From assembly GCA_030743815.1 (NCBI GenBank), contig JASLRT010000091.1:1-57219 (forward strand): a DNA stretch of 57,219 nt. The letters are read 5' to 3'. Shown piece after piece: positions 1-57,219 of the stretch. Each line of letters opens with the position of its first letter. Within the stretch, counting starts at the first letter, position 1. The notes under the pieces are model-generated. The model saw only the letters and a list, made by a program, of their open reading frames with translations. It was not told the origin of the DNA and did not search any database. The position numbers and the translations under genes were made by a program. Source of the DNA: Candidatus Neomarinimicrobiota bacterium. Its GTDB lineage: Bacteria; Fidelibacterota; Marinisomatia; Marinisomatales; S15-B10.

Positions 1-1413
1 ATCGCCGTCGCCGTCCCAGTCAGCGAAGACGGGTGACGCCCTGCCGCTCAGATCAATACCGCTCACTTCGCCGGCATAATCGAACTGATGAAAGTCGACA
101 CTGCCGTTATTCTCAAGCAAGTGAATCTTGCCGTTCCAGTCGCCAACGAATGCGTCTAAGTCACCGTCGCAATCGATGTCGGTGAAGTCAGGCGACAGGT
201 TGTTCCCGATAGGAATGTCGAAGAAACTCGAGTCCTCGAGGCTGAAGCTCGGTTCATAGGCCGTGCCGCTGTTCCTGAAGAAAGTGACAGTTCCTTTCCA
301 CCCGGGATTTTGCGGATCGAACTCGTTGCCGACGAAAAGATCGTCATCGCCATCATTGTCTATATCTGCCAGCGCTGGGATTGAACTGGCGATTATATCG
401 AGGGTAGTGATAGCGTTCACCGTCTTGAACTCGAAGTCAGCGAACGACTCCATGCCCACATTTTCGTAGTGCCAAAAGTTGTTCGTATAGTCGGTTCCGT
501 AGGCGCCGGACTGGACGCCGATAAAGAGGTCGCCGTCACCATCAGAATCGACGTCAGCAAAACGGGGTACGTTGAAGCCGGCTGTCGCCACCGGACGGGA
601 TTGAGGATAAGTGACTACCATCAGGCTGTCTCGAATATCAGGCGTATCCCGTGTGCCGACATTCTCGAGAAAGAAGAGCCCCGGCTGGAAGAGATCGCCC
701 CAGAACAGATCGAAATCGTTGTCGGCGTCTATGTCATAGAACTCCAGCGCGTTGGCTCCGTGCCTGTCGCCCCTGCCGGGAACCCAGACGATAGATATGT
801 CCTGGAATGTCTCCGACTCAAGATGAAAGAGAGGCAAGTGATCTTTCAAGCCGAGATTACTATAATGGGTGACCGTTCCCGCCAACGAACCCACAAACAG
901 ATCAGGCCAACCGTCTCCGTCGATATCGGCCAGCGTCGGGATCACAATCTGCCCTCCACTCACGAGAGCTCCGTCGTCTGTGACCAATCGATCCGTCGCC
1001 AACTCAAACATGTCGTCACTGTTGCGATAGACGGAGACGGCGGATGACCCTGGCGTCTGGCACAGCAGATCTGGATCTCCGTCGAGATCATGATCGACAA
1101 ATCTATACCATCTTCCAACATCGAGCTTCTGAAACCACTTCGTATCAAGCTGAAACTGAGGCTCTCCGGGTGAGCCGCCGTTGCGATAGAATTGCAACCT
1201 GCCGTCCTGATCCAGAACAAATAGATCGAGAAGGCCGTCACGGTCCCAATCGACGAACTGTGGGACCGGCTGGTTGAAACCGCCCAGGAAGGGCGTCTCG
1301 ACGACGACACCGCCTGAGATTACTGGAAATGGATCAATCTGCCGCTCAAAGGTTTGAGCGCAGACAACCGGAGGGAGGAGAGCAAGAAATAAGAAGCTGC
1401 AGCGCAGAATCAT
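1..1413 (-). CDS. Secreted FG-GAP/VCBS repeat protein (C-terminus off the left edge)
   Basis: The frame is open from the ATG at 1413 to the window edge, giving 471 codons without a stop. The N-terminus MILRCSFLFLALLPPVVCAQ reads as a Sec signal peptide. The rest is a string of about eight Asp-rich FG-GAP/VCBS motifs, such as DWDRDGLLDLFV, DIDGDGWPDLFVG, DVDSDGDGDLFIG and DIDNDGDDDLFVG, each followed by a short strand ending in FYRN, HYEN or LLENNG. These motifs normally bind calcium and build a beta-propeller like that of integrin alpha chains, outside the cytoplasm. The ATG overlaps the TGA of the cytochrome gene upstream (ATGA), so the two are probably translationally coupled. No enzyme domain is visible in the part present, and whether a type IX sorting domain or other anchor follows cannot be seen. 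Confidence 0.85.
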   Translation of the reverse strand, partial: MILRCSFLFLALLPPVVCAQTFERQIDPFPVISGGVVVETPFLGGFNQPVPQFVDWDRDGLLDLFVLDQDGRLQFYRNGGSPGEPQFQLDTKWFQKLDVGRWYRFVDHDLDGDPDLLCQTPGSSAVSVYRNSDDMFELATDRLVTDDGALVSGGQIVIPTLADIDGDGWPDLFVGSLAGTVTHYSNLGLKDHLPLFHLESETFQDISIVWVPGRGDRHGANALEFYDIDADNDFDLFWGDLFQPGLFFLENVGTRDTPDIRDSLMVVTYPQSRPVATAGFNVPRFADVDSDGDGDLFIGVQSGAYGTDYTNNFWHYENVGMESFADFEFKTVNAITTLDIIASSIPALADIDNDGDDDLFVGNEFDPQNPGWKGTVTFFRNSGTAYEPSFSLEDSSFFDIPIGNNLSPDFTDIDCDGDLDAFVGDWNGKIHLLENNGSVDFHQFDYAGEVSGIDLSGRASPVFADWDGDGD

Positions 1414-2825
1414 CCGCCAGAGCGAACCGTTACCGAACCCGAGAGGGCAGCAATATCAAAGATGGTGAGCCGTGGGACGAACTCACCGTGTCCGAGCTCG
1501 CGCAGGAGAAAAGGCGGCAGCGCCCTCATCCTCAGCCGAATGTTAACGTCCATGATTCCTTCAAACGCATCATCTAAAATGACAGGATACCGCACCGTCT
1601 TCGATCCCTGCGCCGGAATAGTATTGTCCGTGAAGTGTGATATCCTCTCCACCGATACGTGGCGCAAGCCTGAATCTCCTTCGGCATTGTACAGCACTGT
1701 CCGGAAGACGGTGATGTCCGGGTCGATCACACCTTCTGGATCAAGGTAGAAGTCATACAGATCAAGATCCTCGTTCAGAAAACCGCTTTCGTAGAGCGTA
1801 TCACCCTCCTGGACAGCGGTCACCTCCAGCCACAGCTGCCGCGCAAAGGTGACGCCGGATGGCAGACTGTGTCCGGCGCTATTGGTGACGATGAGAGAAA
1901 TTTGCAACGTGTCCCCGGACAAAACTGTATCAGGAAGGGACGGCTGGAAGTTAAGCTCCGCAGTAACCTTCATGAGATCTTCGATTGCCTCAAGCTGGGC
2001 ATCTTCCTGTCTGAAAGCCGTCAGGGCACGATCGACGCCGGCGAAGCTGTGCCGGTGCAGATTCTCTCTCAGCGGTGCTTCCGGAAACAGTTCGCGGTCC
2101 ACCGCATAACCACCGTATGTCTGCATGTGGCACGTCTGACATTCAACGCCCATGGCCTGAAAGGCGGTACCGCTCCATTCCGTAAACGTAACCTCTGCGT
2201 CCAGGCCGTCGATGGTCATATCGTGACAGCCGCGACAAAACTCGGATTTGTCATAATCGGGGTGGTATTGAGATTCGTGAGCGCTGTTCGCGATGGGATC
2301 TTGCAGTGTGCCATACTTCACATTGCCCGTGTTGAGGAAATAGAAGATCGCCTCAAAATCGCCTCCCGATGCGGCTACCTCAGTGGTAGGCGACATGTGC
2401 GTTGTGGCGTGGCAAAAGGAACAGCCGATTCCCTCTCTCACCTGCGGCGCCAGCGATGACGTGTCATCAATGGTCAATGATGACGGATCTTCGATGGCCT
2501 CCGTCAGGAAAGCTACAGGCGAGTGGCACATTATGCAGAACTGTCCCAAGTCCCGGTCTCCCTCCACAGCGAAGTGCTGCTGTTCATTTGTGTGTGAGGT
2601 AAACCATACAGGATCCTTCATGGCGTAGGCGTGCATGGAACCGGACCACTCTCTGTATTGGGTCGGATGGCACGACTTGCACTCCGTCGCCGGTTCGAAG
2701 TCCTCTACCTTGAAGACGGTCTGAATGGGGAATTCATCATCAGGAGGTATCTCTTCCGTATGCTCACACGCAAGGAGGAACAGGAGTGATGACGTTAGCG
2801 GTATGGATATTCCGAATCTAGTCAC
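1410..2825 (-). CDS. Five-heme c-type cytochrome lipoprotein
   Basis: The 471-aa product starts with a lipoprotein signal whose lipobox is LLAC (Cys20). Five CXXCH heme-binding motifs follow: CKSCH (49-53), CIMCH (97-101), CSFCH (135-139), CRGCH (197-201) and CQTCH (229-233). Extra His residues such as those in HRHSF could be distal ligands. The C-terminal half is heme-free and carries the segment NSAGHSLPSGVTFARQLWLE, a pattern common in cytochrome c554-like multiheme proteins. It should be a membrane-tethered electron carrier facing the periplasm or cell surface; its partners are unknown. It overlaps the propeller gene upstream by 8 bp and the FG-GAP gene downstream by 4 bp. No catalytic heme site of the nitrite reductase or hydroxylamine oxidoreductase type is evident. 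Confidence 0.85.
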   Translation of the reverse strand: MTRFGISIPLTSSLLFLLACEHTEEIPPDDEFPIQTVFKVEDFEPATECKSCHPTQYREWSGSMHAYAMKDPVWFTSHTNEQQHFAVEGDRDLGQFCIMCHSPVAFLTEAIEDPSSLTIDDTSSLAPQVREGIGCSFCHATTHMSPTTEVAASGGDFEAIFYFLNTGNVKYGTLQDPIANSAHESQYHPDYDKSEFCRGCHDMTIDGLDAEVTFTEWSGTAFQAMGVECQTCHMQTYGGYAVDRELFPEAPLRENLHRHSFAGVDRALTAFRQEDAQLEAIEDLMKVTAELNFQPSLPDTVLSGDTLQISLIVTNSAGHSLPSGVTFARQLWLEVTAVQEGDTLYESGFLNEDLDLYDFYLDPEGVIDPDITVFRTVLYNAEGDSGLRHVSVERISHFTDNTIPAQGSKTVRYPVILDDAFEGIMDVNIRLRMRALPPFLLRELGHGEFVPRLTIFDIAALSGSVTVRSGG

Positions 2826-3945
2826 AGTCAGAACAGACGCTTTGCATCACCGCCAGGCCTGTGGCCATGACGTCTTCTCCGAGGACGACATTATGGGAGA
2901 TCGTAAGTGTATTGGAGTCGATTATGTGAAGATAGCTTATTCCACCCGATGCGGCACTGCTGGTGATGAATATCCTTTCGCCATCGTGTGAAACGCCAAC
3001 GCCGTGCGGCATATTAAATAGATCTCCTGTTATCTCGGCAGGAGGAACATCATGGCTCAGATCGATGACTGAGACGCTGTTATCTCCCCGGTTAGCTGCA
3101 ATCACGGCGTTTCCATCGGGCGATACTACCAGATGCCAGGGAGAACTGCCCACAGGCCACTGACCGAAGAGGGCGCCGGTTTCCGTATCGTAAGATCTGA
3201 CTTCTCCTCTACCCGATAGAGTAATATAAACACGATTGACCGATGGTGCCATTTCCATCTGCAAGGCCTGTGCCCAGTTGTCAGCGAATGAGGCGCAACC
3301 GGGGGCACTCTGGCTCTGTTCGTATTCGGACGCTAGGGGAAAGCGCTCCGGCTCATACTCGGGGTCACCAAATTTCTCCACATCAATCTTGAACAGACAC
3401 GACGAACTGAAGCTGGCACTCCAGACATAATCGCCCGCAAGATCGATAGTGATGCCGTGGGGAGATTCTGCATCAACATCTACAGTTCCCATAATACTCA
3501 TGTCAGATGTACGAATCTTGTGTATCTCTTTCGACTGCAGCGCCACTCCCCCCATGGGCATGAAGCGGGAGACATAGAGAAACTGACCATCTTGGGAGAG
3601 TGTCATGAGGGCAGGCATGTTGCCCACATCTACCGTATCCTCAAGCTCATCCGTGAGAAGATCGAATTTCGCCACGATGCCCGAAGAGATGAGTGTCGCG
3701 TACCACTTTTTATTCTCGTCATCAATGACCACAAAATGAGGCCGATCGAGGATTCCCGGTGTGAAATCGACGTCCACTTCCCTGATGATCTCTCCTGTAC
3801 TTGCGTTGATGACACCAACCTTATCGGCTTTCTGGTAGGTAACGTACACCTTTGAGATATCCTCATCGGCATCCTTATAGTCACCGCAGGCTGACAACAG
3901 CAAGAGAACCAACAGAAGTGAGGCAAGAATCAGTGTCTTTTTCAC
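2818..3945 (-). CDS. YVTN-type beta-propeller lipoprotein
   Basis: The 375-aa product has a lipoprotein signal with lipobox LSAC (Cys20). It continues with repeats of the YncE/YVTN class, for example KVYVTYQKADKVGVINASTG, YVSRFMPMGG and VIAANRGDNSVSVIDLS, which predict a seven-bladed propeller. The protein ends in CSDCD. Such propellers bind partners or ligands in the periplasm; no catalytic residues are recognised. The start is GTG at 3945 with GAGGGA about seven bases upstream. The gene follows the M1 peptidase gene by 66 bp and overlaps the cytochrome gene by 8 bp, so it is probably in the same transcript. The pairing with a multiheme cytochrome suggests a scaffold or sensing role in a surface electron-transfer or degradation complex, which is inference. 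Confidence 0.75.
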   Translation of the reverse strand: MKKTLILASLLLVLLLLSACGDYKDADEDISKVYVTYQKADKVGVINASTGEIIREVDVDFTPGILDRPHFVVIDDENKKWYATLISSGIVAKFDLLTDELEDTVDVGNMPALMTLSQDGQFLYVSRFMPMGGVALQSKEIHKIRTSDMSIMGTVDVDAESPHGITIDLAGDYVWSASFSSSCLFKIDVEKFGDPEYEPERFPLASEYEQSQSAPGCASFADNWAQALQMEMAPSVNRVYITLSGRGEVRSYDTETGALFGQWPVGSSPWHLVVSPDGNAVIAANRGDNSVSVIDLSHDVPPAEITGDLFNMPHGVGVSHDGERIFITSSAASGGISYLHIIDSNTLTISHNVVLGEDVMATGLAVMQSVCSDCD

Positions 3946-4011
3946 GAAGGAATCCCTCGGAGCGCCATTTCAGTAAGTGTACCTCTTTCAGCCCGTAATT
4001 ACAAGCCGTGG

Positions 4012-6963
4012 CTACAGGCCACCATCGAAGCCGATGACCCATCGCGTGAGGTCTAAGGACTTGATCTCCCGCCCCGCCGGATTGGCGGTATGATTGAGCC
4101 AGAAAGGAAAGTCCATGCGCAATCTCCACGTCTTGCCTGCTATCTTCTTGCTAAAGACAAAGCCTGCACCCACATCAGCCAGTATGTCGCCGTTGAGTCC
4201 GTCGGAAGCCAGTTCGCTCCTGAACGAGCCGCCTTCCACAAAGATACGCATTCGAGTCTTTACGGCGGGAGTTGGCAGACTGTAGTTTCCCTCAAAGGTT
4301 GCCGCCAGTACAGTTTCGGCGCCGGAGAAGTCGTGATCGTAGTAGCCGCGCAAGTTTCCTTCTCCATTTATATGAAAGTGATTCCTCGCCGCTTCAACGC
4401 CGTAAAAGGCCGACGCATGTCTGAGATAAGGTTTCGCGTAATAATCGCCGGAGCCAGCACTCTCAACAGTGAACTTCTCCTGTCCGGGAACACCTTTCGC
4501 TCCACCCCACACTTTCCCTAAGAAAAACGAGAGTGCGGTACCGAGTTTTCCCACGGGGAACTTCATCTTTCCTTTCGCCTGCAGCCGGCTGAAGCTCCAG
4601 TCACTCATACCCTCTACCGAGGTTGCCGCTTCCAGTTGAAGTTCCCTCCCCATTCCGCCTCGGTGGACGCCGACGCCATAGCGTCCGTAAAGTACACCAG
4701 TCTCCCCGGGTTGATACAGATCTGTATAGCCCGAGTTGCCGGCCTGATTGAAGTAGAAACCGGCAGTTACTGTATGGTTGGGCGGCAAACCGTAGAACCG
4801 AGACCACCCATAACTGAAATCCACGTCTCCGCCGCGTAGTCCTTCCAAAAAAAATACATTTGCCGAAACAGTGAGCCACGGGATGAACGATTTGAGCGTC
4901 TCGCTGAAGTTAATCTGACCGTAGAGGTTTTGGGACTTGAGGCCGCTCGTCAAGAAAAAGTTGAACCTGTGCCACGGACCGTACGAGCGCCGGAAGGACA
5001 AACCCGGCTTCAGACCATCCTTTTCGTGGTACCAAAAGACCGGATTCCAGCGCAAGACGTAAGCGGCGCGGGGATTATAACCCATGCCGGGCCAGTTGAA
5101 GATAACATCATCGGGCAGAGAGCCAGATACGTTGTCGCGCAAATCAATGTCCATGGTCCAATTGTCAGGATCGATCATGATATCGACAGGTTTCGACGGC
5201 AGCACAAGGGAGAAGATATCTTCGTCTCCCCGCAAATGATTTGTCCAGCGGGTGAACGTGGTGTCTCCATTTTCCGTCACTACCCTGATGTCGAGAGGAT
5301 AGCGCATACCCCCTTTTTTTTCGATGCGAAGCGACAGATCGTAAGTTCCGTTATCCCCTTTTTTCATCCACCAGTCGCCCAGCGCGTAGTCGTTGTACGA
5401 AGCCTGGTGCAGCCACTGTTCGAAGAACCAATCGAGATTCTCGCCACTTGTCTCTTCCATAGCCTGGCGAAAACGGTCTTCGTTGGTGTGCTTTAGTTTC
5501 CAGCGATGGTAGTAGTTTTGCATGGCGCTATCGAAAGTTTCACCACCCAAGAGATTCCTCAAGGAGTAGAGCATCATGTGAGGCTTTGTGTAGGCGTTCA
5601 ACCCGTAGGCAGACCACCCTGAGGCGAGATACGATTTTGTGTCGATAGGTTCATTGTGACGGCTTGTCATGAAGCGAATAATCGTCCACTGCACATTGTT
5701 GCGCTCGCCAAGGAACTGCCAGTATTTCTTTTCGAAATCGCCATACCAGCGACTGTGCTCGAGATCGATGCCGTGAGGAGGATAAGTGTGCGCCATGTAC
5801 CAAGCGTCCTGAAAAGAGGTGAACCCTTCATCAAGCCACGCTTCTTCTACTTCGTTGTTCGCCAGTATGCCGTAGAACCAGATGTGCCCCACTTCATGGG
5901 CGATGAGTCCCTCAGAATCACTACCGTCCATCACCAGCATGGGGTATTCCATGCCACCTCCCTGCAAGCTGTGGGTTATACTGACCTGTGGATAGGGGTA
6001 TTCACCGAACCGGGTAGAGAGCCACTCAAGAACTCGCTTAGTCCGTTTGACCACCTCTTTCGACCAGTCTTCGGCCGAATCTCTATCATACAGAACGTGA
6101 ATGTCTATACCACCCCACTGGCCGTCTTCGTAAACGAAGTCGGGCGATGCGATCCAAGCAAAGTCGTGAACCTGCTTTCCGTGAAAGGTCATGGTTCGCC
6201 GGGCGGAGGAGTCGATCTCAATGCTGTCTATGACGGCGAGCCACTCCTGAAAATCCATGGAAGTGTCAACCGCAACGCGGCTCCATCCTGGATCGCCGGC
6301 AGTCAAGACTCCCGTAGCGGCAACGGTGAATCTTTCTGGAACATCGATAATCACGTCGTAAGTACCAAACTCACCGTAGAACTCCCCCATGGCGTGGAAA
6401 GGATCGGGATGCCAGCCTGTTTCATCATAGACCACCATCTTGGGATACCACTGGGCGACATCGTACTGTTCATCTCTGTATCCGGCGCGTCCGTAGAACT
6501 TCCGGACTTTGTGCTCCCAGTCGATCTCGATAGTGACAGAATCGCCGGGAAGGAGCGGCGCCGGAAGAGGGGCTTGGAGGATCGTGTCATCAATCTCAAA
6601 CGTTCGGGACGTGCCCTCTTCCGTAGAGGCAACCGCGAAATCATCTATCCGCAGATAACTGGAGCTGTCATCTGGGAATGATTTCAGCATGAACTTGGAG
6701 ACTACACCGTAGTTCGAACTTTCTTCGTATTTCACCGAACCGTGCAGGAAGGCGTTGGGATAGAGGTGCATGTAGATGCGATCCAAGGTATCAGGCGAGT
6801 GATTAACGTAAACGATAGATGACTTACCCGAGATCAGATGTTCCACTGGATTGAGCGAGACGTCCATGCTATAGTGAACAAACTGCTGCCAGTATTCATC
6901 TTCAGCGGAGAGGAGGAAAACAGAAATTAGAACGAAAACAGTCTGACTGAGTATTGTTTTCAC
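4012..6963 (-). CDS. M1 family metallopeptidase with probable C-terminal outer-membrane barrel
   Basis: The 983-aa product has an N-terminal signal sequence (about residues 1-20) and a gluzincin aminopeptidase fold. The zinc site is HEVGH (356-360), followed 18 residues later by Glu379 in WLDEGF. GGGMEYP (335-341) stands where M1 enzymes have the GxMEN substrate motif. From about residue 650 the sequence becomes rich in alternating aromatic beta-strands (PAYGLPP-like turns, YGRYGVGVHRGG, LRGYYDHDFSGAE), resembling a surface-antigen barrel that would hold the peptidase at the outer membrane. Start GTG at 6963 has a weak ribosome site. It heads the run into the propeller, cytochrome and FG-GAP genes. 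A rho-independent terminator ends only about 17 nt upstream of its start codon. The peptidase call is firm; the barrel is inferred from strand pattern. Confidence 0.85.
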   Translation of the reverse strand: MKTILSQTVFVLISVFLLSAEDEYWQQFVHYSMDVSLNPVEHLISGKSSIVYVNHSPDTLDRIYMHLYPNAFLHGSVKYEESSNYGVVSKFMLKSFPDDSSSYLRIDDFAVASTEEGTSRTFEIDDTILQAPLPAPLLPGDSVTIEIDWEHKVRKFYGRAGYRDEQYDVAQWYPKMVVYDETGWHPDPFHAMGEFYGEFGTYDVIIDVPERFTVAATGVLTAGDPGWSRVAVDTSMDFQEWLAVIDSIEIDSSARRTMTFHGKQVHDFAWIASPDFVYEDGQWGGIDIHVLYDRDSAEDWSKEVVKRTKRVLEWLSTRFGEYPYPQVSITHSLQGGGMEYPMLVMDGSDSEGLIAHEVGHIWFYGILANNEVEEAWLDEGFTSFQDAWYMAHTYPPHGIDLEHSRWYGDFEKKYWQFLGERNNVQWTIIRFMTSRHNEPIDTKSYLASGWSAYGLNAYTKPHMMLYSLRNLLGGETFDSAMQNYYHRWKLKHTNEDRFRQAMEETSGENLDWFFEQWLHQASYNDYALGDWWMKKGDNGTYDLSLRIEKKGGMRYPLDIRVVTENGDTTFTRWTNHLRGDEDIFSLVLPSKPVDIMIDPDNWTMDIDLRDNVSGSLPDDVIFNWPGMGYNPRAAYVLRWNPVFWYHEKDGLKPGLSFRRSYGPWHRFNFFLTSGLKSQNLYGQINFSETLKSFIPWLTVSANVFFLEGLRGGDVDFSYGWSRFYGLPPNHTVTAGFYFNQAGNSGYTDLYQPGETGVLYGRYGVGVHRGGMGRELQLEAATSVEGMSDWSFSRLQAKGKMKFPVGKLGTALSFFLGKVWGGAKGVPGQEKFTVESAGSGDYYAKPYLRHASAFYGVEAARNHFHINGEGNLRGYYDHDFSGAETVLAATFEGNYSLPTPAVKTRMRIFVEGGSFRSELASDGLNGDILADVGAGFVFSKKIAGKTWRLRMDFPFWLNHTANPAGREIKSLDLTRWVIGFDGGL

Positions 6964-6980
6964 TTTGACATTGTTTCTCT

Positions 6981-7010
6981 ATAAAAAAGCCGGTATGGCT
7001 AACACCGGCT
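6981..7010 (-). terminator. Rho-independent terminator after the tlpA-like gene
   Basis: On the minus strand an AGCCGGT stem pairs with ACCGGCT (7-bp arms at 7004-7010 and 6988-6994) around a 9-nt loop and is followed at once by a run of T (6981-6988). It lies 25 nt past the stop of the thioredoxin-like gene. It also sits directly upstream of the M1 peptidase GTG, so it could act as an attenuator if transcription reads through. Confidence 0.85.
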
Positions 7011-7035
7011 CAAATGATTCCATCTGGATTGAATC

Positions 7036-7584
7036 TTATAGAAGTTTTGCGATATCGTTTTCAATTACGTAGTGCGGTCTGAATCCAATATATCTCTGTT
7101 TGACATGAAAGTCTCTATCTATGATAAATGTCGTAGGAATTCCTGTCACCCCACCGTACTGATTTGCCACTTGGCTGTCGCCGTAAAGTATCGGATAGTT
7201 GATACTGAACTTATCGACAAAATCAGGCACAACATCAGCGCCGTTTGTGTCCATGGAGATTCCCAGAACAACAACATCATGCTGATACTTTTCCTGCAAC
7301 CTTATTAATGAGGGAATCTCTTGCCTGCAAGGCATGCACCACGTGGCCCAAAAGTTAAGAATAATGACTTTCCCCTTGTAGTCAGACAGAGAAACGACTT
7401 CTCCATCAACCTTTTCCAGATCGAAGTCGGGGGCCTTAACCTTGCTGGAGCCGATCCTAGGGAAAGCCGCCTCGGCCAAGACCGTTTCACCCTCTCCGCC
7501 ACTTCCGTTTCCTGTCGCCACAATCCCGGCCACCAGCAAAACGACAATCACGAACACAGCCACCCCTATTTTCTTTAAGTCCAT
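7036..7584 (-). CDS. TlpA/ResA-like membrane-anchored thioredoxin
   Basis: The 182-aa product has one N-terminal membrane segment (residues 5-24) and then a thioredoxin-like domain of the AhpC-TSA/Redoxin type. The redox motif is WCMPC (Cys83, Cys86) within NFWATWCMPCRQE, and the cis-proline region is TGIPTTFIID. Such proteins work outside the cytoplasmic membrane and reduce disulfides, often of apocytochrome c before heme attachment. A multiheme cytochrome is encoded 4 kb downstream, so a role in its maturation is plausible, though no ccm genes are in the window. It is monocistronic by signals: a good promoter at 7607-7635 and a terminator at 6981-7010. A peroxiredoxin-like role is less likely because both cysteines form the CXXC pair. 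Confidence 0.85.
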   Translation of the reverse strand: MDLKKIGVAVFVIVVLLVAGIVATGNGSGGEGETVLAEAAFPRIGSSKVKAPDFDLEKVDGEVVSLSDYKGKVIILNFWATWCMPCRQEIPSLIRLQEKYQHDVVVLGISMDTNGADVVPDFVDKFSINYPILYGDSQVANQYGGVTGIPTTFIIDRDFHVKQRYIGFRPHYVIENDIAKLL

Positions 7585-7606
7585 ATGATAGCTCTTTCAG
7601 GTTGCG

Positions 7607-7635
7607 ATTTTACACACTTTTCTCTCTTCCATCAA
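7607..7635 (-). promoter_or_regulatory. Sigma-70-type promoter of the tlpA-like gene
   Basis: On the minus strand TTGATG (7630-7635) and TAAAAT (7607-7612) are separated by 17 bases. The -10 box ends 22 bases before the ATG at 7584. Both boxes are close to consensus and the spacing is ideal; no experiment supports it. Confidence 0.6.
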
Positions 7636-7675
7636 CCCCAATTACCATATTGAGAGCAACTATTGCTACTCCGCC

Positions 7676-8596
7676 TCATATTCTCGCCTTCACCCATTGC
7701 CGAAAATGATAACTCCATCTCTTGCGTTTCTCCATCTCTCTTTTCAAGAGCGGAAGTGCTTTCTGCGTGCTTTCTCGGCCATTGTTTATGAATTCACCAA
7801 TCCGGGGAAATTCAGACCAGTGCGCTCCTCCCACATCAGGTTCGATGAGAACATCGGCCTTGCGGGACAGTTCATCAGAGAGTTTTACACTGGTCACCTG
7901 GCCGGCGCGGGACATGAGTTCCATCAGGTTACACTCTTTCAATATCTTCAGTTCCCGCCGCGCGATATCAACGGCGATAGTCATATCCAGTTCAGTATCC
8001 AGCAACACATTTATCGGCAGCGGCGAAACGACACCGCCATCTACCAAAAGCTGACCGTTCTTGGGCGATGGCGCCACAAACCCCGGTACAGCTGAACTGA
8101 GTGTGACGGCCTCAATCAAATCGCCTGATGAAACTACAACAGCCTCCACTTGGTTAAGATCCGATATAACGACTTTTAACGGTATCTTAAGTTCTGAGAA
8201 ATCTCTTACCGGGAGGAGGTACTCGATTGAAGCAGCCAGTTTGCTCCGTTGGATAATTCCTTTGCGGCTGAGAGCAACAGTAATTACCAGTTTGTCCTTT
8301 ACAAATTTACCTAACTGATTAAGAAATGAATCATTACCCTCATCACCTTTCCTGATATGATGTACACCTACTGCTCTGAACTCATCACTATCTATGTATT
8401 CCATGTACCGCTTCTCAACCCATCCGGGGTCCAGTGTAGCGGCATACATGGCGCCGATGATAGCGCCGGCCGAAGTACCTGCGATGAGATCAATCGGTAT
8501 CTTATTATCGTGCAGAACCTGCAGTACACCGATATGAGCTGCACCTCGCGCACCACCTCCCGCCAGAGCGAGCCCAATCTTTATATTCTGTTTCAT
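7676..8596 (-). CDS. Patatin-like phospholipase
   Basis: The 306-aa product shows the full patatin catalytic set: oxyanion motif GGGARG (13-18), nucleophile elbow GTSAG with Ser42, and the dyad Asp186 in VDGG. There is no signal peptide, so it is a cytoplasmic or peripheral lipid acyl hydrolase of the RssA/NTE-like bacterial class. Its physiological substrate cannot be read from the sequence. Its ATG overlaps the stop of the cyclophilin gene (ATGA), and it is the last gene of the pyrF-pyrE-cyclophilin-patatin run. A 91-bp spacer carrying the tlpA promoter follows. Confidence 0.88.
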   Translation of the reverse strand: MKQNIKIGLALAGGGARGAAHIGVLQVLHDNKIPIDLIAGTSAGAIIGAMYAATLDPGWVEKRYMEYIDSDEFRAVGVHHIRKGDEGNDSFLNQLGKFVKDKLVITVALSRKGIIQRSKLAASIEYLLPVRDFSELKIPLKVVISDLNQVEAVVVSSGDLIEAVTLSSAVPGFVAPSPKNGQLLVDGGVVSPLPINVLLDTELDMTIAVDIARRELKILKECNLMELMSRAGQVTSVKLSDELSRKADVLIEPDVGGAHWSEFPRIGEFINNGRESTQKALPLLKREMEKRKRWSYHFRQWVKARI

Positions 8597-9261
8597 ACAT
8601 CTTCCGTAAGTTCAATACTGAGCATCTCAGCAGTGGTTAGGTAGACTTTCATTCTAACCGGTTTCTGAGGATTATCGCCGTCGGCTCTTCTGTAGTTTGA
8701 GTCAAACTTTCTCGGTGTTTCAACATTTACAATCTTATCCATCACCTCAAGTCCGCGAACAACCTGCCCAAAAACGGTGTACTGTCCATCCAGTCGGGGT
8801 ATCGGTTGAACACAGATGAAGAATTGACTGCCGGCACTGTCGGGATCCCGGCTGCGGGCCATTGAGAGAGCACCCCTTGAATGAGGACGATCGTTGAATT
8901 CGGCAGGGAGCATCCATGAGGTACTGTTGTCCTCGTCGCCGATGCCGTAGAACTTGCCCGCCCTTCCCCCCTGACCATCATTGCCCCTGTCTGAGTCCTT
9001 CGAATTCGGATCGCCACCCTGAATCACAAACCCGGGAATTACGCGGTGAAAAGTAGTGCCATCAAAGTAGCCTTCGCCCGCCAATATCCTAAAACTTTCA
9101 ACATGTTGTGGGGCTGAATCTTCGTAGAACTTGATAACCATATTCCCGAATTCTGTTTCGATAACAGCCAGTTCCGGTGGCCGCTCGTCGCAACCGAAAA
9201 ATAGGATCAACGGCAGCATCCACCCCGTTATCCGTTTTGGTACCTGTTGAAAAATTATCAT
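8593..9261 (-). CDS. Cyclophilin-type peptidyl-prolyl isomerase, lipoprotein
   Basis: The 222-aa product has a short hydrophobic leader ending in the lipobox-like FFGC (residues 21-24), then a complete cyclophilin domain. Family landmarks are FHRVIPGFVIQGGD, GALSMARS, SAGSQFFI and FGQVVRGLEVMDKI. Cyclophilins speed proline cis-trans isomerisation during protein folding; the leader puts this one outside the cytoplasmic membrane. The Phe and Arg of the active site (FHRVI) and the Gln of SQFFI are present, so it should be active. It overlaps pyrE upstream and the patatin gene downstream by 4 bp each, an operon of functionally unrelated housekeeping genes. Confidence 0.9.
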   Translation of the reverse strand: MIIFQQVPKRITGWMLPLILFFGCDERPPELAVIETEFGNMVIKFYEDSAPQHVESFRILAGEGYFDGTTFHRVIPGFVIQGGDPNSKDSDRGNDGQGGRAGKFYGIGDEDNSTSWMLPAEFNDRPHSRGALSMARSRDPDSAGSQFFICVQPIPRLDGQYTVFGQVVRGLEVMDKIVNVETPRKFDSNYRRADGDNPQKPVRMKVYLTTAEMLSIELTEDV

Positions 9262-9824
9262 TTCCCTGTTCTACCCCTAGTGGTCAGAGGAACGTCTTTC
9301 ATACAGAGGGGACATGCATCAGGTTCCCAGGAAACAGCGGGATAGTGTACCAGTGCTGTTGTGGGGCAGCCGAAATCGACGCCCCTTTCGGTACGATCAG
9401 CGAGACATGCCACGCCGGCAACGGTGGCGCCGTGATCCTCCGCGATCTGCAGTAGCTCGCGCACGGAACCGCCAGTGGTCACGATATCTTCTACCACCAG
9501 AACCGTCGTTCCGGGATCTATGTGGAACCCGCGCCTCAGTGCCAGTTCACCGTCGGAACGCTCAGCGAATATACCTTTAGTGCCCAGTTTTCTGGCGGCG
9601 GCGCTGCTCAAAAGGATTCCCCCTATGGCCGCCCCGAACACCACTTCAATCTGCTCGCCGCTATACGGTTCGGCCATCATGGCGCCAATTTCCTCCACGA
9701 TATCAGGACGCTCCAGGAGCCGGAATTTCTCAATGTAAACATCACTGTGGCGGGCTGAGGTGAGCCGAAAATGGCCCTCAAGGATGGCGCCTGTCTCTTT
9801 CATCAATTCAATCAGTTCACTCAT
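9258..9824 (-). CDS. pyrE: Orotate phosphoribosyltransferase
   Basis: The 188-aa product converts orotate and PRPP to OMP, the fifth step of UMP synthesis. The PRPP-binding loop VLVVEDIVTTGGSV is intact, and the N-terminal EGHFRLTSARHSDVYIEKF segment matches the family. The tail CPLCMKDVPL with a CXXC is typical of the short PyrE subfamily also found in archaea and thermophiles. It follows pyrF by 18 bp and overlaps the cyclophilin gene by 4 bp, so two consecutive steps of the pathway are made together. ATG start at 9824. Confidence 0.93.
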   Translation of the reverse strand: MSELIELMKETGAILEGHFRLTSARHSDVYIEKFRLLERPDIVEEIGAMMAEPYSGEQIEVVFGAAIGGILLSSAAARKLGTKGIFAERSDGELALRRGFHIDPGTTVLVVEDIVTTGGSVRELLQIAEDHGATVAGVACLADRTERGVDFGCPTTALVHYPAVSWEPDACPLCMKDVPLTTRGRTGK

Positions 9825-9842
9825 TTCGCCGTAGCCCTTTTG

Positions 9843-10643
9843 TCACTCCAGTGTAGCGTTGATTCTTGTACAATAATCCTCAGCCGCCTTCCGTATGGCG
9901 AATTCGCTCTGATCCCCCGCATACATGATGGCGCGGGAGACGTTTATAAGGGCGACCCCGCCTTCATTGCCAGCTCGAACGCTCGCCTCCAGATCACCTC
10001 CCTGAACCCCCACGCCGGGAATCAGAAACGGCACATCGCCTGCCGTTCGCCTCACGTCTGAAATCATTTCGCTTCTGGTGGCGCCCACTACAAGCCCGCA
10101 GTTATCCGATTGATTCAGTTCTGATACCAGCGAAACAACTTTTTCGTAGATGAATCCATCGCCTGTCCTCTGCAACTGTAAATCTGTCGCCCCCTCATTT
10201 GACGTCACACAGAGGACGAATGCCCCCTTATCGGGCCGGTTGAGGAACGGCTCAATCGCATCTCTCCCCATATACGGACTGACAGTTACCGCGTCGAAAC
10301 CCATTTCACCGAGAATTGCCGTCGCGTAATGCTTTGCTGAGTTGGCGATATCACCCCGTTTTGCATCGGCGATGACCAATCGGCGGCCGTCAATCTGACG
10401 CACCACCTCTTCCAGCCAGTGGTAGCCGTCTCCACCGTGGCGCTCGTAGAAGGCAAAGTTGACCTTGTAGGCAGCGGCTGAATCCAAGGTGGCATCGATG
10501 ACTTTGCGCACGTAATCCTTCAGGTCATCGAGCGTGGATGAAGAGGGGTAGGAAAGGCGGTCGGTATCAATGTCCAGCCCTACGCAAAGACGGGAATTTG
10601 ACCTTTCCAAGTGATCAAGAAGAATATTCGAGAAAGAGTTCAC
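9843..10643 (-). CDS. pyrF: Orotidine 5'-phosphate decarboxylase (type 2)
   Basis: This enzyme decarboxylates OMP to UMP, the last step of de novo pyrimidine synthesis. The active-site segment is DAKRGDIANSAKHYA, the DAKRGDI form that marks the type 2 subfamily rather than the DLKFHDI form of E. coli. LCVTSNEGATDLQ and PGVGVQGGD bind the phosphate. The chosen start is GTG at 10643, giving VNSFSNILLDHLERSN and 266 aa, which matches where the family begins. The frame stays open to a TTG at 10679, but those extra residues (FPPRGRRNF) look unlike a protein start. No strong ribosome site stands before the GTG, so the exact start is uncertain. pyrE follows. Confidence 0.9.
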   Translation of the reverse strand: MNSFSNILLDHLERSNSRLCVGLDIDTDRLSYPSSSTLDDLKDYVRKVIDATLDSAAAYKVNFAFYERHGGDGYHWLEEVVRQIDGRRLVIADAKRGDIANSAKHYATAILGEMGFDAVTVSPYMGRDAIEPFLNRPDKGAFVLCVTSNEGATDLQLQRTGDGFIYEKVVSLVSELNQSDNCGLVVGATRSEMISDVRRTAGDVPFLIPGVGVQGGDLEASVRAGNEGGVALINVSRAIMYAGDQSEFAIRKAAEDYCTRINATLE

Positions 10644-10735
10644 AGGCGAAAAATTACGCCGGCCCCTCGGGGGAAACAATTGAAACCACTTCAGGCTGTA
10701 ATAAAAACCCCATCATGCGATAGGGTTAATGCACG

Positions 10736-10808
10736 CTCCGGAGGAGGGACTCGAACCCCCAACCTAGTGGTTAACAGCCACCCGCTCTACCCATTGAGCT
10801 ACTCCGGA
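10736..10808 (-). tRNA. tRNA-Asn (GTT anticodon)
   Basis: The minus strand folds into a 73-nt cloverleaf. The acceptor stem TCCGGAG pairs with CTCCGGA with discriminator G; the D arm contains GCTCAATGGGTAGAGC; the anticodon loop reads CTGTTAA with anticodon GTT; and the T arm contains GGTTCGAGTCC. The 3' CCA is not encoded and must be added, fitting the CCA-adding enzyme gene at the right edge. Confidence 0.95.
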
Positions 10809-10843
10809 ATTATCTCAGAAAATCTCTTTCAAAAAGTGGGGAG

Positions 10844-10871
10844 AATTTAGACAGATTGTCTCGCCAGTCAA
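10844..10871 (-). promoter_or_regulatory. Candidate promoter of tRNA-Asn
   Basis: On the minus strand TTGACT (10866-10871) and TAAATT (10844-10849) are 16 bases apart, with the -10 box 35 nt before the mature 5' end. It lies just after the stop of the symporter gene. Assigned by match to the sigma-70 consensus only. Confidence 0.45.
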
Positions 10872-10874
10872 ACT

Positions 10875-12719
10875 CTACATTTCCTTCTCAGCTTCCAAAA
10901 GCCTGCCTTCCACAAACATGCCGCTCTTTCGCTGCTCTTCGGTGACATAAACGATACCGTCCTCATCATGCGGTGTACCGTAAACTGAATGAATGGACTT
11001 CAAGCCACCCATCCACTTTCTCTTATCCATGATGTATACCAAATCACCCGGATCGGCGGCCATTCTTTCCAAGTCGTTACGCGAGAAGCGGATCACATCT
11101 TCCTGATCTTCAACAATTCTATACTGCACCAGAACTTTTTTTCCTTCACGATCATTCGGTTTACTGCCCTTGAAGTATTCCCTGGCGTTCGCCACGTCAA
11201 ATATTGACAGACCTTTAATGTCTTCAGGGTTCTTCGGCTTCGTCACGAGGCTCACAGCTACGCCAACGACGGCACACACCACGATATTGTAAAGCGCACC
11301 TATGTAGATGTACGGTCTGCCGGGCATCATCTCAATGCCGTGATCAAAGGGTGCGATCAATTGCGGGAAAACCTGCCCCAAGATCATGAGTCCAGCGCCG
11401 ATGGTGAATGTGGCAATGACGGCGGCTGACGTGAAGCGTTTCCAGAAAATACCGAGGAACACAGCTACGATGAGAGGCGGAGTAAATGTAGAATGGAACC
11501 AGCCGTGGGCTTCATAGATGGTGCCAAAGGAATTGAAAACAGGCACCAGGATCACACTCAGCGCTGTCACTCCTACCGAGGTCCAACGGGCAATCTCGAG
11601 GAAATGTTTGTCGCTGTGCTCCTTCTTCACAAACGGGCGGTACAAATCATTCACAAATACATTCGCTGAAGCATTTACCAGCGTATCCACAGTGGACATC
11701 AGTGCAGCACTGAGCGCGGCGATAATGAATCCAAAAACACCCGGTTTCGCCACCAGATTCGTGACAATCACAAATACATCATTGGGATTCAAATTGGGAT
11801 CAATCTGCCCCGGAAATACACTCACGATCGCACGACCAATCCAGCCTGCATTGGAGACAACAATCGCGGAGATGGGTAGAACAACCAGGATGTTCATAGT
11901 AGCAGCTTTTCGGCCTTCATTGACGCTCTTGCAGGCCATGAAGCGCATGATCAGCCCCTGATTCATAAACAGGAAACCGATGGAGCCGGCTATGCCGTCC
12001 TGCCAGAAAATGCCTACAAAATTAAAGTCCGGCGGGTAATTGAAGGGCGCCAGCGGCAGCTTTTGTTCGGATGAGAGCGCGCCCCAGAATATGTCGAATC
12101 CCCCTAAATAGTCGATCCCCAACAAAAACAGAAACAGGCCCGCAAACAGCAAGATCAATCCTTGAAGAAGATCGGTGAAAATAACTGATGTCTGACCTCC
12201 AAAATGCATGTATACAGCGGTTAGCACTGCGATGACGATGACAGTGCCCATCAACGGCAGACCCATGATCTTGTAGAGTGCCGTAGCCAGAGTGAGAAAA
12301 CCGATGGCGATGTAGCCGATCATATAGAGTAGAATCATGATCGTAGCGAGGAAACGGGCTGTGAAGTTGAACCGCCGCTCGAAGTACTCAGGGATAGAGC
12401 GGACCCGGGAATAGATGATGATCGGTAGCCAGCCGAACATGAAAAAAGGGACGAAGAACCAGTCGTTCATGTAGGTCATGGTGGATGAAAAACCGTACTG
12501 GAACGCCTTGGAAGAATACTTGACGAAGCTGTGTGAACCGACACCTGTAGCTACAATGGAAATGGTAATCAACCACCAGGCATATCGCCTCCCGCCGAAG
12601 AAGAAATCCGACGTCGTTTTCGCGTAGCGGCCAAAGTAACTGCCAAATAACAACACCGCAACAAAATAGATGATGATAACAGCCTGATCCAAACCGGTAC
12701 CGACGATTGTCTGGCTCAT
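10875..12719 (-). CDS. Sodium:solute symporter (SSS family)
   Basis: The 614-aa product has the many-helix core of the SSS family, beginning QAVIIIYFVAVLLFGSYFGR, a form seen across sugar, proline and related symporters. It should carry an unknown solute into the cell with sodium. A soluble C-terminal tail of roughly 110 residues, from about EDIKGLSIFDVANA onward, follows the last helix. The start is set at the ATG at 12719, because AAGGGA sits six to nine bases upstream and the upstream extension (to 12806) would run through the small membrane-protein gene. That 70-aa gene ends 5 bp before this start. The substrate cannot be deduced; neighbours give no catabolic context. Confidence 0.87.
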   Translation of the reverse strand: MSQTIVGTGLDQAVIIIYFVAVLLFGSYFGRYAKTTSDFFFGGRRYAWWLITISIVATGVGSHSFVKYSSKAFQYGFSSTMTYMNDWFFVPFFMFGWLPIIIYSRVRSIPEYFERRFNFTARFLATIMILLYMIGYIAIGFLTLATALYKIMGLPLMGTVIVIAVLTAVYMHFGGQTSVIFTDLLQGLILLFAGLFLFLLGIDYLGGFDIFWGALSSEQKLPLAPFNYPPDFNFVGIFWQDGIAGSIGFLFMNQGLIMRFMACKSVNEGRKAATMNILVVLPISAIVVSNAGWIGRAIVSVFPGQIDPNLNPNDVFVIVTNLVAKPGVFGFIIAALSAALMSTVDTLVNASANVFVNDLYRPFVKKEHSDKHFLEIARWTSVGVTALSVILVPVFNSFGTIYEAHGWFHSTFTPPLIVAVFLGIFWKRFTSAAVIATFTIGAGLMILGQVFPQLIAPFDHGIEMMPGRPYIYIGALYNIVVCAVVGVAVSLVTKPKNPEDIKGLSIFDVANAREYFKGSKPNDREGKKVLVQYRIVEDQEDVIRFSRNDLERMAADPGDLVYIMDKRKWMGGLKSIHSVYGTPHDEDGIVYVTEEQRKSGMFVEGRLLEAEKEM

Positions 12720-12724
12720 CGACG

Positions 12725-12937
12725 CTATCCCTTCAGAGCCGCCAGAATGACGGCGGCATGAATAAAGGCATACCAGACAAAACCGATTATCAGAATTCTG
12801 AACCAATGGCGGTGCCGCCGGAGAGATAAATCCAAAGCCTTATGCCGGACCGTCAGCACGATGCCGACCAGAAACAGAATTCCACCGGCACCATACAGGT
12901 AGAGGTACGGCAGCCAGGTTTTGGTGAAGTCAAGCAT
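12725..12937 (-). CDS. Small two-helix membrane protein, probable symporter partner
   Basis: The 70-aa product has two hydrophobic segments (about residues 9-27 and 46-66) separated by a basic loop, RHKALDLSLRRHRHWFR. I do not recognise a named family. It ends 5 bp before the symporter ATG, and its last codons contain the symporter ribosome site, so the two are made together. Small membrane subunits sit next to some SSS transporters (for example DUF485 next to ActP and DUF997 next to PanF), and this could be a similar accessory protein. That is inference from position and topology. It starts 2 bp after the HIT gene stop. Confidence 0.7.
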   Translation of the reverse strand: MLDFTKTWLPYLYLYGAGGILFLVGIVLTVRHKALDLSLRRHRHWFRILIIGFVWYAFIHAAVILAALKG

Positions 12938-12939
12938 GT

Positions 12940-13422
12940 TCAGAGCCGCTTGAACTCCGGCTTCAGTTCGTCGTAAGTCTCCGTAAGACCCTGCACCTGC
13001 ACCTTCGTATGACCGAGTACAGGCATGTAGTTTGTATCGCCCTGCCAGCGGGGAACCAGGTGATAGTGAATGTGTTCTTCTATCCCAGCTCCTGCGGAAG
13101 CGCCAAAGTTAGCTCCGAAGTTAAATCCCTCGGGATTCATCAGTTTCTTAAGTATCCTCGTGGAACTATCCGTCAACGCCATTATTTCCATTTTGCTGTC
13201 AAGGGAAATATCCATCGGATCGGCCACGTGTTCATAAGGTGCGATCATGAGATGAGCGTTGTTATAAGGATACAGATTCATCATAACGAAACTCAGTTTA
13301 CCCCTGTAAAGGATCAACATTTCACGATCGTCACTATCGGCCGGCTTGTCGCAAAAAATGCAACCGTCTTCCTTAAGCTGGCGGATGTACTCAATTCGCC
13401 AGGGAGCCCAAAGTCTTTTCAT
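12940..13422 (-). CDS. HIT family nucleotide hydrolase/transferase
   Basis: The 160-aa product carries the histidine triad HIHYHLV (His117, His119, His121), whose central His attacks the alpha-phosphate of a nucleotide. The N-terminus RLWAPWRIEYI and a CIFC pair (21-24, probably zinc-binding with a downstream His) mark the AP4A hydrolase-like branch of the family. Likely substrates are diadenosine polyphosphates or nucleoside phosphoramidates. It heads the HIT-small membrane protein-symporter run. No clear ribosome site precedes the ATG. Confidence 0.9.
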   Translation of the reverse strand: MKRLWAPWRIEYIRQLKEDGCIFCDKPADSDDREMLILYRGKLSFVMMNLYPYNNAHLMIAPYEHVADPMDISLDSKMEIMALTDSSTRILKKLMNPEGFNFGANFGASAGAGIEEHIHYHLVPRWQGDTNYMPVLGHTKVQVQGLTETYDELKPEFKRL

Positions 13423-13443
13423 GCTTGATGGTTCATAGATGAT

Positions 13444-13511
13444 GGCATTCGGTGAGCGGTTATTGGTAGCTGGTGAGTCGTGAGTAGTAACCAGCGAGTA
13501 GCCATCAGCTA
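13444..13511. repeat. Degenerate short-repeat spacer (GGTTACT/CTGGT type)
   Basis: The 213-bp spacer between the EF-G paralogue and the HIT gene holds a low-complexity tract built from variants of GGTAGCTGGTGAG, GTGAGTAGTAACCAG and CGAGTAGCC. The same core, TGGTTACT on one strand, recurs at 27279-27299. No gene, tRNA or clear terminator is visible in the rest of the spacer. Confidence 0.5.
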
Positions 13512-13635
13512 TGATTTCTTCAACTTACTTGTTTACTTAGATAGGCAATGTGACCGTTGATTTTATTCACTAATTCATGCCCAGAGTCTTTAAGATCTAT
13601 ACATTGCTACCGCTCCACCACTTCACCAAGCGCCA

Positions 13636-15714
13636 TCAATCATCTTCCTTGCTTGCGGCAACGACCTTTTGCTCAAGATCCTTCGGCATCTCCTCGTAGT
13701 GGCTAAATTTTTCTGAATGCATTCCCCGGCCGCCGGTTAACGAGCGCAATGAAGTTGAATAACGATAAAGATTTGCTTGCGGTATTAGCGCCCGGATAAC
13801 CTGAAAACCGCTTTCAGAGCCCATCCCCAGAATCTTGCCGCGGCGGCCCGAGATATCCCCCATAACATCACCCATGAATTGTTCCGGTACTCTTACTTCT
13901 ATCTCGTTGATAGGCTCAAGGAGACACGGTTTGGCCATCATGAAAGCCTCGCGGAATGCACCTTTTCCCGCTATCTGGAATGCAATATCTTTTGAGTCAA
14001 CCGGGTGCTGTTTACCGTCGTAAAAATTGGCTTCCAGATCGACAACCATATAGCCGGCTAGGATCCCTTCCGCACAAGCGGCATTCACCCCTTTCTCAAC
14101 CGACGGGACGAACACTCTATCAACATTCTGACCAACCAGACTGTTGTTGAATTCGATGCCACCGCCCCTTTCCAGAGGCTCAACCGACATCCACACTTCA
14201 GCGAACTGTCCCGCGCCGCCGGACTGTTTCTTATGTCTGTACTTTGAGCTCCCCTCCGACTTGATCGTCTCACGGAAAGGAACTCTCGGTTCAACAAGAC
14301 CAACTTCAACATTGAACTTCCTTCTCAGACGTTCAACAACGATTTCGAGCTGCAGCTCACCCTGGCCGGAAATAATGGTCTGCTTCAGTTCGGGATCAAC
14401 CCTGTAGACAAAAGTGGGATCTTCTTCATGCAACGTAGCCAGCCCGGTGGCGATCTTCTCCTCGTCGCCTTTGGATTTTGTGATAACAGCTTCATGAATG
14501 GATGGAGTGGGAAACTCGACCTTGCGCAGTTCTACATTCAGTCTGCCTTCACACAGAGTGTCACCCGTATGCGTATTCTTCAACTTCACTACGGCGCCAA
14601 TATCACCGGCAAAAAGTTGCCCGGCATCCTTCCGGTTTTTCCCATTCATCACAAAAATTTGTCCTAACCGTTCCGATGATTGACGGGTTGTATTTTTCAG
14701 ATCGATACCGTTCTTAACACTGCCCGAATAGACTTTGAAGAATGACAATTCCCCTACATGTGGCTCGCTGACCGTTTTGAAAACCAGAATACTGGCCGGA
14801 TCACTCTCACTAGTAGAGAATTCAACTGCTTCTTCTGTTCCGGGTTTGCAAGCTTCAATGGTGGTTTTGTCTGCCGGTGAGGGGCAGTATTTCGCAATAA
14901 GATCCATAATTCGCGTGACACCCACATTAGCGTCAGCGGCACTGCAGACAAGTGGAATGACTGTCCTGTTCTGGATGGCGTCGTGGAGACCGTCGCGGAG
15001 TTCCTCTTCTGAAAGGTTGCCCTGATCGAAGAACTTTTCCAGGAGAGAATCGTCAGACTCAGCAATATACTCGATCAACTCTTCGTGCAGCTGGTCAATT
15101 CTGTCTTGCCATTCATCAGGCAGATCTTCTTCTTCATATTTGCCGCTACCGTCTGTTTTGTAGGTCAACATCTTCCGTCGCAGAACATCGGCAATCTGAT
15201 TAAAACCTGGACCCGCATTCACAGGCAAAAGGAATGGAAAGATACGCTTGGAAAAATGATCCGTCATTTCCTGCATAACGGTATCAAACTTGGTGTGCTC
15301 TTTATTGAGCATTGTCACAACTATCAACTTTGGAATTCCGCGCTCCTCAGCATATTTCCAGACCAGATCTGTTCCAGCCTCTGGACCTGAAACAGCCGGC
15401 ACGGCAATCAAAACTGAATCGGCCACATGAATAGAACTTCTCGCCTCCCCGATAAAATCGAGGAAACCGGGTGCATCGAGGATATTGAATTTCTTCCCCT
15501 CACACTCGCAGTAGAGAGGGGTGGTACTGATCGAAATCTGACGACTGGTTTCGTTGATATGGTAATCAGAGATGGTGGTGCCATCTTCGATTTTTCCAAT
15601 TCGATTGGTTTCGCCGCCGTTGTACAGCATCGCTTCCGCAAGGACGGTCTTACCTGACGTACCGTGCCCTACGATGGCGAAGTTGCGGATATTTGATGAT
15701 TGAAAGGTACTCAT
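13636..15714 (-). CDS. Elongation factor G-like GTPase (EF-G paralogue)
   Basis: The 692-aa product has the EF-G domain order: GTPase domain, domain II, then domains III-V ending with the RALIPQANLYRYSTSLRSLT segment typical of domain V. The P-loop is GHGTSGKT (16-23) rather than the AHIDAGKT of canonical EF-G, and the G4 motif is NKEH (137-140) rather than NKMD, while DAPGF (80-84) is intact. These features place it with the divergent EF-G-2-like group, whose role may be in ribosome recycling or stress rather than bulk elongation. It stands alone without rpsL, rpsG or tuf, which supports a paralogue. Ribosome site AAGGAAG precedes the ATG; promoter at 15782-15810. Confidence 0.88.
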   Translation of the reverse strand: MSTFQSSNIRNFAIVGHGTSGKTVLAEAMLYNGGETNRIGKIEDGTTISDYHINETSRQISISTTPLYCECEGKKFNILDAPGFLDFIGEARSSIHVADSVLIAVPAVSGPEAGTDLVWKYAEERGIPKLIVVTMLNKEHTKFDTVMQEMTDHFSKRIFPFLLPVNAGPGFNQIADVLRRKMLTYKTDGSGKYEEEDLPDEWQDRIDQLHEELIEYIAESDDSLLEKFFDQGNLSEEELRDGLHDAIQNRTVIPLVCSAADANVGVTRIMDLIAKYCPSPADKTTIEACKPGTEEAVEFSTSESDPASILVFKTVSEPHVGELSFFKVYSGSVKNGIDLKNTTRQSSERLGQIFVMNGKNRKDAGQLFAGDIGAVVKLKNTHTGDTLCEGRLNVELRKVEFPTPSIHEAVITKSKGDEEKIATGLATLHEEDPTFVYRVDPELKQTIISGQGELQLEIVVERLRRKFNVEVGLVEPRVPFRETIKSEGSSKYRHKKQSGGAGQFAEVWMSVEPLERGGGIEFNNSLVGQNVDRVFVPSVEKGVNAACAEGILAGYMVVDLEANFYDGKQHPVDSKDIAFQIAGKGAFREAFMMAKPCLLEPINEIEVRVPEQFMGDVMGDISGRRGKILGMGSESGFQVIRALIPQANLYRYSTSLRSLTGGRGMHSEKFSHYEEMPKDLEQKVVAASKEDD

Positions 15715-15781
15715 TATAGCTTCCTTCTAACGATTAGTTTACAGTGGTCAAGAACGAATTTTCAATCCACTCGAGACGGTG

Positions 15782-15810
15782 ATTATAGCTAAATCAATAT
15801 GGTCAAACAA
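15782..15810 (-). promoter_or_regulatory. Sigma-70-type promoter of the EF-G paralogue
   Basis: On the minus strand a perfect TATAAT (15782-15787) lies 17 bases from TTGTTT (15805-15810). The -10 box is about 67 nt upstream of the start codon, leaving an untranslated leader of roughly 60 nt. Confidence 0.6.
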
Positions 15811-15833
15811 GCGTTTTCCGATGTGACAATTTG

Positions 15834-16094
15834 CTACTGTTCCGCTTCTACCTCAGACTCGATAAATTCTCTCAAAGCGGGTACGATGTACCTGTCTCCG
15901 ATGTGCAATTTCTTGAAGGAATCTCCCAATACTCTCAACCGCTGAGAAAGTGGCTGATTCTTATTCAATACAACAAACTGATCATCATTGACTGTACAGA
16001 AGCCGCCTTCAAAATCACCCTTACCCTGGATGAGATTGATCCCCATCTGTTCTGCAAGCTGCTCAAACTGATCAAGCAGTTCTTCTGATTTCAT
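15834..16094 (-). CDS. Small uncharacterised acidic protein
   Basis: The 86-aa product has no signal peptide or membrane segment. A helical start (MKSEELLDQFEQLAEQMGI) is followed by short strands around GDFEGGFCTVNDDQFVVLNK and a tail LREFIESEVEAEQ. I do not recognise the family. Its ATG overlaps the TAA of the mannose-1-phosphate guanylyltransferase gene (TAATG), so it is translationally coupled. The sequence has normal codon use and reads as a real protein; function unknown. Confidence 0.7.
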   Translation of the reverse strand: MKSEELLDQFEQLAEQMGINLIQGKGDFEGGFCTVNDDQFVVLNKNQPLSQRLRVLGDSFKKLHIGDRYIVPALREFIESEVEAEQ

Positions 16095-17176
16095 TAGAGA
16101 ACTTCATCCCTGCCTTCTTTTTGCAGGAGTTCAACGACTTTTTTGATTTCTTCGGCATGGTCTCTCGATACTACAAGCGTGGCGTCCGGGGTGTTCACAA
16201 CCGCCACATTATCCAAGCCTACAACCGCTGTAAGTTTATTGTTAGAGTGGATAAGATTGCCACTGCCATCAACAACTATTCCATCTCCCCGCACGACATT
16301 CCCGTCCCCATTGGATGGCAAGATATCGTAATACGAATTCCATGAGGCGACATCATTCCATTCAAACTCTGCACGTACTACACAGATGTTATCGGCCCGC
16401 TCCAAAATACCGTAATCGAGAGATTCAGGAGAAAGGAAAGACCACTTATCGTTTAGGGTAGACTGGTAGTGCTGTTTTCCTATAGTGTCGCCAATCTCCG
16501 TCAGAATATTGAAATGCTCGGGCATCAGATGTTCCATGGCGTCCATGAAGCTGCCCGCCCGCCAGACGAATATGCCGCTGTTCCACAAAAAATCGCCGCT
16601 CTTAAGGAATCGTCGTGCTACTGTCAGAGTCGGCTTTTCAGCAAACGTTTTTACTTCGAATGCCTTTCCTTCCGGAAGTTCATTCCTCTTGTCAAACTGT
16701 ATATAGCCGTAACCGGTATGAGGTGAAGATGGAACAACTCCAAAAGTCACCAGATAATGATCTGATACCGCAATATCTCTTGCGATCCTGAGGGCGCCTG
16801 AAAACGACCTATGGCCGACGATAAGATGATCTGAAGGGAAGACTCCCATAACAGCTTCCGGATCCCTCTTGAGAAGATGCTGTGCCACCAGACCGATACA
16901 TGGCGCTGTGTTCTTACCTGACGGTTCGATGATAATGTTATCTTTCGCAATGCCGTCAATTTCCGAACCGATTTGTTGCGCCAGATCCGGTCCGCTTACC
17001 ACATAGATATCTTCGACGAACCTCACTTTCCGCAGACGATCGACAGTCATCTGGAGCATGGTTGTGTCACCGATGATCTTGAGGAGTTGCTTTGGGCGCG
17101 CGTTGCGGCTAAGGGGCCAGAACCGGGTACCTTTACCGCCAGCCATGATAACACCGAATAACTTGGGCACTTTCAC
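16094..17176 (-). CDS. manC: Mannose-1-phosphate guanylyltransferase
   Basis: The 360-aa product makes GDP-mannose from GTP and mannose-1-phosphate, feeding polysaccharide, LPS or glycoprotein mannosylation. The nucleotidyltransferase signature GVIMAGGKGTRFWPLSR with its Lys in NARPKQLLKI is intact, and FPSDHLI and FAEKPT motifs follow. It lacks the C-terminal phosphomannose isomerase cupin seen in bifunctional ManC/AlgA proteins, so it should be monofunctional. The start is GTG at 17176. It sits 34 bp after the Ig-like lipoprotein gene and overlaps the 86-aa gene by one base. It is away from any visible glycosyltransferase cluster. Confidence 0.92.
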   Translation of the reverse strand: MKVPKLFGVIMAGGKGTRFWPLSRNARPKQLLKIIGDTTMLQMTVDRLRKVRFVEDIYVVSGPDLAQQIGSEIDGIAKDNIIIEPSGKNTAPCIGLVAQHLLKRDPEAVMGVFPSDHLIVGHRSFSGALRIARDIAVSDHYLVTFGVVPSSPHTGYGYIQFDKRNELPEGKAFEVKTFAEKPTLTVARRFLKSGDFLWNSGIFVWRAGSFMDAMEHLMPEHFNILTEIGDTIGKQHYQSTLNDKWSFLSPESLDYGILERADNICVVRAEFEWNDVASWNSYYDILPSNGDGNVVRGDGIVVDGSGNLIHSNNKLTAVVGLDNVAVVNTPDATLVVSRDHAEEIKKVVELLQKEGRDEVL

Positions 17177-17210
17177 TTTGCAGACTCTTCCTCTCTACTA
17201 AAGTACTATT

Positions 17211-18881
17211 TCATCTTTCTGGATAGTATAGCTGAATCTCTTCTGTTTTCCAGTTGGCTCTCACTTCAATGGTATCAGGCAATACCAGAAACGGCTCAGC
17301 TGGTTCAAACGGAACCGCCCTGCCGGTCGTATAGCGTCCGTTGCCGTCCTTATCCTGAAAAGCGCTCAGGAGCCACATTCCTTCTAACAGTTCTGGAAAC
17401 TCAAAACTGCCGTCCGAATTTACTGAAATTGAAGAAGATTTTTGGGGCTTTTCTGCCATCTCAACTACTACTATCGTCTCTTCAACAAAGTCTCCAGCAA
17501 CTGTGCCAGAAAGACCACCTGTGCCAATCTTCTTACCTATCCTGAGTTTGAATGCAACGATCGAATCCTTAAGTGCTATCCCTTCCGCAGTGCGCAATCG
17601 TTCTCCCTGAAGAGTCAGCGCATAATCATCTTCAGCTTGCCACTCTGTGGCAGGTCTTATAGCAAGGATTGTTGGGTGTCGCCATTCAAAATCAATCGCA
17701 ACTGTATCTCTCGATCGGTCCTGCAATGAGAAGAACTGGCTGTCAATTTCTGTCTGCATGAAAGTAGAGAATCGAATCACAAGATGAGAATCACCAGGAT
17801 CCATCTCTATTCTCTTCCCAGGTTCAGGCATCACTATCTGGGGTAGGAGTGAATCAGCATCCGGGATCTGAATTAACCGGGTGAACGGTTCCAGCGGCTG
17901 TTCAAGCTGATCTTCCAGTGAGGAGACTGAAAGGGTATAGCTGCCGCCAGTAGTAAGACTATCCGTGTAAAAGAAAACTTCGTCATTCTGGATAGATGAA
18001 AACAGATTTTGAGGACTGATATCCACAGTATGAAGCGTGTCACGGAACTGCAATGCAGGTGAATTCCCGGTTGTCAATTCCAACGGATTCGAGAACCGCA
18101 AGATACCCTGCCGCGAACTCTCCATTGAGACGGCAAGCACCTTGAACGCTTTCGGTTCGTGCGCGATCTTCATATTCACATCGGCAAACGTATTCCGCTC
18201 CTCGCTCAGGTTCAGGGGAGCCCTCCAGTGAACCCCGTACGGCATGCGGGACGACGACAACGGGGCTGGCGGCGATCCTCCTTCAAACGCCAATAGCTGA
18301 TACTCACCCTCACCCAGATGTGAAAATGAATAACGCCCTGAATCATCTGTTTCAGTATAGTAATCAGGCTGTTCCAGAAAAAGGCTGTCCAGATGCCCTT
18401 TCACCTTGTATAGATAGACGAGACTCGATTTGCCTTCAATATCGTAGACCGAGCCACTGATGGCGCCTTGCGAAACAGACGATCCCGTGCTGTATGCCAG
18501 CTGATAAGTCTTATCGAGCCGGTTCTTGTGTTCATCCTCAATCTCCCGGGTGACGGTCAATATATAGGTCTGTTCATCCGTAAGTGTATCAGGGAGTTTA
18601 ACGGTTATCTTATCCTTCTTCAGCACAACCTCAGGAGGATCGTGCAAGACCGGCTCAATCCTGACACCCTTTTCCGAAAGTGTCTCTTGTAACCTCTCAG
18701 AAAAGGTGAGACTGATCATCAGCCCGGCGGCTATCTGTGTCGTGCCCGATGGCGGTTCAACGCTCACCAGTTCCGGTGCCGTTTTGTCAACCGGTCCTCC
18801 CGGCGGCGGACCGACGGCTGCACAGCCTGTCAGTGCAACTACCAAGCCGTAAAGTAACAATCTGGGAAGGTTACTGTTCAT
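17211..18881 (-). CDS. Ig-like domain lipoprotein (Big_5/SbsA type)
   Basis: The 556-aa product has a lipoprotein signal with lipobox LTGC (Cys20), then the start AAVGPPPGGPVDKTAPELVSVEPPSGTT. Proteins with this Pro-Gly-rich beginning followed by bacterial Ig-like (Big_5) domains are common in the Bacteroidetes/FCB group. At least two Ig-like domains are visible in the first half and a carboxypeptidase-regulatory-like fold, GSVYDIEGKSSLVYLYK...GRYSFSHLGEGEYQLLAF, in the middle. A second such fold is near the end, GSFEFPELLEGMWLLSAFQD. It is probably an outer-membrane or periplasmic structural lipoprotein. It lies 7 bp after sfsA in the same direction. Confidence 0.8.
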   Translation of the reverse strand: MNSNLPRLLLYGLVVALTGCAAVGPPPGGPVDKTAPELVSVEPPSGTTQIAAGLMISLTFSERLQETLSEKGVRIEPVLHDPPEVVLKKDKITVKLPDTLTDEQTYILTVTREIEDEHKNRLDKTYQLAYSTGSSVSQGAISGSVYDIEGKSSLVYLYKVKGHLDSLFLEQPDYYTETDDSGRYSFSHLGEGEYQLLAFEGGSPPAPLSSSRMPYGVHWRAPLNLSEERNTFADVNMKIAHEPKAFKVLAVSMESSRQGILRFSNPLELTTGNSPALQFRDTLHTVDISPQNLFSSIQNDEVFFYTDSLTTGGSYTLSVSSLEDQLEQPLEPFTRLIQIPDADSLLPQIVMPEPGKRIEMDPGDSHLVIRFSTFMQTEIDSQFFSLQDRSRDTVAIDFEWRHPTILAIRPATEWQAEDDYALTLQGERLRTAEGIALKDSIVAFKLRIGKKIGTGGLSGTVAGDFVEETIVVVEMAEKPQKSSSISVNSDGSFEFPELLEGMWLLSAFQDKDGNGRYTTGRAVPFEPAEPFLVLPDTIEVRANWKTEEIQLYYPER

Positions 18882-18888
18882 CAGACAT

Positions 18889-19596
18889 TCAGAAGGGCAT
18901 CAGATCATAGGGGACTGTATTCTTGAATTCAATCGCGGCTGGTGATACAGCGGCTGTGATGACACTGATGCGCACACCAGCCCGTTCAGCTTCCAGCAAA
19001 GCCTGGGCGAATTTCTGGTCTCTGTCCCACTGCGGCTGGAAGCAACGCACATCGGAGCGCTGGCAGACAAACAGCACCGCCGCTCCCGCACCACTCCGGG
19101 ACAGTTCCGCCAGAGCATTCATGTGACGCCGTCCCCGCTCCGTAACAGCATCTGGAAACATGGCCACCCCGTCTTCCACAAGAGTTACCGATTTTACTTC
19201 CAAATAGAGAGGAGTACCGTTCTTTTGCAGAAGAAAATCGAAACGGTGATTACCCAGCTTTACCTCGCTCTGAACCAGTTGATAATTCTTAAATATACTC
19301 AATTGACGGTTTTCAAGCAGTGAACGGACAAACCGATTCGGGAGCGTTGAGTCAATAGAGACCCACTCTTCCCCTTTTCTTACTAGCACTGTTGTCCAAT
19401 CAGTCTTGCGGTTCTCCCGTTTTTCATTTGCTACCTGCCGGACTTTCAATCTGACACCGGGAATTAACAGTTCCTCAAGCCTTCCCGGATCGGGCAGATG
19501 ACTTTCCTCCTCCCGGCCGTTGATACGGACAATGGTCAGAAACCGATTCGGCCTCCGTACAAAAGTAGCATCGGTGAGGTAGCCGTCTGTTTTCAT
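18889..19596 (-). CDS. sfsA: SfsA family protein
   Basis: The 235-aa product matches SfsA along its length: the N-terminal FVRRPNRFLTIVRINGREEESHLPDPG region, an OB-like fold, then the nuclease-like LEVKSVTLV and FPDAVTERGRRH segments and the end FVCQRSDVRCFQP. The E-V-K triad resembles a PD-(D/E)XK nuclease core. In E. coli it was named for sugar fermentation stimulation and binds DNA; its molecular role is not settled. It starts right after the stop of the first transsulfuration enzyme gene and leads into the Ig-like lipoprotein gene. Confidence 0.92.
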   Translation of the reverse strand: MKTDGYLTDATFVRRPNRFLTIVRINGREEESHLPDPGRLEELLIPGVRLKVRQVANEKRENRKTDWTTVLVRKGEEWVSIDSTLPNRFVRSLLENRQLSIFKNYQLVQSEVKLGNHRFDFLLQKNGTPLYLEVKSVTLVEDGVAMFPDAVTERGRRHMNALAELSRSGAGAAVLFVCQRSDVRCFQPQWDRDQKFAQALLEAERAGVRISVITAAVSPAAIEFKNTVPYDLMPF

Positions 19597-19599
19597 TCA

Positions 19600-20760
19600 T
19601 CAACTCTCAGTCAGCGCCTGATCAAAATCGCCAATCAGATCTTTCGCAGATTCTATTCCGGCGGAAACGCGGACAAGGCTGTCGGTGATACCGATGGCTT
19701 CCCGTTCTGACGGCGACATACCGGCATGGGAGGTCACAGCCGGTCGGGTCATGAGTGTTTCGACCCCGCCGAGGCTGGGAGCAAGGATCGGCAGGGTTAC
19801 TTTGTTCAAAAACCGTTTCGCCGCGTCAAGCCCCTCTTTCAGTTCGAAGCTGAGCATCCCGCTGAATCCATCAAACAGTTTCTTTCCGCGGTCGTGATCG
19901 GGGTGCGAAGCAAGCCCGGGATAGTTAACCTTCTCTATTTTTTCATGATTCTCCAGGAATTGCGCAATCTTCTGCGCACTCTCATTGTGCTGCTTCATCC
20001 GCAAAGCGAGTGTCTTGATACCGCGATGGAGGAGAAAACAGGCGTGCGGATCGAGCGTGCCACCCAAATGATTGAGTTTGTGTGTAATCTTTTCAATCAG
20101 GTCGGCGCTGGCAATGATGGCGCCGGCAACAATATCTGAGTGACCGTTCAAATACTTGGTACAGCTGTGGCACGAAATGTCGAATCCCCACTCCGCAGGC
20201 CGGAAATTGACAGGCGAAGCAAACGTGTTGTCAATAACAGAAATGATTCTGTGTTCCCGGGAAAATGCGGTCACGGCCTCCAGATCACCTATCTGAAGCA
20301 GCGGATTGGACATGGTCTCAACGTAGATCAGCCTCGTCTTGGGCTTAAGTTTGTCCTTCCATGAATCCGGATCGGCACCGTCAATGAAATCAAACTCGAC
20401 CCCCCATTTGCCCACATCATGATTGACGAATGTGTGCGTGCCGCCGTAGAGAGTATCTTGGATAAGAAAGTGGTCGCCGGCCGATAAGAAGGTGAGCAAG
20501 GTGACGGTGATGGCAGACATACCGCTGGAGGTGACAAGAGCGTCTTCCGCGTTCTCTAGTGCAGCTAATTTTGCATGGAGTGCTATGTGATTGGGCGTAT
20601 TGTTCAGTCTGATGTAACGAACGTCGTGGTAGCTCTCTTCTCCGGCCGTTTCGAACATCGCCGACTGGAAGACTGGCATGGACACCGCCCCGCCGATTCT
20701 GGGATCAGGTTCCCCAGCATGAATGAGTTTTGTCTCAATACTATTGTAGCTTTCAGTCAC
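19600..20760 (-). CDS. Cys/Met metabolism PLP-dependent enzyme (cystathionine beta-lyase/gamma-synthase type)
   Basis: The 386-aa product is a fold-type I PLP enzyme of the transsulfuration family. SCTKYLNGHSD holds the Schiff-base lysine; SSGMSAI and YVETMSNPLLQ are family landmarks; SLGGVETLMTRPAVTSHA closes the active site. The usual YSRTGNPT segment is here YIRLNNTPNH, a clear departure from its paralogue at 21428-22570, so specificity may differ (cystathionine beta-lyase or a similar C-S lyase). It starts at GTG 20760 with GGAGAG just upstream. A 265-bp spacer with a strong stem-loop precedes it. Which reaction it catalyses cannot be settled from sequence alone. Confidence 0.85.
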   Translation of the reverse strand: MTESYNSIETKLIHAGEPDPRIGGAVSMPVFQSAMFETAGEESYHDVRYIRLNNTPNHIALHAKLAALENAEDALVTSSGMSAITVTLLTFLSAGDHFLIQDTLYGGTHTFVNHDVGKWGVEFDFIDGADPDSWKDKLKPKTRLIYVETMSNPLLQIGDLEAVTAFSREHRIISVIDNTFASPVNFRPAEWGFDISCHSCTKYLNGHSDIVAGAIIASADLIEKITHKLNHLGGTLDPHACFLLHRGIKTLALRMKQHNESAQKIAQFLENHEKIEKVNYPGLASHPDHDRGKKLFDGFSGMLSFELKEGLDAAKRFLNKVTLPILAPSLGGVETLMTRPAVTSHAGMSPSEREAIGITDSLVRVSAGIESAKDLIGDFDQALTES

Positions 20761-20801
20761 TTCGTTCTCTCCTTTCGACTCTTGTATTGTCCCTCTTGAA
20801 C

Positions 20802-20849
20802 CTCAAATGCAGCAACTGTTCTCTCGGTTCCCGAAGTTGCAGATTTGAG
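20802..20849 (-). other. Stem-loop in the 5' leader of the PLP enzyme gene
   Basis: CTCAAAT plus CAACT arms at 20802-20817 pair with AGTTG plus ATTTGAG at 20835-20849, interrupted by a small mismatch (GCAG against CTG), around a 17-nt loop. It ends 42 nt upstream of the GTG start. No U-run follows, so it is not a standard terminator. It does not match the SAM-I or SAM-II riboswitch cores that I know. Confidence 0.5.
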
Positions 20850-20981
20850 TTTAACACTGAGGTACAGGAATCATCAATCCTTATTGCGGCGAGAAGCATG
20901 ACCGCCGACAGAGAACATCGCATCGACAGGACAAAACGGTGGCGCTTCGAGACACTATCGCAACACACGGACTTTACAACT

Positions 20982-21011
20982 TGCAACAGAGGGGATTGCA
21001 GTCTGCAACAG
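20982..21011. promoter_or_regulatory. Palindrome with direct repeats upstream of the PLP enzyme gene
   Basis: TTGCAGTCTGCAA at 20996-21008 is a perfect palindrome around one base. TGCAACAG occurs twice (20982-20989 and 21004-21011), 22 bp apart, about two helical turns. It lies 220-250 bp upstream of the start at 20760 and just past the DUF123 gene stop. It could be an operator; no factor is identified. Confidence 0.35.
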
Positions 21012-21025
21012 GGACCCGGCATCTC

Positions 21026-21418
21026 TCACGATCCCCCATCAATCTTCGCCAGATGTGCCGGACACCCGGCGCGACAGTCGCTGGCCCCAAATCCTTTGAC
21101 GGGAGCCGAAACACCCCTTTTTCGCAACAGTTTCTGATTTTCGACGCATTCCGCTTCGAAATCCTCTGATACGATTTCAATCCGTTCTATTGCCACCTCA
21201 GGATGAGATGTGAGATAATCAATGTGCCAACGGAGAGGCTTATCTTTTCTGCGGTGCCGTTCGAGGCGCGCTTTCAGGCCCCGTTTCGCCCGGCCGGTAT
21301 AGATGTAAGTCCCGGGCGTGAATCTAAACCTTCCTAGTTTGCCTATCTGAATTGATACGGAACGAGCGACCCGAAGGTTGATCTGGTAAATCCCACCAGC
21401 AGGTAGCTCAGCAGACAC
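21026..21418 (-). CDS. DUF123 GIY-YIG-like nuclease family protein
   Basis: The 130-aa product has the compact GIY-YIG arrangement of the DUF123 family: GIYQINL, then GTYIYTGRAKRGLKARLERH, RWHIDYLTSHPEV and the tail GFGASDCRAGCPAHL, whose Cys and His residues are conserved in this family. Members occur alone or fused to endonuclease III, suggesting a nucleic-acid role; substrate unknown. The start is GTG at 21418, 9 bp after the stop of the second transsulfuration enzyme gene, so it may be co-transcribed by chance of position rather than by function. Confidence 0.85.
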   Translation of the reverse strand: MSAELPAGGIYQINLRVARSVSIQIGKLGRFRFTPGTYIYTGRAKRGLKARLERHRRKDKPLRWHIDYLTSHPEVAIERIEIVSEDFEAECVENQKLLRKRGVSAPVKGFGASDCRAGCPAHLAKIDGGS

Positions 21419-21427
21419 AATAAGAAA

Positions 21428-22570
21428 CTAAACTCTCTCCAGTGCTTGATCTAAATCTGCCACGATGTCGTCCGGATCCTCTATCCCTACAGAAATACGC
21501 ACCAGGCCATCGGTGAGTCCCCGGGCGTGGCGCTCCTCCGCCGGCACATCCGCGTGCGTCATGGTGGCGGGATGGGTGATCATGGTCTCCACGGCACCAA
21601 GACTTTCCGCCAACGCACACAGCTTTACTGTATTCATCAGTGTCTTTCCAGCCGCGATACCACCTTCCAACTCGAACGAGATCATGCCGCTGAAACCATC
21701 CATCTGCACTTTTGCGATTTCATGCTGAGGATGGGAAGGCAGGCCGGGATAGGTCACGCTTGCCACCTTGGGGTGAGCTTCCAGGAATTCAGCCACGATC
21801 TGTCCATTGGCGGTGTGCCGTTCCATCCTGAGGTGAAGCGTCTTGACCCCGAGGGAGGTGAGCCAGCAATCGAAAGGACTCGGCACGGCGCCGATAGTCT
21901 TCTGGACGAACTTCATCTCCTCGAAGATATCTTCCCGGCTTGTGATGACAACCCCGCCGATGAGCTGGTTATGACCGCTCAGGTATTTCGTGGTGCTGTG
22001 GACCACCATGTCGGCGCCGAACTCCAGCGGCCTCAAGAAGACGGGCGTGGCAAATGTTGAATCGACACCGTAGAGCAGATCATGCTCCTTTGCAATTTGC
22101 GCCATGGCAACCAAATCGGTCACCTTCAGCAGGGGATTGGTGGGCGTCTCTACCCAGAGCATCTTCGTTTCAGGGCAGACAGCGTCTTTCACTTTACGGG
22201 GATTAGAGGAATCCACGTATGTAAAGTGGAGGTCGTAGTTGACGAGGATCCGATTGAAATGGCGCGAGACGCCGCCGTACACATCATCTGAGCAGACCAC
22301 ATGATCGCCTGCTTTCAGTAGCTTCATGCAACTGTCAACGGTAGCCATGCCGCTGGCAAAGCAAACGCCGTACTTGCCACCTTCGATGGCGGCGAGTTGC
22401 TCTTCCAGCATCTGACGCGTCGGGTTCGCCGAACGGGTGTAGTCAAATCCCAGGTCGCGGCCAACTTCGGGTAGAACGTAAGTCGCCGTCTGGTAGATGG
22501 GCGGCACGATGGCGCCGGTAGTGGGGTCCGACTCGATCCCGGCCCTTACAATCTTTGTGTCAAACTTCAT
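21428..22570 (-). CDS. Cystathionine gamma-lyase/gamma-synthase
   Basis: The 380-aa product is a canonical transsulfuration PLP enzyme: YTRSANPTRQMLE, SGMATVDSCMKLLKAGDHVV, VETPTNPLLK, STTKYLSGH with the PLP lysine, and SLGAVETMITHPATMTHADV. The last motif and the neighbouring CBS-like gene favour cystathionine gamma-lyase, which releases cysteine in reverse transsulfuration; gamma-synthase activity cannot be excluded because the two are close. The start is ATG 22570, since GGAGGGAGAA lies right before it; a GTG four codons upstream would bury that ribosome site. It lies 127 bp after the CBS-like gene. Confidence 0.9.
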   Translation of the reverse strand: MKFDTKIVRAGIESDPTTGAIVPPIYQTATYVLPEVGRDLGFDYTRSANPTRQMLEEQLAAIEGGKYGVCFASGMATVDSCMKLLKAGDHVVCSDDVYGGVSRHFNRILVNYDLHFTYVDSSNPRKVKDAVCPETKMLWVETPTNPLLKVTDLVAMAQIAKEHDLLYGVDSTFATPVFLRPLEFGADMVVHSTTKYLSGHNQLIGGVVITSREDIFEEMKFVQKTIGAVPSPFDCWLTSLGVKTLHLRMERHTANGQIVAEFLEAHPKVASVTYPGLPSHPQHEIAKVQMDGFSGMISFELEGGIAAGKTLMNTVKLCALAESLGAVETMITHPATMTHADVPAEERHARGLTDGLVRISVGIEDPDDIVADLDQALERV

Positions 22571-22617
22571 TTCTCCCTCCACTTTACCTTGCTAAAACAT
22601 ATTGGAGTGATGGATAG

Positions 22618-22679
22618 TTGGAGAAGTGGAGAAATGCGGGCGGTGCGTTCTTCCATTTCTCCAATACCCCAATTCTCCA
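22618..22679. repeat. Inverted repeat of GGAGAA units between the CBS-like and lyase genes
   Basis: TGGAGAAATG (22627-22636) pairs perfectly with CATTTCTCCA (22654-22663). An outer TGGAGAA (22619-22625) pairs with TTCTCCA (22673-22679). The arms are made of the same short unit repeated (TTGGAGAAG, TGGAGAAATG), so it is both a direct-repeat tract and a hairpin. It sits in the 127-bp spacer upstream of the gamma-lyase start and may affect the shared message. Confidence 0.6.
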
Positions 22680-22697
22680 CCTCATTAACCTACGGCT

Positions 22698-23651
22698 TTA
22701 CTCAAGGAATCCTTGCTCCTTCATCCAGTCATCATCGACGAATTTGGTGAGGTAATTTCGTATGGAGTCGGGCAGGATCACCAGACACCGTTCACCTTCA
22801 TTCAGGCTCGTGGCCACCTGCAATGCCGCCCACACCGCTGAGCCAGACGAACCGCCCACTAAGAGTCCCTCCTCCCGGACCAGCCGTCTTGCCACCAGGA
22901 ACGAGTCTTTGTCATTGACCTTCACGTATTCGTCCACCAGGGAGTTATCCAGCACGTCCGGGAAAAAGTCGTAGCCGATCCCCTCAACCATATACGGGTA
23001 CACCTCCGTTCCGCCTCCGAGGATAGAGCCGTGAGGATCTACGCCAACGATGGTCACATCAGGCAACTCTTCTTTCAGGCGCTTCGCAACACCTGTAACT
23101 GTGCCGCCGGTGCCTACGCCGATGACCACCATACTGAGATTATCACCCATTTCTTCAATAATCTCTCCAGCGGTATCGTGGTAGTGGGCATCGGGATTGT
23201 CGATATTGCTGTACTGATCGAGAATATGGGAATTGGGGATTTCTTCGTTGAGCTTTTTCGCAATCCCAATGTGACTTTCCGGTGCATCCCACGCCGCTTC
23301 AGTAGGCGTGCGGACAATTTCGGCTCCCAGCGCCTCCAAGACCACCTGTTTCTCCTTGCTCATTTTCTCTGGCATGGTGATGATCATCCTGTACCCCTTT
23401 ACGGCGGCAGTCAGCGCCATGCCTATTCCCGTATTGCCGGAAGTGGGCTCTATGAGAGTATCGCCCGGTTTAATGCGCCCGGACTTCTCCGCCTCCTCCA
23501 CCATCCTTACGCCGATCCTGTCCTTCACCGAACCGCCCACATTCAGAAACTCGCACTTTCCATACAGTTTGCAATCGAGATCTGCCCCAATCCGACTCAG
23601 CTTTACAATGGGAGTGTTTCCTACCGCGCCCAGAATATCTTCATATATCAT
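22698..23651 (-). CDS. Cystathionine beta-synthase/cysteine synthase family enzyme
   Basis: The 317-aa product is a fold-type II PLP enzyme. [15 protein letters not shown] holds the Schiff-base lysine and is the cystathionine beta-synthase form of that motif; [24 protein letters not shown] and [12 protein letters not shown] line the cofactor and substrate pockets. It lacks the C-terminal CBS-domain pair and the heme-binding N-terminus of animal enzymes. With the downstream gamma-lyase it would form reverse transsulfuration, homocysteine plus serine to cystathionine to cysteine. O-acetylserine sulfhydrylase activity is the main alternative. The ATG has AAGGAAGG before it; promoter at 23688-23717. 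Confidence 0.88.
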
Positions 23652-23687
23652 ATTGCCTTCCTTTATGAAATCAAGTCATAATGGTTA

Positions 23688-23717
23688 ATATTATTTCTTG
23701 ATTAAATAGGTTCGCAA
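23688..23717 (-). promoter_or_regulatory. Candidate promoter of the CBS-like gene
   Basis: On the minus strand TTGCGA (23712-23717) and TAATAT (23688-23693) are 18 bases apart, 36 nt upstream of the start. It lies in the 175-bp divergent spacer shared with the aldehyde dehydrogenase pseudogene; no convincing plus-strand promoter was found there. Confidence 0.4.
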
Positions 23718-23826
23718 AATCAAATTCTTTATGCACAACGAACCAACTACTATTATTCTTCAGATCAATCCGTTATTCTATCCACAAAAGTGGACGAAAC
23801 TTTAAGAAAGATTAGGGAGGCAGGAA

Positions 23827-24272
23827 ATGAAAATGTTACTTGACGGTGAATGGCACAACAGGGAGGAGACCATTGATGTAACCAATCCCTTCGACGGCTC
23901 GCTCATCGACACAGTGCCCAGCGCCACATCAGAAGATGTCGACCTAGCCATCTCATCCGCCGTGGAAGGGTTCGGAATCTCGAAGCATCTCTCGGCTCAT
24001 GAGAGAGCAGATATCCTTTACGGGACCGCCTCCTCATGAAGAGTCAGCACGAAGAGTTTTCTTAGCTCATTGCGAGAGAAAGTTCGAAAACAATCAGGGA
24101 AGCACGCAAAGAAGTGCGCCGCAAGAAGAAAGAGTAACAATCTATCAAATTGTATCCGGGGAGGCTTACTTACTGTCCTCAATCCAACAAGGTGGAAAAG
24201 ACTACCAGCGCGAAAGATACTACCGAATTAACCGTAACGATCGATACATTCTCACCCTAAGCTTAACTGATT
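23827..24272 (+). pseudogene. Aldehyde dehydrogenase remnant (frameshifted, C-terminus deleted)
   Basis: A good ribosome site (GGGAGGCAGGAA) precedes ATG 23827, and the first 70 codons read as a normal aldehyde dehydrogenase N-terminus: MLLDGEWHNREETIDVTNPFDG, then HLSAHERADILY. The frame ends in TGA at 24037. Homology goes on in the +3 frame, with an internal stop, as LIARESSKTIREARKEVRR. It then moves to the +2 frame as SGEAYLLS, GGKDYQRERYYRI and ILTLSLTD, where live enzymes have GGEDR, YY and ITPFND. Homology ends at about 24272, seven bases before the next gene. The cofactor-binding core, catalytic Glu and Cys and the whole C-terminal two thirds are absent. It is a dead gene with several independent lesions. 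Confidence 0.85.
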
Positions 24273-24278
24273 GATGCT

Positions 24279-24935
24279 ATGAAAATTGATCCCAAAGACC
24301 ACTTCTTCGGTGACATTCACAAGATCATGATCGGATCCATCGTGCCACGGCCTATCACCCTCGTATCAACCGTCGCGATGAACGGCACCCAAAACCTGGC
24401 CCCCTTTTCCTACTTCAACGGTGTCTGCTCCAACCCCCCCACTATCATGTTTGCCCCCGCCCGGCGGGGATATGATGGTAAAACCAAGGATACCCTTAAC
24501 AACATCCGCGCCACTGAAGAATTCGTAGTAAACATCGTTTCTGAAGCAATCGGCGAACAGATGGTAGCTTGCGCTACTGATTACGAACCTGAAGTTGATG
24601 AGTTCGAGATTTCCGGTCTCACGGCTGTTCCCAGTAAAAAAGTTTCTCCCCCGCGAGTTGGTGAGTCAAAGGTCAGTTTTGAGTGCAAGTTGAATCAGAT
24701 CATTGAGATAGGTGAAGGTGGTCCGGGGAGTGGAGCTGCTGTCATCGGTACTATTGTACTGTTCCATATTGATGATGAGGTCACTTCAGACGGTCGCATA
24801 CTTTTGAATAAACTCCAGCCTCTCGGTAGACTCGCCGGTAACCGGTACGCCCGGATTACGGATACACTCAGGATCGTGCGCCAAGTCAAACCGGATGATT
24901 CCTCGCCTCCCGCTTCCAACCGGAAGAAAGATTGA
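24279..24935 (+). CDS. Flavin reductase-like domain protein (FMN-binding)
   Basis: The 218-aa product is a split-barrel flavin reductase-like protein: IGSIVPRPITLVSTVAMNGTQNLAPFSYFNGV near the start, then PPTIMFAP and KDTLNNIRATEEFVVN. The family binds FMN and includes NAD(P)H:flavin oxidoreductases that feed monooxygenases; this subgroup, near 200 aa with the RPI(T/A) motif, is mostly of unknown substrate. It is intact. It begins 7 bp after the aldehyde dehydrogenase remnant, with no clear ribosome site, and its stop overlaps the next gene's TTG start. Confidence 0.85.
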   Translation: MKIDPKDHFFGDIHKIMIGSIVPRPITLVSTVAMNGTQNLAPFSYFNGVCSNPPTIMFAPARRGYDGKTKDTLNNIRATEEFVVNIVSEAIGEQMVACATDYEPEVDEFEISGLTAVPSKKVSPPRVGESKVSFECKLNQIIEIGEGGPGSGAAVIGTIVLFHIDDEVTSDGRILLNKLQPLGRLAGNRYARITDTLRIVRQVKPDDSSPPASNRKKD

Positions 24936-26164
24936 GTCTAGACGCACCCGCCGAAGATAACCACTTTCTCGCTCATTGCGTCATGGGAATTCCTTCTTCG
25001 GAGATGATGATTCCCTACCCCAGCATCCGTTCCCTTCTCGACTCGCAATTGAGAAGATATGGGGAGAGACGTTTCATCAGCTTTACCGATGAGAGTGGCA
25101 GTGCAGCAGAGCTGTCCTACAGTCAATTCTTCACCAGGGTCTGCCGGACGGCCAACTTCCTCGAGTCCGAGGGAGCCGATTTTGGACAGCATCTTCTAAT
25201 CCCGCTAGCGGACGATCTGGACATTCTTACCGAACTGTTCGCCACCTGGATGATCGGCGCTGTTGCCGTTCTGCCCTCAACATCAGACGCACCACATTCC
25301 GTTGCGCAAGAGTTTCCTGATGCCGACATGCTATTCCCGGAGCTGGGCAACTTGACTGACGCCATCGCCGGGCACAGCAAGGAGTATCAAATAGGAGTAA
25401 AATCAAAGTTGTCCGACGATAGCCTAATCTATCAAACAATCGATAAGAGCGGGACCAAACGGGGTGTCGTCTTTTCCCATTACAACCTTCTGGTGAACGC
25501 CATGGCCATCAGCAGTTCTCTCAATCTCCCGGATGATCAGGCTGTAGCATGTTGCCTCCCGCTTCGCGACATTTCGGCTCTGGCCGGCTGTATCATGTCC
25601 GCACTGTACGCCGGCTCTCCCCTGATACTCGGCAGTCACGAAGAAAGTGAGAACTTGCCGCGCGCGAGGTGGGACGAAGATGTTGTCTGCCTGTTTACTG
25701 ATGTTTGGAGATCAGAAAGTATTCTTGATGGGTGCCACAATCCTGACTATCTGATTTCGCCCCACACTGGCCTTAGCCCACGAAGAGTGAAGCAACACTA
25801 TGAACAAACTGGAATCCCCATTATCACTGGACTTTCATTGCCAGAGATCACCAGCTTCGGCACGCTTTTACCTCTTTCACGATCTCCGTCAGACCATTCG
25901 GGATGGTTTTCCCAGAAAGACCGGCTGCCTTTGGGTCTTCCGCTCCAGCCGGTAGAGATTACTGTTATGGATGACGATGGCAGCGAATTGCCGCCGGGAG
26001 AAGCGGGACAGCTCACCGTTAGAGGTCATAGCGTCATGAGGGGATACCTCAATGACGAAGCTTCTACTGATGAAGTGTTCAGATTCGGCTGGCTGAATAC
26101 GGAAGAGAGAGGCTTCTACGAACTTCAGCCGGATGGCAAGAGATTTTTCACTCTCATCTCCTGA
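24932..26164 (+). CDS. Divergent, shortened AMP-binding (acyl-CoA synthetase-like) protein
   Basis: The 410-aa product follows the acyl-adenylate-forming fold from YPSIRSLLDSQLRRYGERRF through RGHSVMRGYLNDE but stops where the C-terminal domain with the catalytic lysine should begin; family members are usually 500-550 aa. The ATP-binding motif, normally YTSGTTGxPKGV, is YQTIDKSGTKRGVVFSHYNLL here (from about residue 167), with the Ser/Thr/Gly loop lost. The YGxTE motif is also gone (TGLSLPEITSFG), as is the GD of the WxxTGD motif (WLNTEERG). It is therefore unlikely to make adenylates. The start is TTG 24932 (GGAAGAAAG upstream, TTGA overlap); ATG 24983 is an alternative. It could be a binding protein or a decaying gene. 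Confidence 0.7.
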   Translation: MSLDAPAEDNHFLAHCVMGIPSSEMMIPYPSIRSLLDSQLRRYGERRFISFTDESGSAAELSYSQFFTRVCRTANFLESEGADFGQHLLIPLADDLDILTELFATWMIGAVAVLPSTSDAPHSVAQEFPDADMLFPELGNLTDAIAGHSKEYQIGVKSKLSDDSLIYQTIDKSGTKRGVVFSHYNLLVNAMAISSSLNLPDDQAVACCLPLRDISALAGCIMSALYAGSPLILGSHEESENLPRARWDEDVVCLFTDVWRSESILDGCHNPDYLISPHTGLSPRRVKQHYEQTGIPIITGLSLPEITSFGTLLPLSRSPSDHSGWFSQKDRLPLGLPLQPVEITVMDDDGSELPPGEAGQLTVRGHSVMRGYLNDEASTDEVFRFGWLNTEERGFYELQPDGKRFFTLIS

Positions 26165-26173
26165 ATAGTTCCG

Positions 26174-27274
26174 CTAAGTCTCCACCGGCTGAGCCCGAAG
26201 ATGCGCAATGCGGTTTTCGATGGAGGGGTGGCTGTGGAACAGAAACTCCACCACTGGATGAGGCTCCCGGTCGGCCAAGTTCTGATCGGCTAATTTCTCC
26301 AGAGCCCTGGCCATCGCCGAGCTGTCTCGCCTCATTTCTACTGAAAACCGGTCCGCCTGCCTCTCATGGCGGCGACTGATGGAGTTCTGAACCGGCCCAC
26401 TTACAAAGCTGTAGATTCCGAACAGAAGTGTAAGCAGCGGCAGGGTCGCCAGTTGAGTGATGTTCTCGAATCCCAATCTCTCTATCCAGGCCGCATAAGC
26501 AACAGAGACGAGGTAGAGACCAACAAAGGTGAAGAGTGTGCCGATGGCCATCATCTTCCACAGATGTTTCATCTTGAAATGACCGAGTTCATGAGCGAGG
26601 ACGGCATCGATCTCATCGTGATCAAACTCTTCAAGCAGCGTATCACCCAAGATTACGCGCTTCGATCTTCCTATCCCCGTAAAGGCGGCATTGGCTTTTT
26701 TCGTTGTCTTGCTCATGTCGAATTGGAAGATACCTTCCACTTTCATTCCTGCGTCTCCACATCTCTTCCTTATCGTGGCAGCGACTGTTTCATCATCAAT
26801 TGGTTTAAACTTGTAAAAAAGAGGAAAGATCAACGTAGGTGCAAGTCTTCCCAGCACTACCGAAACCAGGAACATGAAAACGCCTACATACAGCCACCAG
26901 ATTTCGGGAAACGTTCTGAGAAGATAGTAGAAGACGAGGAGAAGGGGAACGCCGATGACCAGTCCGACGCCGAACGCCTTGAACTTTTCCCAGAAATAGG
27001 AACGAAGCGTATGATTGGACAGCCCGTATTTGTGCTCAAGGATGTAGCCGCCATAAAAGGAGAGAGGAAAGAACAGTATCGTCTCGACGATGCCTATGAT
27101 TGCGCCAAAAGCGAGAAGGGCAAGATAAGGTGAAGATGTAACGAAAGACACCATCACTTCCGCCCAACTCGAAAATCCAAGTAGAACGATTGCCAACATA
27201 AAGAGCCATCCAGACAGAGTTCCCCCCAGATTGAGAGCTAGCTTAATATTGTTGTAACGTTTTGCCTTGTCCAT
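26174..27274 (-). CDS. M48 family membrane metalloprotease (Ste24-like)
   Basis: The 366-aa product has several membrane helices on both sides of a zinc site HELGH (228-232), with the third ligand probably in the later RRHERQADRFSVEM segment. That layout and the motif AAFTGIGRSKRVILGDTLLE match the Ste24/CAAX protease 1-like subgroup, which in bacteria cleaves membrane or misfolded proteins. Prenylated substrates are not expected. It is convergent with the AMP-binding homologue, with only 9 bp between the stops, and is preceded by a repeat-bearing spacer. Confidence 0.88.
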   Translation of the reverse strand: MDKAKRYNNIKLALNLGGTLSGWLFMLAIVLLGFSSWAEVMVSFVTSSPYLALLAFGAIIGIVETILFFPLSFYGGYILEHKYGLSNHTLRSYFWEKFKAFGVGLVIGVPLLLVFYYLLRTFPEIWWLYVGVFMFLVSVVLGRLAPTLIFPLFYKFKPIDDETVAATIRKRCGDAGMKVEGIFQFDMSKTTKKANAAFTGIGRSKRVILGDTLLEEFDHDEIDAVLAHELGHFKMKHLWKMMAIGTLFTFVGLYLVSVAYAAWIERLGFENITQLATLPLLTLLFGIYSFVSGPVQNSISRRHERQADRFSVEMRRDSSAMARALEKLADQNLADREPHPVVEFLFHSHPSIENRIAHLRAQPVET

Positions 27275-27278
27275 GGCG

Positions 27279-27396
27279 TACTGGTTACTGGTTATTCGTT
27301 CGCTTCACTTCCATTTACATTTCATTACGATTGATAAACTCAATCCGAGATCCGCACCCCGCATTCCAAATTCCACAATCCGCACTCCATTCCTCT
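27279..27396. repeat. Degenerate short-repeat spacer
   Basis: The 127-bp spacer upstream of the M48 gene holds a 7-bp tandem, TACTGGT TACTGGT TATTCGT (27279-27299). Next to it is a tract of related units, AATCCGAGATCCGCACCCC, GCATTCCAAATTCC and AATCCGCACTCC (27341-27394). Both are of the low-complexity intergenic type seen elsewhere in this window. No gene is visible. Confidence 0.6.
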
Positions 27397-27401
27397 GCCT
27401 G

Positions 27402-27866
27402 CTAAGTAAGGTCAACCTCTGACCACTTCAGCCGTTCATCACCGGAAAGGAGCATGTCATTCAAAGCTGAAATCGCTTCCTTCTGCTTGCTCCACGTTAA
27501 CAGTTCCAGCGCGGACTCTAAGCTGACCCACCGGTATTCCGCGTGTTCCGCTGACAGCACTACCTTCTCCGAATAGACTTCAACGCCGAAAACGGGCACC
27601 AGATGCATGCGATCCTTGTAGCTTTGGTAGAAGGAGCTGACATGATCCACTATGAACAGTTTTGCCGGCTCCAATCCCGTCTCTTCTATTAACTCCCGCA
27701 TGACGGTTTGAACCGCCGTCTCGCCGCCTTCAATCTGACCCGCCACTCCCTGCCAGAGATGTCCGTAGATCTTCGCCTTATGCCTTTTCAACAACAGGTA
27801 TTTCAAATCGCTTCCATCCTGGCGGTAGACATAACTGTCCACATGAGTCACCACAACTTCGGTCAC
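27402..27866 (-). CDS. Nudix hydrolase
   Basis: The 154-aa product carries a perfect Nudix box, G(X5)E(X7)REUXEEXGU, at residues 43-65 (GQIEGGET to RELIEETGL). The flanking YLLLKRHKAKIYGHLWQGVAG and EHAEYRWVSLESALELL segments resemble dihydroneopterin triphosphate or dATP pyrophosphatases of the NudB type, although exact substrate is not determinable. The GTG start has GGAGGTG upstream and overlaps the tgt stop (GTGA), so it is coupled to tgt. Confidence 0.88.
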   Translation of the reverse strand: MTEVVVTHVDSYVYRQDGSDLKYLLLKRHKAKIYGHLWQGVAGQIEGGETAVQTVMRELIEETGLEPAKLFIVDHVSSFYQSYKDRMHLVPVFGVEVYSEKVVLSAEHAEYRWVSLESALELLTWSKQKEAISALNDMLLSGDERLKWSEVDLT

Positions 27867-28990
27867 GATTCACCTCCATATTCTTTCATAAAATCACGGC
27901 TCCAGACATCGAATGTGTCGGCCCGAATCTCCGCTCGGATTCTCTCCATGAGCGACAGATAGAATGTAACATTGTGCAGTGTTGCCATGCGGAGTCCCAG
28001 CATTTCGTTGAGATTGAACAGGTGGCGAAGATAAGCACGGCTGAAAGTGTGACAGGCATAGCAGGTACACGATTCATCCATCGGAGCGAAATCTTCCTTG
28101 AACTTCTGGTTGCGAAGATTGATGCACCCGCCCCAAGTGAAGATCTGTCCGTTCCTGGCGTTCCGCGTAGGGATTACGCAATCGAACATATCCATTCCGT
28201 TCGCCACCGCCCGCACCAGGTCGTCCGGCTTGCCGACGCCCATCAGATATCGCGCCCTGTCTCCAGGGAGCAGTCCATCTATCACGGCAAGAGTGTCGAA
28301 CATGGTTTCCTTCTCCTCTCCCACAGCCAGTCCGCCTACCGCCACCCCCGACTTCGCGAGAGGAATCAGCTCGTCCGCGCTACGTTTGCGAAGGCTTTCG
28401 TCCACGCTTCCCTGAATGATGGGAAAGAAGTGGCGCGTCTCAGGATTGAAGCGTTCATCTTCGTGCAGGTATATGGCGCACTGTTTAGCCCAGCGGGATG
28501 TCCTCTCCACCGCCTTTTCCACCTCACTCACTGGAGCATCGCCGGGAGGACATTCGTCAAGTGCCATCATGATATCGCTGCCGAGAATCAATTGGATTTC
28601 CATGGCGCGCTCGGGCGTCATTTCGTGCTCGCTGCCGTCCAGTCCCGAAGTGAAGACTACTCCCTCTTGAGAGATTCTCCTCAGCTTCGCAAGAGAGAAC
28701 ACCTGAAAGCCGCCGCTGTCGGTCAGGATCAGCCCGTCCCACGCCATGAAATCGTGGAGTCCGCCGGCGGCTCTGATGACCTCCAGTCCCGGTCTGAGAT
28801 AGAGGTGATAAGTGTTGCCGAGGATAATGGACGCACCGGCTGTCTTGAGTTCAGCGGGAGAGAGGGTTTTTACGGCGCCGTAAGTCCCGATGGGCATGAA
28901 GACAGGGGTCTCGATCTTACCGCGTCTGGTGGTCAGAATACCCGTGCGGGCGGAAGTTGACTTATCGGAAATCTCTACGGAGAAACTCAT
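27863..28990 (-). CDS. tgt: tRNA-guanine transglycosylase
   Basis: The 375-aa product exchanges guanine-34 for a queuine precursor in tRNAs for Asp, Asn, His and Tyr. The tRNA-Asn (GTT) at 10736-10808 is a substrate type. Catalytic Asp residues are in ILTDSGGFQVFSL and DMFDCVIPTRNARNG. The structural zinc is held by CTCYACHTFSRAYLRHLF. The length is normal. It follows radA by 45 bp and is coupled to the Nudix gene downstream. No other queuosine genes (queA, queG) are in the window. Confidence 0.95.
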   Translation of the reverse strand: MSFSVEISDKSTSARTGILTTRRGKIETPVFMPIGTYGAVKTLSPAELKTAGASIILGNTYHLYLRPGLEVIRAAGGLHDFMAWDGLILTDSGGFQVFSLAKLRRISQEGVVFTSGLDGSEHEMTPERAMEIQLILGSDIMMALDECPPGDAPVSEVEKAVERTSRWAKQCAIYLHEDERFNPETRHFFPIIQGSVDESLRKRSADELIPLAKSGVAVGGLAVGEEKETMFDTLAVIDGLLPGDRARYLMGVGKPDDLVRAVANGMDMFDCVIPTRNARNGQIFTWGGCINLRNQKFKEDFAPMDESCTCYACHTFSRAYLRHLFNLNEMLGLRMATLHNVTFYLSLMERIRAEIRADTFDVWSRDFMKEYGGES

Positions 28991-29035
28991 GACACAGCGG
29001 CAGGAATGGAGAGGACGATGCCTGACTGCAGGAAC

Positions 29036-30391
29036 TCACCTGAACAGATGAGCGAAAGCCTCCTCCACAGACCGTACACCGCGAACACTAAGCTTGGCGG
29101 CGCCCTTGCCGCTCTTGGGCACACTCGACTTTGGCGCGATGACGGTCTTGAAACCTAACTGCCTCGCTTCCTGAATTCGCTTGTCGAGATGGGAGATCGA
29201 CCGCAGTTCACCGGCCAGGCCTATCTCTCCGATGAGTACCCCGTCGGCCGGGAGTGGTTCATCCTTCAGGCTGGAGGCGACGGCGGCGATGACTGCCAGA
29301 TCGGCGGCCGGCTCATCGATACGCATCCCTCCCACACAGTTGACAAACACGTCTTTTGTCCCCACGAGAAAGCCAAGACGCTTTTCCAATACAGCCAGCA
29401 ACATCGAAAGCCGCCGGATGTCGAAGCCGGTCACATTTCGCTGCGGCGTGCCAAAGTTAGCATTGGAAACCAACGCCTGCACCTCAACCAGAATCGGACG
29501 GCTCCCTTCCATGGTCGGAAATACGGCGGATCCCGTAATACCTTCTTTCCTCTCGGAAAGAAAGAGTTGCGACGGATTCTTTACTTCCAAGAGACCCTCC
29601 GATGACATTTCGAAGACACCCACTTCGTTGGTAGGACCGAACCGGTTCTTCACCGCCCTCAAAATCCTGTAGTCGTGGCGAGAGTCGCCCTCCAGGTAGA
29701 GGACGGTATCGGCCATGTGCTCCAGCATCCGCGGACCGGCGATGATCCCCTCTTTCGTCACGTGTCCGATGACGATGGCGGCGACACCGCTGGACTTACA
29801 CAGCTCCAGCACCTTCTGCCCGCATTCACGCACTTGTCCGATGGCACCCGGCAGACTTTCGCTCCCTTCAGCATAGATCGTCTGGATTGAGTCAATGACG
29901 AGGAATTTCGCCTTAAGCAGGAATAGTTGATCCCGCATCACCTCCCACCTGTTCTCCCCCGTGAGAGAGAGGTTCGCCGAGCCGATCTCCAGCCGCCTTG
30001 CACGAAGCGCGATCTGCTCCTCGCTTTCTTCCGCCGAAACATAGAGGACAGGCGCGCCGAGGGAGGCGACCGCCTGAAGCGCGAGGGTCGATTTTCCGAT
30101 GCCGGGCGTTCCCCCCAGGAGGATCATGGAGCCGGAGAGGAAGCCGCCGCCCAACACTCGGTCCAACTCGGGAATGCCTGACAGCGTTCTTCCCGCTTCG
30201 TCAAAGATGATATCAGTCAGAGCGGTGAATTCCCTCGCCTCACGTGTCTGCCTTGTCCTTCCGTCCTTGGGAACGGTATACTCTTTCAGCGTTCCCCATT
30301 CGTTACAGGCGGGACACTTGCCATGCCACTTGGGGAAGTCTTCCCCACATTCGGAGCATAAGAAAACGGTTTTTGTTGAAGGTTTAGCCAT
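29036..30391 (-). CDS. radA: DNA repair protein RadA
   Basis: The 451-aa product is a RecA-like helicase acting in branch migration during recombinational repair. An N-terminal C4 zinc finger (CSECGEDFPKWHGKCPAC), the Walker A box GGTPGIGKST, the RadA-specific KNRFGPTNEVGVFEM motif and the Lon-like C-terminal domain (PLPADGVLIGEIGLAGELR) are all present. The usual length is about 450 aa. ATG start at 30391. A 261-bp repeat-rich spacer lies upstream, and tgt follows. Confidence 0.96.
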   Translation of the reverse strand: MAKPSTKTVFLCSECGEDFPKWHGKCPACNEWGTLKEYTVPKDGRTRQTREAREFTALTDIIFDEAGRTLSGIPELDRVLGGGFLSGSMILLGGTPGIGKSTLALQAVASLGAPVLYVSAEESEEQIALRARRLEIGSANLSLTGENRWEVMRDQLFLLKAKFLVIDSIQTIYAEGSESLPGAIGQVRECGQKVLELCKSSGVAAIVIGHVTKEGIIAGPRMLEHMADTVLYLEGDSRHDYRILRAVKNRFGPTNEVGVFEMSSEGLLEVKNPSQLFLSERKEGITGSAVFPTMEGSRPILVEVQALVSNANFGTPQRNVTGFDIRRLSMLLAVLEKRLGFLVGTKDVFVNCVGGMRIDEPAADLAVIAAVASSLKDEPLPADGVLIGEIGLAGELRSISHLDKRIQEARQLGFKTVIAPKSSVPKSGKGAAKLSVRGVRSVEEAFAHLFR

Positions 30392-30458
30392 AACGACAGG
30401 AATTGAAGTTGACGATGGAGTTCAGGAAAATCAAGGGAATTTCACTGAGTCTGAGAGT

Positions 30459-30482
30459 AAGGTTAAGGCGAAGGCTGAGGTC
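30459..30482. repeat. Hexanucleotide tandem repeat
   Basis: Four degenerate 6-bp units, AAGGTT AAGGCG AAGGCT GAGGTC, in the spacer between the 1042-aa gene and radA. Simple intergenic expansion is the likely origin; no coding role. Confidence 0.6.
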
Positions 30483-30506
30483 CCCGCCCACCCTCATTCT
30501 TCGCCA

Positions 30507-30567
30507 GCCTGCACCACTCTGTGAGTGGCTGGTAGGGGAGCAGGCGGGTGCTCCTCGCGATGACAGG
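30507..30567. repeat. Nested hairpin next to a TGTCATCGCGAGGAG element
   Basis: GCCTGC (30507-30512) pairs with GCAGGC (30540-30545), and inside it CCACTC (30514-30519) pairs with GAGTGG (30523-30528) around a 3-nt loop. Directly alongside, the minus strand reads CCTGTCATCGCGAGGAG (30551-30567), very close to the TGTCATTGCGAGGAG element dispersed in many bacterial genomes. The pair looks like one decayed copy of a dispersed palindromic repeat. Confidence 0.6.
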
Positions 30568-30620
30568 ATTAGTTTTTAGTGTGCCTCCAGAAATGTTCTG
30601 AACGGGATGGCAGATGTTGG

Positions 30621-30654
30621 AGCCCCGAACTCTTTTCGTGGAAAAGAGCAGGCT
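30621..30654 (-). terminator. Hairpin over the stop codon of the 1042-aa gene
   Basis: CTCTTTTC (30630-30637) and GAAAAGAG (30641-30648) form a perfect 8-bp stem with a 3-nt loop. AGCC and GGCT (30621-30624 and 30651-30654) extend it with mismatches, and the outer arm overlaps the stop codon at 30653. No T-run follows on the minus strand, so termination strength is uncertain; it may mainly protect the 3' end. Confidence 0.5.
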
Positions 30655-33600
30655 AGAAATCAGTCCCCAAGGACAGATAGTACTGTGGCCTTGACGAACC
30701 TCGAGGCGTGTAGTCCCACGCTGTATCCAGACGCAAAATCGTATAACCTATATTCAGCCGGATACCCGTCCCATAGCCCATAATGAAATCGTCAAACTTC
30801 TTTACGCCCGTTATAGGATCTGTTTTCGTGAACTGGAATTTGTCATCCCAGGAAGCACCGGCATCTACGAACAGTACACCTTGAATATTGCCAAAGATTA
30901 TCCTAAAGGGAAAGCCCAGCGCCATGTAGTTGACGAACGGAAAGCGGAATTCAAAATTGGTGATAAAGACTTTTGAACCGTACTTCTCGATCAGGCGGGC
31001 ACCCCTAACGGGAAGCACAAAAATGGAAAAATAGATATCCTTAAGATAATCCTCTCCCTCGCTGTTGAAGATATCGGAGCCATCTCTGTTGAACCTGTCT
31101 TCATCTTTAACTCCGTCAGTTTCACCGCGGCCTAATATCCAGTTTTCTGTCCCTCCGAGAAAAAACTTCTGCGGGTTGCTTCCAAAACTGTAACCACTCA
31201 TGAATCGTAGTGCAAAGCTGTATAGTTGAGACAGGCGGAAGTAGCGGCGTCCGTCATAGAGGATCGTTTTGAAATCGAGTTTATTCCCAAGGACAGGCAA
31301 ACTCTGTAAGAATTGAAGTTTCATGCGCCATCCGTCAGCGGGACCTGTATAGCCCCATGCGCTGTTATCAAATACCCACCCACCGTGATAGGTAAGAAGG
31401 TTAAGACTCTCATCCGCCGCGACGACGTAATCATTGTAGTTCACCAGCTGGAACTGCTTCAGATTGACGAAATTGTTCGTGACGCCAAACTCGGCGCGTT
31501 GAAACTTATTGAACGGTCGAGACATGGAGAAATCGAGATTATAGTAGCGTAGTCTGACATAGTTCCACTGGGGACCCCAGAAATTTGCCGTATGGAAAAG
31601 GGAGAATGAGAAATCTGTCCGATGCTTCAGATAATCGTACTGGATGAAGTAATCACTGTTTTCGAGGTTGACCACAAGTTCAGTACCGAGAAATATGCGG
31701 TGATCACCGAGAATATCACTGAATGCGAAAATAGTCGTACCGATGTAACCGAAAACGTTGCTGTACATAGCCTGACCGTTTACCAGATCGAGAGAAAACC
31801 GCGTCTTATAGGGGTGAATCATGTGACTTCCATCGGAATTCTTAAATTCACCTACAGCCAACGGCTTCTCAACCGTATCAGTCGTATCAACAATTCCCGT
31901 ATTATGGTGGCTGTATTCAGGGGCAAAGATATATCTGGAAAAGGCGCTTTTATCATACTCAGATTCCGGAATTACCGGTTTTTCATCAACAACGGCTACA
32001 GTTTCCTCAAACTCATCATCGCCAGTCAACACAAAATTTGAGGGTGAAACTTCTCTTGTTGCCAAATCAAGAGGATTGCTGACAGAATAGATATCCCAGC
32101 CGACATCGGAATATCCTGAGAAAATCAGCTCCTGATCATCCCGCGACCAACTTAGTTGGAAGACCCCTGTCAGTACATTGCTGACTGCTCTCGATTTTCC
32201 ACTGTCCATATCGAGTATATACAGGTTCCAGACGCCTAACTGGTCAGAGGTATAGGCGAGAGAATTTGACGTGTGCGACCAGACCGGGAAATCCTCCTGG
32301 TAAGGAGTATCTGTAATACGGGTAATGTCGCCCGTTGCGATCTCCAATGTATAGATATCCGTCTGCCGGTAGTCATGCTTCCACATCTTGAAGTTGTCCC
32401 CGGTTTCAAGTATGCTGCCCCGGTCGGAGACGAATGCGAGAGACTTTCCATCGGGGGACCACGAAGGTTCAGAATCGGAAAAGATATCAGCCGTCAATGC
32501 AACCAACTCCTTATCATCGAGATCATAAAGATAGATGTCACTGGCACTACCTTTGTTTCCTACAAAAGCGATACTTTTCCCGTTCGGGCTCCACGCCGCT
32601 GTGAAGATACCGTCAAAATCTAGCATCACCTTTTCCTGCTCACCTGATTCAACATTCACCATGAAGAGGGCATCACGCTCCCCGGCTTTGGCCGCCAGGA
32701 CGATCTGCTTCCCGTCGGGGGACCACGAGATTCCCGGTTGAAGAAGTTTGAGCTCCTCAAAATCCGGCGTCCTGTTACCTTTGATGAGCTTCTTGATCGT
32801 CTTCCCGTCGCTTGCCGAGATCAGATATATGTCAGAATAACCGCGTTGATCGCTGATCAGGGCAATCTTGCTCCCGTCGGGAGAGATGGCCGGCGAAATA
32901 TTGAAATAATTTTTCAGCTCTTCATGATCCGTTATGCGATGGGCAAAATCTTCTATCTCATCACGACCAGCCACATCCGGCCAGTACTCTCTCTTCAACC
33001 ACTTCTGCCACTGCTTGGACATGTCCTTAAAATCGAGTCCAAGCGATTTCTGAAAAGCTTTGGTCACATCCTGCTGTCTCTTTGCCTGAGTAAAGATTTC
33101 TCCCACCTTTTCCCAACCGTATTTATCGACGATGAATCTCCACACAGCCTGACCACCCTTGTAGGCCATGTAGTAATTGAGTTCCCTGATGTCCGGAATT
33201 CTGTCATGGACGGCCACATCGCGCATGACCATGTCGGCTTGTGTATCCCACTTCATGGAGAGGTACTCTGCCAACCCCTCGTTCATCCAGAGCGGGATGG
33301 TGACCTGAACCCTGTTTTGCACCATGCTCTGCGCCGACCCGCCATAAATCATATCGTTGATCATCGCATGCACCAGTTCATGGTGGATAACGTGGCGAAA
33401 CTGTTCATAGGAACCTTCGAAGGGGATAACAACCCTGTTCTTGAAGAGTTCTGTCACACCGCCAACTCCTTCGGGCATATACTCGTAGGTTACGTTGGTT
33501 TGCTGGAAATCGTTATGTGAATTGTAAATGATGATCGAAACGCGCTTTCTCAAGTCCCAGCTCAGATGCCGGGAAATCTGTCTGTAGGCGTCTTCCGCTG

Positions 33601-33781
33601 CATCAGAGGTGAACTCAGCCAACGGCAGTCCATCGCTGTAAAAGTAAATATCAAAATGCGGTGACTGAAGGAATTCCCAGTCAAAATCGCGATACTGAAC
33701 TTTGTTCTTGCCGAACTGGCCATTGCCAGAATCCGGAAAAACCAACAAAACAAGTGTTAATATGTAAACTAAGCGTCTCAC
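30653..33781 (-). CDS. Peptidase MA-like / PD40 propeller / surface-antigen barrel fusion
   Basis: The 1042-aa product has a signal peptide (about residues 1-21). A gluzincin domain of the peptidase MA type follows, with HELVH (134-138) and Glu168 in WMNEGLAEY. Residues roughly 285-590 hold at least six TolB-like PD40 repeats (for example ISPDGSKIALISDQRGYSDIY, WSPDGKSLAFVSDRG). The last 400 residues are strand-rich with a C-terminal BamA/surface-antigen look (FEFRFPFVNYMALGFPFRII, YGTGIRLNIGYTILRLD). It should sit in the outer membrane with the enzyme and propeller outside or in the periplasm. Similar composites are often labelled Tol biopolymer proteins. A consensus promoter (33848-33876) precedes it. 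Activity is predicted, not shown. Confidence 0.83.
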   Translation of the reverse strand: MRRLVYILTLVLLVFPDSGNGQFGKNKVQYRDFDWEFLQSPHFDIYFYSDGLPLAEFTSDAAEDAYRQISRHLSWDLRKRVSIIIYNSHNDFQQTNVTYEYMPEGVGGVTELFKNRVVIPFEGSYEQFRHVIHHELVHAMINDMIYGGSAQSMVQNRVQVTIPLWMNEGLAEYLSMKWDTQADMVMRDVAVHDRIPDIRELNYYMAYKGGQAVWRFIVDKYGWEKVGEIFTQAKRQQDVTKAFQKSLGLDFKDMSKQWQKWLKREYWPDVAGRDEIEDFAHRITDHEELKNYFNISPAISPDGSKIALISDQRGYSDIYLISASDGKTIKKLIKGNRTPDFEELKLLQPGISWSPDGKQIVLAAKAGERDALFMVNVESGEQEKVMLDFDGIFTAAWSPNGKSIAFVGNKGSASDIYLYDLDDKELVALTADIFSDSEPSWSPDGKSLAFVSDRGSILETGDNFKMWKHDYRQTDIYTLEIATGDITRITDTPYQEDFPVWSHTSNSLAYTSDQLGVWNLYILDMDSGKSRAVSNVLTGVFQLSWSRDDQELIFSGYSDVGWDIYSVSNPLDLATREVSPSNFVLTGDDEFEETVAVVDEKPVIPESEYDKSAFSRYIFAPEYSHHNTGIVDTTDTVEKPLAVGEFKNSDGSHMIHPYKTRFSLDLVNGQAMYSNVFGYIGTTIFAFSDILGDHRIFLGTELVVNLENSDYFIQYDYLKHRTDFSFSLFHTANFWGPQWNYVRLRYYNLDFSMSRPFNKFQRAEFGVTNNFVNLKQFQLVNYNDYVVAADESLNLLTYHGGWVFDNSAWGYTGPADGWRMKLQFLQSLPVLGNKLDFKTILYDGRRYFRLSQLYSFALRFMSGYSFGSNPQKFFLGGTENWILGRGETDGVKDEDRFNRDGSDIFNSEGEDYLKDIYFSIFVLPVRGARLIEKYGSKVFITNFEFRFPFVNYMALGFPFRIIFGNIQGVLFVDAGASWDDKFQFTKTDPITGVKKFDDFIMGYGTGIRLNIGYTILRLDTAWDYTPRGSSRPQYYLSLGTDF

Positions 33782-33797
33782 GATACTTCTACTACTT

Positions 33798-33856
33798 GAC
33801 TAAAATAGTCTGGTTCCATGTAATGCTGCACCTGTCGAACCAGCGACAAAATAGTC
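33798..33856. promoter_or_regulatory. Pair of GAC-AAAA-TAGTC near-palindromes
   Basis: GACTAAAATAGTC (33798-33810) is a perfect palindrome around AAA, and GACAAAATAGTC (33845-33856) is a close copy 46-47 bp away. The second spans the -10 box of the promoter of the 1042-aa gene and the first lies in its leader. This spacing and placement suit a repressor, but no regulator is known. Confidence 0.4.
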
Positions 33857-33876
33857 ATGAAAACGGGCGATGTCAA
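33848..33876 (-). promoter_or_regulatory. Sigma-70-type promoter of the 1042-aa gene
   Basis: On the minus strand a perfect TTGACA (33871-33876) is 17 bases from TATTTT (33848-33853). The -10 box is 66 nt upstream of the start codon at 33781. Confidence 0.6.
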
Positions 33877-33969
33877 CGACGTTATCGTATTAATATGAGG
33901 TTTTGGCCGTCGATTAGAATCTACGTTTTTGATTGCCAGTAGAAACCTCCTTAAGTAAGTTTCCCCGCT

Positions 33970-34701
33970 TTGAAGCTTCCCCTATTTTTCATCTCTGATA
34001 TCCATCTGAGGCTCACAGTGTCCGATGATGAGTCCGTAAAGAGAAAACATCTCATCGATTTTGTCAATCATGTCGTGGATGAGCAAGGAACTCTCTTTAT
34101 CGTGGGCGATCTTTTTGATTTCTGGTTTGAGTACAAGTATGTCATACCACACGCCTATTTCGATATTTTGACCACATTTCGTCAAGCAAAGTTAAGTGGC
34201 GTCGATATTTTTTTTATCCCCGGAAACCACGATTTCTGGACACGAAGCTTTTCAAGAGAAATAATCTTCTCAGAAATTCATGCCGAAGGAATCAGTTTTG
34301 AGGAAAGCGATAGGAAGTTTCTCATCATCCACGGTGATGGGCTCTTATCGTGGGATTACGGTTATCGCGCGTTCAGAAAAATCATCAGATCCCGGCTTTT
34401 CACCTGGCTCTATCGTTGGATCCATCCCGACATAGGATACGCAATCGGGCGTTGGATTTCACGTACCGGCAGACATCCTATACACACGAAAGAGTACAAC
34501 GACCGAGTTATCGCAGATCTGTCGGAGTACACTGCCGATCAGTTCAAAAACGAAGTGGACTACATTATCATGGGACACTATCATCAGGTAAAGAAGATCA
34601 AGATTGACAGCGGTACACTCGTTATCCTCGGAGACTGGCTTACACATAGATCATTCGGATATTTTGATGGCAAAGAATTCTCCCTAAATTACTGGCGCTA
34701 G
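33970..34701 (+). CDS. lpxH: UDP-2,3-diacylglucosamine diphosphatase
   Basis: The 243-aa product is a calcineurin-like phosphoesterase of the LpxH family, which cleaves UDP-2,3-diacylglucosamine to lipid X in lipid A synthesis. Metal ligands are in ISDIHL, FIVGDLFDFWFEY, PGNHDFW, IHGDGLL and MGHYHQ, all intact. The start is TTG 33970; no ATG or GTG lies between it and the in-frame stop upstream, and the ribosome site is weak, so the start is the least certain part. It leads a plus-strand trio with the HEAT lipoprotein gene 4 bp after it. The role fits the Kdo and LPS-transport genes on the other strand. Confidence 0.9.
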   Translation: MKLPLFFISDIHLRLTVSDDESVKRKHLIDFVNHVVDEQGTLFIVGDLFDFWFEYKYVIPHAYFDILTTFRQAKLSGVDIFFIPGNHDFWTRSFSREIIFSEIHAEGISFEESDRKFLIIHGDGLLSWDYGYRAFRKIIRSRLFTWLYRWIHPDIGYAIGRWISRTGRHPIHTKEYNDRVIADLSEYTADQFKNEVDYIIMGHYHQVKKIKIDSGTLVILGDWLTHRSFGYFDGKEFSLNYWR

Positions 34702-34705
34702 GCTG

Positions 34706-35878
34706 ATGATGATGAAACATTTCGCTAACACAAACATGCGGCGTTTTGCCACACTGACACTTTTGGTAGTGGTTGTACTCAACCTCACCTCATGTTCCAG
34801 AATCAAATCTCTTCTCAAGAGAGGCAAGGAAGAAGTTTCTCCTCAAACCGTTGAGGAGCTGCGCATCGCCTACATCAAGGGTGATATTGAAGCTCTGGAG
34901 GAACTGGTTGCTATCTACGAGGATGAGAATCAAACCCTCGATATTCGCACCGCGGCCGTCAAGGCCATGGGCGAAAGCCGCCATCCGATGGCTCTCAACT
35001 CCCTATCCACTGCGGTGGAAGAGGCGGAAGCTCTCGACATCGATCTGATGCTGACAAGCATCGAAGTCTTAGGGGAATTTGAGGATGATCCGCGGGCGGC
35101 CGAGGCTCTGCTCTCTTCGATCCTCACCGTAGATCAGAAACTGAGAGATGTACAGTCAACTGTTTTCAAGAGCCTGGCTAAGGTTCAGAAGCAGGATCGC
35201 ATCATCGCACTGCTCGATATCTACGAAAGAAGTCATGCTGCCTATCAGAAATCCGTTCAGATGGTGATGAATACCATGGCCAAGATGGGCAAGGACGACG
35301 TTATCCCAATCCTGGTGTTTATCGCCAACGATGACAATCTCGATCTGAAGGTGCGCAACAGGGCCATCGCTCTCCTCAGCGAACATAAGGACGATCCCAA
35401 GGTGGTGGAGCTGTTCGTTGAGATGCTGACGGAGCCTGAGACTCAAGTCCAGATTCGGGATTTCGCCTTGCGAACCATGAAGGATGTCAAGGAAGAACAC
35501 TTGATCCTCGCCCTGCTCGAGACTTACAACCTCGGCAGGGATTCATACTATTCTCTCTTGACCACACTCCTCGACGCTCTCGGCAATTTCGATGATCCAA
35601 GAGTCAAGCCTACTCTGATCGAAATTGCTTTGAATCCTGATATCCAACGCACTATCCGTGCTAAAGCTATCACGAATCTCAGTAATTTCCGCGACCCCGC
35701 TGTCTTTAAAGAAATGTTGCCGCTTTTGGAAGATCGGGATAACTACAAATTCTATCCCCAGATTATTGAACTGGCTCACCGATTAGGGGTGGCTGATGAA
35801 TACAAGGTGGAATTAAGACGGGCAGCTCTCGTGGCACAGGAAAAAGCGCTGGAAGAAGAACAGGCCAAGATCAACTGA
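34706..35878 (+). CDS. HEAT-repeat lipoprotein
   Basis: The 390-aa product has a lipoprotein signal with lipobox LTSC (about residue 30) after FATLTLLVVVVLNLTSCS, then roughly eight alpha-helical repeats of the HEAT/PBS-lyase type, such as LDIRTAAVKAMGESRHPMALNSL and LKVRNRAIALLSEHKDDPKVVELF. Such solenoids bind other proteins; there is no enzyme site. The start has three adjacent ATG codons. It lies between lpxH and a coiled-coil protein gene 3 bp downstream, so all three are probably one transcript. A scaffold role in the envelope is inferred. Confidence 0.8.
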   Translation: MMMKHFANTNMRRFATLTLLVVVVLNLTSCSRIKSLLKRGKEEVSPQTVEELRIAYIKGDIEALEELVAIYEDENQTLDIRTAAVKAMGESRHPMALNSLSTAVEEAEALDIDLMLTSIEVLGEFEDDPRAAEALLSSILTVDQKLRDVQSTVFKSLAKVQKQDRIIALLDIYERSHAAYQKSVQMVMNTMAKMGKDDVIPILVFIANDDNLDLKVRNRAIALLSEHKDDPKVVELFVEMLTEPETQVQIRDFALRTMKDVKEEHLILALLETYNLGRDSYYSLLTTLLDALGNFDDPRVKPTLIEIALNPDIQRTIRAKAITNLSNFRDPAVFKEMLPLLEDRDNYKFYPQIIELAHRLGVADEYKVELRRAALVAQEKALEEEQAKIN

Positions 35879-35881
35879 CCG

Positions 35882-36856
35882 ATGCGTTTTTCAACGTTAT
35901 TAATCCGGCTTTTTATTCTGGCAATGTGCCTCACTTCCGGAGTTATTGCTCAGGAAGAGACTCCACTGCCCGCACCGCCCGATACCGCCAAGCCGGTACC
36001 CGATCCTACAGCCATATTCAAAGGCCAGATCGAAGACCTTACGAAACAGTTCGATGACTTGAAAAAGAGTGTGCAGGAGAGTCAGGAGAAGCAAGAGAAG
36101 GTAGAAAAAGAACTTGAAACAATCCGCGGTGAAGTTTCCGGAGTCGCTGATCTCGCGAGGGAAGAAGCCGCCAAAGTGAGCGAAAAAATTGAAGGCAGTC
36201 TCGACGAGGTGGGCGGTGAAATAGAGAGAATCTCAGGCGATATCGATGAAGCTGAAAGCAGTATCAACCTGTTCAAAGGTCAGATAGACACCCTCAAAGA
36301 CGTAGCTCAATATTATTACATTACGCAACGCAAGATTCCGGAAATCGATGAAGAAATCCTGCACGTTCTTGAACTACCCGAACTGCGTTATAAGGTTGAG
36401 CTCAAGAACGGAACCATCGTCGTAGGGGATATTATCTCAGAAAACCTCGACCTCATCGTAATGCAGACAACTGTTGGCAAGCTGGTGATCGAGAAGGATT
36501 TTATTCAAAGGTATGAAGAACGATTCTTTACAGGTCCGCGCGTTGAGTTCGCCGGCAATTACGAAACGAGGCAGTTTCCCGACCGGGAAGAGTTTATCGG
36601 CAGGGTCAAGAACATCGGTGAGAAGAGGGCCGATTTCGTTGAGGTCACGTTCTTTCTCTGGAGTTCCACGACGGAATCGGTCGGTTCAGCCACGACCCTT
36701 GTTGACGGCGTCACCACGCGCTTCAGAACGGGCGTCATCAGCGATGCTTCCATCGAGCCGGGAGGGACAGGGCGTTTTCACGTGATGGTGCCAAAAGATC
36801 CGGGGATGAAAGTTGTCTATCGGACAAACGAAATTAAGTGGCGCCACTACGAGTAG
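35882..36856 (+). CDS. Periplasmic coiled-coil protein with FxLYD-like domain
   Basis: The 324-aa product has a signal peptide ending near VIAQE (about residue 24). A charged coiled coil follows over about residues 40-135 (KGQIEDLTKQFDDLKKS to EIERISGDIDEAESSINLF). A short Sm-like or beta segment KNGTIVVGDIISENLDLIVM lies in the middle. The C-terminal domain EFIGRVKNIGEKRADFVEV to GTGRFHVMV resembles FxLYD. I do not recognise a specific family. It is convergent with argF with only 6 bp between the stops. Function unknown. Confidence 0.7.
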   Translation: MRFSTLLIRLFILAMCLTSGVIAQEETPLPAPPDTAKPVPDPTAIFKGQIEDLTKQFDDLKKSVQESQEKQEKVEKELETIRGEVSGVADLAREEAAKVSEKIEGSLDEVGGEIERISGDIDEAESSINLFKGQIDTLKDVAQYYYITQRKIPEIDEEILHVLELPELRYKVELKNGTIVVGDIISENLDLIVMQTTVGKLVIEKDFIQRYEERFFTGPRVEFAGNYETRQFPDREEFIGRVKNIGEKRADFVEVTFFLWSSTTESVGSATTLVDGVTTRFRTGVISDASIEPGGTGRFHVMVPKDPGMKVVYRTNEIKWRHYE

Positions 36857-36862
36857 AAAAAC

Positions 36863-37777
36863 TTAAGTAGCCAGAGTCACCATAATCGCCTTCTGGACGG
36901 GGAGGCGGTTCTCGGCCTCATCGAATACAATGGACTGAGGACCATCGATCACATCGTCCGTGACCTCATCCCCCCGATGTGCCGGGAGGCAGTGCATAAA
37001 GTATGCTTGATCTCCGGCGGACTTCATAAGGTCGCCATTCACTTGAAACGGCTGAAAGATCCTCTTTCGTTCTTCCGCCTCGGCCTCCTGTCCCATGCTG
37101 GTCCAGACATCGGTGTAAACCACATCAGCCCCATTTACAGCTTCGTGTGCGTCGTGCAGAATAGTGACTTGGCTGACGCCTTCGGCACGTGTCGCTTCGA
37201 CCAAATTCTCATCCGGTTCGTATCCTTCCGGACAGGCCAGAACAATCTCCATCGGTAGTCGCTGAGCCAGAAACAGCCATGAGTGAAAGACGTTATTCCC
37301 GTCACCGACAAAGGTAATCTTCAGATCATCAAGCTGCTCGCGATGTTCCAGCACCGTGAAGATATCAGCCATCACCTGACACGGATGGTTGAAATCGGTG
37401 AGACCATTGATGACAGGAACGGTGGCATGCTCTGCCAATTCGAGGATGTGCTCATGGTCGAACACCCTCGCCATGATGAGATCGTTGTATCGCGAGAAGA
37501 GCTGAGCGAGATCCTTCACTGCTTCGCGCTTCCCCAGCCCGATGTCTGCCGGACCGAGATAGAGGGCGTGACCGCCTAACTGATACATCCCTGTCTCGAA
37601 TGAGACCCGCGTCCGTGCCGATGGCTTCTGGAAGATCATGGCCAGGGTCTTGCCATCGAGATGGTGGTGCGTTGTCCCCTCCTCCATCTCACGCTTGAGT
37701 TGTGCGGTCAGTTCGAAGAGAGCATGAATCTCTTCTGTGGTCAGATCGGTTATTTGGAGAAAGTGTCTGGTCATCAT
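36863..37777 (-). CDS. argF: Ornithine carbamoyltransferase
   Basis: The 304-aa product joins carbamoyl phosphate to ornithine to give citrulline in arginine synthesis. The carbamoyl phosphate loop is PSARTRVSFE, with HPCQ (NHPCQVMAD) and the DVWTSMGQE loop for ornithine; FMHCLPAHRGDEV has the catalytic Cys. The SMG loop favours ornithine over acetylornithine. The length is normal. It follows hslU by 99 bp, and a palindrome lies in a possible promoter within that gap. No other arg genes are in the window. Confidence 0.93.
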   Translation of the reverse strand: MMTRHFLQITDLTTEEIHALFELTAQLKREMEEGTTHHHLDGKTLAMIFQKPSARTRVSFETGMYQLGGHALYLGPADIGLGKREAVKDLAQLFSRYNDLIMARVFDHEHILELAEHATVPVINGLTDFNHPCQVMADIFTVLEHREQLDDLKITFVGDGNNVFHSWLFLAQRLPMEIVLACPEGYEPDENLVEATRAEGVSQVTILHDAHEAVNGADVVYTDVWTSMGQEAEAEERKRIFQPFQVNGDLMKSAGDQAYFMHCLPAHRGDEVTDDVIDGPQSIVFDEAENRLPVQKAIMVTLAT

Positions 37778-37849
37778 TTACTTTGAGACAGAATGCATAA
37801 AGAGCAGCTCAGGAGCCCAGACATCAATGAGGATTTTCTAATGGGATCA

Positions 37850-37864
37850 GTAAAGAGTCTTTAC
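37850..37864. promoter_or_regulatory. Palindrome between hslU and argF
   Basis: GTAAAGAGTCTTTAC is a perfect palindrome around one base. On the minus strand a TTGACG (37869-37874) sits four bases upstream of it and TACTGA overlaps its far end, so it could be an operator inside a weak argF promoter. It does not look like an ArgR box. Confidence 0.4.
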
Positions 37865-37876
37865 CATTCGTCAAAC

Positions 37877-39220
37877 TCAAAGAATATACCTGCTCAAATC
37901 CTGATCTTTCACAATTTCACGCAGCTTGCTGTTCACCATCTCCTTGGTGACGCTTATCTTCTCCGGCTCCTCACCTGACTTCTCAAAAAGAATGTCCTCT
38001 AGCAGCGTCGTCATGACAGTGTGAAGTCTGCGGGCACCGATGTTCTCCGTAGCGTCGTTCACTTCTGTGGCGATCTGGGCGATGGCGCTGATAGCTCCTT
38101 TGGTAAACCTCAGCTTAACCCCTTCCGTCTCAAGGAGCGCCGTATATTGCTTGATAAGAGCGTTCTCCGGATGGGTGAGAATCTTAACAAAATCTTCGGT
38201 GGAAAGAGTGTCCATCTCCACGCGAATGGGGAAGCGCCCCTGCAGCTCGGGGATCATGTCCGACGGTTTCGAGACATGGAAGGCACCGGCGGCTATGAAC
38301 AGGACATGGTCCGTCCTGACGATACCGTACTTGGTGATCACATTGCTACCCTCTACGATTGGTAGGATGTCGCGTTGAACGCCCTCGCGGGAAACGTCCG
38401 GTCCAGCTGCGGCTGAATTACCGACAATTTTGTCGATCTCATCAAGGAACACGATACCGGAGTTCTCCACCCGTTCCTTCCCCACCCGGACGACTTCCTC
38501 GTGGTCAATGAGCTTGGAGGCCTCCTGTGCCATTAATATTTCTCGCGCCTCGGAAACGGTCGTCCGTCGGCGCTTGTGCTTCCGTGGAATAGCACTGCCA
38601 AAAATATCCTGAAGATTCACACCCATTTCCTCAAGCCCGACAGGACCAAAGACCTGCATCATTGGCATCGCTTCATCAGCCACATCGATCTCCACTACCC
38701 TCTCTTCGAATTTACCGTTCATAAGCTTTGAGCGCAGTTTCTCCCGGGTCCGTGCAAGCCGTTCCGCTATTTCTGGTTTTTCCTCTTTTACGGCGCCGCT
38801 ACCGTTCCCAGGAAAGAGAATATCCAGCAGCCGCTCATTGGCCATCTCCTCCGCCTTGGTAGCCACCTTCTCTTCCAATTCGCTCTGAACCATATTCACA
38901 GAAATATCCATCAGATCACGGACAATCGATTCGACATCGCGACCGACGTAGCCTACCTCTGTGAATTTGGAGGCTTCCACTTTGATGAATGGCGCATTAG
39001 CGAGGTTTGCCAGCCGCCGGGCGATCTCCGTCTTGCCAACTCCCGTGGAACCGATGAGAATGATATTGTTCGGCACGATCTCTTCACGCATTTCATCAGA
39101 CAATTGCTGGCGGCGCCACCGGTTTCTCATGGCGATAGCGACAGATTTCTTGGCACTCTCCTGACCAACAATATAGCGATCCAGTTCGGCAACAACCTCT
39201 TTCGGCGTCAAATCTTTCAC
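37877..39220 (-). CDS. hslU: ATP-dependent protease ATPase subunit HslU
   Basis: The 447-aa product is the AAA+ unfoldase that feeds substrates to HslV. Walker A is GSTGVGKTEIARRLA; the I-domain follows between the nucleotide motifs; Walker B is IVFLDEIDKI; and GARRLHTVMTTLLEDILFE plus the C-terminal LSRYIL tail, which docks into HslV, are present. Start GTG 39220 overlaps the hslV stop (GTGA). Confidence 0.97.
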   Translation of the reverse strand: MKDLTPKEVVAELDRYIVGQESAKKSVAIAMRNRWRRQQLSDEMREEIVPNNIILIGSTGVGKTEIARRLANLANAPFIKVEASKFTEVGYVGRDVESIVRDLMDISVNMVQSELEEKVATKAEEMANERLLDILFPGNGSGAVKEEKPEIAERLARTREKLRSKLMNGKFEERVVEIDVADEAMPMMQVFGPVGLEEMGVNLQDIFGSAIPRKHKRRRTTVSEAREILMAQEASKLIDHEEVVRVGKERVENSGIVFLDEIDKIVGNSAAAGPDVSREGVQRDILPIVEGSNVITKYGIVRTDHVLFIAAGAFHVSKPSDMIPELQGRFPIRVEMDTLSTEDFVKILTHPENALIKQYTALLETEGVKLRFTKGAISAIAQIATEVNDATENIGARRLHTVMTTLLEDILFEKSGEEPEKISVTKEMVNSKLREIVKDQDLSRYIL

Positions 39221-39756
39221 TTAAGTTCCATTACCGTGATTTGGTGGTTTGTATAGATACAGATGTCCGCGGCGATTTTCAGCGAACGCCGCACAATCTC
39301 CTTAGGGGAAGTTACCTTGCAGCTTAAGAGGGCGCTCGCCGCCGCCTGGGCATATCCTGCACCAGATCCGACGGCAATAACTGGGCCGTCGGGCTCCACC
39401 ACATTCCCGTCTCCCGACACCAGGTAGCTCTGCTTTCTATCCATCAGTGCCAGAAGAGCATCAAGATTCCTGAGATACTTGTCAGTACGCCACTCCTTGG
39501 CCAGTTCAACCACAGACCGCTGAAGCTGACCATTATATTCCTGGAGTTTCTCTTCGAATTTGCCAAAGAGTGTCAAGGCGTCGGCGGCGGCGCCCGCGAA
39601 TCCACCCAAGATTTCATTCTTTGACGAATCGAATTTTCTCACCTTTACAGCTTTCTGTTTCAACGCCATGTCGCCAAAAGTGACCTGACCGTCACCCCCC
39701 AGGGCAACCGCCGTTTTCAGGCGCACTCCCAGTATGGTCGTCGATCGGAAAATCAT
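39217..39756 (-). CDS. hslV: ATP-dependent protease peptidase subunit HslV
   Basis: The 179-aa product is the proteasome-like peptidase partner of HslU. The catalytic threonine is in RSTTILGVR after a short propeptide; GDGQVTFGDMALKQKAVKVRK and GFAGAAADALTLF are family motifs. The ATG overlaps the hflC stop by 4 bp. It works with hslU downstream in heat-stress protein turnover. Confidence 0.97.
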   Translation of the reverse strand: MIFRSTTILGVRLKTAVALGGDGQVTFGDMALKQKAVKVRKFDSSKNEILGGFAGAAADALTLFGKFEEKLQEYNGQLQRSVVELAKEWRTDKYLRNLDALLALMDRKQSYLVSGDGNVVEPDGPVIAVGSGAGYAQAAASALLSCKVTSPKEIVRRSLKIAADICIYTNHQITVMELK

Positions 39757-40604
39757 TTTTTCCCCTTCAACAGTTTGAGAAGATCGGAATCTGTCGATAG
39801 AATCAATGTGGTCTTCTCATCAATCACCTTTTGATAGGCTTCCAACGTGCGAATGAACTCATAGAATCCAGGATCTGACTGAAACGCTTGCGCATAGATT
39901 TCTACTGCCTTAGCGTCGCCTTCGCCGCGGAGTTTCTGGGACTGCTTGTACGCCTCGGCCAGAATGATGGTTCTCTCCTTATCTGTCTCCGCTCTGATCT
40001 TCAGCGCCTCTTCATCGCCTTCGGAACGATACTGTTTTGCTTTTCGTTCCCTTTCCGCTCTCATCCGATCGAAAACAGCTTTCTCATTCTCCACTGAGAG
40101 GTCAGCTCGTTTTATACGCACATCAATGATCTCTATCCCGTACTCTAGGAGCTTCTCACGGGTGGCAACAGATACTCCCTCCATGATCTTTTCGCGACGT
40201 TTGTCCACGATTTCACTCAGATCGTGTTTACCAAGTTCAACGCGTAGCTCCGAGTAAACGATGGGATCGATCCGGCTGAGAGCACCGTTAACCGTTCGCA
40301 CAGCACGGTAAAACGTGAGTGGATCATCGATTCGCCAGCGGGCGTAGTTGTCAACCTCCAATCGCTTCTTATCAAGCGTAATAACCGCCTTCGGTTCAAC
40401 ATCGTACTCAAGAATTCGTTTCTCGAAGCTCACCAGTTGTCTCCACGGGAGTTTGAAATACAAACCAGCTTCTTTAATAGGATCGCCTATCGGTCTTCCA
40501 AACTCGACAATGATCGCCTGCTCCGTCTCATCAATCGTGAATGCTGACACATAAAGAGAGAGTGCCACAACTATGAGAATAACTATCGGCCATACACTTT
40601 TCAT
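39753..40604 (-). CDS. hflC: Membrane protease modulator HflC
   Basis: The 283-aa product has one N-terminal membrane helix (about residues 4-20) and a SPFH/band-7 domain (EQAIIVEFGRPIGDPIKEAGLYFKLPW), followed by a charged coiled coil RAERERKAKQYRSEGDEEAL. With HflK it forms the cage around FtsH. It overlaps hflK by 4 bp and hslV by 4 bp. Confidence 0.95.
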   Translation of the reverse strand: MKSVWPIVILIVVALSLYVSAFTIDETEQAIIVEFGRPIGDPIKEAGLYFKLPWRQLVSFEKRILEYDVEPKAVITLDKKRLEVDNYARWRIDDPLTFYRAVRTVNGALSRIDPIVYSELRVELGKHDLSEIVDKRREKIMEGVSVATREKLLEYGIEIIDVRIKRADLSVENEKAVFDRMRAERERKAKQYRSEGDEEALKIRAETDKERTIILAEAYKQSQKLRGEGDAKAVEIYAQAFQSDPGFYEFIRTLEAYQKVIDEKTTLILSTDSDLLKLLKGKK

Positions 40605-41548
40605 TTCTTGCCTCCTTTTGTTGTTGCACCTTCAAGGTTTCCTAATGGTAGAATGTTCAACAAGTTTCCAGTCTCTTCGTCCACGATAAACTTCTCTACC
40701 TTAGGTAGAACATCCTCCATCGTCTCCAGATAGAGGCGCTTTTCCGTGACATTTTTCGCCTTCTTGTACTCCCTGAGAACGGAGAGGAATTTTTCTGCAT
40801 CACCCTCAGCTCTCATGATGCGTTGTTCTCTGTAACCCTCTGCTTCCCGGATCAGCTTCTCCGCCCCGCCCCGGGCTTTGGGGATCACGTCACTCCGATA
40901 ACCGAGTGCTTCATTGATTCGCTTCTCTTTTTCTTCTTTTGCACTCTGAACATCCTTGAAGGCGTGATCAACTTCCTTAGGTGGATTAACATCCTGCAAC
41001 TGAACCTGCCGAATGTCGATACCTGTTTGGTAACCGTCGAGCATTTTCTGAAGCAGGAATTGGATTTCGTCCATAACCTCTGATTTCTTCTCTGTGAGAG
41101 GATCATCAATGGTGCGGCTACCAATTACTTGTCGCAGAGCTGACTCAGTGGCATCGTGAATTGTCTCCTCTACATCCCTGACGTTGAACAGATATGCAGC
41201 GGCATCCTTTATCTTGTACTGAACCTTCACTTCCACCAGCAAAATATTCTCATCGCCAGTCAGCATCTTCGCCTCCCTCAACACACGGCCAACCGAAATT
41301 TCCTTCACTTGGGTCACCTTCGGCAGGTCCACCTGCTCAATGGGAAAAGGCCATTTCAGATGCAGACCACTCTCTTCTGTCCGCACCCATTTGCCAAAAC
41401 GCCGCACCACCCCTTCTTCATCCGGCTCAACGATGTAAAAAGCTGTCAGCACCATCCAGACAGCCGCAAGTACAACGAGAATAGCTAAGCCACCAATATT
41501 GAATTGAGGAATATTGATTTCTCTATCTCCTACCATCACTTTTGCCAT
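40601..41548 (-). CDS. hflK: Membrane protease modulator HflK
   Basis: The 315-aa product has one membrane helix (about residues 18-39) and a SPFH domain beginning EPDEEGVVRRFGKW. The segment VQLQDVNPPKEVDHAFKDV is the HflK form of the region before the coiled coil. The glycine-rich N-terminal tail of E. coli HflK is absent, as is usual outside proteobacteria. ATG start, 31 bp after the rpoN stop. Partner of hflC. Confidence 0.95.
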   Translation of the reverse strand: MAKVMVGDREINIPQFNIGGLAILVVLAAVWMVLTAFYIVEPDEEGVVRRFGKWVRTEESGLHLKWPFPIEQVDLPKVTQVKEISVGRVLREAKMLTGDENILLVEVKVQYKIKDAAAYLFNVRDVEETIHDATESALRQVIGSRTIDDPLTEKKSEVMDEIQFLLQKMLDGYQTGIDIRQVQLQDVNPPKEVDHAFKDVQSAKEEKEKRINEALGYRSDVIPKARGGAEKLIREAEGYREQRIMRAEGDAEKFLSVLREYKKAKNVTEKRLYLETMEDVLPKVEKFIVDEETGNLLNILPLGNLEGATTKGGKK

Positions 41549-41579
41549 AACAAACCTCCTCTGTTTGATTAATTACGGA

Positions 41580-42944
41580 TTAAAGCTCCCGCCTCAATCT
41601 TGCTACGGGGATTTTCATCTGCTCCCGATACTTGGCCACCGTACGGCGGGCAATCGGGAATCCTTTTCCTTTCATAAGATCAGCCAGTTTATCGTCCGAA
41701 TATGGTGCCTGTTTCTCTTCTTCCTCTATGATCTTCCTTAACTGTTTTTTTACGAGTTTTGTTGATACTTCTTCCCCACTATCCGTTGTCAAGCCTTCTG
41801 AAAAGAAGTGCTTTAATTCATAAATACCGTAGGGTGTTTCTACATACTTTCCGCGGGTCACCCTGCTTACAGTGGAAATGTCCATCCCAATGTCGTCGGC
41901 AATATCTTTGAGTATCATCGGTTTCAAGGCTGAAGGATCTCCGTTGAAGAAATCACGCTGTCTTTCGATTATCGCCTTCATCACCTTCATCATGGTCACC
42001 TGTCGCTGCTGCACAGCCTGCAAAAACCACCGTGCCGTTTCAGCTTTCTGTCTGACAAACTTCTTCACATCAGCATCTTGACCGTTGCCGCCCTCCAGCA
42101 TTCTCATGTAAACAGGCGAAAGTTGCAACTCGGGGAGATTTCCGTCGTTGATATCCACAACAAGCTCGCCGTCAATTTCTTCTATCACTATATCAGGAAC
42201 AATTAAATCTGCCGCCGATGTGGGTGAACCTTCACCGGGCTTCGGGTTAAGACCCGAAATAATCTCCATCGCTTCATCAAGCTCTTCTTTCGAGCATTGC
42301 AGCTCGTTTTGCAGTCTCTCAAACCGCTTGTTCGCGAAATCTTCAAAATACTCAGTCACTATGCGTAAGGCCAGGACATTGTTGTCTACATTTTCCAGCT
42401 GAATCTTCAGACATTCCATCAAATCCCGACATCCTATCCCGGGAGGATCAAGCCTCTGTACAATATGCAGAATCTGTTCTACCTGCTCCTCCGCGGCGCT
42501 TGTTCTGTCTGCAATGATGCTTATATCTGTGCCAAGATATCCTCTCTCGTCGATATTCCAGGCAATCTCCTCAGCGATCTTGCGCTCTTTCTCACTGATT
42601 TCAAGAAGGCGAATCTGATCAAGAAGTCGTTCTATGGGGTCGGGCTTGTCTACCAGCGGCATCTCGCGCCGTTCCCGACTTTTGTCATACTTTGTCCTGA
42701 TACGGAAATCATCAGGGCTGTTCAGATACTCATCCCAACTGAGCTCTTCGCCATTTTCATCTTGCGATAAAGATTCCTGTTCATCCGCTTCAGCCTCAGA
42801 CAATTCAAGAACAGGATTTTCTTCCAGCTCTTCGGCAATCCGACTTTCCAGGTCGAGCGTATTCAACTGCAACAGAACCGTCTGAAGAATATGCTGTGGA
42901 GTCAGCTTCTGTCGCTGTTCTAATGTCTGTTTAAGTTCAACCAT
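41580..42944 (-). CDS. rpoN: RNA polymerase sigma-54 factor
   Basis: The 454-aa product begins with the activator-interacting region I, rich in Gln and Leu (KQTLEQRQKLTPQHILQTVLLQ). A core-binding domain follows, and the tail carries the RpoN box ARRTVAKYREQMKIP that reads the -24 element. Sigma-54 needs an AAA+ activator; none is in the window. It is directly adjacent to lptB (TAG then ATG), the arrangement known from many proteobacteria, where yhbG/lptB precedes rpoN. Yet here hflK rather than hpf or ptsN follows. Confidence 0.96.
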   Translation of the reverse strand: MVELKQTLEQRQKLTPQHILQTVLLQLNTLDLESRIAEELEENPVLELSEAEADEQESLSQDENGEELSWDEYLNSPDDFRIRTKYDKSRERREMPLVDKPDPIERLLDQIRLLEISEKERKIAEEIAWNIDERGYLGTDISIIADRTSAAEEQVEQILHIVQRLDPPGIGCRDLMECLKIQLENVDNNVLALRIVTEYFEDFANKRFERLQNELQCSKEELDEAMEIISGLNPKPGEGSPTSAADLIVPDIVIEEIDGELVVDINDGNLPELQLSPVYMRMLEGGNGQDADVKKFVRQKAETARWFLQAVQQRQVTMMKVMKAIIERQRDFFNGDPSALKPMILKDIADDIGMDISTVSRVTRGKYVETPYGIYELKHFFSEGLTTDSGEEVSTKLVKKQLRKIIEEEEKQAPYSDDKLADLMKGKGFPIARRTVAKYREQMKIPVARLRREL

Positions 42945-43688
42945 CTAATTGAGTCTGAATCTTGAACCGAGATAAAGTTTCCTCGTCTCCGTATCATTTG
43001 CCAGGAATTCGGATGTGCCCGACCTCAGGATCTGCCCATCATACAACAGGTATGCACGATCCGTGATAGAGAGCGTCTCCCGCACGTTATGATCTGTAAT
43101 CAGGACGCCGATATTTTTCTTTCGCAGCGATCTTATGATACCTTGGATGTCCTCCACAGCAATGGGATCAATGCCTGAAAACGGCTCGTCAAGGAGAATG
43201 AAATCCGGATCCGTCACGAGGGCCCGGCTGATCTCTGTCCGCCGCCGTTCACCCCCAGACAGATGTATCCCCCTGTTCTTTCTGACTGAAGCGATGGACA
43301 GATTATTCAACAGAAACTCCAGTTTATCTGCCTGCTCCTCACGAGACAGTTCTGTCATTTCCAGCACAAGTTTGAGGTTGTCTTCCACCGTCAGTTTCGT
43401 AAAGATTGAAGGTTCCTGTGCAAGGTAGCCGATCCCTTTTCGCGCACGCTTGTACATAGGAAGCTGGGTAATCTCTTCATCTCCGAGGTAAACGGCGCCA
43501 GAAGTGGGACGGATCATCCCGGTGATCATATAAAAAGTAGTTGTCTTTCCTGCCCCGTTCGGCCCCAGGAGTCCCACGATCTCCCCCTTATTCAGCTCAA
43601 GTTCCACGCCGCGAACCACCGTCCGCTGACCATAGTCCTTCTTCAAATCTTGCGCCCTGAGCAGCTTCCCGTTACTCTGATCGCTCAT
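42945..43688 (-). CDS. lptB: LPS export ABC transporter ATP-binding protein LptB
   Basis: The 247-aa product powers LPS extraction from the inner membrane with LptF and LptG, which are not in the window. Walker A is GPNGAGKTTTFYMITG; the signature is LSGGERRRTEISRAL; and Walker B is FILLDEPFSGIDPIAV, the SGIDPIAV form being typical of LptB. It follows lptC by 3 bp and abuts rpoN. Confidence 0.96.
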   Translation of the reverse strand: MSDQSNGKLLRAQDLKKDYGQRTVVRGVELELNKGEIVGLLGPNGAGKTTTFYMITGMIRPTSGAVYLGDEEITQLPMYKRARKGIGYLAQEPSIFTKLTVEDNLKLVLEMTELSREEQADKLEFLLNNLSIASVRKNRGIHLSGGERRRTEISRALVTDPDFILLDEPFSGIDPIAVEDIQGIIRSLRKKNIGVLITDHNVRETLSITDRAYLLYDGQILRSGTSEFLANDTETRKLYLGSRFRLN

Positions 43689-43691
43689 CTT

Positions 43692-44210
43692 CTACCTGCT
43701 GGTTACGCCCCACGGTTTGAGAATCTTCCAATGAGTGAGATCGACATTCGATTCGAATCCTACACCATAAAGCGTATCATCTATTTCTGTTGTAAGCATA
43801 ACTGAATCATTGGTTGAAATCTTCTCAGCCTTGTTATCCCAAAAGAGGGAATCGGTAAAAAGCGCCACCCCGCTGTCGGATAACACAATCACATTTTCGA
43901 TTGCCAAAAGATTGTCCGTCGCTTCGTAGACGAGAGCTTTTTCCGATTTGAGGTTTGACATATGCTCTTCTTCAGCAGAAAAAAAATCGGCATCGACTTT
44001 TTTATCAAGCACAACCTCCTGTACCTCGCTGTACTTTGCCAGATGGCCCGACCTGACAACAGCCCTTTTTCTGCCTTCCCTCGTCAGGATAATGGTCGGA
44101 TTCCAGCTCTCCTGATCAGGAAAATCATCTTTAGTCAGGATAGGACTCGCGTCTTCCTTGACACTACAACTTATCAGTAAGGCAACAGCTATCCACCCGC
44201 AACGGATCAT
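43692..44210 (-). CDS. lptC: LptC-like LPS transport protein (lipoprotein form)
   Basis: The 172-aa product has a short leader ending LLISCS, which looks like a lipobox, instead of the single anchor helix of E. coli LptC. The beta-jellyroll pattern is visible in EVVLDKKVDADFFSAEEEHMSNLKSEKALVYE and DSVMLTTEIDDTLYG. LptC passes LPS from LptFG to LptA across the periplasm. ATG 44210 overlaps the kdsD stop (TGATG); a GTG just before is a minor alternative. Its place between kdsD and lptB supports the assignment. Confidence 0.85.
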   Translation of the reverse strand: MIRCGWIAVALLISCSVKEDASPILTKDDFPDQESWNPTIILTREGRKRAVVRSGHLAKYSEVQEVVLDKKVDADFFSAEEEHMSNLKSEKALVYEATDNLLAIENVIVLSDSGVALFTDSLFWDNKAEKISTNDSVMLTTEIDDTLYGVGFESNVDLTHWKILKPWGVTSR

Positions 44211-45193
44211 CACATCACACCCGACTTAAGAATATCGTGAATATGCAGGATACCGTCAGGGACACCATCAGTCTTCTTACTGTTGTAGATGAAGAGACTA
44301 GTAATAGAATGCTTTTCCATGATTTCCAGCGCGTTGATGGCGAGCGTATCCTCGGTTATCCACTTAGGTTTTCCTGTCATAATCAGAGCTTCCGCTGTCT
44401 TATCCAAGATGTCTTCATCCTTCTCAAATGCCCGGCGCAGATCGCCATCCGTAATAATGCCTTTTATCTTACCTTTATCACCGACAACAATTCCTATTCC
44501 CAGTCGCTTGTCGCTGATGGTCAGAAGAGTCGATTTGACATCCATATCAGCACCCACTATCGGCAGCTCATTGCCGGTATGCATGATCTCTTTAGCAGTA
44601 AGAAGTAACTTTTTCCCCAGTTTACCGGCGGGATGGAGGAGGGCGAAATCCTCACGCTGGAAGCCCCTTTTCTCCAACAGCGCAATTGCCAGTGCATCTC
44701 CCAGGGCGAGGGTAGCCGTGGTACTTGCCGTGGGCGCCAGATCGAGCGTGCACGCCTCTCTTTCAACACTGGTGTCGATAATCACCTCAGCACTCTTCGC
44801 AATCGTGCTCTCCAGCCGCCCTATGAAAGTGATCACCTTCACCCCGAGGCGTTCAAAGGCCGGCATCAGCTGGATAATCTCATGTGTCTCACCACTGTTC
44901 GAAACAGCGAGGATTAGGTCATCCTTCGTCACTATCCCCAAATCTCCATGAACGGCCTCACTGGGATGCATAAAATGCGCCGGTGTCCCCGTACTGGCCA
45001 GTGTGGACGCAATCTTCTGCGATATAAGCCCTGATTTTCCCATCCCTGTCACTACTACGCGTCCTTTGCAGTCGAAAATGAGTTCAACAGCAGTGTCGAA
45101 GCTGTCACCGATCTTTTCTCGAAGATTAAAGACAGCCTCAGCTTCAATCTGGAGGACTTCGCGGCCTACCTGAATATTTTTATTCTTCGCCAT
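44210..45193 (-). CDS. kdsD: Arabinose-5-phosphate isomerase
   Basis: The 327-aa product converts ribulose-5-phosphate to arabinose-5-phosphate, the first step toward Kdo. It has an N-terminal SIS domain (GRVVVTGMGKSGLISQKIASTLASTGTPA) and two CBS domains (from about KEIMHTGNELPIV onward), the KdsD layout. The start is ATG 45193, 14 bp inside the end of kdsC; an in-frame TTG at 45199 is less likely. Confidence 0.94.
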   Translation of the reverse strand: MAKNKNIQVGREVLQIEAEAVFNLREKIGDSFDTAVELIFDCKGRVVVTGMGKSGLISQKIASTLASTGTPAHFMHPSEAVHGDLGIVTKDDLILAVSNSGETHEIIQLMPAFERLGVKVITFIGRLESTIAKSAEVIIDTSVEREACTLDLAPTASTTATLALGDALAIALLEKRGFQREDFALLHPAGKLGKKLLLTAKEIMHTGNELPIVGADMDVKSTLLTISDKRLGIGIVVGDKGKIKGIITDGDLRRAFEKDEDILDKTAEALIMTGKPKWITEDTLAINALEIMEKHSITSLFIYNSKKTDGVPDGILHIHDILKSGVM

Positions 45194-45749
45194 TATCAAC
45201 TCGATTCTTTGTTAAGACTTTTTTTCGGAGTCTCTTTAATGTCGCCTCATAAATTCCCTGACTCTTTAGAATGAGTTCCACCGCTTCCCTGAAAGCACCT
45301 TCGCCACCGCTGGCGATAGTCGTCAGTCTGGCTGTCTCTTTCACAAGCGAATGGGCATTAGCTACCGCAATCGGCAACGCTACATTTTTCATCACAGAAA
45401 GATCGATGAGATCATCGCCAACAAAAGCTGCCTCATCATCTGTAAAACCGTATTTCTCCTTCACTTTTTCATAGATGATCATCTTATCCAACTCACCCTG
45501 ATAACAGTCGTTCTCCAGTCCCAACTCTCTTGCGCGAGACTCTGTGGCTGGCGAGTATCTGCCAGAAACGATAATAACTTTCAGTCCCGCCACTCTGGCC
45601 ATGGCGAACGCAGGACCATCAAGAATACTGAACCGTTTGAATTCTGTGTTGTCATTGCCCATATAGACTGCGCCGTCCGTCAGTACACCGTCCACATCGG
45701 TTAGAATAATCCTGACCTTCTTTATCACTTTCTCCAGTTGACTGTTCAC
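45180..45749 (-). CDS. kdsC: Kdo-8-phosphate phosphatase
   Basis: The 189-aa product is a small HAD phosphatase that makes free Kdo from Kdo-8-phosphate. The HAD loop is LTDVDGVLTDGAVY; the second motif holds VIIVSGR; and FVGDDLIDLSVM is motif III/IV. There is no cap domain, as in tetrameric KdsC. Start GTG 45749, 5 bp after the kdsA stop. Confidence 0.95.
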   Translation of the reverse strand: MNSQLEKVIKKVRIILTDVDGVLTDGAVYMGNDNTEFKRFSILDGPAFAMARVAGLKVIIVSGRYSPATESRARELGLENDCYQGELDKMIIYEKVKEKYGFTDDEAAFVGDDLIDLSVMKNVALPIAVANAHSLVKETARLTTIASGGEGAFREAVELILKSQGIYEATLKRLRKKVLTKNRVDNGEE

Positions 45750-45754
45750 GTCTC

Positions 45755-46570
45755 TTACCCCTTTGCTACAACTTTACGGATTGCATTCAATTCCCGTAGC
45801 AGCTTTGCGGTTTGTTGTAAAGGCCACTGCGTAGCGGCATCGCTCCTGGCGTTATCTACGTCATCGTGAATCTCCATAAAGAACGCATCGCATCCAGCCG
45901 CAACCGCGGCCTTTGCGAGCACAGGTACCATTTCCCGGTCGCCACCGGTCTGGCCATCGAGAGCATTCGGTCTTTGGGCACTGTGGGTTGCATCAAACAC
46001 CACCGGATAGCCACTCTCCTTCAAGACTGGGATAGCACGCATATCCGCCACAAGATTGTTGTAACCGAAAGAGGCGCCCCGCTCCGTGATGAGGATATTC
46101 GTGTTGCCTGTGGCTTCAATTTTCTTAACAATATTGACCACATCTCCCGGAGCGATAAACTGACCCTTCTTGATGTTAATGCACGTACCTGTTTTCCCCG
46201 CCGCAACGAGCAGGTCTGTCTGTCGACAAAGAAAAGCGGGAATCTGAATCACATCGGCGACTTCAGCCACGGCTTGCACCTGATCCGGACTGTGTATATC
46301 TGTCAGCACCGGGACGCCGACCTCACTCTTTATATCCGCCAGAATCTTCAATCCGTTTTCAAGTCCTGGCCCGCGGTAAGATTCAATAGAGGTACGGTTC
46401 GCCTTATCGAATGATGATTTGTAGACGAAAGACAGATCCAAATCAGCGGTGATCGATTTAAGCTCCATCGCCATTTTCAAGGCGTGATCTCGTGACTCAA
46501 TCACACAAGGACCAGCAATAACAGGGAGGCCATCACCTCCAAATCTTATGTTACCTACTGTAACAGTCAT
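45755..46570 (-). CDS. kdsA: Kdo-8-phosphate synthase (metal-dependent type)
   Basis: The 271-aa product condenses PEP with arabinose-5-phosphate. The motif AGPCVIES carries the metal-binding Cys found in the metal-dependent class (as in Aquifex), where E. coli has Asn. KSSFDKANR, ERGASFGYNNL and VFDATHSAQ are the other active-site segments. The ATG overlaps the pyrG stop by 4 bp. Confidence 0.95.
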   Translation of the reverse strand: MTVTVGNIRFGGDGLPVIAGPCVIESRDHALKMAMELKSITADLDLSFVYKSSFDKANRTSIESYRGPGLENGLKILADIKSEVGVPVLTDIHSPDQVQAVAEVADVIQIPAFLCRQTDLLVAAGKTGTCINIKKGQFIAPGDVVNIVKKIEATGNTNILITERGASFGYNNLVADMRAIPVLKESGYPVVFDATHSAQRPNALDGQTGGDREMVPVLAKAAVAAGCDAFFMEIHDDVDNARSDAATQWPLQQTAKLLRELNAIRKVVAKG

Positions 46571-48189
46571 TTCGAATTGTGGTGTTTAACCGACGCTTTC
46601 ACGAAGTTGCGGAAGAGCGGATGAGCCCGGTTGACCCGGCTTTTCAGCTCAGGATGGAATTGACTAGCCACGAACCACGGATGGTCAGGCAGTTCAATGA
46701 TCTCAACGAGGTTCAGTTCCGGATTGATACCGCTGAAACAGAGACCGTGCTTCTGAAGTGTCTTGCGGTAACTGTTATTTACCTCGTACCTGTGTCTGTG
46801 GCGCTCAGATATTCGCTTTTTCCTGTAAGCCCTGTATGTCTTTGTCTTGGGTTGCAGATCACAGTTGTAGGCACCGAGACGCATGGTGGCACCCTTACGT
46901 TTCACCTTCTTCTGAGCATCCATGAGATCGATCACGGGATGAGGTGTTCTCTTGTTGAATTCCGTGCTGCTAGCCTTTTCAAGACCACAAACATTTCTTG
47001 CAAAATCGATGACAGCAGTCTGAAGACCGAGGCATATACCGAGATAAGGAACTTTTTTCTCACGAGCGTACTTCGCCGCCAGTATCTTCCCTTCCGTCCC
47101 CCTGTTGCCAAATCCCGGCAGCACAAGGATTCCGTCAACCCCACCCAGTTGCTCCTCAAGAGCATCGTCCGTCTTCAGCTCCTCTGAATTGATCCACTGA
47201 ATCTTTACTCTTGCATCGTTTTCCACGCCGGCGTGTACGAAGGCTTCCAGAACACTCTTGTAGGCGTCAGGTAGCTCCGTGTACTTGCCGCAGAGAGCGA
47301 TGGTCACCTCATGGCTAGGATTCTTGAAACGATTGATAAATTCCTTAAGCTCCTCAATTTTAGGGTGCGCTCCATCCATTTGTAACTGATCAGCTATAAT
47401 ATCGCCCACACCTTGCTGATGAAAAACCAAAGGTACTTCATAGATACTCTTAACTTCCCGCGCTTCAATCACATGACTGGACGGAACATTGCAAAAGAGA
47501 GAGATTTTCTCTTTCGCAGATTTTAGGATGTGGTGAGAGGTTCGGCAAAGTATCAAGTTGGGCTCCAGACCGATCTCCCGAAGCTTCATGACACTGTGCT
47601 GGGTCGGTTTTGTTTTCAACTCCTCACTGGCATCCACGTAAGGGAGTAAGGTCAGGAGGGCAATGAAGCAATTTTCGCGCCCCGCATCCAGTCGAATCTG
47701 GCGGATAGTCTCCAAAAAGGGCTGACTCTCGATGTCACCTACTGTCCCTCCTACTTCTGCAATCACAACATCGAAGCGCTTAGGCTTGTTAGTTTCAATA
47801 ATCCTGCGCCTCAATTCATCGGTGATGTGAGGAATGACCTGGATCGTCTGCCCGAGATAGTCACCCTTGCGCTCCTTGTCGAGGACCGCCCGGTAGACCT
47901 GCCCGGCAGTGGCGTTATTTGCCTTACTCATATCCACATCAATAAAGCGCTCGTAATGACCGAGGTCAAGGTCCGTCTCCGAACCGTCATCTAGCACGAA
48001 TACCTCTCCATGTTGATAGGGATTCATGGTGCCAGGATCGACATTCAAGTACGGGTCAAGTTTGAGAATAGTGACCGCGAGCCCCCGCTTCTTCAGAAGA
48101 TAACCGATGGATGCCGAAGCGATCCCCTTCCCCAGACCGGACATGACACCACCTAGAACAAAAATGAATTTCGTCGGTTGTTTAGCCAA
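46567..48189 (-). CDS. pyrG: CTP synthase
   Basis: The 540-aa product aminates UTP to CTP. The N-terminal synthase domain starts KFIFVLGGVMSGLGKGI; the C-terminal glutamine amidotransferase has GICLGLQ with the catalytic Cys and FVASQFHPELKSR with His and Glu. The start is TTG 48189, supported by GGAGGAGGCGA right upstream. CTP is the co-substrate of KdsB, the next gene upstream, so its place in a Kdo operon makes biochemical sense. Confidence 0.97.
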   Translation of the reverse strand: MAKQPTKFIFVLGGVMSGLGKGIASASIGYLLKKRGLAVTILKLDPYLNVDPGTMNPYQHGEVFVLDDGSETDLDLGHYERFIDVDMSKANNATAGQVYRAVLDKERKGDYLGQTIQVIPHITDELRRRIIETNKPKRFDVVIAEVGGTVGDIESQPFLETIRQIRLDAGRENCFIALLTLLPYVDASEELKTKPTQHSVMKLREIGLEPNLILCRTSHHILKSAKEKISLFCNVPSSHVIEAREVKSIYEVPLVFHQQGVGDIIADQLQMDGAHPKIEELKEFINRFKNPSHEVTIALCGKYTELPDAYKSVLEAFVHAGVENDARVKIQWINSEELKTDDALEEQLGGVDGILVLPGFGNRGTEGKILAAKYAREKKVPYLGICLGLQTAVIDFARNVCGLEKASSTEFNKRTPHPVIDLMDAQKKVKRKGATMRLGAYNCDLQPKTKTYRAYRKKRISERHRHRYEVNNSYRKTLQKHGLCFSGINPELNLVEIIELPDHPWFVASQFHPELKSRVNRAHPLFRNFVKASVKHHNSK

Positions 48190-48895
48190 TCGCCTCCTCC
48201 TGTCCTATTATTTTCAGATCTGCAGGCGTGTCGATGCTGAGGGAGTTGTAATCCGTCAGAACAACTCTGATGGGAATGCCGTTATCCAGAGCCCTCATCT
48301 GTTCCAAACTTCTTGCCGTTTCCCGCGGTGAAGCGTCCATCTGTGCCAGCCTGATAAGGATGTCCCTACGATAGGCGTAGAGACCAAGATGTTTATAACA
48401 TTGCTCCCGTTCTACCCCGTCCGGCCGGCGGAAAAAATCCTCCGCAGTATCTATTGCGGAAACTCTCACCTTAACCACATCGGGATCGGTCCAGTCTTCA
48501 TCAGACAATTGTGTGCTGGCAACTGTGCCCATCCGTGGAGGAGTATCAGCCGTGAAAGGTGCCAGCAACTCATCAATCACACGGGGATCAATGAACGGTT
48601 CATCACCCTGAATATTGACATACACGTCTGCATTCCCGGACTGAGCTACTTCGGCCACGCGTTCCGATCCGTTGCTGTGATCAGAAGAAGTCATGGTGAC
48701 AGGGATCGCGAGAGTCTCCATTACCTCCCGCACCCGGTTATCATCTGTGGCCACGGTAACGGATTCGAGACGAGACGATTTTATCGATTGTGCATAGACG
48801 CGGGCGACCATGGGTGTTCCATCAATTGGAATAAGAACTTTGCCGGGGAACCGGGTAGAATCAAAACGGGCGGGAATAACTCCCTCGATTTTCAT
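48182..48895 (-). CDS. kdsB: CMP-Kdo synthetase
   Basis: The 237-aa product activates Kdo with CTP for transfer to lipid A. Landmarks are IPARFDSTRFPGKVL, TSSDHSNGSERVAEV and VNIQGDEPFIDP. The length is normal. It overlaps pyrG by 8 bp and gatC by 4 bp. Confidence 0.96.
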   Translation of the reverse strand: MKIEGVIPARFDSTRFPGKVLIPIDGTPMVARVYAQSIKSSRLESVTVATDDNRVREVMETLAIPVTMTSSDHSNGSERVAEVAQSGNADVYVNIQGDEPFIDPRVIDELLAPFTADTPPRMGTVASTQLSDEDWTDPDVVKVRVSAIDTAEDFFRRPDGVEREQCYKHLGLYAYRRDILIRLAQMDASPRETARSLEQMRALDNGIPIRVVLTDYNSLSIDTPADLKIIGQEEAIG

Positions 48896-49200
48896 GATGA
48901 TCTGTTGATTACCTTCGGAACAACGAAAAACCCGCCGTCCGTTTCGGGAGCGTTTTTCAGCACCTCCTGCATACCGAGAGAAGTTCCCTTATTATCTTTT
49001 CGTATCACGTTGGTAAGATCCAGAACGTGGCTCAGAGGCTCCACATCTTCTGTATTCAGTTCATTCAACTGTTCAACGTAGCCAAGAATATCATTCATCT
49101 GATTGGTAAACCGTTCTACTTCAGCCTCATTGAGGCTCAGTTTGGCAAGAGCGGCAATTTTCAACACTTCTTCCCGGCTGACTTTCTCTTTTTCAGACAT
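48892..49200 (-). CDS. gatC: Aspartyl/glutamyl-tRNA amidotransferase subunit C
   Basis: The 102-aa product is the small subunit of GatCAB, which converts misacylated Glu-tRNA-Gln or Asp-tRNA-Asn to the correct amide form. The start EEVLKIAALAKLSLNEAEVERFTNQMNDILGYVEQLNELNT and the end motif TDGGFFVVPKVI are typical. gatA and gatB are not adjacent. It is the first gene of the long operon ending at hslU; it has two possible promoter elements upstream. Confidence 0.93.
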   Translation of the reverse strand: MSEKEKVSREEVLKIAALAKLSLNEAEVERFTNQMNDILGYVEQLNELNTEDVEPLSHVLDLTNVIRKDNKGTSLGMQEVLKNAPETDGGFFVVPKVINRSS

Positions 49201-49216
49201 GGTTTTGACTTATTGT

Positions 49217-49232
49217 TACAATTATCGTGCCA
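49217..49232 (-). promoter_or_regulatory. Sigma-54-like -24/-12 element before gatC
   Basis: On the minus strand TGGCACGATAATTGTA differs from the sigma-54 consensus TGGCAC-N5-TTGCA only by T for C in the -12 dinucleotide. It lies 16 nt from the gatC ATG, so the predicted transcript would have almost no leader, which argues against use. Confidence 0.3.
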
Positions 49233-49237
49233 GACCA

Positions 49238-49266
49238 AATTTAGGCGTACCCGTTTCGCCAATCAA
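49238..49266 (-). promoter_or_regulatory. Sigma-70-type promoter of the gatC-hslU operon
   Basis: On the minus strand TTGATT (49261-49266) and TAAATT (49238-49243) are 17 bases apart. The predicted leader is about 30 nt. This is the only reasonable sigma-70 signal in the spacer before the operon. Confidence 0.5.
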
Positions 49267-49300
49267 GGAAAAGGCGGCGGAAAGCTGGAGTAAGGAAAAA

Positions 49301-49324
49301 ATGTTAGACGTTGAACATTAGACG
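49301..49324. repeat. Short direct repeat TTAGACG
   Basis: TTAGACG occurs at 49304-49310 and 49318-49324 with a 14-bp period inside a tract ATGTTAGACGTTGAACATTA. It is one more of the degenerate short-period tracts found in spacers of this window. Confidence 0.5.
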
Positions 49325-49368
49325 AAAACCTAAACGCGTCGCACACCCGGAACTGTCACCGAATAATT

Positions 49369-50634
49369 TCACTCATACCTCAGCGACTCAATCGGATCGA
49401 GCTTTGCGGCGCGGTAGGCAGGATAACTGCCGAACCCTATGCCAATCAATGAGCATACAAAGAGGCTGTAAAAAGCCCAATCTAACGGTATCAGGGCGGG
49501 AATATTGAAGATCAGGGCTACAACATTCCCACCCAGAATTCCGACGATTATACCTACGATACCGCCGAATTCACTCAAGAAGACTGCCTCCATCAGAAAC
49601 TGAGCCAGAATGTTCCTCGGCGTCGCTCCCACCGCCTTCCGGATACCGATCTCCTTGATCCTTTCCGTCACTGAGACCAGCATGATATTCATGATACCGA
49701 TGCCTGCCACCACAAGAGCGATGATACTAATCACAAAAGCAAACAGTTTAACGCCGCCGGTGAATTGACCGAATGTTTCAATCAAGGTATCATTCGACCA
49801 GACTTCGAAGTCATTTTCCGCCTCCGGAGCTAACTGTCTGACAGTCCGCATAATTCCCACCACTTCGTCCATCGTCTCATCGTACAATTCAGCTGATGGT
49901 GCCTCCACAGTGATGTAAAGCGATGTCCACCTGTTGCCGTATTTATCCAGAAATGTCGAGACGGGGATATAGATATTGTTATCTTTACTCTCGCCGAATA
50001 TTTGGCCTTGCCGCTCGGTCACACCAATGACCTGATATTTCACGCCATCTGACTCGACTGTTTTACCGAGGGGATTTTCGAACGGGAAAAGTAAGTCGAC
50101 AACATCCATACCCAATACACAGACTCTGCGGGAAAAGCGGACATCATCAGCAATAATACCCCGCCCGTCGCCTATAAATGTGTTATGGTTCTTGACAGTC
50201 CATTCATCCGCTGCATAGATAACAACATTAGTTTTTGTCTCTCTCTCCCCGTATTTTATTTTCGATCCCCAATGATCATCGCCTACAGACACGGTGAGAG
50301 GTATCTGAGCGCGCCTTTTCAGTTCTTCAAATTGTGCTAAGGTAATGTTGGGTCTGTTACGGTATTTTCGTCGTCCATGCCCGCCAATCTGAATTGCGGG
50401 CGTCTTCTGAATCGCAAAGGTGTTGCTGCCGAATATGTTCAAACCACTCTCTATGGACGACTCCAGCGTACGGATGGCTGTCATGACGCCGATAACGGAA
50501 AAGACACCGATAACAATTCCCATGAGTGTCAGGACAGAACGAAGCTTGTTGGCGCGAATGGCCTGCAACGCCATCCGCAGGCTCTCTCTCAGTTCGTGCT
50601 TGAAAAGGCGAAGTTTTCTCCTGCGAAATTTCAC
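49369..50634 (-). CDS. MacB-like ABC transporter permease (second copy in operon)
   Basis: The 421-aa product has the MacB permease layout: one N-terminal helix (MGIVIGVFSVIGVMTAI), a large periplasmic MacB_PCD domain, then three helices of FtsX type with the coupling motif RIKEIGIRKAVGATPRNILAQFLMEA. It has no fused ATPase. It is clearly related to, but distinct from, the permease at 50647-51861; the two probably form a heterodimer. The N-terminal basic stretch KFRRRKLRLFKHELRE is an oddity. It is the last gene of the operon. Confidence 0.9.
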   Translation of the reverse strand: MKFRRRKLRLFKHELRESLRMALQAIRANKLRSVLTLMGIVIGVFSVIGVMTAIRTLESSIESGLNIFGSNTFAIQKTPAIQIGGHGRRKYRNRPNITLAQFEELKRRAQIPLTVSVGDDHWGSKIKYGERETKTNVVIYAADEWTVKNHNTFIGDGRGIIADDVRFSRRVCVLGMDVVDLLFPFENPLGKTVESDGVKYQVIGVTERQGQIFGESKDNNIYIPVSTFLDKYGNRWTSLYITVEAPSAELYDETMDEVVGIMRTVRQLAPEAENDFEVWSNDTLIETFGQFTGGVKLFAFVISIIALVVAGIGIMNIMLVSVTERIKEIGIRKAVGATPRNILAQFLMEAVFLSEFGGIVGIIVGILGGNVVALIFNIPALIPLDWAFYSLFVCSLIGIGFGSYPAYRAAKLDPIESLRYE

Positions 50635-50646
50635 AACTTCATAATC

Positions 50647-51861
50647 CTACTCATAGCGCAAAGCGTCAATCGGATGAAGCCGGGCTGCGCGGTATGATGG
50701 CGCCAATCCTGACAGAATTCCAACCAGTAAAGAGAGCAAAAATGCCGCTACAGCCAGCCAGACCGGCATGGTCGAGGGGAAAAACCTGTCAATCACCAGA
50801 CTGCCTAACCACGATAGTATTAAACCGATCAATCCTGCTAATCCACAAATGATAATAGCTTCCAGCAAGAACTGACCCATTATCGTCTTAGGAGTGGCTC
50901 CCAAAGCCTTTCGGACTCCGATCTCTTTCGTTCTCTCTTTCACCGAGACAAACATGATGTTCATGATGCCGATCCCGCCAACTACCAGTGAGAGGATCGT
51001 GATGAAAACACCCGTACCACCAATTGCGAGTTTGATGGTATTATACTGAGTCCGGAAAGCTTCCTGTTCATTAATGGCAAAATCATTTCTTTCTCTCGGT
51101 CCCAATCCCCGTATTCTTCTCATGACGGAAATTAACTCATCCTTAGCTTCTTTGATGGATTCGGCGGGGACTTTTACCATGATCTGGGACCAACCTCGCC
51201 GGGCAAACATCTTCTGGAACGTGCCGAGTGGAATAATAGCGCGATTATCAAGGCTAAAGAGGCCGAGAAACTTACCCTGCTTTTCCGTCACACCGATGAC
51301 TCTGAACTGGTGAGGTCCAAACTTCACCTTCTTTCCGATTGGATCTTCGTTCTCGAAAAGCTCTTCCGCTACGTCATAGCCGATGACGCACACGGGCGCT
51401 CCGGAACGGCTCTCGCCGGCTGAAAAAAATCTGCCTGTCTCTATATTTGCCGTAGAGACCTGAAGGTATTCATCAGTAGTTCCGTTGGTCTGAACATCCA
51501 TAACACTCTTATCTTTATATACTACGGTAGTGGTTCGCGCAATCATCGGCGCTGCAGCCAAGGTGTAATCGGAAAGAGCCTTTATCTTATCCACGTACTC
51601 CGGTTTCAGATTACGCCGGTTTTTCACTTCCCACCAATCCTCATCGCCGAACCACTCATGTTTAGTAACAAAAAGTACGTCTCGCGACATAAAGGAAATA
51701 CTTTTCTCAAATGATCTGTCGAGACCGGATATGAGTGTACCCATGAGGGTCACTGCCAGGATACCGATAATGATACCGAGCGTTGTCAGCATGGCGCGGA
51801 GACGGTTAGCAAAGATGGCGGCGGTCGCTATACGCAGGTTTTCAATGAAAAGGGTGAACAT
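50647..51861 (-). CDS. MacB-like ABC transporter permease (first copy in operon)
   Basis: The 404-aa product has the same MacB permease architecture: first helix LRAMLTTLGIIIGILAV, periplasmic domain, FtsX helices with RTKEIGVRKALGATPKTIMGQFLLEA. It starts 11 bp after the ATPase gene stop. Together with the ATPase, adaptor and TolC homologue it should export a peptide, lipid or drug-like substrate through both membranes, or drive work across the envelope as MacB-type mechanotransmitters do. Confidence 0.9.
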   Translation of the reverse strand: MFTLFIENLRIATAAIFANRLRAMLTTLGIIIGILAVTLMGTLISGLDRSFEKSISFMSRDVLFVTKHEWFGDEDWWEVKNRRNLKPEYVDKIKALSDYTLAAAPMIARTTTVVYKDKSVMDVQTNGTTDEYLQVSTANIETGRFFSAGESRSGAPVCVIGYDVAEELFENEDPIGKKVKFGPHQFRVIGVTEKQGKFLGLFSLDNRAIIPLGTFQKMFARRGWSQIMVKVPAESIKEAKDELISVMRRIRGLGPRERNDFAINEQEAFRTQYNTIKLAIGGTGVFITILSLVVGGIGIMNIMFVSVKERTKEIGVRKALGATPKTIMGQFLLEAIIICGLAGLIGLILSWLGSLVIDRFFPSTMPVWLAVAAFLLSLLVGILSGLAPSYRAARLHPIDALRYE

Positions 51862-51872
51862 AGATTAGTCCG

Positions 51873-52565
51873 TCAACTCATTTCATCGTCTGATATCAGT
51901 CCATCGAGAATCTTAATCACACGGCTTGCATGTTCCGCAATGTACAGTTCATGCGTCACAAGGATAATGGTATTCCCCGCTTCCTGGAGCGTCACCATGA
52001 TTCTCATAATCTCCTTACCTGTTTTCGAATCGAGATTTCCCGTCGGTTCATCGGCGAGAATGATAGATGGATCAGTAATGAGGGCTCTGGCAATGGCGAC
52101 ACGCTGGCATTGTCCACCGGAAAGTTCATTCGGTCTGTGATCCATTCGATCACCCAGACCCACTTTATGCAAGGCATCTTCAGCTCTTTCACGACGCTCA
52201 TCAACAGACACGCCGGCATAAATAAGAGGCAGCTCCACATTCCTGAGAGCAGTAGATCGCGGGAGGAGGTTGAAAGTCTGAAATACAAAACCGATCTTCC
52301 GGTTGCGGATGGATGCGAGCTGATTTTCATCCATTTCATGAACCATTTCTCCCTCAAGCCGATAGGTTCCTTCCGTCGGTGTATCGAGGCAACCGATGAT
52401 ATTCATCAGGGTGGACTTTCCTGAACCAGAGGGGCCCATAATGGAAACGTACTCACCAGCAGTTATCTCGGCATCGATGCTGCGCAGAGCATGGACCTTC
52501 TGATCCTCACCGATCTCGTACACCTTTGTCACCTCCTTCAGACTGATGAGTGGCTCAACGGTCAC
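51873..52565 (-). CDS. MacB/LolD-like ABC transporter ATPase
   Basis: The 230-aa product has Walker [16 protein letters not shown], signature [15 protein letters not shown] and Walker [17 protein letters not shown], the form of the MacB/LolD/FtsE type. The Cys in SGGQCQR, where Gln or a similar residue is usual, is a small variation. Start GTG 52565 overlaps the CPBP protease stop (GTGA). Confidence 0.95.
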
Positions 52566-53452
52566 GAGAAAGAAACCTCCCGAGTCAGTGATTTATCGGC
52601 GAAGTATAATGAGGCGACAAGAACAGCCAGCACGATGAAACCGGGCAAACCGGTTACACCGACAGTCAGGTCACTGCCACCACTGACGACCAGGATTGCC
52701 AGTCCGGCTGTAGCATTTAATGTCCCGTGCATAACGGCGGCCGCTATGACCGATTTCGACTTTAGCCTCACATATGAGATCAACGGCGCCATAAGCATAC
52801 ACCATAATGTCATCATGAACAGACCCAAAACTGGATGCTCAGGATAATTATGTCCGGCGAGGATCAGCGGCGCGTGCCAGACGCCCCAAATGAATCCGAT
52901 GACGAGGGATGACTTCCAGAAACCCATCACTCCCAGTTCCCTCTGTAGAAAGCCCCTCCATCCAAGCTCTTCACCAAAGGCAGGAATGGCATTGATAGTG
53001 AAGCCGACAAAAAGGCCCTGCATCAGCCCCAACCAGAAGGGATGAATAGGCATAGATGCCTGTTGCTCTCTAATCGCCTCCATCTGTTCGGGTGACATAT
53101 TGTATGCAAATCTCTCGTACATACCTTCCATGCCGGGCGAGAATTCCACACCCGGGATAAGAAAGCTTACTCCAAGCGTTACAATGGCGATAACCGGTGG
53201 CAACAGCCAAGCGACAAAAAACCACCGATTTAACCTGAAGCTGATCCCCAGAGGACCTCTCATCGCTTCTTTTGCCACGACTTTGTAAATGATAATAGCT
53301 ATCATCATCGGCACAAACATGTATCCGACTGCAAGAACGAGTCCCGCTGTGGACTGAAGTGAACCACCAAAAAGAAAGAAGAGACCGGCCACGATCCAGT
53401 TAACCAGGAAAGTCAGAATAATAAACTGAAAAGCTTTTTTAGAGATTAACAC
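52562..53452 (-). CDS. CPBP family intramembrane metalloprotease
   Basis: The 296-aa product is a polytopic membrane protein with the CPBP/ABI catalytic motifs: EELGWRG (Glu161, Glu162, Arg166), FIWGVWHAP (His193) and HGTLNAT. The family contains glutamic intramembrane proteases such as Rce1 homologues, and members in bacteriocin clusters act in maturation or self-immunity. Its GTG start follows the adaptor gene by 32 bp and it is coupled to the ATPase gene, so it belongs to the efflux operon. Substrate unknown. Confidence 0.88.
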
Positions 53453-53484
53453 TAGCTATAAAAATAATTCACAGAAAAAGGAAG

Positions 53485-54801
53485 CTATTTTTGTTCTGCT
53501 CCTTCTTCTTTGCCCTTTCCTCGCTCCTTTTTCACAATCGGGCTATTTTGTTGAAGCTCCCTAGAGATTGCCTTGTAACTTCCTGTCACAATCTGTTCAT
53601 CTTCCTTGAGACCGAACAGCACCTCGTAGTGAGTCTCACTGGAAAGTCCAACTTTCACCTTCCGTTGCTCAGCAAACTTCGACCCTTTCGGTTTGTCCAC
53701 ACCCTCTTCCCCGGATGAAACCACCGCGGTGTCGCTCATGACGAAGACAACTTCCACCATTTTTTGTCTTTTTTCTTTACCAGCGCTTTCTGGATTCCAC
53801 TCACCTTCCTGTTCATCACCGTGCCGGTCATCTCCAGCGGCGAACGATACCGGTTTCTCCGATCTTACGGTCAAAGCCTGAATCGGAATGGCCAATACAT
53901 CATCCTTAACATCAGTAATAACATTGACTGTAGCCGACATGCCCTGGCGTATTGAAGTTAGCACCTCGAGCATGGTGACTTTCACATTAAAATTGGTCAC
54001 CTGTTCCTGAGTGCCCAAGCCGGCAGTCTGGGCAACGTGAGCAATTTCCTTCACAATCCCATACAGTACGGTATCCTGGAATGCATCGATCTCAATCTCG
54101 GTAGAATCACCGACAGAGACATCGACTACATCATTCTCATTCACTTCTACCACCACTTCCATCTTGGTCAAGTCGGCAATAGTCATCAGGACGTCAGCCT
54201 GAAACATGGAACCGAGCGCCATCTCTCCCGCTTCCTTGCGTACTTCGGTAACGATACCGGTACTGGGCGCAAGCAGAGAAGTCTTGGAAAGATCGTCCAA
54301 CGACGATTTCAACGCTGCCCTCGAAAGTTCAACATCGCTTTCCGCCAGCTGAAACTGCGCTGTAGACGCTTCCAACTGTTGATTGGAAATCAACTGCTGC
54401 GAAAACAGTTTCTCATCTCTCTCTTTTGTGGCTGTCGCTTTCACCAGAGTAGCCTGAGCAGATTTAAGACGTGACTGAGTCTGTTCCGCCGCAGCCTCAT
54501 AACGAGTTCTATCGAGAGAAATTAGATGCTGACCAATCAGCACAGAATCCCCTTCCTCCACCATAATCTCCATGATCAGCGCACTGATATTGGCGCTGAT
54601 GTCCACCTGTCTTTCGGGCTGAATAGTTCCTGACGCAGTTACCTTGTGTACAATTTTCTGACGTTTTACCGATTCTGTCTGTACCTCGATGGGTTCCACT
54701 CCTGAACGTGCTATCTTAAATCCGACAACAGCCAGAATTACGACAGCAACAACGACAGCAATAATAATGTTGCGCCGCTTTTTGTTCTTCTTCTTTGCCA
54801 T
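53485..54801 (-). CDS. Periplasmic adaptor protein (MacA/HlyD type)
   Basis: The 438-aa product has an N-terminal anchor helix (about residues 10-28), a biotinyl-lipoyl-like half motif (ISANISALIMEIMVEEGDSV), an alpha-helical hairpin rich in Gln and Ala (about residues 115-180) and beta-barrel domains. An insertion with acidic and Lys-rich stretches (GDDRHGDEQEGEWNPESAG) precedes the C-terminal domain, and the tail is KKERGKGKEEGAEQK. It links the inner-membrane ABC pair to the TolC homologue. It starts 19 bp after the tolC-like gene. Confidence 0.9.
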   Translation of the reverse strand: MAKKKNKKRRNIIIAVVVAVVILAVVGFKIARSGVEPIEVQTESVKRQKIVHKVTASGTIQPERQVDISANISALIMEIMVEEGDSVLIGQHLISLDRTRYEAAAEQTQSRLKSAQATLVKATATKERDEKLFSQQLISNQQLEASTAQFQLAESDVELSRAALKSSLDDLSKTSLLAPSTGIVTEVRKEAGEMALGSMFQADVLMTIADLTKMEVVVEVNENDVVDVSVGDSTEIEIDAFQDTVLYGIVKEIAHVAQTAGLGTQEQVTNFNVKVTMLEVLTSIRQGMSATVNVITDVKDDVLAIPIQALTVRSEKPVSFAAGDDRHGDEQEGEWNPESAGKEKRQKMVEVVFVMSDTAVVSSGEEGVDKPKGSKFAEQRKVKVGLSSETHYEVLFGLKEDEQIVTGSYKAISRELQQNSPIVKKERGKGKEEGAEQK

Positions 54802-54820
54802 AATCTTTTCTTTTCTCCCG

Positions 54821-56140
54821 TTACATTTTGCTCATCATTGCATCAAGTTGAGCACGAAGAATTCTTCGGTCATAGGTAGTCCTTACAAGGGAACCATTTG
54901 CCCTTGCGACGGAAAGTTGCGCATCCAACACTTCCAAGATTGTGGCGGCGCCGAGATTATACCGCTCTTGTGCAAGACGCAGATCTTCCTCCGCCGACAC
55001 CTTCGACTCGCGGTAGATGGGAATTGTCTCTTGAACATTCTCCAATTGTTCCACCACCGAATCGAACTGCACTCTCAGATTCTTCAGCAAGGCGTCATAC
55101 TCCTCCTGTTGAATTTTATGTGCCACTTTTGCTTTTTCTACCTGACTCGACCGGGTAAGACCCGTGAAAAGCGGATACGAAATGGTGAGGCGCAACTGCT
55201 GGCGCCAGTTTTTATCAACATCGCTGTAGAGTTCTTCAAAAACATCTGAAGAACCGTCGAAGCCGAAAGAGGCAGAGAGGGTCGGGAGATAGCTTGCACG
55301 GGAAATCTTGAGGCTCAGGATGGCGCCGGCAATCTGAGTTCTCTTGGTTATGAGAGAAGGATGGTTCGCTTTTACTCCCTCCCAGAAATCGCTGTAATCC
55401 TCAATCGAGGTAGCCTCTTCGGGCTCATCAATTACCGAAAAGTCAGTATCAATATCCATCCCCATTAGAGTGGCAAGCTGGTTAAAAGAGTTCTTCACCG
55501 CCGCCTGCTGATTGAGGTACTGAACCCGCATGTCGCCCAGGAAGACCTTCTGTTTGAGCAGATCAGACTTTGCCACCTGTTCCACATCATACTGCCGCTG
55601 AACCCGTTCTACCTGTTGTTCGGCCACCTCCACCTGCTGGCGGACGACTTCAAGCAACTGAGCATCTTTGAGATACTGGTAAAACGCCTGCTTCACATTC
55701 CAGACAGTATTCACTCGGGTTCCTAGTTCCGATTCTACACTGAACCGGTAACTGTTACTTCCAGCCGCTATTTGATTCCACCACCTCCCACCATCGTAAA
55801 TGTTCTGATTTAGAGATAATCCTGCCGAATGGTACTCGCTCTCCGGAATGGGGAATCCGAACTGAGGGTTGAAATATGACCCTTGCTGAAAAGAGCCGGC
55901 ACTGTAACTCAATGTCGGCAAGATGGCCGAAAGAGACCCTCTCTTCTCCGTCGCCGCCGACATCACCATCAGTCCAGCCACCTTTACATCGGGATTGTTG
56001 TCCAGCGCCAGGCGGATACAGTCGTCAAGTGTGTACACGGTCTGGGCAGATATGATTGAAAATGGGAAAAAACCAAGGAGCACTAGTAGGATCGCGGCTT
56101 TGAATTTAGACAAGGCTTTTGAACAGAACAGTCGATTCAT
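54821..56140 (-). CDS. TolC-like outer membrane efflux protein
   Basis: The 439-aa product has a signal peptide (MNRLFCSKALSKFKAAILLV to SAQ) and two outer-membrane efflux repeats: TLDDCIRLALDNNPDV at the start and QERYNLGAATILEVLDAQ near the end, the usual TolC family signatures. Start is set at ATG 56140 because the signal peptide begins there; an in-frame GTG at 56191 would put 17 polar residues in front. First gene of the efflux operon; no strong promoter was recognised in the 137-bp spacer before it. Confidence 0.92.
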   Translation of the reverse strand: MNRLFCSKALSKFKAAILLVLLGFFPFSIISAQTVYTLDDCIRLALDNNPDVKVAGLMVMSAATEKRGSLSAILPTLSYSAGSFQQGSYFNPQFGFPIPESEYHSAGLSLNQNIYDGGRWWNQIAAGSNSYRFSVESELGTRVNTVWNVKQAFYQYLKDAQLLEVVRQQVEVAEQQVERVQRQYDVEQVAKSDLLKQKVFLGDMRVQYLNQQAAVKNSFNQLATLMGMDIDTDFSVIDEPEEATSIEDYSDFWEGVKANHPSLITKRTQIAGAILSLKISRASYLPTLSASFGFDGSSDVFEELYSDVDKNWRQQLRLTISYPLFTGLTRSSQVEKAKVAHKIQQEEYDALLKNLRVQFDSVVEQLENVQETIPIYRESKVSAEEDLRLAQERYNLGAATILEVLDAQLSVARANGSLVRTTYDRRILRAQLDAMMSKM

Positions 56141-56328
56141 CAGCAACTCGGTTGAACAGTAAAATTGGAAAACTCCCACTTCATCTTCCACTCCAATCCC
56201 CTATTAGACAATATAAAATCAGTAAAGTTGTCGACACCGTGAAAAGTTTTGTACTCAGTAACTCGTGCTATGTTCCCGTCATGCGCGTCAGAGCAGAGGT
56301 GAATATACATGATAGTTTCAGATAGATG

Positions 56329-57219
56329 CTATGCTTTAGGGGCTTTGTTTATTGTACTCGAATCACTATCAGAAGTTAAATCATTAATGATCTCATCTTT
56401 GATCTTGAGAAAGTAGTCGTAAGCCGCTTCGTAACTATTCTCAATCTCGCCGTCCAGAATGGCGTTCTCGATTGCCGTTTTGATCTTGCCGACGAGAGGA
56501 CCGGGAGAAATATGACACTCCTTCATGATAGTATCACCCCTCACGGGAGATTGAAACGCCAGAAAGGCATCTCTTTCCTCAACATCCTGCATCATTTTTT
56601 CAACGCGGTCAAAATTGCCGAGGTACTTCTTAACCAGGCGGGGGTTCTTTGACGTAATGTCAGCTCGGCAAAGTGTAAGCAGATCGTCCACCTCCTCACC
56701 CGCCGCCACCATGACCCGCCTGACGGCACTGTCCGTGACGCCTTCCTTCGCCAGAGAGATAGGTCTGAGGTGAATGGTCGTCAGCTTCTTCAGGTACTCC
56801 CTTGTGGCATTGGACAGCTTCATGCGCGCGGCCACGCGATCAATCATCTTCGCTCCCACTGCATCGTGACCATGGAACGTCCACCCCTTCTTCCGATGAA
56901 GCCTGCGGGTACGGGGTTTGCCGATATCGTGAACCAGCGCAGCGAATCGAAGATCAGGGTTATCCGTTTCCGGGGCAATATTATCCACTACCTGAAGCGT
57001 ATGGTAGAAGATGTCCTTGTGATGCCACTCGGCCGGTTGTTCCATCCCTGACATCTCGGCAACCTCGGGGAAGATAATCTCCATGAGGCCCACATGCTGA
57101 AGCATATCCAACCCGACGGACGGTTGCTCAGCTAACAGTATTTTGTAGAACTCCGCCGTGATTCGCTCCCATGAAACAATCTCGATCCGCTTCACTTGCC
57201 TGGATATACTCTCCATCAC
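56329..57219 (-). CDS. cca: CCA-adding enzyme / tRNA nucleotidyltransferase, C-terminal part
   Basis: The 296 visible residues are the RNA-binding and HD portion; the nucleotidyltransferase head lies beyond the right edge. VKRIEIVSWERITAEFYKIL is the link to the head domain. HHKDIFYHTLQVVDNI and LRFAALVHDIGKPRTR make the HD phosphohydrolase site. The tail (DSDSSTINKAPKA) is unstructured. The frame continues to the edge, so the apparent GTG at 57219 is not the start. A poly(A) polymerase of the same class is an alternative. The tRNA-Asn gene here needs CCA addition. Confidence 0.88.
   Translation of the reverse strand: MMESISRQVKRIEIVSWERITAEFYKILLAEQPSVGLDMLQHVGLMEIIFPEVAEMSGMEQPAEWHHKDIFYHTLQVVDNIAPETDNPDLRFAALVHDIGKPRTRRLHRKKGWTFHGHDAVGAKMIDRVAARMKLSNATREYLKKLTTIHLRPISLAKEGVTDSAVRRVMVAAGEEVDDLLTLCRADITSKNPRLVKKYLGNFDRVEKMMQDVEERDAFLAFQSPVRGDTIMKECHISPGPLVGKIKTAIENAILDGEIENSYEAAYDYFLKIKDEIINDLTSDSDSSTINKAPKA

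Follow-up and report, generated by a model that had tools for sequence, protein, structure and literature searches.

A predicted His4/Met metal site in a conserved, once fused propeller–pentaheme cytochrome pair of Marinimicrobia

What is the functional unit in a run of four genes that places a peptidase and a YVTN propeller beside a multiheme cytochrome and an FG-GAP repeat protein? The question is raised by contig JASLRT010000091.1 of a Candidatus Neomarinimicrobiota bacterium, one of the Marinimicrobia, a widespread marine group that has few cultured members and an energy metabolism about which little is known. The genome (2.1 Mb, 123 contigs, 97% complete) contributes as its contig C91, read from the first base, what we call here the window, the whole stretch of 57,219 nucleotides that was analyzed. 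An original prediction, made from the letters of this DNA, had described the four genes as a single exported set and had ventured that a surface complex might couple degradation to extracellular electron transfer. Its description of the locus holds well: the four open reading frames are present with the coordinates given, all on the minus strand (Table 1), and are joined by a 66-bp gap (M1/YVTN), an 8-bp overlap (YVTN/cytochrome), and a 4-bp overlap (cytochrome/FG-GAP). Because position 1 is a contig end, the FG-GAP gene is cut and the genes to its left are unreadable.

Table 1. Features of the locus, in window coordinates; blade positions are those of the predicted fold.
Feature	Position	Strand	Basis or conservation
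FG-GAP repeat protein, frequent partner, open at contig end after 471 aa	1..1413	-	ORF, Pfam
Pentaheme c554-type cytochrome, predicted lipoprotein, 471 aa, core part	1410..2825	-	ORF, Pfam, CXXCH
YVTN-type seven-bladed propeller, predicted lipoprotein, 375 aa, GTG start, C20 lipobox, core part	2818..3945	-	ORF, Pfam, TIGR, AlphaFold
His314 codon, blade 6	3004..3006	-	33/33 relatives
His271 codon, in PWH, blade 5	3133..3135	-	33/33 relatives
His163 codon, blade 3	3457..3459	-	33/33 relatives
B2-C2 loop, residues 128-139, FMPMGGVALQSK in the window, Met-rich in relatives	3529..3564	-	Strand limits from AlphaFold
His70 codon, blade 1 inner strand	3736..3738	-	32/33 relatives, the exception a gap
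M1 metallopeptidase, beta-rich C-terminal domain (possible outer-membrane barrel), facultative neighbor	4012..6963	-	
Terminator-like hairpin between TlpA-like gene and M1	6987..7011	-	Consensus scan
TlpA/ResA-like thioredoxin, conserved upstream neighbor	7036..7584	-	

The family assignments are likewise borne out by Pfam, which matches the cytochrome to Cytochrome_C554 (PF13435; 6.1e-12, 46.7 bits against a gathering cut-off of 20.8), the YVTN protein to a lactonase-type propeller (1.4e-9; also beta_rpt_yvtn, TIGR02276, 2.2e-11), the FG-GAP protein to FG-GAP_3 (4.7e-29), and the peptidase to Peptidase_M1 (1.4e-16, 61.2 bits against 27.7). The peptidase has the M1 zinc motif HEXXH-(18)-E, as HEVGH at 356 with E379, and its residues 640-983 contain 12 alternating 10-residue stretches, as against 6.5 +/- 1.9 in column shuffles, a count reached in 0 of 300 shuffles. 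A PDB profile search with this region returned no match; judged from its sequence, the beta-rich C-terminal domain may be a barrel. The products also look exported, as had been proposed. The propeller and the cytochrome have lipobox-like motifs (LSAC and LLAC, respectively, each ending at C20) and are probable lipoproteins, while full-length orthologues of the FG-GAP protein, 688 and 700 aa long, carry a C-terminal T9SS type A sorting domain (Por_Secre_tail), which marks type A cargo in relatives G008 and G049 and would lie in the part of the window's copy that is cut.

Are these genes transcribed together? A strong terminator-like hairpin at 7011-6987 lies immediately upstream of M1, and the interval 3946-4011, where a terminator or promoter had been named as the observation that would break the set, carries no site resembling either on the minus strand (both by consensus scan). 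This combination makes a single transcript starting at M1 plausible; the genes are operon-like, and they likely have a redox role. The TlpA/ResA-like gene upstream is accompanied in several relatives by a DsbD homologue, and both would fit thiol handling for heme attachment. Elsewhere in the window, a short ORF of 70 aa at 23827-24039, possibly a truncated gene, resembles by eye what we take to be the start of an aldehyde dehydrogenase.

The claim that all four genes form one unit fares less well when the neighborhoods are compared across the phylum. We read those of all 30 genomes with a cytochrome match at E<=1e-50 among 245 phylum genomes; some of these loci end at contig ends, and the counts that follow are minima. 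A propeller gene is adjacent to or fused with the cytochrome in 21 of the 30 loci, and an FG-GAP gene is the immediate neighbor or lies no more than three genes away in 26, while the M1 peptidase adjoins the cytochrome in 11, all of one order. Within that order, which is the window's own (18 loci), the propeller is adjacent or fused in 12, unlinked in four (G028, G099, G101, G103), and not found in two (G013, G105); FG-GAP is adjacent in 16 and M1 in 11. Among the 12 loci elsewhere, the propeller is adjacent in nine and unlinked in three (G161, G165, G177), FG-GAP is adjacent or at most three genes away in 10, and M1 is a neighbor in 0. In G022 the FG-GAP gene is convergent rather than co-directional. 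M1 thus separates from the others, which is what the original prediction had named as grounds for giving up the set of four. From these counts, the peptidase is a facultative neighbor, probably not required and sharing the transcript in some members only, and the stable core is the propeller with the cytochrome, usually joined by FG-GAP.

Several loci depart from the common arrangement. In one genus (L075, L081-L084, ~8100-11100) the propeller gene has been relocated, the cytochrome remaining with M1 and FG-GAP; the relocated propeller's neighbor, of 569 aa, is presumably an ATP sulfurylase. In G105 the cytochrome relative (L158:626-6523) is preceded by a gene pair that we take to be SusC/SusD-like. 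In one family (L098, L099, L100, L162) one or two further propellers of the choice-of-anchor B type stand beside the propeller–cytochrome pair.

The association of propeller and cytochrome also holds at the level of whole genomes. Profile searches of the 245 genomes (propeller at E<=1e-20; cytochrome at E<=1e-50, a cut-off picked once the matches had shown a break from 5e-53 to 8.5e-40) find both in 28, the cytochrome only in two, the propeller only in seven, and neither in 208, that is, 30 cytochrome-positive against 35 propeller-positive genomes (Fisher p 5e-28, uncorrected for kinship). Several of the nine single-positive genomes are incomplete. Relaxing the cytochrome threshold to E<=1e-20 gives 53 positive genomes, of which the same 28 have the propeller. 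Counted by genus, both occur in 19, one only in 1 and 2, and neither in 62 (p 1e-15, again uncorrected for kinship). The seven genomes in which the two genes are unlinked keep both on different contigs, which speaks against mere hitch-hiking, and in G017 propeller and cytochrome form a single ORF of 866 aa. A model of the fused protein (pTM 0.49) was considered for docking; its orientation was left unused, and it is silent on contact between the two parts. In the distant family of G082, a propeller ORF (L154:3339-4346) has one N-terminal CXXCH followed by a shortened propeller, and is either a heme–propeller fusion or a damaged gene.

How far does the pair extend? Of the 61 genomes in an early search of 60 relatives, 23 had matches; judged by identity and gene order, 10 of these are orthologues, in addition to the one of the window. 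For relatives further afield, a first, single-sequence scan returned no loci, and a profile scan returned 23: 16 are Marinimicrobia-type relatives at E<=1e-62, and seven are weak matches in other phyla, at 23-30% identity, that we left out of membership. Within this analysis, the propeller–pentaheme pair is seen only in Marinimicrobia.

The five hemes of the original prediction are confirmed by count, with CXXCH at residues 49, 97, 135, 197, and 229; of 20 sequences, 19-20 keep each motif. Five further His (65, 183, 257, 259, 319) are conserved to the same extent, one of the sequences having masked letters, and this complement would fit five bis-His hemes and electron transfer over catalysis. 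The nearest solved sequences are cytochrome c552 (5ze8; 4.2e-15), which we take to be penta-heme, and MccSep (0.0019), while a match to the ExtKL model (2e-11, 43 bits) falls below its 250-bit cut-off. The window's own genome matches the cytochrome profile once more, less strongly, at G000:C49:11511-12812, in an open frame of 711 aa.

A lipid-anchored multiheme cytochrome beside a T9SS-type protein might point to a surface module for classical extracellular electron transfer, as the original prediction had it. No second ORF with at least two CXXCH is found in the 30 neighborhoods, nor was a porin–cytochrome conduit recognized there in a search directed at CXXCH motifs; we therefore set such a conduit aside and consider the module very improbable. 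The idea of degradation coupled to extracellular electron transfer is left unsupported by the same search. What survives of the proposal is that the products look exported and that the genes are operon-like, with a likely redox role; the unit of four and the coupling to degradation are not supported.

The propeller, for its part, has features that suggest a metal site. AlphaFold predicts seven blades closed by the C-terminus (pLDDT 87.9, pTM 0.86), and blades were assigned by hand from the model's strand list. Exactly four His columns are conserved among 33 aligned propellers, and in the model each of these residues sits at the start of an inner strand: His70 at position 2 in blade 1, His163 at position 2 in blade 3, His271 at position 3 in blade 5, and His314 at position 2 in blade 6. 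Few His are found at the four sites in non-member propellers from the same scan, the alignments there being partial. Met is abundant in two loops, making up 148 of 466 residues (32%) in the B2-C2 loop of blade 2 and 56 of 397 in the D6-A7 loop that precedes the last inner strand, against 425 of 12517 (3.4%) elsewhere in the 33 propellers, and some members (L162_05, L163_08) have long Met-rich runs. With two Met, the window's own B2-C2 loop is among the poorest of the 33, which counts against every Met being essential. Some members without the second Met loop end in CXXC instead, as does the window's propeller. Propeller topology places these loops on the same face as the beginnings of the inner strands. 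We infer a soft-metal site, most likely for copper.

It might be argued that such His and Met are merely structural, and that these are structural or adhesive surface proteins that happen to be co-expressed. YVTN and FG-GAP repeats are indeed common in surface proteins, and the best sequence match of the propeller is the S-layer propeller 1l0q, but the four His are fixed between distant members while most other positions vary, and the propeller is both fused with and retained beside a pentaheme cytochrome; we give this explanation very little credence. The fold does not decide the matter, as propellers match one another generically: VIA-align places the model closest to 1l0q (Z 39.3), lactonases (37.5), nitrous oxide reductase (NosZ, 36.4), mLST8 (35.0), and thiocyanate dehydrogenase (32.9).

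Of these, NosZ invites comparison as a seven-bladed propeller with His near its axis that takes electrons from cytochromes, and the model aligns with it over its whole length (320 residues); like thiocyanate dehydrogenase, it is a copper enzyme whose site lies in the channel. Unlike NosZ, the window's family keeps His in just four columns across 33 sequences and does not have the seven His that ligate CuZ, as named in part by the titles of mutant structures, and there is no C-terminal CuA cupredoxin domain, the last propeller strand ending at residue 366 of 375. Of the 245 genomes, 20 have NosL, and these show no overlap with the 35 that are propeller-positive. Against the model of the lactonase-type L-NosZ (NF052460) the window protein scores 50.6 bits, where the cut-off is 700, a value exceeded in 0 of 120 genomes. 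Membership in NosZ or L-NosZ was accordingly rejected, given the low score, the number of His, the missing CuA domain, and the absence of NosL. L-NosZ matches of at least 98 bits do occur in 22 of the 120 genomes, none propeller-positive, and 15 ORFs from these matches carry an HHP motif and C..FC; most of the 22 genomes belong to other families, and the lack of overlap may thus reflect phylogeny. In a local profile alignment with NosZ-like ORFs (probability 70, E 3.9e-5), His163 and His271 fall opposite His of NosZ, but the blades are in other registers in a global alignment (probability 3.8) and also if one goes by where the structural alignment starts and ends. Because the alignments disagree on register, we claim no mapping of CuZ residues.

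Thiocyanate dehydrogenase (TcDH) offers a second precedent, being a propeller with three coppers in a tunnel and a c-type cytochrome as acceptor (PMC9456337). Here, too, the match, one of fold, is whole-length; TcDH chains are longer (463-474 residues), and its cytochrome c552 partner is single-heme.

Channel His are also found in a zinc chaperone, AztD, and this counts against the reading favored below. The pore of that propeller binds zinc through three His (PMC6689063), and its structure 6n01 is among the fold matches of our propeller. By analogy, the propeller could be a metallochaperone or surface receptor that captures metal (copper or other), with the cytochrome reducing Cu(II) to Cu(I) for the Met-rich loop. 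Met-rich loops are typical Cu(I) ligands, which is in keeping with such a role. AztD differs in having zinc, eight blades, and an ABC-transporter operon, and it works with that transporter; none recurs among the annotated neighbors here, most of which lay outside the family-library scan. We regard metal capture as unlikely, if the most serious of the competing explanations.

A final alternative would place catalysis at a heme of the cytochrome, the propeller then being a metal-free scaffold, in a hydrazine synthase-like or other heme enzyme. A 2025 report describes hydrazine-synthase-like clusters (clades I-III) in other phyla in which c554-type heme domains lie side by side with a propeller and an FG-GAP (CRTAC1) gene, the alpha and beta-gamma genes flanking FG-GAP genes (PMC12758564), and there is a weak match to the HZS-beta model (1.1e-14), at 54.3 bits against a cut-off of 560. 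Neither a gamma-type diheme domain nor an alpha-like gene was recognized at our loci, and no ORF with just two CXXCH occurs in the 30. The five extra conserved His, moreover, suggest that all hemes are bis-His, and a metal-free scaffold leaves the invariant His and the Met loop unexplained; a heme enzyme of this kind is highly unlikely. The pair shares features with TcDH, AztD, and the hydrazine-synthase-like clusters while lacking the defining features tested for NosZ, L-NosZ, and hydrazine synthase.

The reading that we favor, with moderate confidence, is that the core is a lipid-anchored two-protein redox module. Where the central channel of the propeller opens on one side, the four His on blades 1, 3, 5, and 6 would hold a metal, most likely copper, aided by Met from loops on the same face or, in some members, by C-terminal Cys. 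The pentaheme cytochrome, with its five probable bis-His hemes, would relay electrons to or from this site, and the T9SS-type FG-GAP protein would be a surface-exposed partner.

The four invariant His, the Met-rich loop, the natural fusion, and the phylum-wide co-occurrence had no place in the original prediction. What appears new is the conserved, once fused propeller–pentaheme pair with its predicted His4/Met metal site; a literature search, whose reach did not extend to subscription papers and preprints, found no description of such a combination. The pair may form an undescribed copper-type redox system. It is possible, if on present evidence rather doubtful, that with it the copper propeller oxidoreductases gain a further, undescribed class, distinct from NosZ, L-NosZ, and TcDH and limited in this analysis to Marinimicrobia; its site would combine four His with Met, and its electron partner would be a pentaheme cytochrome of its own, in some cases fused to it. 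Conserved, kept together even where its genes drift apart, and predicted to hold a metal, this redox pair is a concrete and expressible enzyme candidate from these bacteria; copper, if confirmed, would add a class to the few propeller-based copper enzymes.
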